From: a virus
DNA length: 36,657 nucleotides
Reading direction: 5' to 3' (one strand)
IMG/VR virus record: IMGVR_UViG_3300010373_000030
Coordinates: 1-36,657 of that record
Shown: piece after piece, positions 1 to 36,657 of the stretch
Numbering within the stretch: position 1 is the stretch's first letter
Layout: every line of letters starts with the position of its first letter
Position numbers and translations under genes: made by a program
Notes under the pieces: generated by a model
The model's input: only the letters and a program-made list of their open reading frames with translations
What the model was told of the DNA's origin: nothing
Databases searched by the model: none

Positions 1-57
1 CGTAGCCACCACCGGCACAAGACGCCACTCGTTCTCGTTGTAGGTCACAGTGCGCAT
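1..57 (-). CDS. Partial copy of the gene at 35992-36591 (N-terminus only)
   Basis: The ATG complement at 55-57 starts the same reading frame as the complete gene at the right end. Only 19 codons (MRTVTYNENEW...) fit before the window edge. It is the terminal-repeat duplicate and not a second gene. Its start overlaps the end of the upstream DUF551-type gene (stop at 45-47) by 13 bases, which shows how the leftward operon continues across the join. Confidence 0.85.
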   Translation of the reverse strand, partial: MRTVTYNENEWRLVPVVAT

Positions 58-123
58 GATTGCTCCGGAAGTTCTGGTATCGGGAGATAATGAGTTGGCT
101 TGTTCTCTGCCGAGAATCCGGCC
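1..123. repeat. Terminal direct repeat, left copy (123 bp)
   Basis: Bases 1-123 are identical to 36535-36657. The repeat contains the start of the gene running 36591 to 35992 and the end of the gene at 45-365, so the two window ends join into one continuous leftward operon. It is either an assembly overlap from a circular or circularly permuted molecule, or a short true terminal redundancy. P22-like headful packaging would favour circular permutation. Confidence 0.95.
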
Positions 124-365
124 GTCCACCAAGTATTCGAGAAAGCCACCTGTGGAAATCGGCTAGGCGTAAGAAGAAGGATCATCTTTCGACCATTCTT
201 CGGCGCACTCTCAATCGGCAACCACCCATCCACCCGCGCCCCAGCCTTGTCGGATAGGTGGGCGTCGATGGCTTGAACGAATCGCTCACATGTCTCGTAG
301 CCAAATTCGTGTCCGTGCTTCGACAGTTCATCGCGGACCATCTCCAACGTCATCGCGCTACCCAT
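45..365 (-). CDS. DUF551-like small phage protein
   Basis: A 106-residue protein of unknown function. Its centre reads WLPIESAPKNGRKMILL, the typical start of a DUF551 domain, followed by an aromatic stretch with a conserved-type tryptophan pair and the phrase PTHYLPIPELP near the C-terminus. The chosen ATG at 365 overlaps the stop of the gene upstream (358-360) within ATGGGTAG, consistent with translational coupling; the frame stays open further upstream, but that would overlap the neighbour by about 180 bp. Two more DUF551-type genes occur at 8528 and 12477, so the phage carries three dispersed relatives. Function is unknown for the family. Confidence 0.75.
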   Translation of the reverse strand: MGSAMTLEMVRDELSKHGHEFGYETCERFVQAIDAHLSDKAGARVDGWLPIESAPKNGRKMILLLTPSRFPQVAFSNTWWTAGFSAENKPTHYLPIPELPEQSCAL

Positions 366-585
366 GGCTTGGCTTCCTCTTGGCTGCATTGCATTTCGGA
401 CATGTTGCCTCACCTTTTCTAATATTGAATTTCCATCCGAGCTTTCTCGCATCAGCGCGGCAGGTTGAGCCAAGTTCAGCCGTAAATTCGTGGGGAAATT
501 CCTCGAACTCGTGCCCACCGCGAGTAACCGACGCATAATCGTAGTTATCGCAGTACAAATGCAGTGAGTAGCAACCAGCGATCAT
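358..585 (-). CDS. Small Cys-rich phage protein (putative zinc ribbon)
   Basis: 75 residues. Cysteines occur in the N-terminal LYCDN segment, in the middle (STCRADARKLGW) and as a CPKC pair near the C-terminus, suggesting a small zinc-binding fold. I recognise the general pattern (short LYCD motif, C-x3-ARK-x-GW, CPxC) as one found in many small phage proteins of unknown function. The ATG at 585 lies one base after the preceding stop (587-589), with a strong ribosome-binding site GGGGGAG about 4 bases upstream. It is the penultimate gene of the leftward operon before the window join. Confidence 0.75.
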   Translation of the reverse strand: MIAGCYSLHLYCDNYDYASVTRGGHEFEEFPHEFTAELGSTCRADARKLGWKFNIRKGEATCPKCNAAKRKPSHG

Positions 586-586
586 C

Positions 587-1639
587 TCACTCCCCCTTGC
601 CGTCGTGCGCGGCGATGAGCTTGCCTATCCTTTCGGCGGCAGATCGATAACCGCGTTGGTAACCGCGCGATTCGTCGTCGACCACGTGGAAAGGGCCTTT
701 TGCGTTTTCTACGAAATCCTTCAATGCCTTTAATGGGAAGCTTGCACGTGCTGATTCTCTACCTCTATTCTCAGCTTCAATAACCGCATTTCCGCATTGG
801 CGATGACGGTCGCCATAGGCGACCGGACTGCCACAGACGTTGCAATTACCACGATCGTCATTCTCATGATCCACCGGCACGCTCGGCTGCGCGGGTTGTG
901 TATCCAACTTCTCGCACACTGCGTTGAAGTCATTTAGCCGTACATAAAGGCCCTGTCCATCATCGAACTCAACCCGGTAGATAAAAAGTCCGTGCTTTGC
1001 AGCCATAGCAGTGCCGGTGTCGTTATTCGGAACGGCAGGTTGTGCATGAAAGAGGTATTCGAGGGCGTCAAGAATAGTTGCCCAATACTCTCGGTTCTTC
1101 GCCCATCCGGGGTTATGTGACGATGTCACAAGCGTATGCAGATACGCCGTCGCAGCACGAACCTCATCACTCACCACCCTCGGCGCGGCAGGCTGCATCG
1201 ACTCCAGCGCTTTCGCCACATCGATCATCGTTTCCAAGTCCTCGAAGTATGTGACGCGCTCACGAAACAATGCCCGTAAGGCAGTCTTGAATCGCGGCAA
1301 CAGGTCATCGACGGCAGGCTGCGAGCGGGCGGATTGCGACTTCTTTAGAAGATTTCTAACGAGATCGGCATCTCTCTTTCGATCCATATAGCCAGAATGA
1401 TCCAGTGTGTAATCTACGCACTCCAAGCGAAGTAAGGCCGAATCAGCTTTTTCGTCATCACACATTTTGGAGCTAATAAACAAACAAGCTGCCTCCCAGG
1501 CATGCCATGCCATATTTGCCTCGGCGTCGGCATAGTGTCCTTTCTCATGACGGTTGACATGCTCTACGTCAAAGAATTCATCAGTCATAACCCACGCCTC
1601 AAACGCCCTCCGCTCCGCTTCCAGTTGTTCGCTGCTCAT
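587..1639 (-). CDS. Hypothetical early phage protein, 350 aa
   Basis: The N-terminal residues (about 1-50: EQLEAERRAFEAWV, then a WHAWEAA motif) match the pattern of a common phage hypothetical family whose members begin with a short helical segment ending in W-x-AW-x-AA. The middle contains alternating conserved patches and Pro/Ala-rich linkers (QPA repeats), so it looks modular. A CNVCGSP...RQC cluster near residue 275 could bind zinc, and the C-terminal 50 residues look helical. The ATG at 1639 follows the upstream stop (1642-1644) with GGGAG 6 bases ahead. The frame extends upstream to 1687 but that would overlap the zinc-finger gene. Function unknown. Confidence 0.7.
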   Translation of the reverse strand: MSSEQLEAERRAFEAWVMTDEFFDVEHVNRHEKGHYADAEANMAWHAWEAACLFISSKMCDDEKADSALLRLECVDYTLDHSGYMDRKRDADLVRNLLKKSQSARSQPAVDDLLPRFKTALRALFRERVTYFEDLETMIDVAKALESMQPAAPRVVSDEVRAATAYLHTLVTSSHNPGWAKNREYWATILDALEYLFHAQPAVPNNDTGTAMAAKHGLFIYRVEFDDGQGLYVRLNDFNAVCEKLDTQPAQPSVPVDHENDDRGNCNVCGSPVAYGDRHRQCGNAVIEAENRGRESARASFPLKALKDFVENAKGPFHVVDDESRGYQRGYRSAAERIGKLIAAHDGKGE

Positions 1640-1641
1640 TT

Positions 1642-2031
1642 CTAGCTCCCGGTGTAGTTTCTGCACGCATCGACGACGCGCTTGCACATGTCTACGTCAA
1701 ACATGCCGATATGGCAGTCCTGATGGCGAATACCCAGCTGATCGGCAAGCCATGCGTAGCAACTGCCGCGCTTTCTATCTCCGCTCTTCCACAAGGGGTC
1801 GAATGCAGCATGTGCAGCCATCTTCGCCTTGCGTAGCTCAGCATTTGCCAAGCGACCTAGCGGCTTGATTGTCCCTGGATGAACGCCAACCATTGCATCG
1901 CAAGGCGTGCACTTGTAGAACTTCTTTGCGTACAGATCGGGGCGATGTGGATATACCTGTCTGCCGGTGACAAGCGGCGCGTTCTTACCGCAGTAGTCGC
2001 AACTTACCGGCGCTTGGACCTTCGCGCTCAT
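1642..2031 (-). CDS. Zinc-finger-containing protein, DUF3268-like
   Basis: 129 residues with two CxxC knuckles, C11/C14 and C41/C44, followed by GVHPGT and a region rich in Ala/Arg (ANAELRKAKMAAHAAFDPLWKSG). This order (CxxC, CxxC-D-x-x-V-G-x-H, PLG, A-x-A-E-L-R, FDPLW) fits the phage zinc-finger-containing domain family formerly called DUF3268. A role in nucleic-acid binding is plausible but unproven. The ATG at 2031 overlaps the previous stop (ATGA), so it is translationally coupled in the leftward operon. Confidence 0.75.
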   Translation of the reverse strand: MSAKVQAPVSCDYCGKNAPLVTGRQVYPHRPDLYAKKFYKCTPCDAMVGVHPGTIKPLGRLANAELRKAKMAAHAAFDPLWKSGDRKRGSCYAWLADQLGIRHQDCHIGMFDVDMCKRVVDACRNYTGS

Positions 2032-2294
2032 TTCTTCACCTTGGCGAGGATGTCTTTGCGACGTGCGTTGCTTCCATCCATGAATGGAAACATGACTCCT
2101 GGCGTATCATTTCGTGCTACGAGTTCGGGCCCAACCAACCCCTCCACCACCAACGGGATCGCGGCTTGGAGAGCTTCCCTCATGTCTTTCCTTGAGTGGT
2201 CATTCTCCTTTCCGTCCCACAGTTCGCCCCAGTAAACCTTACAGGCCAAATCCACAATCTCATCGCTAATTTCCACGGCGGTCTCCTGGGTCAT
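2028..2294 (-). CDS. Hypothetical early protein, 88 aa
   Basis: A small acidic-to-neutral protein with no recognised domain. It has a helical N-terminal half (ISDEIVDLACKVYWGELWDG) and a second helix (MREALQAAIPLVVEGLVG). Two possible starts exist: ATG at 2294, which overlaps the XRE gene stop as ATGA, and ATG at 2306 four codons upstream. I chose 2294 because ATGA coupling is the rule in this operon; neither has a strong ribosome-binding site. Function unknown. Confidence 0.65.
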   Translation of the reverse strand: MTQETAVEISDEIVDLACKVYWGELWDGKENDHSRKDMREALQAAIPLVVEGLVGPELVARNDTPGVMFPFMDGSNARRKDILAKVKK

Positions 2295-2602
2295 TTGCTC
2301 GGCCATATGTCTTGAATCGAGACGCGGCATGCTCCAATCCAATCGTTTATCTGTGTAGCGTTGATGTTGGATCGAATGGTTTCTATATTGGCTATCTGGG
2401 AACGATCAACTCGAAGCATCTCAGCCATGTCGTATTGATCCATGCCAGCTTGTTTTCTAGCGAAAACCAGATTCCCAATAAGCTCCGCATGAAATCCATC
2501 TAGCGAAAATCGCTTCACTCTTGGCGCTCTTGGTTCGCAAGTACAGCCAAGATTCGGGCAGTTGGGAAAATCCGGGCAATCGCGCTGCCATTTCTTAGCC
2601 AT
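2291..2602 (-). CDS. XRE-family HTH regulator with Cys-rich N-terminus
   Basis: 103 residues. Residues about 45-100 form a Cro/CI-type helix-turn-helix domain (ARKQAGMDQYDMAEMLRVDRSQIANIET). The N-terminal 25 residues carry four cysteines in a tight cluster (C9, C15, C20, C22; CPDFPNCPNLGCTC), unusual for this family and suggestive of metal binding or a redox switch. The ATG at 2602 has GGGAG six bases upstream; a GTG one codon earlier is less likely. It sits inside the leftward operon rather than at its head, so it may be a mid-operon transcriptional regulator rather than a classical immunity repressor. DNA target unknown. Confidence 0.75.
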   Translation of the reverse strand: MAKKWQRDCPDFPNCPNLGCTCEPRAPRVKRFSLDGFHAELIGNLVFARKQAGMDQYDMAEMLRVDRSQIANIETIRSNINATQINDWIGACRVSIQDIWPSK

Positions 2603-2625
2603 CACTCACTCCCAAAAGCTTGAGG

Positions 2626-3033
2626 TCAATATTCGTTAGGATCAGGCACATAGTATCCATTCTCCGCAGCTCGTCGCTGTATGAACTGATAGAAGTCAGA
2701 GAACTCGGAAGTCGTCATGGTTGAGCTGCGCTTTAATGGAACCTTACGTTTCTGTCCCATGACTTCAATGACTTCTGATCCGTGGTATTCAATAAGAAAG
2801 TATTGGTGCAAGTCCTCTGCATCATTGCCGGTAGACTCAGACAGCGCCTTATAAGCTATACCCCATAGCGCTCTATTCTGCTGAACGCTTCGGCTCTTAC
2901 GGTACTGACCTACCGTGACCTTAACTTTCTTCCCCGACAGCACCGTTCGCATAATATGCGCTATGCGTTCGACGGTTTCAACACGTTCGGATAGGTTTTC
3001 GGATAGTACGAAAGACCTAGTTTCGGAAGACAT
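2626..3033 (-). CDS. ninB: NinB-like recombination protein
   Basis: 135 residues resembling the NinB/Orf family of lambdoid phages, which act as recombination mediators helping single-strand annealing proteins. Supporting features are the VTVGQYRKSRSVQQNRALWGIAYKAL segment, the EDLHQYFLIEYHG segment and the C-terminal MTTSEFSDFYQFIQRRAAENGYYVPDP, which is characteristic of the family. The ATG at 3033 is preceded by GAGGG seven bases upstream and lies two bases after the ERF stop. Adjacency to the ERF annealing gene supports a recombination module. The symbol rests on family resemblance only. Confidence 0.8.
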   Translation of the reverse strand: MSSETRSFVLSENLSERVETVERIAHIMRTVLSGKKVKVTVGQYRKSRSVQQNRALWGIAYKALSESTGNDAEDLHQYFLIEYHGSEVIEVMGQKRKVPLKRSSTMTTSEFSDFYQFIQRRAAENGYYVPDPNEY

Positions 3034-3035
3034 GG

Positions 3036-3899
3036 CTATCCCTCTTTTGAGGATTCGCTATGACTATCCTTGAACTTCGGCATTTCTTCCTTGAGCCACT
3101 TTCGTTCAGTTGTCGTGAAGCAACCGCCCTTCGATGGGGCCAGCCAAAGCTTACGTTGCTCATCCTGGCTAAGCTCAAACCATGCCTCAGCAATGGCATA
3201 GCCATCGGGTTCATCAGCTAGTAAGTGGTCTTTGATCGTCTGAACTGTTCGCCAGTTACGACCTACAGCAGCTTGATGGTCGTTAATATAACGAGCATTC
3301 TTTTCTTCTTCGGATTCCTCGCGACCATCGAAGGTATCGACCGATGCGCTGTTACCGTCATCATCCTCATCGGCCTCGACAACGTCAAAGATCATCTTTA
3401 GAAGGTAGCGACGACCATAGCTCGTAGCCGAACCGTAAGCGTGCGTACGGGTCATCACGTCATTACCCTTGGCACCCTTGCCATCGCAAGGCATATCGAC
3501 CTTGTACGTGCGTGTATGTCCGTCTGCGTGGCTTACATAGCACAAGAAGCGAACCTCTAACGGATTGATCGGCTCGCCTGTATCAAAGCTCAGCGAGAAT
3601 CCATGCCTGATGTAGATCGGACGCAATGCCGAGTTCATCTTTCCATAGGTCACGTAGGAGCTGCTGGTTTGACGATTCTGCTTATCCCAACCAATTGCCC
3701 TAACCTCGGACTGAGCCGCATTCATAGCATTGTTAAACGCCTGTTCGGCTCGCTTGCCATCCATCTCGCGCTTCATGGCAATGATGCGCTCCATCTTCTC
3801 GATGTCGATGGACGGATCGGACGATGCTCGGGAGATGAGAGCCAATAGCGAAATCGACTCATCCTTCCCATTGTCTTGGATTGTCTGTAGTTCGGTCAC
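3036..3899 (-). CDS. erf: ERF-family single-strand annealing protein
   Basis: 287 residues. The N-terminal domain (about 15-190) has the ERF pattern: AFNNAMNAAQSEVRAIGWDKQNRQTSS, then YVTYGKMNSALRPIYIRHGFSLSF, ending in MTRTHAYGSATSYGRRYLLKMIFDV followed by an acidic stretch. The C-terminal part is a charged tail. ERF proteins anneal single strands and in P22 promote genome circularisation by homologous recombination, fitting a terminally redundant phage genome. The start is a GTG at 3899 with AAAGGA seven bases upstream; the open frame extends to a TTG at 3920, but that would overlap the previous stop (3910-3912). No partner exonuclease was recognised nearby. Confidence 0.85.
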   Translation of the reverse strand: MTELQTIQDNGKDESISLLALISRASSDPSIDIEKMERIIAMKREMDGKRAEQAFNNAMNAAQSEVRAIGWDKQNRQTSSSYVTYGKMNSALRPIYIRHGFSLSFDTGEPINPLEVRFLCYVSHADGHTRTYKVDMPCDGKGAKGNDVMTRTHAYGSATSYGRRYLLKMIFDVVEADEDDDGNSASVDTFDGREESEEEKNARYINDHQAAVGRNWRTVQTIKDHLLADEPDGYAIAEAWFELSQDEQRKLWLAPSKGGCFTTTERKWLKEEMPKFKDSHSESSKEG

Positions 3900-3909
3900 G
3901 ATTATTCCT

Positions 3910-4509
<600 letters not shown>

Positions 4510-4538
4510 GTGGGTTCCTTTGAGTTGGCAGGCTATGC

Positions 4539-4634
4539 CTACCGAAAGATGAAGAGGATGACGCCAAGAATGACGTCTATCGCGGCCGCGCAACGGAGAA
4601 GATCACTCCATGTCTGGCGGTCATTGGTGTTCAT
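4539..4634 (-). CDS. 31-aa membrane micro-protein
   Basis: A short open frame of 31 codons starting with ATG at 4634, overlapping the stop of the preceding gene as ATGA, and ending with TAG at 4539-4541. The protein begins MNTNDRQTWSDLLRC and then has one hydrophobic segment (AAAIDVILGVILFIF) closed by a single Arg, a typical small single-pass membrane protein. No family is recognised. The exact coupling to its neighbour and the clean hydrophobic segment are the only evidence that it is real. A role in membrane or host-takeover functions is a guess. Confidence 0.55.
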   Translation of the reverse strand: MNTNDRQTWSDLLRCAAAIDVILGVILFIFR

Positions 4635-4822
4635 TGCTCGCGTGCCTTGAGCATGGCGTCGGCCATCATGTAAGACCATTCTGCCACTTGCTCGAAATTA
4701 ACATTGCTATTGAACATGACCATTGCTTTGGCCGCGAAGTAGTCGCGCAACAACATACCGTGACCCTGCCACTCAGCGCTCTGGACAGGGAAGGCCGGTC
4801 CGCCATCATTTTTCTCGATCAC
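4631..4822 (-). CDS. Small conserved phage protein (NDGGPAFP / LRDYFAAKAM type)
   Basis: 63 residues beginning at a GTG (4822) that overlaps the previous stop as GTGA. The sequence NDGGPAFPVQ followed by HGMLLRDYFAAKAM is a signature of a very widespread small phage protein family of unknown function. The C-terminal half is a helix (EQVAEWSYMMADAMLKARE). The frame opens further upstream, to 4879, but the extra residues overlap the neighbouring gene and do not resemble the family. It is downstream-coupled to the 31-aa membrane micro-gene. Confidence 0.75.
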   Translation of the reverse strand: MIEKNDGGPAFPVQSAEWQGHGMLLRDYFAAKAMVMFNSNVNFEQVAEWSYMMADAMLKAREQ

Positions 4823-5073
4823 TTGACCACTCCAAAGATAAGAAAAACAGTCACAGATGCTAGCCCAAGCACTATCCAAACCAGCGGCGTATCAGCCTTA
4901 GACCCAGCCGAGCCGATAGCGTCAACGAGCCGGATCGTCCGCGTATCCGCCATAGCCTCACGAACCATTCGCTTAGCCACGACCGGCATCTGCCTGATTC
5001 GCGTCTCCAGCTCCCAGCACTCTTGGCACTGAGGCGTTCCGGGTAGGCCGCACCATTTGCATTCGGTGGTCAT
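4819..5073 (-). CDS. Small protein with zinc knuckles and a C-terminal membrane segment
   Basis: 84 residues. The N-terminus has CKWCGLPGTPQCQEC, two CxxC pairs likely to bind zinc. Residues 62-83 (ADTPLVWIVLGLASVTVFLIFGVV) form a single hydrophobic span that would anchor the protein with the zinc module on the cytoplasmic side. The ATG at 5073 overlaps the upstream stop as ATGA. No family is recognised, and the combination of zinc ribbon and tail anchor is the only functional clue. Confidence 0.65.
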   Translation of the reverse strand: MTTECKWCGLPGTPQCQECWELETRIRQMPVVAKRMVREAMADTRTIRLVDAIGSAGSKADTPLVWIVLGLASVTVFLIFGVVK

Positions 5074-5471
5074 TGGGCTCTCTCCTTAGCTTCATGAACC
5101 AGCTTCTTAGCGTCCATGAATACTTCCCATGCTTCATCCTTTGTGGAGTAGCCACCAAAGAAATCACCATCATGGGCATAGTCCCACCCAAGGGTATAGC
5201 TGACTATCTTTCCGGCCTGATCGCGATTTACCTTGAAGTAACTCACATAGCTATGGCACTCAAAGTTTGGCTGATCCCACATATTTCCATCGGGGTTGAA
5301 GTTCTCGAAGGACTTGTGGTTATTCCATATGTGAAGGTAAACGCACCATCTGTTCGGATCGTCGCCACCTTCAGTATGCCTTGAAACTACGACGCAGAAA
5401 GTCTTATCGGAGTGCTTCCACTCGTCCTTATGGCGCCATTGAATGGCCGGCTCATGGGCATGAATTTCCAT
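5070..5471 (-). CDS. Hypothetical protein, 133 aa, aromatic-rich
   Basis: No recognised domain. It is rich in Trp, His, Tyr and Phe, with beta-like stretches (KTFCVVVSRHTEGGDDPNRW, CVYLHIWNNHKSF) and a C-terminal helix (STKDEAWEVFMDAKKLVHEAKERA). The start is ATG at 5471, overlapping the previous stop as TGATG; a GTG one codon earlier is possible. GGGGTGAAG provides the ribosome-binding site. Function unknown; it is in the promoter-proximal part of the leftward early operon. Confidence 0.65.
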   Translation of the reverse strand: MEIHAHEPAIQWRHKDEWKHSDKTFCVVVSRHTEGGDDPNRWCVYLHIWNNHKSFENFNPDGNMWDQPNFECHSYVSYFKVNRDQAGKIVSYTLGWDYAHDGDFFGGYSTKDEAWEVFMDAKKLVHEAKERAQ

Positions 5472-5803
5472 CACTTCACCCCAAAGTATTCGTCAAGAAT
5501 AGCCTCATCCAGCTCCCACTTGGAGCGCATCTTTTGGACAAGTCGAAGATAGCGTTCGCCGGACTTTAGCCAAGCTTCGAACTGATTGATGAGTTCGTCT
5601 ACATCATCGTAGAGGTCATCGCGTACCGATTGCTCCGAATGCCATGGACGCGATGACAAGATCATGAAGACTCGACCCACATCAACGCCAGTTTCCTCAA
5701 GGAACTCAGTCCACGTTGCCGCATCCTGCTTGAGAAGGTCTAGGTAGAACTGCTCGCTATGGCCGTATTCGCGGATGGCTTGTTTCCCGGCGTGGGTGTT
5801 CAT
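5471..5803 (-). CDS. Hypothetical acidic protein, 110 aa
   Basis: A helical, acidic protein without a recognised domain. Features are an N-terminal AIREYGHSEQFYLDLLKQDAATW segment, an acidic patch (VRDDLYDDVDELINQFEAWLK) and a C-terminal KWELDEAILDEYFGVK. The ATG at 5803 is immediately downstream of the preceding stop (5805-5807). Small acidic proteins early in a phage operon are often host-takeover or nucleic-acid-mimic factors, but nothing here proves that. Confidence 0.65.
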   Translation of the reverse strand: MNTHAGKQAIREYGHSEQFYLDLLKQDAATWTEFLEETGVDVGRVFMILSSRPWHSEQSVRDDLYDDVDELINQFEAWLKSGERYLRLVQKMRSKWELDEAILDEYFGVK

Positions 5804-5804
5804 A

Positions 5805-5978
5805 TCACTTAACTTCCGACTGAAGAAGTTCGATGAACTTATCAGACATTTCCTTTGATTCCTCGATGGAGAATGCCTGCTGATAGTAATGTCTAATCAT
5901 TTCACGAAGCGAAGGTTCCGTTCCGGCATCAAAATAGGCCATTTTTACCCTTGCATCGAAAATGTTCTTCTCGTTCAC
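5805..5978 (-). CDS. First gene of the leftward operon, 57 aa hypothetical
   Basis: The start is a GTG at 5978 with GGAAGG about 4-5 bases upstream. Longer open frames reach 6122 but run through the promoter and operator region and contain no recognisable protein sequence. The protein (NEKNIFDARVKMAYFDAGTEPS...SIEESKEMSDKFIELLQSEVK) is mainly helical and of unknown function. As the first gene after the leftward promoter it should be made early; a regulatory role is possible but only by position. Confidence 0.65.
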   Translation of the reverse strand: MNEKNIFDARVKMAYFDAGTEPSLREMIRHYYQQAFSIEESKEMSDKFIELLQSEVK

Positions 5979-6008
5979 TTTGCCTTCCCCGTCTTGGTTG
6001 GTGAGGTG

Positions 6009-6028
6009 AATGTACTCCGTTGTACATT
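6009..6028. promoter_or_regulatory. Operator-like palindrome AATGTAC-N6-GTACATT
   Basis: Perfect 7-base inverted arms separated by TCCGTT, covering the leftward -10 and most of the spacer. The 20-base length with one-turn half-site spacing is typical for a dimeric HTH regulator. Candidate binders are the small HTH-like protein encoded at 6098 and the XRE protein encoded at 2602-2291. I saw no second perfect copy in the window. Confidence 0.55.
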
Positions 6029-6037
6029 TCGTGTCAA
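6009..6037 (-). promoter_or_regulatory. Leftward early promoter
   Basis: Read on the minus strand, a perfect -35 TTGACA (6037-6032), a 17-base spacer and -10 TACATT (6014-6009; four of six consensus bases). It points to the leftward operon, whose first start codon lies about 31 bases downstream of the -10. The -10 is embedded in the palindrome at 6009-6028, so a bound repressor would block it. Confidence 0.65.
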
Positions 6038-6043
6038 CACCCC

Positions 6044-6072
6044 TTGCGCAATTATTTTTCGTGTCGTATGAT
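6044..6072 (+). promoter_or_regulatory. Rightward early promoter
   Basis: -35 TTGCGC (6044-6049), 17-base spacer, -10 TATGAT (6067-6072, five of six consensus bases), 25 bases before the ATG at 6098. The -35 is weak and is part of an 8-base palindrome TTGCGCAA (6044-6051), suggesting that the promoter is activated or repressed there. Its start region faces away from the leftward promoter, giving a divergent switch. Confidence 0.55.
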
Positions 6073-6097
6073 CCATCCACGCAATCGGAGTTGTTAT

Positions 6098-6325
6098 ATG
6101 AGCATTGACGAAAATCGAGCATACCTAGCTAAGCGAGTGGAGGCTAAGGGGGGCACTATGAAAGCCTCCATCTTCTACGGAATCAGCTATTTCACCTTGG
6201 CCAGCATCCTGAACGGAAACAGGTCCATGGGTGAAGTTACGCTGCAACGCATCAAAAAGGCCGATCCGAAGGTCAATGAGCACAAGCTCCGGGCCATCAA
6301 GAACTATAAGGGGAATGATCTATGA
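6098..6325 (+). CDS. Putative Cro-like HTH regulator, first gene of the rightward operon
   Basis: 75 residues starting at ATG 6098 with GGAG seven bases upstream. The segment from residue 25 to 55 (FYGISYFTLASILNGNRSMGEVTLQRIKKADP) has the shape of a small phage HTH: a turn before an SILNG-type recognition helix and a following ALP/ADP-like helix end. It is the first gene behind the rightward promoter, the position of cro in lambdoid phages. The family assignment is a pattern inference. It is the leading candidate to bind the palindrome at 6009-6028. Confidence 0.6.
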   Translation: MSIDENRAYLAKRVEAKGGTMKASIFYGISYFTLASILNGNRSMGEVTLQRIKKADPKVNEHKLRAIKNYKGNDL

Positions 6326-6615
6326 GCCATACGCCTGGACCGTGGCATTGGAGTGATCGCTATCCCATGGTTAGTAGTGGAGAAAAAACTTGGTCTCTCA
6401 TCGGTGAGGATGGCTACGGGATACTTTCCTGCGATGGCGTTGAGAACAGTCCCCAGGGCTTGAATGATGAAGCCAACGCACGCCTAATCGCCGCCGCGCC
6501 TGATCTTCTTGAGGCCATCCAAGGAATCAGATCTTTTGTTGAGATGTTCAATGGCGATCTGACAAAGATAGACGCCGCCATCGCCAAAGCAACGGGAGAA
6601 AGTCATGAAGCCTGA
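6322..6615 (+). CDS. Conserved small phage protein (HTPGPWHW...ARLIAAAPDLLEA)
   Basis: 97 residues. The start HTPGPWHW and the later ANARLIAAAPDLLEAIQGI are hallmarks of a very common phage hypothetical family found in early regions of many proteobacterial phages. The ATG overlaps the preceding stop (ATGA). Function is unknown. The C-terminal helix (DLTKIDAAIAKAT) ends just over the start of the next gene, with an 11-base overlap. Confidence 0.75.
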   Translation: MSHTPGPWHWSDRYPMVSSGEKTWSLIGEDGYGILSCDGVENSPQGLNDEANARLIAAAPDLLEAIQGIRSFVEMFNGDLTKIDAAIAKATGESHEA

Positions 6616-6817
6616 TTGGAAGGATGCGCCCGAATGGGCTAGATGGTTAGCAATGGACGATGATGGGTCTTGGTGGTGGTATTCGATCAGGCCAAAGAAC
6701 TACGGGGCATACTTTGGTCTAAGAGGAAAGGTCGGTCGCGTAGAATCCGCGCTAACTTATGACAATGTAGACATGGACAGAGAGCCATTTGAATTTTCAC
6801 TGGAAGCTCGCCCATGA
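6605..6817 (+). CDS. KPDWKDAPEW-type small phage protein (paralogue 1)
   Basis: 70 residues. It begins MKPDWKDAPEWARWLAMDDDGSW and is otherwise Trp/Tyr-rich. It shares its N-terminal pattern (MKPDW-basic-D-x-P-x-W, AM, then W) and its ending (LEARP versus LEERP) with the gene at 11444-11638, so the two are paralogues in one early operon. The family looks like a small beta-rich protein found in many phages, of unknown function. Confidence 0.7.
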   Translation: MKPDWKDAPEWARWLAMDDDGSWWWYSIRPKNYGAYFGLRGKVGRVESALTYDNVDMDREPFEFSLEARP

Positions 6818-6993
6818 ACACCATCGACCTACGCCAGTGGGACAACTACCAGCATTCCTCACGCATCAACGCAGATGGCTTCATAGAGCTACAGGACGGT
6901 GAGCTTTCTGAGCTTAGGGCAAAGCTATGGCTTGCTGAGAACGTTGGGCAAGCGCCCAGTGTGGAAGGTATCGAGACGCGGAGGGTGAGGTGA
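6814..6993 (+). CDS. Hypothetical small protein, 59 aa
   Basis: An open frame of 60 codons from ATG 6814 (overlapping the previous stop as ATGA) to TGA 6991-6993. The protein (MNTIDLRQWDNYQHSSRINADG, then ELQDGELSELRAKLWLAENVG) is mixed helical and acidic with no recognised domain. The precise stop-start overlaps on both sides argue that it is translated. Function unknown. Confidence 0.6.
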   Translation: MNTIDLRQWDNYQHSSRINADGFIELQDGELSELRAKLWLAENVGQAPSVEGIETRRVR

Positions 6994-7286
6994 TGGAGGT
7001 CATTTCTAAGCCAGGATATGACGCACTTTGGGCTGATTTTGGCTTGTCCTATGCATCGTTCCTAGTGATGCCGCGCGTTCTCATGCATGAAATGCCTGAT
7101 GAGTGGCAAGGAAAAATGGCTGAACTTCTAGCTGAGTGGCATGACGCATGGAATTGGCCTGATGAAATAGGTAGTTCTGTGGTCTGCCACCAGATAGATG
7201 GGAAGTTCGCCCCATGGCCTAGATGGATTCTTAACTATCGTAGGCCAGATGTGGATTACATAAGTACTATGAAGCGCAATCCATGA
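6993..7286 (+). CDS. Hypothetical protein, 97 aa, Trp-rich
   Basis: Starts at ATG 6993, overlapping the previous TGA as TGATG (a GTG one codon upstream is an alternative). The middle segment (VLMHEMPDEWQGKMAELLAEWHDAWNWPDEIGSSVVCHQIDGKFAPWPRWILNYRRP) is rich in Trp and Pro, a pattern I associate with a common uncharacterised phage family found beside recombination nucleases. No catalytic motif is evident. It is coupled to the Ref-type nuclease that follows. Confidence 0.65.
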   Translation: MEVISKPGYDALWADFGLSYASFLVMPRVLMHEMPDEWQGKMAELLAEWHDAWNWPDEIGSSVVCHQIDGKFAPWPRWILNYRRPDVDYISTMKRNP

Positions 7287-7546
7287 GCACGGCCGCCGAA
7301 AAACGCCACATGTCCCGGGTAGCATCCCTTCCATGCGCCTGTTGTGGTGTAACAGGTGTTCAGGTTCACCACATCCGGGAGACGATGGGCATGGGCCAGA
7401 GGGCTTCTAACTGGCTGACGATACCGTTGTGTCCTGATTGCCATACTGGCCCGAATGGAATCCACAGATCGCGCACCATGCTCCGCATCATCAAAGCCGA
7501 CGAACTAACGTTGTTATCTGACACGTTGAGCAAACTTTACTCTTGA
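7283..7546 (+). CDS. Ref-family / HNH-type recombination nuclease
   Basis: 87 residues with the zinc and HNH signature of the Ref (RecA-dependent nuclease) family: CxxC at C18/C21, VHHIRE at 28-33 with paired histidines, GQRASNWLTIPLC, then CPDCHTGPNGIH with C50, C53, H54 and H61. P1 Ref makes breaks at RecA-bound D-loops; related small phage proteins may act on recombination intermediates. This protein is half the length of P1 Ref and is essentially the nuclease core. The ATG overlaps the previous stop. It complements the ERF/NinB module on the other strand. Confidence 0.75.
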   Translation: MSTAAEKRHMSRVASLPCACCGVTGVQVHHIRETMGMGQRASNWLTIPLCPDCHTGPNGIHRSRTMLRIIKADELTLLSDTLSKLYS

Positions 7547-7555
7547 GGAAAGGCT

Positions 7556-8515
7556 ATGTACTTCACTGGCGATACCTTTGACGATCTTCTTGGCCAAGCC
7601 AAACACATGTATGACCTTCAAAAGAAGAAGGCAGACGAAACTATACCGAAGGTCATGAAGTTCGATTCGATTCCATCTTTCGCGGGCTTCTATTCAAGCT
7701 CACTCAAGGTCAAGGGCGGCTACTATTCAAGTGATAGAGATCCTGTGACGGTCGCAGAATTCGATAGCTGCTTGGAAAAGTATCTAACATCGTTAGATGA
7801 GAAGGAAAAGGAAGTAACGGCCAAGCATGAGGCTAACAAGCCCATGATGGAGAATAACAAGATCATCCGCGAGAAGGTTTCGCTCATCATGCGTGAACTT
7901 GGAATACCCGGGACTTATCAAGAACGCGACTACAAGAGTAAGTCTCGTACTCCAAAGTATGAAACTAGGATCGCTGGCTATGAGGGAGATTTGCAGCGAA
8001 ACGTACGCATTGATGATGGCTATGACTTGGCTATCAAGTCTATCCAGAAATCCCGCTTAGATGCTAAATCTTATGTAGAAGGCAAGCGAAAGGAATTGGC
8101 CTCGAAGGAGGCGGCCGAAGCTAAGATCAAGGAAGAAAAGCGAAAGGAGGTTGTTCTAGTCCATCTTCGTGTCAAGTATGGCGCAGACCCCGAGGATAGC
8201 GCCAAAGATGTACTGTATGACCATGTCTTACCGAAAAACAAATACCTGCGACTGTATCACTATCTACTAGCCAATCGTGGTGATTGGTCGGAGGGTTACG
8301 ATTATGCCGAACAGGGTATCGATGGTTTCTCCATTGAAACCGAAGAAGATCAGCGAATCTATGATGCCATTCGAGATGTTATCGACAATAGTGACGGGTT
8401 CGTAGATGGTCGCGTCTTCCGAGACATGGAGCTTGGCTATGGTCATATCTTTGGCCTTGTCAAAGACGAAACCCTGATGGCTGATTACAACACTCTTACT
8501 TCGTACATAGTCTAA
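7556..8515 (+). CDS. Large hypothetical early protein with central coiled coil (319 aa)
   Basis: No recognised family. Residues about 75-105 and 175-205 are highly charged and helical (EKEKEVTAKHEANK; KRKELASKEAAEAKIKEEKRKEVV), indicating coiled coils. The C-terminal third (RVKYGADPEDSAKDVLYDHVLPKNKYLRLYHYLLANRGDWSEG...EETEDQRIYDAIRDVIDNSDGFVDGRVFRDMELGYG) looks like a compact domain. The ATG at 7556 has GAGGAAAGG upstream. It is the largest unassigned early protein. A DNA-metabolism role is suggested only by its neighbours. Confidence 0.65.
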   Translation: MYFTGDTFDDLLGQAKHMYDLQKKKADETIPKVMKFDSIPSFAGFYSSSLKVKGGYYSSDRDPVTVAEFDSCLEKYLTSLDEKEKEVTAKHEANKPMMENNKIIREKVSLIMRELGIPGTYQERDYKSKSRTPKYETRIAGYEGDLQRNVRIDDGYDLAIKSIQKSRLDAKSYVEGKRKELASKEAAEAKIKEEKRKEVVLVHLRVKYGADPEDSAKDVLYDHVLPKNKYLRLYHYLLANRGDWSEGYDYAEQGIDGFSIETEEDQRIYDAIRDVIDNSDGFVDGRVFRDMELGYGHIFGLVKDETLMADYNTLTSYIV

Positions 8516-8527
8516 GGAGGGAAACTC

Positions 8528-8725
8528 ATGACCACATGGCTAGACATGAAAGACGCGCCTAGGGATGGTACTGAGGTTCTTCTATGCACGGTAGGAGGGC
8601 AGCGCATTGTATGTCGTTATGACGAAGGGCCTTACCCTTGGTCATCGACAGGAGTTGGATGGAGCGAAAGCACGATGATTGGCTTTGTGATTATGCCAGA
8701 TGCCATCACGAAGGAGGATGTATGA
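8528..8725 (+). CDS. DUF551-like small phage protein
   Basis: 65 residues beginning MTTWLDMKDAPRDGTEVLLCTVGGQRIVCRY, which follows the DUF551-type pattern W-x-x-x-x-APxDGT-x-h-L-L. It is preceded by AAGGAGGGAAACTC, a strong ribosome-binding site. Relatives in this window are at 45-365 and 12477-12683. Function unknown. The last codons overlap the next gene's start. Confidence 0.75.
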   Translation: MTTWLDMKDAPRDGTEVLLCTVGGQRIVCRYDEGPYPWSSTGVGWSESTMIGFVIMPDAITKEDV

Positions 8726-8928
8726 GCTATTCCATCGAAGACATCATTAGACGTCATCCAGAAGTCCTAGATCAGGACGGCATGATCCATATCCTTATGG
8801 ATGCTTTTGCCTGTGGTTACTTTCAGGGAGCGATAGACTATTTGCAGTATGAAACCATGGAGAAGGGAGAACCAGAGTCTTCCGCAAGGCATTGGGCCAA
8901 AGACTGGCCGTATGCCGATGAGCTATAG
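8722..8928 (+). CDS. Hypothetical protein, 68 aa
   Basis: Starts at ATG 8722, overlapping the previous stop (ATGA) with GGAGG upstream. The sequence (SIEDIIRRHPEVLDQDGMIHILMDAFACGYFQGAIDYLQYETMEKGE) is mainly helical and acidic, with no recognised family. It is the last gene before a 238-base gap that holds hairpins, a promoter and a structured leader RNA. Confidence 0.65.
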   Translation: MSYSIEDIIRRHPEVLDQDGMIHILMDAFACGYFQGAIDYLQYETMEKGEPESSARHWAKDWPYADEL

Positions 8929-8929
8929 A

Positions 8930-8948
8930 TATAGGAAAAATTCCTATA
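8930..8948. repeat. AT-rich inverted repeat TATAGGAA-AAA-TTCCTATA
   Basis: Perfect 8-base arms around an AAA loop immediately after the stop at 8928. A further AATTCCTA copy follows at about 8954-8961. There is no T-run, so it is not a classical intrinsic terminator; an operator or a weak transcript-end hairpin are both possible. Confidence 0.6.
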
Positions 8949-8988
8949 AGAATAATTCCTAGGTTTGAACGGACTGGTCAAATGGATA

Positions 8989-9017
8989 TTGACGTTTAGG
9001 CAACATCGTAGGAAAAT
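8989..9017 (+). promoter_or_regulatory. Candidate promoter for the structured leader
   Basis: -35 TTGACG (five of six), 17-base spacer, -10 GAAAAT (four of six). Transcription would begin near 9024, just upstream of the structured RNA at 9042-9142. This gives the leader and the FinO/ProQ gene a possible transcript separate from the early operon. Confidence 0.45.
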
Positions 9018-9041
9018 TTAGACGTTAGCGATAGCTAATAC

Positions 9042-9142
9042 CCGGGTTGCATCGGGGCAAAGAACGACGGTTGATTCTCCTAAGCGGTGGGTTGTTCGCC
9101 CTCACAAGGCACACAAGCCACCGTCGTTCGGGATGCAACCGG
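9042..9142 (+). ncRNA. C4-like structured leader / antisense RNA
   Basis: Outer stem: 9042-9053 with 9132-9142 (11 pairs around a one-base bulge, core GGTTGCATC/GATGCAACC). Inner stem: 9062-9071 with 9120-9129 (GAACGACGGT/ACCGTCGTTC, 10 pairs). The 48-base loop inside holds 9076-9098, which pairs without interruption with 9140-9162 immediately downstream (20 Watson-Crick and 3 G-U pairs), the ribosome-binding region of the next gene. A stable two-stem RNA whose loop is antisense to the neighbouring translation start is the design of the C4 antisense RNA of phages P1 and P7 (Rfam C4). Whether this is a member of that family or an independent analogue cannot be decided by eye. Confidence 0.75.
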
Positions 9143-9162
9143 ACAACTCACCGCTTAGGGGA
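9140..9162 (+). promoter_or_regulatory. Antisense target covering the Shine-Dalgarno of the FinO/ProQ gene
   Basis: This segment is fully complementary (three G-U pairs) to loop bases 9076-9098. It ends in AGGGGA (9157-9162), the ribosome-binding site for the ATG at 9167. Pairing would hide the site and silence translation. Its first bases also close the outer leader stem, so stem formation and target pairing compete only at the edge (9140-9142). Confidence 0.7.
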
Positions 9163-9166
9163 TTCC

Positions 9167-9430
9167 ATGAGAGAGCATCACCGTATTACCCATGCCGCGC
9201 TGCAAGAGCGATGGCCTCATCTATTTAGCATCCCGGTGCCTCTCAAGATAGGCATACACAAAGACTATGCTCAACTGGCTGACCCGCCAGTCAGCAAGGT
9301 CATGTTCAGTCGATTTTTGTTCATGTGGGTTCGCCGACCGGCTTATAAAAAAGCGATTGAGAAGTCATCGCATAGGTATGACCTGGATGGCCGTATGTGC
9401 GAAATGGTGACCAAGGATACAAGGTCATGA
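9167..9430 (+). CDS. FinO/ProQ-domain RNA-binding protein
   Basis: 87 residues, essentially one ProQ/FinO domain. Signature elements appear in order: ERWPHLFS (14-21), PLKIGIHKD (25-33), a lysine/arginine-rich helical segment with VRRPAYKKAI (55-64), and RYDLDG (70-75) followed by EMVT. E. coli ProQ has the equivalents RFPHCFS, PLKIGI, and R-x-DLDG. Such proteins bind the 3' stem-tail of structured RNAs and promote or protect sense-antisense pairing (FinO with FinP). Here the gene follows an RNA that is antisense to its own ribosome-binding site, suggesting autoregulation. The ATG at 9167 has AGGGGA 4 bases upstream; earlier starts would run through the leader. Confidence 0.8.
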   Translation: MREHHRITHAALQERWPHLFSIPVPLKIGIHKDYAQLADPPVSKVMFSRFLFMWVRRPAYKKAIEKSSHRYDLDGRMCEMVTKDTRS

Positions 9431-10140
9431 AGCATGTAGGCCGTATAAAAAACTGGTCAAAGTTTCAGCACTACAAGAATCGCTGCCCACCTTGGATAAA
9501 GCTTGAAAGAAAGCTTCTCGATGACTTCGAGTTTTCACGCTTGCCTATTGCTAGCAAGGCGCTACTTCCCCTCTTGTGGTTGCTAGCAAGCGAGTCAAAC
9601 GAAGGCTCTTTTGATGCGGACATATCTTTCCTAGCTTTTCGTCTTCGGTGGACAGAGGATGATGTTAGGTCAGGTCTTATACCTTTGATAGATAAAGAAT
9701 TTATCTCATGTGCTAGCGAATTGATAGCAACTTGTCAGCATGATGCTATACCAGAGACAGAGGGAGAGGGAGAGACAGAGGGAGATTTATCTAACCCTAA
9801 AGGGTTAGAAGTCGGAAAAGATTCCGACGCGCCTAAGCGTAAGATTCAGAACTGCCCAGTTCAGAAAATCATCGATTTGTACCACGAGATTCTTCTGCCT
9901 GAGCTTCCTGCGGTTGAGAAAGTGACTAAGACCCGAGAGGGATATATCCGGCAACGTTGGCTGCAAGACCTCCAAGAACTTGACCATTGGCGGAACTACT
10001 TCCAAGACGTGAAGCGGTCCAATTTCCTAATGGGTCGAGTCGATGGGAGAGATGGGAAGCCACCATTCCGCGCTGATCTGGAATGGCTCACAAGGCCCGG
10101 GAATTTCACCAAGGTAGCCGAGGGTAAGTACCACCGATGA
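9427..10140 (+). CDS. Phage replication initiation protein (O-like)
   Basis: 237 residues starting at ATG 9427 (ATGA overlap). The N-terminal part (about 1-100: KNWSKFQHYKNRCPPWIKLERKLLDDFEFSRLP...LLPLLWLLASES...) looks like the winged-helix DNA-binding domain of phage replication proteins. Residues about 110-130 are an acidic Glu/Gly/Thr linker encoded by DNA repeats. The C-terminal half (IIDLYHEILLPELPAVEKVTKTREGYIRQRW, then GRDGKPPFRADLEWLTRPGNFTKVAEGKY) matches the helicase- or loader-recruiting end of many phage replication proteins. No phage helicase or polymerase is present, so it presumably recruits the host replisome. Confidence 0.75.
   Translation: MKHVGRIKNWSKFQHYKNRCPPWIKLERKLLDDFEFSRLPIASKALLPLLWLLASESNEGSFDADISFLAFRLRWTEDDVRSGLIPLIDKEFISCASELIATCQHDAIPETEGEGETEGDLSNPKGLEVGKDSDAPKRKIQNCPVQKIIDLYHEILLPELPAVEKVTKTREGYIRQRWLQDLQELDHWRNYFQDVKRSNFLMGRVDGRDGKPPFRADLEWLTRPGNFTKVAEGKYHR
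9753..9828. other. Candidate replication origin: repeats inside the replication gene
   Basis: Two copies of AGAGACAGAGGGAGA (9753-9767 and 9771-9785) are followed directly by two inverted repeats: TCTAACCCT-AA-AGGGTTAGA (9790-9809) and GTCGGAA-AAGA-TTCCGAC (9811-9828). Purine strand bias, direct repeats and dyads inside the linker-coding part of an initiator gene resemble the lambda origin, which lies within gene O. Confidence 0.55.
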
Positions 10141-10448
10141 ACGACGATTATTTCCCGCAAGATCGTGGCTATATGCCAAAGAAGAAATATTCCTCTCGTG
10201 TAGAACGTCAGGAAATGGCAACCGAATCCCCTAAGTGGTGTGGCGATCCTGATTGTCGTTCTATCTACCATCCAGCGCGCGGTCGCGAAGGTCCGACTTT
10301 CAGCCGAGGCTATGCCGACATCGCGATATACCTTGACGAAAAGACGATTTATCGTTGTCAGTCGTGCTATCTAGAAACGATTTATCGCGCGGGTAAATCA
10401 CAAATCCAATGCGCTGAGCGATCAGAAAATAGGAAGGTGAAGGCATGA
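10137..10448 (+). CDS. Hypothetical protein with putative zinc-binding cysteines (103 aa)
   Basis: The ATG overlaps the previous stop (ATGA). Residues 35-40 contain C-G-D-P-D-C and residues about 73-77 contain CQSC, giving a possible four-cysteine zinc site; the intervening part (SRGYADIAIYLDEKTIYR) is beta-like. The N-terminus is basic (MPKKKYSSRVERQ). It follows the replication gene, so it may take part in replication or transcription, but no family is recognised. Confidence 0.65.
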   Translation: MNDDYFPQDRGYMPKKKYSSRVERQEMATESPKWCGDPDCRSIYHPARGREGPTFSRGYADIAIYLDEKTIYRCQSCYLETIYRAGKSQIQCAERSENRKVKA

Positions 10449-10657
10449 GCCGTGAACCGGTGTGGAAACGCGTTCTATCGGCCCTAGGGTTAGGTCCACT
10501 CACCATGAGCCAACTAGCAAAGATGCTTAGCGTGACGCAGCAGTCTATTTCGTTAGCCTTGGCTTGGTGCATGAAGCATGGATATGTGGTTAGAAAGGGC
10601 TATAAGCATTACAAGCATGGTCAGCCGGCACGCCTATATAGGTTGGCTATGCCATGA
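10445..10657 (+). CDS. Small winged-helix DNA-binding protein
   Basis: 70 residues, a minimal MarR/ArsR-like wing: VLSALGLGPLTMSQLAKMLSVTQQSISLALAWCMKHGYV (helices 2 and recognition helix), followed by a wing VRKGYKHYKHGQPARLYRLA. It is probably a small transcriptional regulator or a replication accessory. The ATG overlaps the preceding stop as ATGA. Binding site unknown. Confidence 0.7.
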   Translation: MSREPVWKRVLSALGLGPLTMSQLAKMLSVTQQSISLALAWCMKHGYVVRKGYKHYKHGQPARLYRLAMP

Positions 10658-10887
10658 GTGCCACAAACGCCATGAAGGTCTTGCTCATCGTCCAGAACGC
10701 CATTAATCGAGACGAGCATGTGCTCATCTCTGAAATCGTCCCGAAAATTCGTGATCGCATGGGGTACAAGCGAGCCAACGCCTATCGCCTAGCTCGTAAG
10801 GCTTTCGACGTATTATGCATCGACTACGATGGTGATGAAGTTAGGGCGAAGAAAGACAAGCTTCGCAACATTCGACCGGAGGTTTAA
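10654..10887 (+). CDS. Hypothetical helical protein, 77 aa (possible HTH)
   Basis: The ATG overlaps the previous stop (ATGA). The segment HVLISEIVPKIRDRMGYKRANAYRLARKAFDVLCIDYDGDEVR could form a helix-turn-helix followed by a short hairpin, and the C-terminus is basic (KKDKLRNIRPEV). It follows the winged-helix gene and may be functionally related to it. No family is recognised. Confidence 0.6.
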   Translation: MSATNAMKVLLIVQNAINRDEHVLISEIVPKIRDRMGYKRANAYRLARKAFDVLCIDYDGDEVRAKKDKLRNIRPEV

Positions 10888-11154
10888 GTGAACAACGAAA
10901 CGTATATCAAGGCGCTTGAGAGTCGGATTGTGGATCTTAATGGCGTCATTGATAGCCTTAGGATTCAGATGGATAGACTTAAGAAAGTTCATCCTGTTCG
11001 TAACGATGCGATCATAGTTGGTCCCGTAACAAGAACTGATTCTAAGGATTTTTGTACAAATTATCGTAATGCTGATGTAAGTCTTGATGGCATAAATGAA
11101 GCTGCTGCTTGGGTTGCTTTAGAGAATTTCGCAAAGAGTAGGAATCTAATGTGA
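10888..11154 (+). CDS. Hypothetical protein with N-terminal coiled coil (88 aa)
   Basis: Begins at GTG 10888, directly after the previous stop, with GGAGG upstream. The first 35 residues (TYIKALESRIVDLNGVIDSLRIQMDRLKK) form a clear heptad pattern. The second half (about 11030-11150) is noticeably richer in A and T than its neighbours, with codons such as AAT, TAA-adjacent ATA and TTT, which may reflect separate ancestry. Function unknown. Confidence 0.6.
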   Translation: MNNETYIKALESRIVDLNGVIDSLRIQMDRLKKVHPVRNDAIIVGPVTRTDSKDFCTNYRNADVSLDGINEAAAWVALENFAKSRNLM

Positions 11155-11444
11155 GACGCTCAGCACGCACGGATGACAACCACTCCGAGATAGTCTCAGC
11201 TCTTCGCCAGTGCGGCGCGTTCGTGACTAGCTTGGCTGCGGTAGGTAAAGGATGCCCAGACTTGCTTGTGGGATTCCGTGGACGCTGGATGTTGATCGAG
11301 GTAAAGAATGGGAAGAAGTCGCCATCGAGGCGTGATCTAACGGACTGGCAGAAAGACTTTCATACGGATGCCTTCACCGTAGGTTGTGGCGTCCACATCG
11401 TTAACAACATTGACGAAGCGGTTGCGCTTCTGGGGATTGGGTGA
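11151..11444 (+). CDS. PD-(D/E)XK nuclease, VRR-NUC/Holliday-junction-resolvase-like
   Basis: 97 residues with a complete-looking PD-(D/E)XK core: E13 in the first helix, GCPDLLVGF with D37, and LIEVKNG with E50 and K52, followed by LTDWQKDF with Q67. Short stand-alone proteins of this type in phages are VRR-NUC-like nucleases thought to resolve branched DNA. The start is GTG 11151, overlapping the previous stop as GTGA. It would complement the ERF/NinB/Ref recombination set. Confidence 0.8.
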   Translation: MRRSARTDDNHSEIVSALRQCGAFVTSLAAVGKGCPDLLVGFRGRWMLIEVKNGKKSPSRRDLTDWQKDFHTDAFTVGCGVHIVNNIDEAVALLGIG

Positions 11445-11638
11445 TGAAGCCTGACTGGAGGGATGTTCCTAGCTGGGTAAATTACATGGCTATGCATAGA
11501 GATAATAACTGGTCCTTGTTCGAATTTGAGCCGAGTTTCCTTCATGTAAGTGGTAGATGGACTAGTGGAATGCGTGGGAGGGTGGAGCATCTTGGTGGCG
11601 AAGATGGATGGCTTGATACTTTGGAGGAGCGTCCATGA
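11444..11638 (+). CDS. KPDWRDVPSW-type small phage protein (paralogue 2)
   Basis: 64 residues, ATG at 11444 overlapping the previous TGA (TGATG). It begins MKPDWRDVPSWVNYMAMHRDNNW, like the protein at 6605, and ends LEERP. Apart from the ends the two have diverged, so the duplication is old or one copy was acquired separately. Trp-rich, of unknown function. Confidence 0.7.
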   Translation: MKPDWRDVPSWVNYMAMHRDNNWSLFEFEPSFLHVSGRWTSGMRGRVEHLGGEDGWLDTLEERP

Positions 11639-11880
11639 CCTACACGCCAGACTCATCAGGATTCGTCACTACGCCGCCTCCCATGCGCCAAGTAGCCGAC
11701 CGCATGGGATCGATATCGCAGCGGGCTATGCTGTGTCATAGGGGATGGCATGAGCGAAGACAAGTTATTCGCTGGTCCCATGCAAAGGTCGTGGAAATAA
11801 ATCATTTACCTGTAGTTGTTTCTTTAGGTCAATGGGTTCCACGTGGCAACAAGTGCAAGCACTGCGGGAGGTGGGTGTGA
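11635..11880 (+). CDS. Hypothetical protein with C-terminal CxxC (81 aa)
   Basis: The ATG overlaps the preceding stop (ATGA). No recognised domain. The C-terminus ends GNKCKHCGRWV, a single CxxC knuckle, and the middle is basic (RQVIRWSHAKVVEINHLP). The coding sequence includes GTTCCACGTGG near 11838, a partial parS-like stretch (12 of 16 positions), which I do not count as a site. Function unknown. Confidence 0.55.
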   Translation: MTYTPDSSGFVTTPPPMRQVADRMGSISQRAMLCHRGWHERRQVIRWSHAKVVEINHLPVVVSLGQWVPRGNKCKHCGRWV

Positions 11881-12134
11881 TGTATGGCGCAGCAGCGGTT
11901 CAGATGGCGATTAATATCGCAGAAATGCATGCCCGTCAGCATGAAGAAAAACTCATCATGAAGATGCCAATTGAGCATCAACATGCTGCATGGAAGGCCC
12001 TTATGGAACGACGAGAAAAGCAACGTCTTGAAGCTGTGGTTGAACGCAGGCATCGGGAACTGTGCGAGTCTATCGAGAGGGCTGGTGAGAATGCACGCCC
12101 TAGGTCTTATGACTTTCCAGGGCTATTCTTATGA
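11880..12134 (+). CDS. Hypothetical helical protein, 84 aa
   Basis: Starts at ATG 11880, overlapping the previous TGA as TGATG; earlier starts in this frame would overlap the neighbouring gene. It is almost wholly helical, with alternating His/Glu/Lys-rich stretches (AEMHARQHEEKLIMKMPIEHQ; ERREKQRLEAVVERRHRELCESIERAGENARP), probably an extended coiled coil. Function unknown. Confidence 0.6.
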   Translation: MYGAAAVQMAINIAEMHARQHEEKLIMKMPIEHQHAAWKALMERREKQRLEAVVERRHRELCESIERAGENARPRSYDFPGLFL

Positions 12135-12235
12135 AGACTAGCCGCAAAGACATCCTAACCATCGCCACCATGTGGTTCGTAGCGTCACTTCTGGCCACTG
12201 GCGGCATGATGGCTATCGATTGGTGGTTGATGTGA
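12131..12235 (+). CDS. 34-aa membrane micro-protein
   Basis: A 34-codon open frame from ATG 12131 (ATGA overlap with the previous stop) to TGA 12233-12235. After a short basic start (MKTSRKD) there is one hydrophobic segment (ILTIATMWFVASLLATGGMMAI) ending in DWWLM. The start and stop overlap both neighbours exactly as for the other genes of this operon. A single-pass inner-membrane protein is likely; function unknown. Confidence 0.6.
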   Translation: MKTSRKDILTIATMWFVASLLATGGMMAIDWWLM

Positions 12236-12474
12236 CGTACTGGGACTTCTTCACGTCATCAGGAGCATTTCTTGAGGCGACGGCAAAGCTAGCCAAGGAG
12301 TCGTGCGGCAAGCACGCCTACGCCACAGAGAAAGCGGCCAAGCGCAAGATGAAGGAGATTCGCAGGCGTAGGTCTTCTACGACTCGGCGAAAGTTTGGCA
12401 AGTTTGAGACGCGCGTTTACAAGTGTCAGGTTTGTTCGCAATTTCACCTTACTTCGCAAGAATTTGAGGAATAG
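12232..12474 (+). CDS. Small basic phage protein with CxxC (80 aa)
   Basis: Starts at GTG 12232, overlapping the stop of the micro-gene (GTGA). The centre is highly basic (KAAKRKMKEIRRRRSSTTRRKFGKF) and the end reads YKCQVCSQFHLTSQ, like a common small phage protein whose C-terminus is a YxCxxCxxxHLTS zinc-knuckle motif. Nucleic-acid binding is likely from charge alone. Function unknown. Confidence 0.7.
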   Translation: MTYWDFFTSSGAFLEATAKLAKESCGKHAYATEKAAKRKMKEIRRRRSSTTRRKFGKFETRVYKCQVCSQFHLTSQEFEE

Positions 12475-12476
12475 TT

Positions 12477-12683
12477 ATGGAATGGCAAACGATTGATACG
12501 GCTCCGAAGGATGGAACTAGAGTGCTTACGTCATACAAAGGTGTTGACGTTAAAGTTAATTACTTCAACAGTCATGTAGGTATTGCTAGAGGCTATAGGC
12601 TTGGGCGTGAAGCATGGTGGTTTTCTGACCAAGATAAGCAGCCGACGCACTGGCTACAATTTCCTAAGCCACCAAGCGAATGA
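12477..12683 (+). CDS. DUF551 protein (last early rightward gene)
   Basis: 68 residues with the clearest DUF551 match in the window: MEWQTIDTAPKDGTRVLTSYKG at the start, AWWFSDQDKQPTHWLQFPKPP at the end. This Trp-rich end is the family's second conserved block. It is the last gene before the noncoding island with tRNAs. Function of the family is unknown. Confidence 0.8.
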   Translation: MEWQTIDTAPKDGTRVLTSYKGVDVKVNYFNSHVGIARGYRLGREAWWFSDQDKQPTHWLQFPKPPSE

Positions 12684-12687
12684 CCTA

Positions 12688-12715
12688 TTGATTCGCGCCT
12701 GAAAACGTGGATACT
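12688..12715 (+). promoter_or_regulatory. Candidate promoter of the tRNA/ncRNA island
   Basis: -35 TTGATT, 16-base spacer, -10 GATACT (four of six consensus bases). Predicted transcription would start near 12722, two bases before tRNA-Ala. It lies in the first bases after the last early gene. Confidence 0.4.
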
Positions 12716-12723
12716 TGATTTAT

Positions 12724-12795
12724 GGGCTGCGCGCTGGGGTGCAGTTGATCCTTGCAAGATCGACGCGGTGAGTTCGATTCTCACGCGGTCCACCA
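12724..12795 (+). tRNA. tRNA-Ala (anticodon UGC), with encoded CCA and shortened D-loop
   Basis: Acceptor GGGCTGC/GCGGTCC pairs fully, including G3-U70, the alanine identity pair, and A73 followed by CCA. The anticodon stem TGATC/GATCG closes the loop CTTGCAA with anticodon TGC. The T-arm is GTGAG-TTCGATT-CTCAC. The D-stem GCTG/CAGT (one G-U) has only a five-base loop GGGTG and position 26 seems missing, giving 72 bases in total. The short D-loop is unusual and could hinder detection or folding. Confidence 0.7.
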
Positions 12796-12802
12796 GTTCA
12801 AC

Positions 12803-12916
12803 CATTGCTAGGCCCGCTGAATGCCCTTCAACGGTCCTGCTGTGAAGCACTACTGGGCTACGCGTCTCCCAATGTTTCTCCCTAGCACCAAACACGCGTC
12901 CGTCCGCCTAGCAATG
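12803..12916. repeat. Long-range inverted repeat 1 of the noncoding island
   Basis: CATTGCTAGGC (12803-12813) pairs exactly with GCCTAGCAATG (12906-12916), 11 bases, enclosing 92 bases with no plausible protein. Right of it is a T-arm-like hairpin GCCGG-TTCGACT-CCGGC (12932-12948) and another at 12979-12995 with loop TTCAATT; neither is completed by a matching acceptor stem that I can find. Confidence 0.6.
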
Positions 12917-13048
12917 ACTTATTCGAAAAGTGCCGGTTCGACTCCGGCTGGGTGGTAGACGGCTCGGTAGCGACGAGATGCGGTTCAATTCCGTGATGTG
13001 GCCTTGGTAAGCCAAAGACCCGCGCCGTCCTCTCGCGTAATAGAGGGC

Positions 13049-13153
13049 TTTAGTTAGGTGGTGACACGTATGTCGGAGTATGAACGACTAGACGGGCTGA
13101 TAAGCTGCCGCTCAGAGCCGATATAAAACGCATACGCCAGCCACCTAACTAAA
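13049..13153. repeat. Long-range inverted repeat 2 (13-bp arms)
   Basis: TTTAGTTAGGTGG (13049-13061) and CCACCTAACTAAA (13141-13153) are exact reverse complements. Inside, CGTATG (13067-13072) pairs with CATACG (13131-13136). It would fold into a stable stem with a roughly 58-base head directly before tRNA-Pro. Confidence 0.75.
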
Positions 13154-13161
13154 CAGTTCTT

Positions 13162-13238
13162 CAGGGTATAGCTCAATCTGGTAGAGTTCCGGCCCTGGAA
13201 GCCGGTTGTTGTAGGTTCAAATCCTACTGCCCTGACCA
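13162..13238 (+). tRNA. tRNA-Pro (anticodon UGG), with encoded CCA and C33
   Basis: Acceptor CAGGGTA/TGCCCTG (one G-U), D-arm GCTC...GAGT around AATCTGGTA, anticodon stem CCGGC/GCCGG with loop CCTGGAA (anticodon TGG), variable TTGTT, T-arm GTAGG-TTCAAAT-CCTAC, then A73 and CCA. C1-G72 with A73 fits bacterial proline identity. The base before the anticodon is C where nearly all tRNAs have U33. 77 bases. Confidence 0.85.
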
Positions 13239-13243
13239 GTTTT

Positions 13244-13328
13244 GGAAGTGAATGCGAAAGCTGCTGAGCCATCGTAGGTTTAACCATGCCGAAGGGCCAT
13301 CAGGGATAAGCGCCTGACACTTCCGCCA
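13244..13328 (+). ncRNA. tRNA-Ser-like (class II) element, degenerate
   Basis: An acceptor-like stem GGAAGTG (13244-13250) with CACTTCC (13318-13324), then G and CCA. The 85-base length, G73 and this acceptor sequence resemble bacterial tRNA-Ser. Inside, possible arms are GC-GAAA-GC (D position), GAGCC-ATCGTA-GGTTT (anticodon position, six-base loop), a variable-arm-like hairpin around GCCGAAGGGC, and TCAGG-GATAAGCG-CCTGA (T position). The T-loop lacks TTC and the anticodon loop is short, so it is a decayed tRNA or a tRNA mimic, not a standard one. Confidence 0.5.
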
Positions 13329-13333
13329 GTTAT

Positions 13334-13461
13334 GAGGTTGAATGCCAGTTGCTGACTTGGCCAAAGATTACAATTGTCAGGTATCGGGGGAGAAGCTGGT
13401 GCACAGTCATATCCTAATAGACAGAATCCGATGCATGTCGGGATCAGCTCCGACCAACCTC
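13334..13461. repeat. Inverted repeat 3 (7-bp arms), 128-base structured segment
   Basis: GAGGTTG (13334-13340) pairs with CAACCTC (13455-13461). The left part (TTGAATGCCAGTTGCTGA) resembles the matching part of the preceding element (GTGAATGCGAAAGCTGCTGA), suggesting a related or duplicated fold. Internal hairpins include CTGAC...GTCAG, AGCTG...CAGCT and ATCCGA-TGCATG-TCGGGAT (with a bulge). No protein gene is credible. Confidence 0.45.
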
Positions 13462-13469
13462 TACCCATA

Positions 13470-13530
13470 TATGCCTAATGGCATAGGCCATAAGAACTAA
13501 TTGCATTAGGCGTCTAATGTAGTAATCTAC
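13470..13530. promoter_or_regulatory. Cluster of small palindromes upstream of the late region
   Basis: Three adjacent hairpins: TATGCC-TAAT-GGCATA (13470-13485), CATTAG-GCGT-CTAATG (13504-13519) and GTAG-TAAT-CTAC (13519-13530). The motif CTAATG recurs in both orientations. They lie 25-85 bases before the first late-region start codon, so binding sites for a regulator or RNA hairpins in the leader are both possible. No T-run is present, so they are not intrinsic terminators. Confidence 0.45.
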
Positions 13531-13553
13531 TCCCAAGCCAACGGGAGAACGAT

Positions 13554-13625
13554 ATGAACGAAACAGTCTTTAAAGGTTACGACGAAGATGGAATGGCTCT
13601 CTATGAGATTCCCTTCGATCTATGA
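13554..13625 (+). CDS. 23-aa leader-like micro-protein
   Basis: ATG at 13554 has a strong GGGAGA site five bases upstream and ends at TGA 13623-13625, overlapping the next ATG (ATGA). The product is acidic (MNETVFKGYDEDGMALYEIP). Its role may be purely to couple translation to the following gene. No family recognised. Confidence 0.5.
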   Translation: MNETVFKGYDEDGMALYEIPFDL

Positions 13626-13825
13626 GTTCTAACGCAGAACGAGTCGCTAAGAGCCGCAAGAAGGCCGTCCAAAAGGGCGCTCTTAGGCTTTATGGGGTTA
13701 TCTCACCCGAGGCCCATGAAGCGGCTCGTAAAATGGTTTCCATGGGGCTAGCCAGTTCTATCACTGACGCCATAGAAAGATCACTTAAGATGCGTGCCAG
13801 TTTTTACGACGCATCAATCCTTTGA
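13622..13825 (+). CDS. Putative ribbon-helix-helix regulator, 67 aa
   Basis: After a basic N-terminus (AERVAKSRKKAVQKG), a short strand (ALRLYGVIS) is followed by two helices (PEAHEAARKMVSMG; SSITDAIERSLKM), the layout of Arc/MetJ-type ribbon-helix-helix DNA-binding proteins. It sits at the entrance of the late region, immediately upstream of a candidate promoter, so a role in late-gene control is plausible. The ATG is coupled to the 23-aa frame. Family assignment is by pattern only. Confidence 0.6.
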   Translation: MSSNAERVAKSRKKAVQKGALRLYGVISPEAHEAARKMVSMGLASSITDAIERSLKMRASFYDASIL

Positions 13826-13851
13826 CTCGCCTTGATTTGTCCGGGTACTAT
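13822..13851 (+). promoter_or_regulatory. Candidate late promoter
   Basis: -35 TTGACT (five of six), 18-base spacer, -10 TACTAT (four of six). The -35 overlaps the stop codon of the preceding gene. Transcription would begin near 13858 and run into the structural genes starting at 13891. Confidence 0.5.
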
Positions 13852-13890
13852 GAGACAATGAGCCATGAGAAGCGAAGGTAGCCAAGTCAG

Positions 13891-14307
13891 ATGAGCTGGG
13901 TTAGCGCTTTCAGCAGTGGAGAACTGGCGGTCAGCGTGACCTATCAAGGTTCGCCTCTGTTTTCTGGATCGGTTGGCCTCAATGGCTCCGTCAACTTTGA
14001 CGATGCCAATTCTGACTTCACTTGTACGTTAGCTGTCGATGCTAATGGTGTTGTTTCCCTGACCAGCACAGCAAACCCTGAGAATTGGACGGGCGGCAAG
14101 TACAGCGTCTCCTTGGCAGTTCCGGTCATCGCCAATCTTTCGGGCATTCAGCTTATCCAATGTGCCTCTGATCCCGATATCTTCGGGGGAACTCAGCTTT
14201 CCAGCTTGAGTGATGGCGCTTCGACCAACTTCGAAGGTTCGACTTTCGTCTATAGCGCGCTTCCTGCATCGACTTTCGGCATGAGCGCAGTCCCAGGAGG
14301 GGCTTGA
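13891..14307 (+). CDS. Putative structural protein, 138 aa
   Basis: Rich in Ser, Gly, Thr and Asn with alternating beta-like segments (LAVSVTYQGSPLFSGSVGLNGSVNF; DFTCTLAVDANGVVSLTS; YSVSLAVPVIANLSGIQLI), a composition typical of virion decoration or adaptor proteins. No family is recognised. It is the first gene after the candidate late promoter and is coupled to the next gene, which has a similar style. Confidence 0.55.
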   Translation: MSWVSAFSSGELAVSVTYQGSPLFSGSVGLNGSVNFDDANSDFTCTLAVDANGVVSLTSTANPENWTGGKYSVSLAVPVIANLSGIQLIQCASDPDIFGGTQLSSLSDGASTNFEGSTFVYSALPASTFGMSAVPGGA

Positions 14308-14777
14308 TGACGGTCATCTATCTCACCTTCCAGCCACAGGTCGAGGAGACGGTTCCTTCCGTCCCTAAATGCGACGAGCTGGGCCGTGCAACGCGTACCT
14401 ACGTCAGCGGCTATACCCTTACCAGGGCCAATGTCGCTCGCGTCCGTCGGCGTGCTAGGCGCTGCGTCGTGGCTAACTTCAATGGAGCGCTTCCTAAGGG
14501 TCGGCTCATCACCTCTGTGCGCTGGGAGACCACTTCTCCATGGGCTTTGTTCATGTCGAACGCGCGGATTGCCGATGGTCAGCGTGAGACGATGGTAGAT
14601 ATCATCTTCAACTTCTCCGGCTGGGGTGGATTGCTGGCTACCGTGACTTTGGACAATGGCGAGGAATACAACGCCGAGTTCAGTTTCACAGTCATTGATA
14701 CGCCGCTGTACCCGACGGCTGACTATCCGACTTCCAATGGGCCGTACAGGCTCGATGCTGTTTATCCACCCACATAG
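14307..14777 (+). CDS. Putative virion-associated protein, 156 aa
   Basis: Start ATG 14307 overlaps the previous stop (TGATG) with AGGAGG ideally placed. The C-terminal half (LITSVRWETTSPWALFMSNARIADGQRETMVDIIFNFSGWGGLLATVTLDNGEEYNAEFSFTVID) is an all-beta domain of the kind seen in phage head-tail and fibre adaptor proteins. The region VARVRRRARRC is strongly basic. No confident family; a virion role is inferred from sequence style and place. Confidence 0.55.
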   Translation: MTVIYLTFQPQVEETVPSVPKCDELGRATRTYVSGYTLTRANVARVRRRARRCVVANFNGALPKGRLITSVRWETTSPWALFMSNARIADGQRETMVDIIFNFSGWGGLLATVTLDNGEEYNAEFSFTVIDTPLYPTADYPTSNGPYRLDAVYPPT

Positions 14778-14785
14778 GTTCGTGT

Positions 14786-14998
14786 ATGGCCAAGCTGACC
14801 TCCAAGGCTCGTAAATCCCTCCCGAAGTCCGATTTCGGTTTGCCCGGTAGCAAGAAGTACCCGATGCCGGATAGAAGTCACGCCGCTAACGCCAAGGCCC
14901 GCGCTAGTCAGCAGGAGGCTAAGGGCAATCTATCGGCGTCAGCCAAGGCTAAGATCGACCGTAAGGCCAATCGAATCCTTAAGCGCGGCGGAAAATGA
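14786..14998 (+). CDS. Small basic phage protein (KSDFGLPGSKKYPMPDRSHA type)
   Basis: 70 residues, very basic. The pattern LPKSDFGLPGSKKYPMPDRSHAANAKARASQQEAKGNLSASAKAKIDRKANRIL belongs to a frequent small protein found in many tailed phages close to packaging or head genes. Its function is not established. It overlaps the next small gene by the ATGA arrangement. Confidence 0.75.
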   Translation: MAKLTSKARKSLPKSDFGLPGSKKYPMPDRSHAANAKARASQQEAKGNLSASAKAKIDRKANRILKRGGK

Positions 14999-15123
14999 GT
15001 CCGAAATACCTCCAATTCTGTATACACATGGCCCTGCATCGGCCTAAGAATCAGGTGATTTCGCCTCATCTCTTTGGGCTAGCAGTGGAACTTGAGTCCT
15101 TAGATAGGAAGGCGCGAACATGA
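14995..15123 (+). CDS. Hypothetical small protein, 42 aa
   Basis: ATG at 14995 overlaps the previous stop (ATGA), and its own stop (15121-15123) overlaps the next start (ATGA). The protein (MSPKYLQFCIHMALHRPKNQ, then SPHLFGLAVELESLDRKA) is of unknown function. Coupling on both sides is the main evidence that it is translated. Confidence 0.55.
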   Translation: MSPKYLQFCIHMALHRPKNQVISPHLFGLAVELESLDRKART

Positions 15124-15272
15124 AGATGAAGTCCAAATCCACCCTCCCTTCCGGATCTCGTGGCCGTATGGAGTTCAAGGGCAAGCCCGCTGCCGTCAAG
15201 AAGGCCGAGAAGATCGACCGGAAGTCGGATAAGGCGATTGCCAAGAAGACTGGTACGAAGTGGGTCGGCTAA
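15120..15272 (+). CDS. Small basic protein, 50 aa
   Basis: A 51-codon frame beginning MKMKSKSTLPSGSRGRMEFK and ending in KKAEKIDRKSDKAIAKKTGTKWVG. It is highly basic with no hydrophobic segment and resembles the basic neighbour at 14786 in composition (IDRK motif in both). It may be a virion DNA-associated or decoration protein; no proof. The start overlaps the preceding stop and GGAAGG is present upstream. Confidence 0.6.
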   Translation: MKMKSKSTLPSGSRGRMEFKGKPAAVKKAEKIDRKSDKAIAKKTGTKWVG

Positions 15273-15273
15273 T

Positions 15274-15498
15274 ATGGATGCGCTACGTCTAGTTCCACCC
15301 GATGAAAAGAGGCATCAAAGGTTGGTCGATGCCCTGCGTGAGCTACTTAGGCAGGCGGAAGCTGGCGAAATCACTGGCATCTGTGGAATCGTGGAACTGC
15401 CTGGGGATAACTACCGCAATATAGGTAGCGAAACCTGTTCCAGGCTGCAAACGGCAGGAGCGCTACTTGATGCGGCTATCAATCGGCTAAGTCCTTAG
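15274..15498 (+). CDS. Hypothetical helical protein, 74 aa
   Basis: Start ATG 15274 follows the previous stop by one base. The first half (DEKRHQRLVDALRELLRQAEAGEI) is a long helix, then TGICGIVELPGDNYRNIGSE, then another helix (CSRLQTAGALLDAAINRL). This helix-strand-helix shape resembles small phage proteins of unknown function. A longer in-frame extension to 15160 would overlap the preceding gene in another frame and lacks support. Confidence 0.6.
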   Translation: MDALRLVPPDEKRHQRLVDALRELLRQAEAGEITGICGIVELPGDNYRNIGSETCSRLQTAGALLDAAINRLSP

Positions 15499-15538
15499 GT
15501 AGCCATATTTGACCCGGGTAATAAATGAGCGGTACGAT

Positions 15539-15554
15539 TGTTCCACGTGGAACA
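15539..15554. promoter_or_regulatory. parS-like site, perfect palindrome TGTTCCACGTGGAACA
   Basis: A 16-base perfect palindrome matching the chromosomal ParB site consensus TGTTNCACGTGNAACA at every fixed position. It lies in the 68-base gap between the genes ending at 15498 and starting at 15567. The sister site is at 19930-19945. No phage parA or parB gene is present, so any binder would be the host ParB. Confidence 0.75.
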
Positions 15555-15566
15555 TAGAGAACCCCA

Positions 15567-15962
15567 ATGGCGGCTCGCACCTTAACTTCGGGCACTAAGA
15601 CATTCTACGTCTATCTTCTGATGGACTGGAACGGCAACCCTATGTATGTAGGTAAGGGGTCTGGATACAGGATTTCAGTCTCGGAGCGAAGGTTCGGCTT
15701 GAGTGGAATCTTTCTTTCTTGGCATCTAACTGATGAGGAAGCCTTTAGTGCTGAAAGAAAGGCAATCGAGAAATTTCAGCCTTGTCTTAATAAATGCGCC
15801 GGCGGTAATGGCGGTACTTGCCGAACTCCTTCATGGGTTAGAGAAATCAATGAGGTTGGCACTAAAGAGTACGCTAGGCGTCTTTGCTTGAGATTTGGTA
15901 AAGGACTCATGGGTTCAGATAGCTACGAAGCCCTGAAAAATACAGGGTGCTTGCAGATATGA
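15567..15962 (+). CDS. GIY-YIG endonuclease-like protein
   Basis: 131 residues with the GIY-YIG fold signature: FYVYLL at 13-18, MYVGKGSGYR at 26-35 (Arg35 the catalytic-type arginine), a Glu-containing helix AERKAIEKF (E63 or E68) and PCLNKCAGGNGG (Asn75). The C-terminal 45 residues are a basic tail that could contact DNA. Free-standing GIY-YIG proteins next to packaging genes are usually homing endonucleases or DNA-processing factors. The next gene (TerS) starts on its stop (ATGA), so it is part of the packaging operon. Confidence 0.8.
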   Translation: MAARTLTSGTKTFYVYLLMDWNGNPMYVGKGSGYRISVSERRFGLSGIFLSWHLTDEEAFSAERKAIEKFQPCLNKCAGGNGGTCRTPSWVREINEVGTKEYARRLCLRFGKGLMGSDSYEALKNTGCLQI

Positions 15963-16306
15963 AATTCGAGAAGGGCAGGTCAGGGAACCCGGCCGGCAAG
16001 CCTTCGGGAAGGCCCAACAAAGCCACTTCTGAGTTTAGGGATACCGTCCGTAGGCTTCTTGAGGATAACTCCGAGAACGTTGGGCGTTGGCTTACACTGG
16101 TCGCCGAAGGAAATGGATCTGATAACTCAAAAGCCGATCCTGGGCGTGCGCTTGATCTCATGTCCAAACTGGCCGAATACGCAGCTCCAAAGCTTTCTCG
16201 ATCTGAGGTGACTGGTTTGAATGGAGGGCCGATTGAGGTCTCCGAAACTACATCTGCCGAACTGGATGAACGCATTTCCGAACTTGAGGCCAAACTGAAG
16301 GGATGA
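15959..16306 (+). CDS. terS: Terminase small subunit (DUF5681-type N-terminus)
   Basis: 115 residues. It begins KFEKGRSGNPAGKPSGRPNKA, the DUF5681-type N-terminal motif often found in phage small terminases, followed by a helical domain and a C-terminal coiled coil (SAELDERISELEAKLKG) that could form the oligomeric ring. It lies directly upstream of and overlaps the large terminase (ATGA). Small terminases recognise the packaging site and recruit the large subunit. Assignment rests on motif plus position. Confidence 0.75.
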   Translation: MKFEKGRSGNPAGKPSGRPNKATSEFRDTVRRLLEDNSENVGRWLTLVAEGNGSDNSKADPGRALDLMSKLAEYAAPKLSRSEVTGLNGGPIEVSETTSAELDERISELEAKLKG

Positions 16307-17850
16307 GCTTGAGCATTGCCGAGAAGCAAGAGTACGTCGCGCTTCTTGAGGAAAAGCTCAGGAGGGAGGACCGTCGGCGCTGCCGGACTGATCTTTTCTT
16401 CTTGCTCACTGAGGTTTTAGGCCGCAAGGACATCGATAGGCCATGGCTCAAAGAGCGCTGTTCGGAAGTCCAGGCCGATCCTGATGGATTCCTAGACCTG
16501 TGGGCACGCGAGCACTACAAGTCAACGATCATTACTTACGGCCTGACGATCATGGAAATCCTTGGGTCACATGGCGATGATCCGTTGCCTAAGTACAATG
16601 GACGCGAGCTGTGCTTTGGCATATTCAGCCACACGCGCCCCATCGCTAAAGGCTTTCTTCGCCAGATCAAGACCGAGTTCGAGAAGAACGACCGTTTGAA
16701 ATATCTTTTCCCCGATATCCTATGGGAAGACACTCGCAAGGCTCCCAAGTGGTCTGAGGACGATGGTATTGTCGTCAAGCGCAAGTCCAATCCTAAGGAA
16801 TCGACGGTTGAGGCGTGGGGCGTCGTGGATGGTCAGCCGACTGGTAAGCACTTTACACGCTTGATATACGATGACTTGGTGACTAAAGAGTCCGTGACGA
16901 CGCCGGACATGATCGCCAAGACGACCGACTCTCTGTCTCTGTCCTATAACCTCGGGACAGATGGTGGTGTAATGCGCTTCATTGGAACACGCTATCACTA
17001 CAATGACACCTACAAAACCATCATGGACCGAGGTACAGCCAAGATCCGTCTCTATCCGGCTACACAAGACGGCCAGATCGATGGTGAGCCTGTTCTATTG
17101 GACCGTGAAACATTGGCTCAGAAACGCCGTGATATGGGTCCATACACCTTCGCCTGTCAGATGATGCAAGACCCGAAGGCTGACGAGACCCAGGGATTCA
17201 AAGAGGAATGGTTGCGCTACTACGAAGGTCAGGCGCATCTCAATACCAATCGGTACATTCTTGTTGACGCTGCTAGCGGTAAACGCCCATCCAACGATTA
17301 CACAGCCATGTGGGTCGTTGGCCTAGGTCAGGACGCTAACTATTACGTTCTGGATGTGGTTCGAGACCGTCTCAATCTTACGCAGCGCGCCAAACGGCTC
17401 ATTGAGTTGCATCGTAAGTGGCAACCTATTGGCGTTCGCTATGAGAAATACGGACTGATGGCTGATATCGAGCACATTCAGTACATCCAGGGCGAGCAGA
17501 ACTACCGCTTTCACATTCATGAAGTAGGCGGATCAACGCCTAAGAATGACCGCATCAAGCGACTCATTCCCCTCTTTGAGTCGAATCGGTTCTATCTGCC
17601 TAGATCGCTGCATCGCACCAATTACGAAGGTAAGTCCTTTGACTTGGTGGATAGTTTTCTTAATGAGGAATACAAGGCGTTTCCGGTTGCTCTTCATGAC
17701 GACATGATGGATGCCTTAGCCCGTATTGCCGAGCCTGATCCTGAATTGGCGCTTGAGTGGCCGGCCGCAACAGCCGAAGTTGCCTTAACGTTCGAAACCC
17801 AATTCTCACCCGCTGGTTTCGGTCAGCGCGCCAATCTATTCGGAGGCTGA
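16303..17850 (+). CDS. terL: Terminase large subunit
   Basis: 515 residues, usual length for P22-type TerL. ATPase half: variant Walker A around AREHYKST (69-75, Lys73), Walker B RLIYDDLV (Asp190/191). Nuclease half: YILVDAASG with Asp322, VRYEKYG with Glu381, and a late HDDMMDALA acidic motif, the RNase H-like catalytic set. It powers DNA packaging into the procapsid and cuts the concatemer. The ATG overlaps the TerS stop. Confidence 0.92.
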   Translation: MSLSIAEKQEYVALLEEKLRREDRRRCRTDLFFLLTEVLGRKDIDRPWLKERCSEVQADPDGFLDLWAREHYKSTIITYGLTIMEILGSHGDDPLPKYNGRELCFGIFSHTRPIAKGFLRQIKTEFEKNDRLKYLFPDILWEDTRKAPKWSEDDGIVVKRKSNPKESTVEAWGVVDGQPTGKHFTRLIYDDLVTKESVTTPDMIAKTTDSLSLSYNLGTDGGVMRFIGTRYHYNDTYKTIMDRGTAKIRLYPATQDGQIDGEPVLLDRETLAQKRRDMGPYTFACQMMQDPKADETQGFKEEWLRYYEGQAHLNTNRYILVDAASGKRPSNDYTAMWVVGLGQDANYYVLDVVRDRLNLTQRAKRLIELHRKWQPIGVRYEKYGLMADIEHIQYIQGEQNYRFHIHEVGGSTPKNDRIKRLIPLFESNRFYLPRSLHRTNYEGKSFDLVDSFLNEEYKAFPVALHDDMMDALARIAEPDPELALEWPAATAEVALTFETQFSPAGFGQRANLFGG

Positions 17851-17851
17851 C

Positions 17852-19987
17852 ATGGCCAAACAGAAGACCTATCAGCCGAAAGGCTCTACGCCAGTGGGGA
17901 AGCCAAAGGAGCGAGACGGCTTTACGCAGAAGATGCTGGAACGCGCTCAGGATGCCTTTCACTTCGATACGGAGCAGCGCCGTCGATGCGTCGAAGACAT
18001 GCGCTTCGCCTTCGAGGCTGGCAAGCAATGGGACGTTCATCTAACGGCCAAGCGTCGCAATAAGCCGAACTACGAGTTCAACCGCATTCGGCAGCTCATT
18101 CGTCGGGTAACGGGCCAGCAGCTCAAGAACAAGCCGAACATCAAGGTCCGTGCCGTTGAGGATAATGACAAGGATGTGGCCGACATCTATAACGGACTCA
18201 TCAAGAATATTGAGGTTCAGTCATCGGCTGAGAACGCTTATGACACAGCCTTCCAATGGGCCTGTGGTGGCGGCTATGGCATTCTTCGGGTTACAGCCGA
18301 GTACGAGCCGGGAGATAGCTTCGATCAGCGTCTATGCATCAAATACGTCGCCGACCCCATGACGTGCTTCTGCGATCCCTCTGCGCGGGAGTTTGACCGT
18401 TCGGATGCCCGGTTCTGGTTCGTCACTGAACTTATCCCACGCGAGGAGTTCAAGAAACGATGGCCTAAGAAAGACCCAATTGACTTCGATGTCACTAACG
18501 CGACGGATACATATGACCGCGAATGGTTCAACGAAGACGAGATTCGTATCGCCGAGTACTGGTATACAGAGCCAGAGACAAAGACCATCTATATGCTTTC
18601 GGATGGCGGCGTGGTCAATGCTGATGAGTTTGACCTAATCAAGGATGCGATGGCGAATCCGCCTATCGATCCGCAGACCGGACAGCCCGAATGGGAGCCG
18701 GTGACTATCAAGAATGGCGCAGACGGCAAGCCCATGATCCGCGAGGTTGAGACGACTTGCGTCTACTCATGCCTTGTCTATGGTGGTGGTCAGCTCGAAG
18801 CCCCGACCAAATGGGGTGGAACGATGATCCCGATTGTCCCTCAATGGGGTGATTTGGTGGTCATCGATGGCAAGCAGATCTACAGCGGCATGACCCGTTT
18901 TGGGCGTGACTCGCAGATGATCCATAACTTTGAGATGTCTACCCTAGTTGAGGTGGTGGCAAAGCTTCCAAATAGCCCAATCAAGGCCACGCCTCAGATG
19001 ATTAAGGGACTGGAAAGCTACTACGAGCGTCTTGGGTATGACGATCCGCCAGTTCTTCTCTACAACCATGATCCATTGGCTCCTGGCGCCTCGCCTAGTC
19101 GTGAGCCAATGTCACAGATGCCTACGGCCCTCATTGGCCTAGCGAACGTTGCTGGCGACGAGATGAAGGCTACGCTGGGCGTCTATGACGCTTCGCTTGG
19201 CGCTCAGGGTAATGAGACGTCCGGACGGGCTATCATGGCCCGCAACACGCAGGCAGATACCGCCAACTTCGTCTATGTGGACAATCAGGTCAAGGCGCTC
19301 AAGCGATTGGGTGAAATCCTTGTGGATGCCATCCCACAGTATTACGACGCTGAACGGACAATCCGTATCCTTGGCGACGATCTAGGTGAGAAGTACGTTC
19401 AGATTAACCACCCTGTCATTGGCGCAGATGGTCAAGAGCATATTGAGAATGACCTGACGCGTGGCAAGTTCGACGTGACCTGCACCGTCGGTAAGGCTTA
19501 CGACACGGCTCGCATGGAGCTGGCGGACCTTGGGCAAACCTTGGCCCAGACTCCGGGTCCGATTGGCGCTATCGGCCAATACCTACTTATCAAGTCGCTT
19601 GACGTTCCGGGCATCGATGAGGTCATCACGGCTGTCCGTAAGCAGCTTGTTAATTCTGGCATTCTTCCGCCTGCCGAAGGCGACCCTCCGCCGCCTGCGC
19701 CTCAGCCTGACCCTCTTAAGGTCGCTGATGCCGCGCATAGGAATGCCCAAGCTCAGCTTGCCGTGGCTCGCGCTCAGGATATCCAGGCGAAACAGCAGTC
19801 GGAGATTCAGAAGAACGAAGCCGATGCTGCTGAGACTATTTCGAAGATTCCAGGTCATGAAGCTGAAGGTCATCAGACGATGATCCAGAACGGCCAAGCT
19901 CTAGCACCAGCTCAGCCCATCGGCACCGTTGTTCCACGTGAAACACCGTTGCAGGTTAATACTGGCGATTACACAGGAGGATTCTAA
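17852..19987 (+). CDS. Portal protein (P22-like)
   Basis: 711 residues, near the 725 of P22 portal. The N-terminal third (RQLIRRVTGQQLKNKPNIKVRAVEDNDKDVADIYNGLIKNIE, then FQWACGGGYGILRV) matches the P22-portal family; the C-terminal 130 residues are a helical barrel-like tail rich in Ala, Gln and Glu (AQLAVARAQDIQAKQQSEIQKNEADAAETIS). Twelve subunits form the packaging and ejection channel. A perfect parS-like site (19930-19945) is embedded in codons for TVVPRET near the C-terminus, after the barrel. It starts one base after the terminase stop. Confidence 0.92.
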   Translation: MAKQKTYQPKGSTPVGKPKERDGFTQKMLERAQDAFHFDTEQRRRCVEDMRFAFEAGKQWDVHLTAKRRNKPNYEFNRIRQLIRRVTGQQLKNKPNIKVRAVEDNDKDVADIYNGLIKNIEVQSSAENAYDTAFQWACGGGYGILRVTAEYEPGDSFDQRLCIKYVADPMTCFCDPSAREFDRSDARFWFVTELIPREEFKKRWPKKDPIDFDVTNATDTYDREWFNEDEIRIAEYWYTEPETKTIYMLSDGGVVNADEFDLIKDAMANPPIDPQTGQPEWEPVTIKNGADGKPMIREVETTCVYSCLVYGGGQLEAPTKWGGTMIPIVPQWGDLVVIDGKQIYSGMTRFGRDSQMIHNFEMSTLVEVVAKLPNSPIKATPQMIKGLESYYERLGYDDPPVLLYNHDPLAPGASPSREPMSQMPTALIGLANVAGDEMKATLGVYDASLGAQGNETSGRAIMARNTQADTANFVYVDNQVKALKRLGEILVDAIPQYYDAERTIRILGDDLGEKYVQINHPVIGADGQEHIENDLTRGKFDVTCTVGKAYDTARMELADLGQTLAQTPGPIGAIGQYLLIKSLDVPGIDEVITAVRKQLVNSGILPPAEGDPPPPAPQPDPLKVADAAHRNAQAQLAVARAQDIQAKQQSEIQKNEADAAETISKIPGHEAEGHQTMIQNGQALAPAQPIGTVVPRETPLQVNTGDYTGGF
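19930..19945. promoter_or_regulatory. parS-like site TGTTCCACGTGAAACA inside the portal gene
   Basis: Matches the chromosomal parS consensus exactly, including the common asymmetric right arm GAAACA. It is encoded within the last 20 codons of the portal gene. Coding constraint makes chance retention unlikely unless selected or recently created. It lies 4.4 kb from the intergenic copy at 15539. Confidence 0.75.
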
Positions 19988-20260
19988 ATGTTAGATCAAG
20001 CAGTATCTAAGCAGACCATCATTGCTGAAGCGACCGATAAGCTTCATGCATCTATCGATAGTGCAGAAAATGCGTTTGAATCGCTCAAATCACGACTCTC
20101 TCATGCACTTTTTATGATTGGCCCCGAGCCAGCTGAAAAGGAGGCTAACAGCGCCCAGCAACCCATGGTAGAGGCCATCTCTCCTATTCATTCTGCGGCA
20201 TCACGTGTTGCCAAACTTGAGAATGAAATTCAATCAGTTATCGCCCGATTAGGAATTTAA
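19988..20260 (+). CDS. Hypothetical helical protein, 90 aa, between portal and scaffold
   Basis: Starts immediately after the portal stop with AGGAT upstream. Two helical stretches (AVSKQTIIAEATDKLHASIDSAENAFESLKSRLSHALF and HSAASRVAKLENEIQSVIARLGI) flank a linker rich in Glu and Ala (EPAEKEANSAQQP). Position suggests a portal or scaffold accessory protein. No family recognised. Confidence 0.6.
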   Translation: MLDQAVSKQTIIAEATDKLHASIDSAENAFESLKSRLSHALFMIGPEPAEKEANSAQQPMVEAISPIHSAASRVAKLENEIQSVIARLGI

Positions 20261-20297
20261 GTAAAGCAGACTTGACTCTTTCGACGAAGGGAATACC

Positions 20298-21218
20298 ATG
20301 AGCACCGAATCTAACGTGGTTGTCGCCACGGATGCGCCTCAAGCGCTGAAATCCATCGACACGAGCAGTAAGGCGGTTGTGGAAGCTCCTAAGCCTGAAA
20401 AGGTAGTGGAACCGAAGCCAACGCCTGAGCCAAAGACTGAGAAATCGGTAGACCCCGTGGAAGGGGAAGTAACACCCAACGCGCCAGACGCGGACTCTCC
20501 ACAGAAAGGCGAAAAGCGCCTTCCTCGCTGGATGAAGGAAAGGCTGGAACGGGAACGGCAAGTAACGGAAGCTCGGACACGAGAAGCAATGCTTCGCGAG
20601 TTCCAGGCGGCTCAGCCCCGGAAGGATGTGGCCCCAGAGGTCGAACAACCGAAGCTTAAGACGCTGGAAGACTTTGATTTCGACCAGAATAAGTACACCG
20701 ATTACTTGGTGGACCAAAAGCTGACGATTCGCGAACAGAATGCCAAGCTCGAAGCCGAGAAGAAGAAACAAGCCGAAGCCGCTGAGACCTTCAAGGCCCG
20801 CGTCGATTCTTTTGAGGAACGTGCTGGCAATGGAGCATGGCAGGATATTATCGATTCGCCTTTGAATACGGATGCGGCCTATAAGCCGTTGACCGACTTG
20901 TTCATGGGTGACGAGCATGATCTCGACATTGCCCATTTCCTGGCTACGAACCTGAAAGAAGCGGATCGCATCCATAAACTGCCGCGTTTGCAGCAGATCA
21001 AGGAAATTGCGAAGTTAGCCGATAAGTTCGAAGGTGGCTCGCAGGAAGAAGCTGTGGACACGCCAGCCAAGCCAGCGCCCTTGCCAAAAAAGACCACAGC
21101 CGCGCCACCTCCTCCCAAGACGGTCAGCGGTTCCGGCAAGCCTTCGGTCGATATCCTCGATCCGAACCTATCGACGGAACAGCGGATTGCAGCATGGAGG
21201 TCTCAGCGGAGGCGTTAA
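20298..21218 (+). CDS. Scaffolding protein
   Basis: 306 residues, highly charged, with a Pro/Lys/Glu-rich N-terminus (KPEKVVEPKPTPEPKTEKS), a long central coiled coil (TIREQNAKLEAEKKKQAEAAETFKARVDSFEERAG) and a basic C-terminal end with Pro-rich spacer (PAPLPKKTTAAPPPPKTVSG). Position between portal and coat and the elongated alpha-helical character fit P22 gp8 (303 residues), which organises coat assembly and exits during packaging. Good ribosome-binding site. Identity by position, length and character. Confidence 0.85.
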   Translation: MSTESNVVVATDAPQALKSIDTSSKAVVEAPKPEKVVEPKPTPEPKTEKSVDPVEGEVTPNAPDADSPQKGEKRLPRWMKERLERERQVTEARTREAMLREFQAAQPRKDVAPEVEQPKLKTLEDFDFDQNKYTDYLVDQKLTIREQNAKLEAEKKKQAEAAETFKARVDSFEERAGNGAWQDIIDSPLNTDAAYKPLTDLFMGDEHDLDIAHFLATNLKEADRIHKLPRLQQIKEIAKLADKFEGGSQEEAVDTPAKPAPLPKKTTAAPPPPKTVSGSGKPSVDILDPNLSTEQRIAAWRSQRRR

Positions 21219-21240
21219 TCACCTTCCAAGGAGCCTTTAA

Positions 21241-22440
21241 ATGGCTAACCAGCTGCTTACCACCGATATGATCGCTGACCGCGCACTGATGCGGTTCAGC
21301 GAAGCTCTCTCCTTTGTTAAGACCATCCCGCGCACCTACCAGAAAGACTTTCAGGAAGGTGCCCCAGCCATCGGCGATACCTTGCGTGTCCCGGTGCCGC
21401 AGCATGCAGTGATCCGTCATGGCCGCGTCGCTCAGCCAGCTCCGTTGCAGACCATTCCGCGCACGGTCAAGATCATCGATCAGGTAGGTTTCGACCTGAC
21501 TTATACCAGCGCCGAACTGGCCTTGGACATCGAGGAATTCGACCGTCGTTACCTGTCTCAGCAGGTAGCCGACTTGGCCGTTTCGGTTGAAGCGGCCGTT
21601 CAGCAGTTAGCCTTTGACTCGATCCCGAATCAGACGGGCATCGGTAATGCCCAGTGGACTCAGTTGGCCTACGCCAATCTGGCTCGCAAGTACATTATGG
21701 ACAACGGCGCAGGTCCGTCCACCATGAAGATGCTGACGAACTCGTCGGCTGAAACGACCATTGTTCCGGCATTGGCTGGACTGTTCAACGCTCAGAAGCA
21801 GATCGAAGTCCAGTATGAAGATGGCGTGATGGGTCGTGCGGCCGGCTTTGACTGGAATAGCTCGACCGTTTCCCCGATCCACATCAACGGCGCCGGTACG
21901 GGCTATCAGGTCAATGGCGCTACGGAAAGTGGTTCGGCCATTACCCTCAAGACGGGTACAGGCGCGATCACCAAGGGTACCATCATCACCTTTGCGGGCG
22001 CGGTGGCTGTCCATCCTCAGACCAAGGTGAGCTTGGGCTATCTGCGTCAGTTTGTGGTTACTGCGGACTACCCAGGCGGTGCTGGCGATATCTCGATCTA
22101 TCCAGCCTTGACCGTGACTGGCTCGGAGCAGAACGTGACGGGCTTCCCGACCAACTCGGGTAACGTGACGATCCTTGAGGCGGCTAGCGCTACCTACGGC
22201 GGTTCCTTGGCCTATCGTCCAGAAGCCTTCGCTTTCGTGACCGTCGACTTGCCAGAATTGAATGGCTGGAAGACCTCGCGTCGCCAGTTCGAAGGTGTCT
22301 CGATGCGCGTCACGGAAGGTTCGAACCTTGTCGGCGATCAGAACTTGACTCGCTTCGACATCATGTATGGCTTCGGCGCGCTTCGTCCTGAATGGGCATG
22401 CCGTATCGCCAATGATCCGTCCAACCTTGTGCCGGCTTAA
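21241..22440 (+). CDS. Major capsid (coat) protein, P22 gp5-like
   Basis: 399 residues (P22 coat is 430). The N-terminus (MIADRALMRFSEALSFVKTIPRTYQKDFQEGAPAIGDTLRVPVPQ) and the TYTSAELALDIEEFDRRYLSQQVADLA helix belong to the P22 coat family with an HK97 fold. An I-domain-like insertion rich in Gly/Thr/Ser occupies about residues 210-320. Strong ribosome-binding site AAGGAG. It is followed by a small gene and then an intrinsic terminator, consistent with very high expression. Confidence 0.9.
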   Translation: MANQLLTTDMIADRALMRFSEALSFVKTIPRTYQKDFQEGAPAIGDTLRVPVPQHAVIRHGRVAQPAPLQTIPRTVKIIDQVGFDLTYTSAELALDIEEFDRRYLSQQVADLAVSVEAAVQQLAFDSIPNQTGIGNAQWTQLAYANLARKYIMDNGAGPSTMKMLTNSSAETTIVPALAGLFNAQKQIEVQYEDGVMGRAAGFDWNSSTVSPIHINGAGTGYQVNGATESGSAITLKTGTGAITKGTIITFAGAVAVHPQTKVSLGYLRQFVVTADYPGGAGDISIYPALTVTGSEQNVTGFPTNSGNVTILEAASATYGGSLAYRPEAFAFVTVDLPELNGWKTSRRQFEGVSMRVTEGSNLVGDQNLTRFDIMYGFGALRPEWACRIANDPSNLVPA

Positions 22441-22451
22441 GGAGATAAACC

Positions 22452-22649
22452 ATGGCTGCACCGATCCTCACTAACCCCAATGTGGCTCAGCGGTCCGATC
22501 AGACGTGGTGGGCCGCGCCGATTGCCTTGGGCACAGCATTGCCGAGTCCGGTTTTTCTGTCTGACCTACCTACCACTGATCCGCATGTCGCTGGTCAGCT
22601 TTGGCAGGACCCGACTGCGGCAGATGGCGTCAAGCAGAGTCAAGGCTAA
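22452..22649 (+). CDS. Small virion-associated protein, 65 aa
   Basis: Directly after the coat gene with GGAG upstream. Pro/Ala/Trp-rich (NPNVAQRSDQTWWAAPIALGTALPSPVFLSDLPTTDP) with no helical prediction by eye. Probably a decoration or head-completion factor, inferred only from its place between coat and the terminator. No family recognised. Confidence 0.6.
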   Translation: MAAPILTNPNVAQRSDQTWWAAPIALGTALPSPVFLSDLPTTDPHVAGQLWQDPTAADGVKQSQG

Positions 22650-22655
22650 AGAATT

Positions 22656-22680
22656 GGGGGCGAAAGCCCCCTTTTCTCTC
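22656..22680 (+). terminator. Intrinsic terminator after the capsid genes
   Basis: Stem GGGGGC/GCCCCC with a GAAA tetraloop (22656-22671) followed by TTTTCTCTC. It ends transcripts covering the capsid genes, or lets a fraction read through to the tail genes, a common way to express coat above its neighbours. Confidence 0.85.
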
Positions 22681-22692
22681 TAGGAGAAGAAA

Positions 22693-22938
22693 ATGGCAAA
22701 TGCACATACCCAGTTGTACGCGTCTCAGGGCAATGGCGGTAAGGCTACTGTAACTGTCGCTCAACTTGGCTCAGCTATTGGCGGTTCCATTCCGACCGCA
22801 ACGACGACGGTTGCTGGCACCGTAAAGCAGGCAACTCATATCGCTAATGCCGCTGTCCCCTTTGCGGACTTGACCGCTGCTGCAAATGCTTACAATGCGC
22901 TCTTGGCGGCATTGCAGGCTGCTGGTCAAATGGCCTAA
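22693..22938 (+). CDS. Head-fibre-like or decoration protein, 81 aa
   Basis: Ala/Thr-rich. The ending (VKQATHIANAAVPFADLTAAANAYNALLAALQAAGQMA) resembles the C-terminal part of small phage head-fibre proteins (a strand, VKKA-type linker, then a final NxLLxALQxAG helix). AGGAGA precedes the ATG. Function inferred only by pattern and position behind the terminator. Confidence 0.6.
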   Translation: MANAHTQLYASQGNGGKATVTVAQLGSAIGGSIPTATTTVAGTVKQATHIANAAVPFADLTAAANAYNALLAALQAAGQMA

Positions 22939-22942
22939 GACT

Positions 22943-23359
22943 ATGCGCGTCGAAAACCTCATTGCCCGATCCCTCCGGCTGATCCAAGTCATCGATCCTT
23001 TGCAGTCTGTGAAGGCACAGGACATGGAAACGGGCATCTTTGCCCTGAACGCTATGATGGCGCGCATTGAGGCGGACGGAACTGCACTTGGCTGGTCGCC
23101 CGTGGTGAATCCATCGGATGAGTTACCGTTGCCGGTGGAGGCAGAACAGGCTATCGCTGCCAATCTGGCCATCGTCGTAGCGCCTGAGTATGGCGTTACG
23201 CCGCTTCCGACCATTCAGGCCATGGCATTGCAGGGTATGGAGGCGCTGCTGCGTGACGTGGCTGTGGCGACGCCTATTCGACCTATCTTGTCTGTCCCGT
23301 TGCCGGATAACTGGGATATTCGCGATATTACTGGAAGTAGTTGGTTTTCGGGTCCATGA
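22943..23359 (+). CDS. Head-completion adaptor (P22 gp4-like)
   Basis: 138 residues beginning MRVENLIARSLRLIQVIDPLQS, with the family pattern of a helical bundle (ETGIFALNAMMARIEADG) and a short PVEAEQAIAANLAIVVAPEYG segment. P22 gp4 (tail accessory factor, packaged-DNA stabilisation) binds the portal after packaging. Its place just before the gp10-like gene matches the P22 order. The start at 22943 was chosen over an upstream one that would overlap the previous gene in another frame. Confidence 0.82.
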   Translation: MRVENLIARSLRLIQVIDPLQSVKAQDMETGIFALNAMMARIEADGTALGWSPVVNPSDELPLPVEAEQAIAANLAIVVAPEYGVTPLPTIQAMALQGMEALLRDVAVATPIRPILSVPLPDNWDIRDITGSSWFSGP

Positions 23360-25194
23360 AGTTCTCTCCCGTTCCATTCGTTGGAGGCTTCTACGCGGAC
23401 GAAACGCGTCCGTGGTCTGTGCAGGACTGTGTCAATTGGCTACCGACTCAGGCCGAAACGTCAGGTACTCGTACGCCGACGATCCTTAAGACGCCGCCTG
23501 GATTGAAGCCGGCGGCAACTTTTTCAGGCGGTGGTCCCGTTCGGGGTACCTATAACGCTCAAGGCGTCTTCCTGACTGTTTCAGGAAATAAGCTTTATCG
23601 GGTCAACAATGACCTCACAACAACTTTGATTGGAACCATTCCTGGGACGGGTCTAGTCAAGTTCGCTCATAACCAGCAGTCTGTGGGCAACCAAGTAGTT
23701 ATCGTGAATGGTTCGGCGGGATGGGTGTATGACACGAATGCGAAGACGCTGACCAAGATCACCGATGAAGGCTATCCGGGGGCGATCAATGCCGTTTTCC
23801 TAGATAGTTACATCGTTCAAATCGAACCAGCTAGGCGCTTTGCCTTCAATTCTGCGGCAGCTAATGCCACTCAATACAACACGCTTGATCGATTCACTTC
23901 GGAAGTCTCACCCGACCTTCTGATGTCATTGGCTGTCACTAACGATGAGCTGATTCTGTTTTCACAGACGACGACGGAGTTTTTCCAAGTCACTGATGAG
24001 GCGGAACAGCCTTTCAGGACAAAGCGTATCAGTCTGACGCGTGGCTGTGGTGGCCGCTACACCGTAGCCAATCTGGACAACACGGTCTATTGGCTCGGTG
24101 ATGATGGAATCTTCTATGTCCTCGCAGGCTACTCGCCGCAGCGAATCTCGACGCGGCCTATTGAAGAAGCCATTCGCGGACTGAACTGGGATCAGGCATT
24201 CGCCTTCACGTGGGAAAGTGCAGGCCATAAGGTCTGCTACTGGACCTTCCCTGATGGGACTACGTGGGGATGGGATGTTTCTGCACAGCAGTGGAGCCGT
24301 CGTCAGTCCTATGATCTGAATCGTTGGCGTCCCTCTTCTATGACCTTTTGGAACGGCAAATGGTATGCCGGCGATTTCCAAACGCCTACTCTTTGGGAAG
24401 TCGATTGGGACTACATGCTGGAAGGCGATCAGGAGTTCGTTTCAGAGCGTACGACTGGCGTCATTACTGACAACCAGAATCTCCTTATCGTTTCTCGGTT
24501 AGAGCTTTTGATGCAGGTCGGCCAGGAAATAACGACAGCAGTTGCCGCACCTTCTACTCGGTGGGAAAGTGCGCTGGGACTTCAATGGACCAATACAGGG
24601 AATAATGTCACGCTTCCTTTCTCGGGAACGGTAAGTGGTTCATTACTTCCTTCGGTCGTTCTGTCGCAGGCTCAAATAGCTATGCTTCTTAGTCCAGGTG
24701 AGACTATTGTGGGTATTCGCGCGGCTGGTACGTTGACGGTCAGCGCATTCACGACCGGTTCTCAGACGTCTTTTCACTGGGGACCCAATGTTCAGTCACA
24801 GCCGACTGCTGTGGGCGCGAATCCGTTTACACTCGCGGAAACCACATGGAATGGTGTTGGTAACGTATCCCTAGGCGCTTCCTTGATCGCTGGCGGTACT
24901 AGCATCACCTTCGCCATGTCTCAACTGGACATTGAAATACTTTCGCCAGCTCCTCCTGTTGAGGTTTCCAACGAGCCTGATAATTTTGTCCGGGTACAAT
25001 ATTCAGACGATGGCGGTAACAACTGGTCAAACTGGGATCAGGTCTCTATTGGCGAAGTCGGCCAGTACAATGAACGTCCCGTTTTCACGCGTCAGGGACG
25101 TAGCCGTCAGCGTGTCTACCGAATTCGCTGCTCTAGTCCACGCAAGCGCGATCTCTTAGGCGCGGTCATTGTCGTGCAGGGGACTGTCGGATGA
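23356..25194 (+). CDS. Packaged-DNA stabilisation protein (P22 gp10-like)
   Basis: 612 residues; P22 gp10 is 472, so about 140 residues are extra, mostly in the C-terminal half. The N-terminus (FSPVPFVGGFYADETRPWSVQDCVNWLPTQ...TPTILKTPPGLKP) and the middle (SLAVTNDELILFSQTTTEFFQV; TKRISLTRGCGGRYTVANLDNTVYWLGDDGIFYV; RISTRPIEEAI) are typical of gp10 beta-propeller-like plugs. It closes the head and carries the tail hub. ATG 23356 overlaps the gp4-like stop. Confidence 0.88.
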   Translation: MKFSPVPFVGGFYADETRPWSVQDCVNWLPTQAETSGTRTPTILKTPPGLKPAATFSGGGPVRGTYNAQGVFLTVSGNKLYRVNNDLTTTLIGTIPGTGLVKFAHNQQSVGNQVVIVNGSAGWVYDTNAKTLTKITDEGYPGAINAVFLDSYIVQIEPARRFAFNSAAANATQYNTLDRFTSEVSPDLLMSLAVTNDELILFSQTTTEFFQVTDEAEQPFRTKRISLTRGCGGRYTVANLDNTVYWLGDDGIFYVLAGYSPQRISTRPIEEAIRGLNWDQAFAFTWESAGHKVCYWTFPDGTTWGWDVSAQQWSRRQSYDLNRWRPSSMTFWNGKWYAGDFQTPTLWEVDWDYMLEGDQEFVSERTTGVITDNQNLLIVSRLELLMQVGQEITTAVAAPSTRWESALGLQWTNTGNNVTLPFSGTVSGSLLPSVVLSQAQIAMLLSPGETIVGIRAAGTLTVSAFTTGSQTSFHWGPNVQSQPTAVGANPFTLAETTWNGVGNVSLGASLIAGGTSITFAMSQLDIEILSPAPPVEVSNEPDNFVRVQYSDDGGNNWSNWDQVSIGEVGQYNERPVFTRQGRSRQRVYRIRCSSPRKRDLLGAVIVVQGTVG

Positions 25195-25745
25195 ATGCCC
25201 CCATTCGATCCTTGCCTAAGACTTTCGATGTCACACGGGCATTGTCTGAACTCGACGCCCATCCCGAGCTATGGAATCAGCATTCCTTACGCACTAGGCG
25301 CTATCAGACGCCTCATAAGGAAGTTTCGGATATTTGGGTCCGTTATAACGATTTTGAGAACTTGGCGAAGGATGCCTATGCCTTCACTCAAATGCCTCAT
25401 GAATCGGTCTGGTATCCATGTATAGAAGCTATTCCTCGTGTTAAGGAGTTAGCCGAGGAAGTTTTTGACTATGTGCATGGAAAGGAATTGGGCGGCGTCC
25501 TGATTACCCGGGTTCCTCCCGGTGGCAGCGTAGAGCCACATATCGATACTGGATGGCATGCCGGGCACTACGAAAAGTTCGCCATCCAGCTAATGGGTAA
25601 CAAAGATCAGGCTTTCTGCTTCGAAAGTGACGAACTTAGGCCGCTTCAAGGCGATCTTTATACCTTCGACAATTCCAAGACCCATTGGGTTACTAATGAC
25701 TCCAATGAGGATAGAATGACCCTCATCATCTGCATAAAGAGGTAG
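25191..25745 (+). CDS. 2-oxoglutarate/Fe(II) aspartyl-asparaginyl hydroxylase-like protein
   Basis: 184 residues forming the double-stranded beta-helix core of the aspartyl/asparaginyl beta-hydroxylase family: metal ligands H117-x-D119 in VEPHIDTGWH, distal H165 in KTHWV, and R175 in EDRMTLIICI as the 2-oxoglutarate-binding arginine. Such enzymes hydroxylate Asp/Asn residues or small molecules using oxygen, iron and 2-oxoglutarate. It overlaps the gp10-like stop and precedes ejection genes, so its target may be a virion protein or host factor. It is an unusual cargo for a P22-like head module. Confidence 0.82.
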   Translation: MNAPIRSLPKTFDVTRALSELDAHPELWNQHSLRTRRYQTPHKEVSDIWVRYNDFENLAKDAYAFTQMPHESVWYPCIEAIPRVKELAEEVFDYVHGKELGGVLITRVPPGGSVEPHIDTGWHAGHYEKFAIQLMGNKDQAFCFESDELRPLQGDLYTFDNSKTHWVTNDSNEDRMTLIICIKR

Positions 25746-25747
25746 AT

Positions 25748-25969
25748 ATGGTTAACTCATCTACCTTGGCTTATATCGAAAAGCCTCAGTTCAAGATTGA
25801 GGAGCATGAACATATCACCTTTGATATGTACTTCTGCTCCTTGGCATCTATGCAGGTTCATCCAGGGGCCGGCACCAAGTTGCACGAGAAACTTTCTTTA
25901 GAGGAGTGCCGAGATATGGCGATAAATATGCTTGAAATCCGGCGTCGTCTAATGGGCGGAGGGTCTTAA
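25748..25969 (+). CDS. Hypothetical protein, 73 aa
   Basis: Three bases after the hydroxylase-like gene. It has a beta-like first half (FKIEEHEHITFDMYFCSLASMQVHPGAG) and a helical end (SLEECRDMAINMLEIRRRLM). No recognised domain. It may act with the hydroxylase as a pair, by position only. Confidence 0.6.
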   Translation: MVNSSTLAYIEKPQFKIEEHEHITFDMYFCSLASMQVHPGAGTKLHEKLSLEECRDMAINMLEIRRRLMGGGS

Positions 25970-25970
25970 G

Positions 25971-26681
25971 ATGCCCTGGGGCTATGCGGCGGTAGCGGTA
26001 GGCACCATTGCAGCAGGTGCCATGTCTTCGAATGCCGCCAAGAAAGGGGCTAATGCTCAACAGGATGCGGCTAATGCCAGCATCGCCGAGCAACAGCGCG
26101 AGTATGATCAAAGCCGACAGGATCAGCTTCCGTTCTTGCAGGCTGGTCAAAATGCGCTCAATTTGCAGCAGCAATACCTGTCTGGTGATACATCCGGATT
26201 TTCTCAATCGCCTGACTATCAGTTTGCCGTTCAGCAAGGCACGAAACAACTTGATGCAGGCGCAGCAGCTAAAGGAAATCTATGGGGTGGTGGCGCGGAT
26301 GCGGATCGAATTGCGCTAGGTCAAGGTCTGGCTACGCAGTACGCTAACAACTACTGGAACAAATTGGCTGGCATGGCCGGTCAAGGCCAAAGCAGTGCTA
26401 ATACCCTGGGGAATCTTGGTGCCAATATGGCGAATCAGACAGGCAACTATCTGACCAATGCCGGCCAAGCCCGCGCTTCGAGCTATGCGGGTACCGCTAA
26501 CGCCTACAACAACACTTTGAGCCAGCTAGGCAATATCGGTGGACAGCTCTATCAGAACTATTATGGACCTCAGAATCAGGTTAGCCCCATGAGTTCTTCT
26601 GGAAATATTTGGTCAGGAACGAACTTCAATACGGGTAGCAATGGCTCCTATAACTTCGCCGCGATGAGCGGAGGCTCCTAA
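25971..26681 (+). CDS. DNA ejection protein (P22 gp7-like)
   Basis: 236 residues with a hydrophobic Ala/Gly N-terminus (GYAAVAVGTIAAGAMSSNAAKK), then a long Gln/Ala/Asn-rich region (LNLQQQYLSGDTSGFSQSPDYQFAVQQGTKQLDAGAAAKGNLWGGGADADRIALGQGLATQYANNYWNKLAGMAGQG) typical of phage internal DNA-transfer proteins. P22 gp7 (229 residues) is released into the host envelope to form a channel. Assignment by position, length and composition. Confidence 0.78.
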   Translation: MPWGYAAVAVGTIAAGAMSSNAAKKGANAQQDAANASIAEQQREYDQSRQDQLPFLQAGQNALNLQQQYLSGDTSGFSQSPDYQFAVQQGTKQLDAGAAAKGNLWGGGADADRIALGQGLATQYANNYWNKLAGMAGQGQSSANTLGNLGANMANQTGNYLTNAGQARASSYAGTANAYNNTLSQLGNIGGQLYQNYYGPQNQVSPMSSSGNIWSGTNFNTGSNGSYNFAAMSGGS

Positions 26682-28492
26682 TGGCTAATATCTACGATAC
26701 CGGAGCAGCTATTCAGCAGCCTAACATTGCGGGAAATTTCCAGCAGGGCATTCAAACGGCTCGCCAAAACGCTGTCCAAAATATTGGTCTGCAACAGGCC
26801 CAACAGCAGCAGGCGGATACGCAGACATTGCGAGGCTTGGCACCTCAAGTCGTAGCGGGTGATCCGTCGGCCTATGCGCAGGCGGCTGCGCTCAATCCCG
26901 ATCAGGCGAATGCCTTGCAGGGAGCTGGCAATAATCAACTGACTCGTCTCCGTGGCGCGATCAATTACATTGATCAGCAACCGACGGCTCAGGCCAAAGA
27001 GATAGCCTATCAGACAGCCGTTAAGCCTTATCTGGATGCTATCGGAGCAGCCCATGGAAAGACTGCGCCCGCAACATTTGCGGAAGCTGAGCCCATGATG
27101 GAGCAAGCCCGCGCACAGATTTCAACGCTGGGTCCGGGGCAGACGCATGTTCTTACCCCTGGCTCGGCCTATGTGGGCGAATCTGGCAACCTTCTCTATG
27201 CCAATCCTGTATCGGATAAGGTGCTTGGCAATCAGAGTGTCGGTCTCAATGGCGAAAAAGGTCCGGTTGTCGTCAATCCTTATACCCATCAGGGTTCATT
27301 GGTTAGTCTTAACGGCGGACCTTCGGTACCCGGGCAAGCTAGCGGCCTTTCCTCGCCCGATTTCTTCAATTCGGTGAACGATCTTGCAAGCAAATATGGC
27401 GCTACGATCACTAGTGGCGTGCGCTCGCCTGAGCACAATGCCGAAGTGGGTGGTGTGCCGAATAGTCAGCACCTGAGTGGTACAGCTGCGGATGTGGTCA
27501 TTGCGCCCGACCAGAAGCAACAGTTCATCAATGATGCCAAGGCGCAAGGCTTGCAGCCTATCGATGAAGGTGACCATGTTCATCTACAGAATCCGCGCGG
27601 CGGTGCTGGCGTTAGTGGCGTTCGTTTGGCCGTGGGAACGCCTGCGCCAAAGACTAATACATGGCAGCAGCGTATCGAAGCGGCGAGAGGTCTTGGCTCA
27701 TCGGATGAACAAATCAAAGGAATGGTTTTAGGAGCATCCGGCATGCAAAATGCTCAAGCATCTGATCTAACCCCCGATGCTCTAGAAAATGCTACATGGG
27801 ATTACGTACTGAATGGGCATTTACCTCCCATCGGTCGGGGTGGTCAGGGACAGGCTCAACGAACCGCAATTATGAATCATGCGGCTGATATTGCAAAAGC
27901 AAGTGAGATTTCGCCTGCTGATTTAGCTACGCAAGCGGGCAAACAAAAGGCTTTGCAGGGAAGTTTAAATGCCTATCAGAAGCGCGCCGATGCCATGGCA
28001 GGTCAGGAGAACTCATTCCTGAACAATCTGTCGTATGCACAGAAGATTAGCGATAGCATTGATCGCACCATGTCGCCAGCTATCAACAAATGGTTGTTAA
28101 CTGGCGAGGAACAGGCAGGTAGCCCAGAGGTGGTTAAGCTAAAGGCCGCTCTAACCCCGGTAGCGGCTGACTACGCAAAGATCATGTCCGGCGCTACTGG
28201 GGCTGGTGGAACGCCCGTTAGCACCATGCAGGAGGCCATGGACATGATCCGAACCAATCTTTCGCAGAATCAGTTCAATTCGGTGGCTGATGTACTGCGA
28301 AATGACGTCCATAACCAACGACTCGGTTCCCTGCAACAGCTCCATGCTATTCGGGACAATATGTCTCGATTCGGTAATGGTTCCCAGGGTGGCTCTCGGG
28401 CAGCATTGACGCCAGCACAGGAAATGGCACCTACGGGAACTCAGCCAACGGCTAGTGGTCAGCAAGACCATTCCAGCCTGTGGGGCGGCTAA
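26681..28492 (+). CDS. Ejection protein with embedded M15-type peptidase (gp20-like position)
   Basis: 603 residues, Gln/Ala-rich at the N-terminus (LQQAQQQQADTQTLRGLAPQVVAGDPS). Residues about 225-306 form a D-Ala-D-Ala carboxypeptidase-type (M15) domain: TSGVRSPEHNAEVGGVPNSQHLSGTAADVV with H264 and D271, and GDHVHLQ with H301 as third zinc ligand. It would cut the peptide part of murein during DNA entry. The rest is helical. The start overlaps the previous stop (TAATG). The catalytic domain in the middle of an ejection protein is less common than a separate or terminal one. Confidence 0.8.
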   Translation: MANIYDTGAAIQQPNIAGNFQQGIQTARQNAVQNIGLQQAQQQQADTQTLRGLAPQVVAGDPSAYAQAAALNPDQANALQGAGNNQLTRLRGAINYIDQQPTAQAKEIAYQTAVKPYLDAIGAAHGKTAPATFAEAEPMMEQARAQISTLGPGQTHVLTPGSAYVGESGNLLYANPVSDKVLGNQSVGLNGEKGPVVVNPYTHQGSLVSLNGGPSVPGQASGLSSPDFFNSVNDLASKYGATITSGVRSPEHNAEVGGVPNSQHLSGTAADVVIAPDQKQQFINDAKAQGLQPIDEGDHVHLQNPRGGAGVSGVRLAVGTPAPKTNTWQQRIEAARGLGSSDEQIKGMVLGASGMQNAQASDLTPDALENATWDYVLNGHLPPIGRGGQGQAQRTAIMNHAADIAKASEISPADLATQAGKQKALQGSLNAYQKRADAMAGQENSFLNNLSYAQKISDSIDRTMSPAINKWLLTGEEQAGSPEVVKLKAALTPVAADYAKIMSGATGAGGTPVSTMQEAMDMIRTNLSQNQFNSVADVLRNDVHNQRLGSLQQLHAIRDNMSRFGNGSQGGSRAALTPAQEMAPTGTQPTASGQQDHSSLWGG

Positions 28493-30606
28493 TGGCTACG
28501 CCCTGGAAAGATGTTATCCAGAATCCTCAGTATCAGGCTTTGCCGCCTGACCAGCAGGAGGCTGCGCGTCAACAGTATTTCAATCAGGTCGTAGCCCCTC
28601 AATTACCTGACGATTCTTCTGTGGCCACTGCCAAGCAGCAATTCGATAACCAGTACGGGCCTAGGAATACGCCATTCGATGCGGCCGTTCAGAATGAGGT
28701 AGCTAAGGCTCGCGCTCAAGATGCGCAAGGACCATCTTTAGGTCAGCGTGCTGGTGATGCTGTCATCGACTTCGCCAATGCCGAAAAGCATCATCTTGGC
28801 AATATGGCGACGGGCATAGGCCAATTGGTGGGTCATGGCATCACATCGGCAGCAAATGCCATTCTTCCGGCTGATAGCTCGCTACGCCAGCAGATCAATG
28901 CTACCAATACGAATGCCGATCAGGCTATCGCTCAGCGTGAACAGAACTATCAGGCAAATGTTCCAAATTCGCCAGCTGCATATGCAGGCGCTACCGCTGG
29001 CGAGATTGCGCCATGGCTTCTCGAAGCTCCAGCTAAGGGCGTCCAGACGATTGGAAATATTGCCTCTAAGATCGTTCCAGAAGCCTTTCCAGTGCTCCGT
29101 AGGATCGTCTCCGGCGTAGCTCAGGGCGGTGCAGTTGCCGCCACTCAGCCTGTCACATCCGGCCCTCAAGGTTCGCAGCTAGCTAGCCTAGTAAGTGGAC
29201 AGCCTACCGCGCCTTCTTTCGCTACCCAGAAATCCGAGCAAGTTGGTCTTGGCGGCTTAGTCGGTGGCGTAGTCCCTGCCGTAGGCAATGTGGTAGGAAA
29301 TATCTATCAGCTTGGGCGGCATATATTCAATCCGACCTCCGTGGCGGCACAGAACATCGCTGAAAAGCTTGGTTCGTCGCCTCAAGTTCTACAGCAGCTG
29401 GATACGGCACAATCGGGTGTTCCGGGTGTTCAGATGACGTCAGCTCAAGCCGCTCCATCAGCTGGAGCTGTAGGCGCTGAAAAGGCTATGGGTAACACGG
29501 CAGCCTTTAAGGAGCAGCTGACTCAGCGTCAGACACAGAATAATCAGGCTCGTATCGATGCTATCCAGCAGCTTGCGGGTGATGATGCTACGTATGCTGC
29601 TGCCAAAGCAGCGCGCGATAATGCGCCATTGCCCAACGGTCAGACGATTAGCCAGTATCAGAAATCTTTGCCATCAAAAACGGTTGATCCCAGCGCTATC
29701 TTGAAGACGATCGACAGCATCAAGAATAGCGGCCTTGGGGCACGGCCCACTATTTCCAAGGCATTGGACGACATCAAGTCAGCGATCAGCTCGCGTGTTG
29801 ATGCCAACGGCCAGCTGCCGGCTGATATCCTCGATTCGATTCGGCAGAACACCAACGATTTCCTTGTTAGTCCTACCGGGAAGCAGGCCAGTGCTCAAGA
29901 GAAAGCGGGCGTTCAACCCATCAAGGCCAAGATTATCGATACTCTCGACAGCGCAAGCCCGGGCTATCGTGATTACTTGGCCGCGTTTGCGGATAAGTCG
30001 ACCCCACTTAACACCATGGACGCCGCCCGCTCGATTCTTGACCGTGCTGATAACCATCCTCTTAACTCGGCTGGTGCTTCACCTCTTTCGCTGAACGATA
30101 TTAATCGAGGGCTAGCCCAGATCGAGAAAGGTCGCTATGGCGTAAGTCCTCAAGCGCAGCAGACCTTGGATGCTATTCAGGAAAGTCTCAAGCGCGAAGG
30201 TATTTCTAATAGCATCCGATCCCCCGGATCGGACACGACGTACAACATCAATGCGCAGGGTGCGCTACCTTCGGCGATTCTTGGTCCGAATTTGGGTGGC
30301 GCTACTGGCAAGACTCGCCTAGGTGGCGCTGCTCTAGGATCGCTTATTGGTCAGCATTTTGGTGGTTTAGAAGGGGCTGCGGCTGGCGCGGGTCTCGGGG
30401 CTTTCATCAACAAAGGTGCTGATTTCGTCAATGGCCGCATCATGGAGCAGTATGCGAAGGGTTTGCTCAATCCTCAAGATGCCGCAACCATGATTCGAGC
30501 CTATTTGGCAGGCAATCAAAGCCAAGCCACGAAACTTCTGGCAAAATATCCCCAATGGAACGCCCTTCTTTCGAGTCAGGCTGGACGATCCGCCAATAAT
30601 CCTTGA
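28492..30606 (+). CDS. Large ejection protein (P22 gp16-like)
   Basis: 704 residues. The N-terminus (PWKDVIQNPQYQALPPDQQEAARQQYFNQVVAPQLP) is typical of phage internal virion proteins. Glycine/alanine zipper-like hydrophobic stretches occur around residues 245-270 and near the C-terminus (LGGAALGSLIGQHFGGLEGAAAGAGLGAFI), suited to membrane insertion. Long helices fill the centre. P22 gp16 (609 residues) has this role in ejection. The ATG 28492 overlaps the previous stop (TAATG). Confidence 0.78.
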   Translation: MATPWKDVIQNPQYQALPPDQQEAARQQYFNQVVAPQLPDDSSVATAKQQFDNQYGPRNTPFDAAVQNEVAKARAQDAQGPSLGQRAGDAVIDFANAEKHHLGNMATGIGQLVGHGITSAANAILPADSSLRQQINATNTNADQAIAQREQNYQANVPNSPAAYAGATAGEIAPWLLEAPAKGVQTIGNIASKIVPEAFPVLRRIVSGVAQGGAVAATQPVTSGPQGSQLASLVSGQPTAPSFATQKSEQVGLGGLVGGVVPAVGNVVGNIYQLGRHIFNPTSVAAQNIAEKLGSSPQVLQQLDTAQSGVPGVQMTSAQAAPSAGAVGAEKAMGNTAAFKEQLTQRQTQNNQARIDAIQQLAGDDATYAAAKAARDNAPLPNGQTISQYQKSLPSKTVDPSAILKTIDSIKNSGLGARPTISKALDDIKSAISSRVDANGQLPADILDSIRQNTNDFLVSPTGKQASAQEKAGVQPIKAKIIDTLDSASPGYRDYLAAFADKSTPLNTMDAARSILDRADNHPLNSAGASPLSLNDINRGLAQIEKGRYGVSPQAQQTLDAIQESLKREGISNSIRSPGSDTTYNINAQGALPSAILGPNLGGATGKTRLGGAALGSLIGQHFGGLEGAAAGAGLGAFINKGADFVNGRIMEQYAKGLLNPQDAATMIRAYLAGNQSQATKLLAKYPQWNALLSSQAGRSANNP

Positions 30607-30615
30607 GGAATTGAC

Positions 30616-31389
30616 ATGGCAAGCTTCCGCCCCTTGGGCCAGTTCATTCAGTTCTTCTTGGACGACGGCACTGTCAATGCGGGAGGGTCGATCACGTTCT
30701 ATGAAACGGATCTGACAACTCTCAAAGACACCTATTCTGATCCCGACCTTACTGTTCTCAACAGTAATCCAGTCACTTTGGATGCAGCCGGTCGCCCTTC
30801 AACGGATATCTGGGGTTCAGGCGTTTATGGCGCTGTACTGGCTGATACTAGTGGAACGACCATCCAGACATTGAACAACATACAGTCGGGCGCTGATCCA
30901 GGGCTTGCTATTCCAGCTCTCGTAGCTGGCGAGTTCCTAAGCAATGATGCATCGAATCTGCTATGGGAAGAAGTTCTACAGGTTCCCGACCCTACGGGAT
31001 CGAATGGGCAAGTCGTAAGTACCGATGGAACCCTGGTCTTTTGGAGAACTTTGGCTCAGTTGGGCATTCCGGCATCCACGATTGCTGATGGAAGCTATCA
31101 GCTTGGCACGATGCTTATACAGACCGGAACGGGAACGGCTACGGCATCGGGTACGACTACGACGGCGGCAACCGTGACCTTCCCAATAGCTTATGCGAGT
31201 ACGCCTTTTGCATTTGCAGTACCAACAAATACCGGCTTAAATAATAGTTGGGTTCCAGTTGTCATGTCTCAAACCATCGGGACATCGAGTGCAACTTTTC
31301 TTTTCGATAGCAACTCCGGCTTTCCTGGCCAGGGTAATTTCACCTCGACTCAGAATTTCCGTTGGTTAGCTATTGGTGTAACGGCATGA
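30616..31389 (+). CDS. Tail fibre/tailspike head-binding-domain protein
   Basis: 257 residues. The N-terminus (FRPLGQFIQFFLDDGTVNAGGSITFYETDLTTLKDTYSDPDLTVLNSNPVTLDAAGRPSTDIWGSGVYGAVLAD) is the classic phage fibre start that attaches to the tail. The rest is Thr/Ser/Gly-rich beta (GTATASGTTTTAATVTFPIAYASTPFAFAVPTNTGL). As the first of three fibre genes it probably anchors the others. GAGGA precedes the ATG. Confidence 0.85.
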   Translation: MASFRPLGQFIQFFLDDGTVNAGGSITFYETDLTTLKDTYSDPDLTVLNSNPVTLDAAGRPSTDIWGSGVYGAVLADTSGTTIQTLNNIQSGADPGLAIPALVAGEFLSNDASNLLWEEVLQVPDPTGSNGQVVSTDGTLVFWRTLAQLGIPASTIADGSYQLGTMLIQTGTGTATASGTTTTAATVTFPIAYASTPFAFAVPTNTGLNNSWVPVVMSQTIGTSSATFLFDSNSGFPGQGNFTSTQNFRWLAIGVTA

Positions 31390-32486
31390 GCTTGACTCGT
31401 ATCCAGCTATCGCTTCCCGATGCCCGCGAGGCTGTTACGGGCATTAAGATGCTGGCTACGGTTCCTTACTACAAGTTTTTCAAGAACATTGAGACGACTT
31501 TAGTAGCTCAACAGTCGCAGATTGATAGTCTTTCGGGTGGTGGTGTATCACCGGATGCTAATGTCATCGGCGCTGATTCAATCCTTACTCAAGGAACGCT
31601 TGCGGCTGGCATTGTTACAGTAAGTCTCATCAATGATGAGACTGATCCAGGAAATACCTATTATTACGGAACTGGATCGACCGGCCTAAAGGGTTTCTAT
31701 ACGGTTGCCAGCGCCTTCCTTGGGGCCGCTGGAAATATTGCCCTGTCTGTAGGATCCAATGGCGTAACAACCATTGATCTTGCTCCCGTAACTCAGGCTA
31801 ATACGGGATCATTGCGCGCCATCACGCTGGATGCCTTTGGCCGAGTCATCGGCAATCGTGATGCGACGATTACGGGAACTACTGCCCGGATAACGGTGAC
31901 AAATGGCAACGCCTCAGGCGGCGTGCCGACGATTGATATTGCGTCGACCTATGTGGGCCAGACATCGATTACGACTCTTGGCACCGTAACGACAGGGATA
32001 TGGAACGGTAGCGTTATTACCGCACCATTCGGAGGGACGGGCCAATCAGCGTATGCCATCGGCGATATACTCTATGCATCGGCTACGAATGCCCTAAGCC
32101 GTCTTGCTGATGTAGCTACGGGCAATGTGCTTAGATCAGGCGGTGTCGGTGTAGCGCCAGCTTGGGGTAAGGTTAGCCTTACAACTGACGTATCTGGCAT
32201 TCTTCCTATAGCTAATGGTGGTACGGGATCAACGGCTGGCGCTGTTCCTCCTACGCGTCAGATCCTGACTGGAACCGGCCTTACTGGAGGAGGTGATCTT
32301 TCGGCAGATCGAACACTTGCCATTGCTAATACGACCGTTACCGCAGGAACGGCCGGTGACTCGACCCATTTCCCAATAATCACCTTCAATGCCCAAGGAC
32401 AGGCGACTGGCTATACTACGCAGGCCATACCATCTAGCGGCCTTACTCATCCACAAGTCATGACGCGTATTAGTCTGGGATTCTGA
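31386..32486 (+). CDS. Tail fibre protein with repeat segments
   Basis: 366 residues from ATG 31386 (ATGA overlap). After a helical coiled-coil start (FFKNIETTLVAQQSQIDSLSG) comes a beta-rich shaft with the repeated fibre motif TSITTLGTVTTGIWNGSVITAPFGGTGQ and PIANGGTGSTAG, then GTGLTGGGDLSADRTLAIANT. These motifs recur in many phage fibres. Forms the receptor-binding shaft; specificity unknown. Confidence 0.85.
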   Translation: MSLTRIQLSLPDAREAVTGIKMLATVPYYKFFKNIETTLVAQQSQIDSLSGGGVSPDANVIGADSILTQGTLAAGIVTVSLINDETDPGNTYYYGTGSTGLKGFYTVASAFLGAAGNIALSVGSNGVTTIDLAPVTQANTGSLRAITLDAFGRVIGNRDATITGTTARITVTNGNASGGVPTIDIASTYVGQTSITTLGTVTTGIWNGSVITAPFGGTGQSAYAIGDILYASATNALSRLADVATGNVLRSGGVGVAPAWGKVSLTTDVSGILPIANGGTGSTAGAVPPTRQILTGTGLTGGGDLSADRTLAIANTTVTAGTAGDSTHFPIITFNAQGQATGYTTQAIPSSGLTHPQVMTRISLGF

Positions 32487-33535
32487 TGATTCTCGACACT
32501 ACATCAAAGAGCATAGAGGTCGTATTGTCGGCTGCTCCTGTGGCTAACCAAGCCCAGATAAGTGCATCTTATGCGGATAACGACGCTACAACGTTTGTTC
32601 CTGGTGAAGCAGACACAGTTAGCAATGGAACTACAGCCGTTACTGTCGTAGCTGCCCCAGCAGCTAGTAAGCAGCGTCAACTAAAGTATCTTTCGGTTTA
32701 TAACGCCGACACAGCATCTATCACTGTTACCGTTAGGCTTAATAATGGAGGAACGATTAGGAATGCTTCGTCCTATATCTTGTCTCCTCAACAGACGCTT
32801 CAATACACGACGGACCAAGGATTTTTCGTAGGTCAGCCTAACTTAGCTAATGGCATCACGCCTGGATACATAGATGGCTTAAAGCTCATCACTGTTTCTG
32901 CCACAGCAGTTTCCTTCGGATCTGGTGCAGCCTATGTACAAAGCATTGGAGGTTTAGTAAATCTTCCATCGCAGTTCAACTTGACTGGCCTTGCATTATC
33001 AGCATCGACTTTCTATCACGCCTATCTTTTTCTTTCATCTGGCGTGCCGACCGTGGAATTAGTGACAACCGCACCTGCATCTCCTTACTACGGTACGGCT
33101 AGATCAAAGACAGGCGATACAACTCGACGCTATTTAGGTAGTTTCCTTACCGATTCAAGTGGGAACATTTTCCAGTTCAGCCATTTTGGAAATAAGATTT
33201 CATGGTTGGCAACATCAGCGGCAGCTCCTTTTCTACTTCTCAGCGGAGGAACGGCTACATCGTCAACTCCAGTCACATGCGCTGGTGCAGCCCCTTTAAC
33301 CGCAAAGGCAGCGGTTTTATCTATCCTAAACACGAGCGCTACAGTTGATTTGCTTCTTAGCAATTCTCTTGGTCCAGCGCTAACGGCCAATTATATCTTG
33401 TTCATTTATCGGTCAACCGCAAGTACACTTGATATGCCTTTAGATGGATCATTGTCATATAACTATGCCTATTCGTCGGCACCTACGCCCGGCGTGAGCT
33501 TCCACCGTTGCATTGGATACACTTTCGAACGATAG
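32486..33535 (+). CDS. Distal tail fibre / receptor-binding protein
   Basis: 349 residues, start overlapping the previous TGA. A Ser/Thr/Ala-rich all-beta protein (SKSIEVVLSAAPVANQAQISASYAD...; RQLKYLSVYNADTASITVTVRLNNGG) with an aromatic C-terminus (YNYAYSSAPTPGVSFHRCIGYTFE). The KYLSVYNAD-T-x-VTVRLNN segment resembles fibre and baseplate beta-sandwich domains. As the last and least repetitive of three fibre genes it is the best candidate for receptor contact. Base use is somewhat richer in A and T than the preceding genes. Confidence 0.75.
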   Translation: MILDTTSKSIEVVLSAAPVANQAQISASYADNDATTFVPGEADTVSNGTTAVTVVAAPAASKQRQLKYLSVYNADTASITVTVRLNNGGTIRNASSYILSPQQTLQYTTDQGFFVGQPNLANGITPGYIDGLKLITVSATAVSFGSGAAYVQSIGGLVNLPSQFNLTGLALSASTFYHAYLFLSSGVPTVELVTTAPASPYYGTARSKTGDTTRRYLGSFLTDSSGNIFQFSHFGNKISWLATSAAAPFLLLSGGTATSSTPVTCAGAAPLTAKAAVLSILNTSATVDLLLSNSLGPALTANYILFIYRSTASTLDMPLDGSLSYNYAYSSAPTPGVSFHRCIGYTFER

Positions 33536-33544
33536 GAGTAAGAC

Positions 33545-33721
33545 ATGTCTACAGCCCCAAGTTTCGGATACGCACTTTCCTTTAATACGGACACGCAAGG
33601 TTGGTCTTACCGAGCAGTGGCCGAAGGCTTTGAATTAACGGATGATGAGACGTTTTATACGTCTACTGATGATTTCCCACAGGCAGCCAAAGACTGGTTT
33701 GCTGCTCATCCATTTGGCTAG
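33545..33721 (+). CDS. Small protein, 58 aa, downstream of fibres
   Basis: Open frame from ATG 33545 (GGAG 9 bases upstream) to TAG 33719-33721. The protein (MSTAPSFGYALSFNTDTQGWSYRAV, then FYTSTDDFPQAAKDWFAAHPFG) is aromatic-rich without a recognised domain. It could be a fibre-assembly factor by position, not by sequence. Confidence 0.6.
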   Translation: MSTAPSFGYALSFNTDTQGWSYRAVAEGFELTDDETFYTSTDDFPQAAKDWFAAHPFG

Positions 33722-33724
33722 ACC

Positions 33725-34024
33725 ATGCTCCAAGAAGCCGCCCACATCGTCGCCGAGGCAGGGAAGACCATGGACTCTTTCATCTTCTGGGAGATAACCA
33801 GCGGCATCACTGCCTTTGTGGGATACGCCATCTGGAACTTGCGCTATCAGCACAAGCAGGATCTAGCTTTGCTTAGGCTTGAGAGCGACCGCGATAATCA
33901 CTCCGAACAGCTGGATGAGTTTTCGGACGACCTTAAGAATCTGGTCAAGATGGTCACCCATATTGACCGGATCATGCGAAGGCTAGCCACGAGCCAAGGA
34001 ATCCACGTGAGGGAGGACGATTGA
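33725..34024 (+). CDS. Membrane protein with coiled coil, 99 aa
   Basis: ATG at 33725 directly after the previous stop. One hydrophobic segment (SFIFWEITSGITAFVGYAIWNL, about residues 18-39) followed by a charged coiled coil (QDLALLRLESDRDNHSEQLDEFSDDLKNLVKMVTHIDRIMRRLA). Arrangement resembles phage lysis-cassette accessory or antiholin-type proteins, but no family is recognised. Confidence 0.6.
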   Translation: MLQEAAHIVAEAGKTMDSFIFWEITSGITAFVGYAIWNLRYQHKQDLALLRLESDRDNHSEQLDEFSDDLKNLVKMVTHIDRIMRRLATSQGIHVREDD

Positions 34025-34365
34025 TGGCTGAGATACAGGAAGAATCGCTGAAAGAGCTTGATCTTGCTGTAGCCGAGGTTCGTGACTTCATGCGTCAGCG
34101 TGGTGGCATCCGAGGCGTAAACAACCAAACAGCCATCCATATAAACGCCGGAGGCATTGGGGTGTGGATATGCGTCACCTGTTTCGTTGCTATCTTGGCT
34201 TCGTGTCTCGTAGGATCGTTCTGGATGAATTCTGAGCTTGCCTCAATTCATCACGACCTCAAAGACCGAAAGGATGAGAACGACTCCATGAAGTCCTATC
34301 TTTCGGCCATCTACATGCAGGCTCCGCAACTCAAACCCACAGAGGAAAAAGACCATGGCAACTGA
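34024..34365 (+). CDS. Membrane protein, 113 aa, single central segment
   Basis: ATG at 34024 overlaps the previous TGA (TTG one codon upstream is less likely). A charged N-terminal helix (ESLKELDLAVAEVRDFMRQRGG) precedes one hydrophobic segment (GGIGVWICVTCFVAILASCLVGSFWM), then a charged helix (SIHHDLKDRKDENDSMKSYLS). It has a similar layout to the preceding gene, so the two may form a pair. Holin-like or regulatory role unproven. Confidence 0.6.
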   Translation: MAEIQEESLKELDLAVAEVRDFMRQRGGIRGVNNQTAIHINAGGIGVWICVTCFVAILASCLVGSFWMNSELASIHHDLKDRKDENDSMKSYLSAIYMQAPQLKPTEEKDHGN

Positions 34366-34528
34366 TCCGATCATCATTCTCACACCGCACCCGCATCCGA
34401 ATTCACAGGTCAGCCAGACTCAGCTTGGCTGGACCGTACAGCAGCCTGATGGTTCTGCCGCAGGTTGTGGCTGGGAATCCTTTGGTGCCGCTAGTGAGTG
34501 GCTTGCTGAAGCCCTGAAAGAGGACTGA
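34355..34528 (+). CDS. Small protein, 57 aa
   Basis: ATG at 34355 lies within the end of the preceding gene (11-base overlap) behind GAGGAAAAAGACC. The protein (MATDPIIILTPHPHPNSQVS, then QLGWTVQQPDGSAAGCGWES...SEWLAEALKED) is without recognised domain or membrane segment. Gene position in the lysis cassette is the only clue. Confidence 0.55.
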   Translation: MATDPIIILTPHPHPNSQVSQTQLGWTVQQPDGSAAGCGWESFGAASEWLAEALKED

Positions 34529-34531
34529 CCC

Positions 34532-34792
34532 ATGAGCATCCGCGAACGCTTAGTCGAGGACGCTGGACAGTGGCACAAATGGTGGTCAATGCGCTGGTGG
34601 ATCATCTCGACGGCGTTCGGGGGTGCTAGTCAGGCATGGCCGTCACTGCCCGCTGATTGGACGTCGGCACTTCCAGTATGGATGAAGACGGCCCTTGGCC
34701 TGGGTGCTCTTGGAAGCGGTGTTGCTGGCATGGTGGCTCGTTCTGTGAAGCAGAAGTCCAAGGAATTGGAGGATAAGCCCAATGGACCTTAA
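34532..34792 (+). CDS. Holin-like protein, 86 aa
   Basis: Two hydrophobic segments (residues about 20-36: MRWWIISTAFGGASQAW; and 50-70: WMKTALGLGALGSGVAGMVARSV) separated by a short Pro/Trp loop, with charged ends (MSIRERLVEDAGQWHKWW; KQKSKELEDKPNG). Its place directly before the GH19 lysin gene, overlapping it by 11 bases, supports a holin role, forming lesions for lysin release. Family is recognised only as the small two-segment type. Confidence 0.78.
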   Translation: MSIRERLVEDAGQWHKWWSMRWWIISTAFGGASQAWPSLPADWTSALPVWMKTALGLGALGSGVAGMVARSVKQKSKELEDKPNGP

Positions 34793-35336
34793 TCAGTTCG
34801 CCAAGGCAATGGGTTGCTCTACGACTACAGCAGCCGCGTGGCTTGCTCCTATGACCGAAGCCATGGCTGAGTATCAGATAGGAACGACGACGCGTCAGGC
34901 AGCGTTTCTAGCACAGATAGGGCATGAGTCTGGCGGCCTTCGATGGCTAAAGGAGCTATGGGGTCCGACTGATGCTCAGAAGAAGTACGAGCCACCGTCA
35001 GATAAGGCTTCGCAGCTTGGCAATACTCAGGCTGGCGATGGATTTCGATATCGTGGTCGTGGGCCGATTCAGATCACTGGTCGCGACAACTACGTGAACG
35101 TCAGCAATGCCCTAGACCATGACTTCGTGACGAATCCCGATGATCTAGCATCGCCTGAATGGGCATCAAAGTCGGCGGCTTGGTGGTGGGCATCGCATGC
35201 GCTGAATCAGCAGGCTGACCGCAATACGGATCAGTCATTCCTAGCTATCACCAGAACGATCAATGGCGGAACAAATGGTATAGCTGATCGTCAAGCCAGA
35301 TGGAAGGTGGCTAAGCAAGCATTGGGAGCGCCTTAA
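34782..35336 (+). CDS. Endolysin, glycoside hydrolase family 19
   Basis: 184 residues with a GH19 chitinase/lysozyme core: AAFLAQIGHESGG (catalytic Glu49), LKELWGPTDAQKKYE, and GDGFRYRGRGPIQITGRDNY (85-104), then WWWASHALNQQADR and TRTINGGTNGIADR. No signal peptide, so it depends on the holin. Cuts glycan strands of murein. The start overlaps the holin gene; the following spanin gene starts on its stop (TAATG). Confidence 0.92.
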   Translation: MDLNQFAKAMGCSTTTAAAWLAPMTEAMAEYQIGTTTRQAAFLAQIGHESGGLRWLKELWGPTDAQKKYEPPSDKASQLGNTQAGDGFRYRGRGPIQITGRDNYVNVSNALDHDFVTNPDDLASPEWASKSAAWWWASHALNQQADRNTDQSFLAITRTINGGTNGIADRQARWKVAKQALGAP

Positions 35337-35854
35337 TGTTCGCCAAACTCGAAGGCTATCTAATCGCGGCTGGAATCGTCCTGATTCTTATGGTTGGCGT
35401 CTTCGCCTGGGGATGGCACGTTGGCACATATCACGTACAGGCCAAATGGGACGCCGACAAGAAGTCTCAGGCTGTAGCCATGGCATCTGTAGAGTCAAAA
35501 CAAGCCGAAGTCACCACCCAGGTCGTCACCCAGTACGTTGACCGTGTCCAGACGATCCAGGGCGCAACAAAAACTATCATCCAGAAGGTTCCCGTATATG
35601 TCACAGCCAAAGCTGATGCTTCTTGCCCTATCCCTAACGGCTTTGTACGGCTGCACGACGCAGCCGCAGAAGATTCAATGCAACTTCCCGCAAGCTCCAT
35701 CTCAGTTGATGGTCAAGCCTCAGAAGTTAAACTCTCTGACGTCGCATCAACCATCGCCGGCAACTACGGCATCTGTCATGCCAACGCCGAGCAACTGACC
35801 GAGCTACAGGACTGGGTGAAGGGTCAGGCAGAAGCGGCGAAGGCTACCAAATGA
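35336..35854 (+). CDS. Inner-membrane spanin (Rz-like)
   Basis: 172 residues with an N-terminal membrane segment (GYLIAAGIVLILMVGVFAWGWHVG, about 7-30) and a long periplasmic coiled-coil region (KWDADKKSQAVAMASVESKQAEVTTQVVTQYVDRVQTIQ...). This is the Rz i-spanin layout. The o-spanin gene is nested inside it in the +1 frame. Both join to disrupt the outer membrane at lysis. Confidence 0.88.
   Translation: MFAKLEGYLIAAGIVLILMVGVFAWGWHVGTYHVQAKWDADKKSQAVAMASVESKQAEVTTQVVTQYVDRVQTIQGATKTIIQKVPVYVTAKADASCPIPNGFVRLHDAAAEDSMQLPASSISVDGQASEVKLSDVASTIAGNYGICHANAEQLTELQDWVKGQAEAAKATK
35598..35798 (+). CDS. Outer-membrane spanin lipoprotein (Rz1-like), nested in Rz
   Basis: 66 residues in the +1 frame relative to the i-spanin. 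A signal sequence (SQPKLMLLALSLTALYG) ends in a lipobox-like LYGC with Cys19 as lipidation site, followed by a proline-rich tail (TTQPQKIQCNFPQAPSQLMVKPQ). An upstream in-frame start at 35538 is less likely because the signal peptide then would not be N-terminal. Embedding of Rz1 within Rz is classical for lambdoid phages. Confidence 0.8.
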   Translation: MSQPKLMLLALSLTALYGCTTQPQKIQCNFPQAPSQLMVKPQKLNSLTSHQPSPATTASVMPTPSN

Positions 35855-35860
35855 GATGAT

Positions 35861-35995
35861 TTATTCTTGTTCTTCACTCTTAGGCGAATTAGCCATAAGT
35901 GTCAAAAGAACCCAACACCCTGATCCAGTCAGCCAAACAAGAAAGCACACGGCGGCAAGGATGCATATGTTTTCTATGAAAGCCCATTTAGTCAT
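35861..35995 (-). CDS. 44-aa membrane micro-protein, last leftward gene
   Basis: Read leftwards, ATG at 35995 overlaps the previous stop (ATGA) and TAA is at 35861-35863. It holds one or two hydrophobic stretches (ENICILAAVCFLVWLTG; WVLLTLM) followed by a charged tail (NSPKSEEQE). It ends 7 bases from the end of the rightward spanin gene, so the two operons converge tail to tail with no visible terminator. No family recognised; a small inner-membrane protein. Confidence 0.6.
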   Translation of the reverse strand: MTKWAFIENICILAAVCFLVWLTGSGCWVLLTLMANSPKSEEQE

Positions 35996-36591
35996 CGCCC
36001 CACCTCCCCGCGCCAAGAAGACATGGCTTCATCGATAACTTCATCCCATTTGGCGTTCCTGTGACCAGTGATTAGGTCACATAGTCCATCAGACCACGGC
36101 GTATCACGAATAAAACGATACCTCGCCGCATCTGCATCCCGCGACGCGTCGGGCTTAGCGGTATCGTTGGCGAAGGATTGAATAGTCTCGTCGATAGCGG
36201 CTAACTCGCTGCGAGTCATATAGACAAGATTCGATGACGGCCCTTCAGAGTACGATCCGTCCGGATGCTTAACGTAATACGTTGGCTGGATGCTCGGACT
36301 AACAGGAGCGCGAGAAACGAACCATTCCAATGCATCACGCACAAGCTTCTTGGTTGGGTGTGACTGACCAATTCGATTCCAAAAATCGTTAACCACACCC
36401 TCATCCGCCCCCTCACCCGGCTGCGGCGCGGCTTCGAGCATGGCGGACCAGATTCGACAATTGCGTGTGTTGTGAGACTCGCATAGACCGTTCGTCTCAA
36501 TCGCGTCATCGAATGTCGAATCAATCATTTTTGGCGTAGCCACCACCGGCACAAGACGCCACTCGTTCTCGTTGTAGGTCACAGTGCGCAT
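35992..36591 (-). CDS. Hypothetical phage protein (ARYRFIRD-type C-terminus), 199 aa
   Basis: Starts inside the terminal repeat at ATG 36591. The N-terminus (MRTVTYNENEWRLVPVVATPKMIDS) and the middle (YYVKHPDGSYSEGPSSNLVYMTR) look modular; the end (AARYRFIRDTPWSDGLCDLITGHRNAKWDEVIDEAMSS) is a signature of phage hypotheticals found in leftward early operons of many proteobacterial phages. Such proteins often consist of short reusable modules fused in various orders. Function unknown. Confidence 0.75.
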   Translation of the reverse strand: MRTVTYNENEWRLVPVVATPKMIDSTFDDAIETNGLCESHNTRNCRIWSAMLEAAPQPGEGADEGVVNDFWNRIGQSHPTKKLVRDALEWFVSRAPVSPSIQPTYYVKHPDGSYSEGPSSNLVYMTRSELAAIDETIQSFANDTAKPDASRDADAARYRFIRDTPWSDGLCDLITGHRNAKWDEVIDEAMSSWRGEVGR

Positions 36592-36657
36592 GATTGCTCC
36601 GGAAGTTCTGGTATCGGGAGATAATGAGTTGGCTTGTTCTCTGCCGAGAATCCGGCC
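36535..36657. repeat. Terminal direct repeat, right copy (123 bp)
   Basis: Identical to bases 1-123, confirming that the window ends overlap. The complete version of the gene starting at 36591 is on this side. Confidence 0.95.

Follow-up and report, generated by a model that had tools for sequence, protein, structure and literature searches.

Among the closest described systems is the C4 RNA of phages P1 and P7, a structured leader that is antisense to a translation start located just downstream on the same transcript. In the annotation of P1, C4 (48343-48419) is preceded by an operator and promoters and followed by its targets a2 (48423-48429) and b2 (48452-48459), the small ORF icd (48470-48691) and the antirepressor gene ant1 (from 48688), whose start overlaps the icd stop by 4 nt (ATGA). 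C4 cleavage occurs at a GGU-type motif (PMC5320573).

A second group of related systems is found in plasmids, where FinO-domain proteins act on antisense or leader RNAs of rep genes, as described for FopA with Inc/repZ, PcnR with repR/repA, and FinO with RepX (PMC9977716, PMC8136791). In these systems, either transcription of the opposite strand supplies the antisense, or a stem in the leader is bound directly by the protein. FinO-domain proteins recognise hairpins that end in a single-stranded 3' pyrimidine tail bearing a 3' hydroxyl; for pairing or strand exchange, FinO, RocC and ProQ require regions beyond the domain (PMC9674577).

The locus analyzed here is carried by a metagenomic P22-like phage, IMG/VR record IMGVR_UViG_3300010373_000030, positions 1-36,657 of which constitute the whole stretch of DNA studied (the window; 36,657 nt). 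The window encodes P22-like portal and coat proteins, the recombination genes NinB and Erf, and two tRNAs. Its parts follow the order Oc4-Pc4-C4-a2/b2-icd-(ATGA)-ant1 of P1, with an operator-like and a promoter-like site in the first two positions; however, the small ORF encodes a FinO/ProQ domain, and a replication initiator takes the place of the antirepressor as effector. Like the plasmid systems, it combines a FinO-domain protein with pairing of the antisense type over a translation start and has a replication gene as its output, but antisense and target are located on one strand and the FinO-domain gene would itself be the first target.

Pairings and predicted folding of the leader

The leader precedes a proQ/finO-domain gene starting with an ATG at 9167-9169, and all of its segments are located on the plus strand. 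The 5' strand of an outer stem (O, 9042-9053) pairs with 9132-9142 (O'), giving CC(G)GGUUGCAUC/GGAUGCAACCGG with 11 pairs and a bulged G9044. Nested within it, the 5' strand of an inner stem (I, 9062-9071) pairs with 9120-9129 (I'), all ten pairs being of the Watson-Crick type. The enclosed loop contains a 23-nt antisense segment (A, 9076-9098), complementary to a target segment (A', 9140-9162) that includes the Shine-Dalgarno sequence AGGGGA (9157-9162). Both the nested stems and the gapless 23-pair antisense over the Shine-Dalgarno had been proposed in a sequence-only reading of the window, and recomputation reproduced them, the antisense run consisting of 20 Watson-Crick and three G-U pairs. 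Since these three G-U pairs would be C-A on the other strand, the A/A' duplex is continuous only as a plus-strand RNA.

A run of 23 pairs did not occur in any of 120 dinucleotide shuffles of the window, in which the maxima were mostly 13-17, typically 14-15, and the largest was 21. Folding of the leader gave a z of -4.0, with equal stability in one of 200 shuffles. When the three-helix layout was searched for (outer stem of at least 7, inner stem of at least 8, antisense of at least 15), this leader was the single occurrence in the window, with none on its minus strand and none on the plus strand of 1.07 Mb of other loci. It is unlikely that the A/A' pairing and the layout arose by chance: the design of the leader is real and rare, while its function is putative.

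In the full leader, with the target transcribed, the 23-bp duplex makes up 0.99 of the predicted ensemble and both nested stems are lost, this dominance beginning once position 9160 is transcribed. The duplex fold has an energy of -57 kcal/mol compared to -46 kcal/mol for the nested fold; without the Shine-Dalgarno region, the nested stems reach -40.5 and the minimum-energy fold -44.5. In the duplex, the predicted accessibility of the Shine-Dalgarno is approximately 0; holding the antisense single-stranded raises it to 0.13-0.62. As long as the target has not been transcribed, the outer stem is predicted to form at 0.82-0.99 only if the 5' end of the RNA is located at 9042-9045, and the inner stem at 0.04-0.69, with a competitor hairpin (9084-9090/9118-9124) occupying the antisense. 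A small 5' hairpin (9041-9056), whose loop includes part of the outer-stem 5' strand, also appears in the predicted fold. Given this stability of the duplex in the full leader, the nested stems would need kinetic trapping or a protein in order to matter. The O and I strands precede A' in the order of transcription, and these models make it plausible that the nested fold forms early and the more stable duplex later.

The leader had been described in the sequence-only reading as C4-like. With regard to layout this description held when matched against the annotated P1 operon, and, as in RF01695, the antisense can pair with the ribosome-binding region of the gene that follows on the same transcript. 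Membership of the Rfam family did not follow: the C4 covariance model (gathering threshold 45 bits) found nothing in the window at E<=10, compared to 68.8 bits and E 9.9e-15 for the P1 control, and there is no other sequence similarity between the two leaders. The leader does not have the three-stem structure of C4, in which a2 and b2 are each recognised by an antisense loop of their own (a' and b'); P1 C4 addresses two targets of 7 and 8 nt, whereas the window has one target and one contiguous antisense of 23 nt. The outer stem has a GGU close to its 5' end, at 9045. No second upstream target like a1/b1 of P1 was found, the best candidate within 8900-9080 being no better than -17 kcal/mol. 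By analogy, the leader would work like C4 on paper, yet it is no C4 RNA.

No homologous leader was detected in the collections searched, i.e., annotated phages by DNA similarity and IMG/VR by patterns. The exact target pattern had no match in IMG/VR, and the exact outer-stem pattern a single one, located inside an unrelated gene and lacking further similarity. The pairings of the window leader thus rest on one sequence, and this single copy is the main limit of their interpretation. Within the window itself, 17 nt on the minus strand (10224-10240) resemble the target segment (CCxCTTAGGGGATTC). They lie in a coding sequence that is also present in the sister phage L002, which does not have the leader; the resemblance was set aside and is probably due to chance.

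The proQ and rep genes and their exchanged cassette

The gene downstream of the leader (proQ, 9167-9430, plus strand) encodes a protein of 87 aa, and its identification as FinO/ProQ in the sequence-only reading is confirmed by both profile and structure. Residues 9-85 match Pfam PF04352 (3.9e-17; 62.6 bits against a cut-off of 27), and the model of the domain (pLDDT 86) has a fold matching NMB1681, RocC and FinO, with Foldseek TMq values of 0.81 to NMB1681 and 0.83 to RocC. G29, Y60 and R70 are invariant in the protein alignment A5. The protein is a bare FinO/ProQ domain without N- or C-terminal extension; such extensions are needed for duplexing or strand exchange, not for membership of PF04352. 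The closest bacterial homologue (locus L091) shows 43% identity. No comparable leader precedes its gene or any of the further proQ genes inspected in phages and plasmids. Peptide patterns retrieved no homologues of the protein from IMG/VR, and an alignment of nine proQ family members was too divergent to find any. An upstream coding extension of proQ from TTG 9047 was considered and rejected: its 40 extra codons score as non-coding (-0.315; the 5th percentile of coding windows is 0.078, and proQ itself scores only -0.069), and no Shine-Dalgarno sequence precedes this TTG.

The proQ stop codon overlaps the ATG of rep (9427-10140, plus strand), a replication-initiation gene encoding an O-like or DnaD-like loader, assigned through PHROGs replication families and tblastn relatives. 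The overlap (ATGA, 9427-9430) is the same as that of icd and ant1 in P1, and the rep start at 9427 is close to the starts of its relatives. Given this overlap, whatever controls the translation of proQ probably controls rep as well.

According to the replication gene, the nearest relatives of the window are the IMG/VR records L002 and L003. Over 6962-8970 the window and L002 share 96% identity, and from 9751 on 89%; instead of the intervening segment on the plus strand (8971-9750), L002 has 711 unrelated bp. In L003 both flanks match and the region between them does not. Besides the leader and the whole of proQ, the exchanged cassette comprises the promoter-like site and the N-terminal half of rep. 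Its boundaries with respect to L002 are sharp, the right one being located inside rep, so that the N-terminal half is swapped and the C-terminal half is common. The codon use of proQ is atypical. Neither the cassette exchange nor the proQ/rep overlap was part of the sequence-only account.

At the left edge of the cassette, two operator-like palindromes, TAGGAAAAATTCCTA and TAAGAATAATTCCTA, are arranged head-to-tail (8932-8961). The first is exact and identically placed in the window, L002 and L003, and the pair likely represents putative operators of some repressor. The promoter-like site (TTGACG-17-GAAAAT, 8989-9017, plus strand), with a predicted RNA start near 9024, is a weak match to the consensus, and the number of such sites found does not exceed that in shuffles. 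In L002 (2500-2530) and L003 (2495-2525), a common GTGCAATTCTTGCAC hairpin is situated ∼50 nt upstream of their different rep start; this may perhaps be another leader control.

A terminator-type leader before related rep genes

Many relatives of rep carry an element of ∼100 nt directly before the rep ATG, ending in 5-9 T (for example L004:2881-2978 and L062:2887-2986). It was found in at least 120 IMG/VR stretches, at least one of which (L254) is a chance match, and in only two annotated phage records. It is placed before replication genes and also before other genes, in aquatic phages. Its segments are ordered O (TTGGCGG), I, A, I', O' (CCGCCAA), a small hairpin, A' and the T run. This is the O-I-A-I'-O'-A' topology of the window leader, likewise directly before the rep operon, with the difference that A' corresponds to a terminator with 5-9 T, whereas in the window it contains the Shine-Dalgarno. 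The TTGGCGG strand also sits in the loop of a small hairpin, as does the outer-stem 5' strand of the window (9041-9056).

These leaders were aligned (A3; 53 sequences, loci L162-L274) and modelled (covariance model R1). All 15 of the 15 A/A' pairs show double changes, and 99.2% of the cells are paired across the 53 sequences. For I/I', after realignment of the strands by hand, 297 of 318 cells are paired with 21 pair types, compared to a best value of 235 in 2000 shuffles of whole strands. The O/O' strands are invariant (TTGGCGG/CCGCCAA), and covariation therefore neither supports nor contradicts this stem. Since I abuts A and I' follows A, complete A/A' and I/I' helices can hardly coexist in one molecule. 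We infer that the terminator-type leader is a two-state RNA, both alternative folds of which covary.

Rfam contained no credible match for this element, and no earlier description of it was found in the open-access literature, which is weak evidence of novelty. Common ancestry with the window leader was considered and rejected, as model R1 had no match in the window at E<=10. Judging from the sequence comparison, this rep family has an established pattern of upstream leaders with two putative alternative folds. By analogy, this lends credibility to a two-state reading of the leader in the window and is not proof of kinship.

Candidate modes of action and their significance

We consider it somewhat probable, from the sequence, that the leader is a two-state antisense-type control RNA of the phage replication cassette, and control of the Shine-Dalgarno by the leader, in whatever form, is probable. 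In one state, the 23-nt antisense would be confined to the loop closed by nested stems O and I, and ribosomes could reach their binding site on proQ. In the second state, pairing of the antisense with 9140-9162 would bury the Shine-Dalgarno, so that neither proQ nor, through the ATGA overlap, rep would be translated. Pairing in cis would suffice for repression; if the leader were processed or released as a short RNA, it might also act in trans on further transcripts, as is the case for C4 in P1. The two-state reading is favoured because the 23-pair duplex exceeds chance, the layout is rare, the predicted accessibility differs between the states, the strands are transcribed in a suitable order, the anatomy parallels that of P1, the leaders of rep relatives covary, and the unit is swapped as a whole in a sister phage. 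Action in trans and action of ProQ would add to Shine-Dalgarno control rather than exclude it, and the confidences given to the alternatives below partly overlap.

It is possible, though we think it unlikely, that a plain cis hairpin sequesters the Shine-Dalgarno, keeping proQ-rep translation low or dependent on upstream events such as ribosomes, an RNase or temperature, the nested stems being incidental and no trans antisense RNA being made. Such a hairpin would agree with the takeover of the predicted ensemble by the duplex once 9160 is transcribed, with the poorly populated inner stem, and with a sequence bearing no sign of processing; however, an inner stem of ten perfect pairs within an outer one of eleven, both precisely in register with the antisense they enclose, exceeds chance, and the crossing stems are conserved in rep relatives. 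A strict C4-type immunity RNA, excised by RNase P and repressing the proQ-rep genes of superinfecting relatives in trans, is more doubtful still. The layout is that of P1 immI, and from a 5' end at the GGU at 9045 the outer stem is predicted at 0.97-0.99, but Rfam C4 gives no match, 8900-9080 contains no a1/b1-like second target, and a C1-like repressor was not identified.

The sequence-only reading had further suggested that ProQ acts on its own leader. Binding of ProQ to this RNA, driving a change of fold and thereby autoregulation, as PcnR does on the IncI2 rep leader, seems improbable to us. A circuit that includes the protein is conceivable because plasmid FinO-domain proteins act on rep antisense and leader RNAs, and proQ is located between the leader and rep. 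Against it, the 87-aa bare domain is devoid of the extensions used by FinO, RocC and ProQ (PMC9674577), no terminator-like 3' tail, the type of end that FinO domains usually bind, is present in 8500-9500, leader included, and none of the further proQ genes inspected in phages and plasmids has such a leader. Action of ProQ on its own leader is speculation and weakly supported. Origins of lambdoid phages lie in or near the initiator gene. A DNA element, such as a replication origin or protein-binding repeats near rep, would fit that position, and an N-terminal extension of proQ would fit the open frame from TTG 9047, whose product would be basic. Both are very improbable, as the G-U pairs make the duplex a feature of plus-strand RNA, and the 40 codons are non-coding-like behind a TTG without a Shine-Dalgarno.

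On a broader and rather unlikely view, the locus would be a self-contained replication-control cassette, in which a C4-like switch represses a chaperone gene and the coupled initiator, the chaperone acts back on the switch, and the leader is one member, working at the level of translation, of a larger and undescribed group of crossing-stem leaders situated before phage replication genes. If the two-state reading of the leader is true, phages apply C4-type antisense control to a replication initiator and not to an antirepressor, and the circuit includes an RNA-chaperone gene. Phage immunity RNAs would then be connected to the FinO-domain control of copy number in plasmids, in a compact system testable by fusions. 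A further outcome of the comparison is a phage leader RNA that is widespread and apparently undescribed, and whose two alternative folds both covary.
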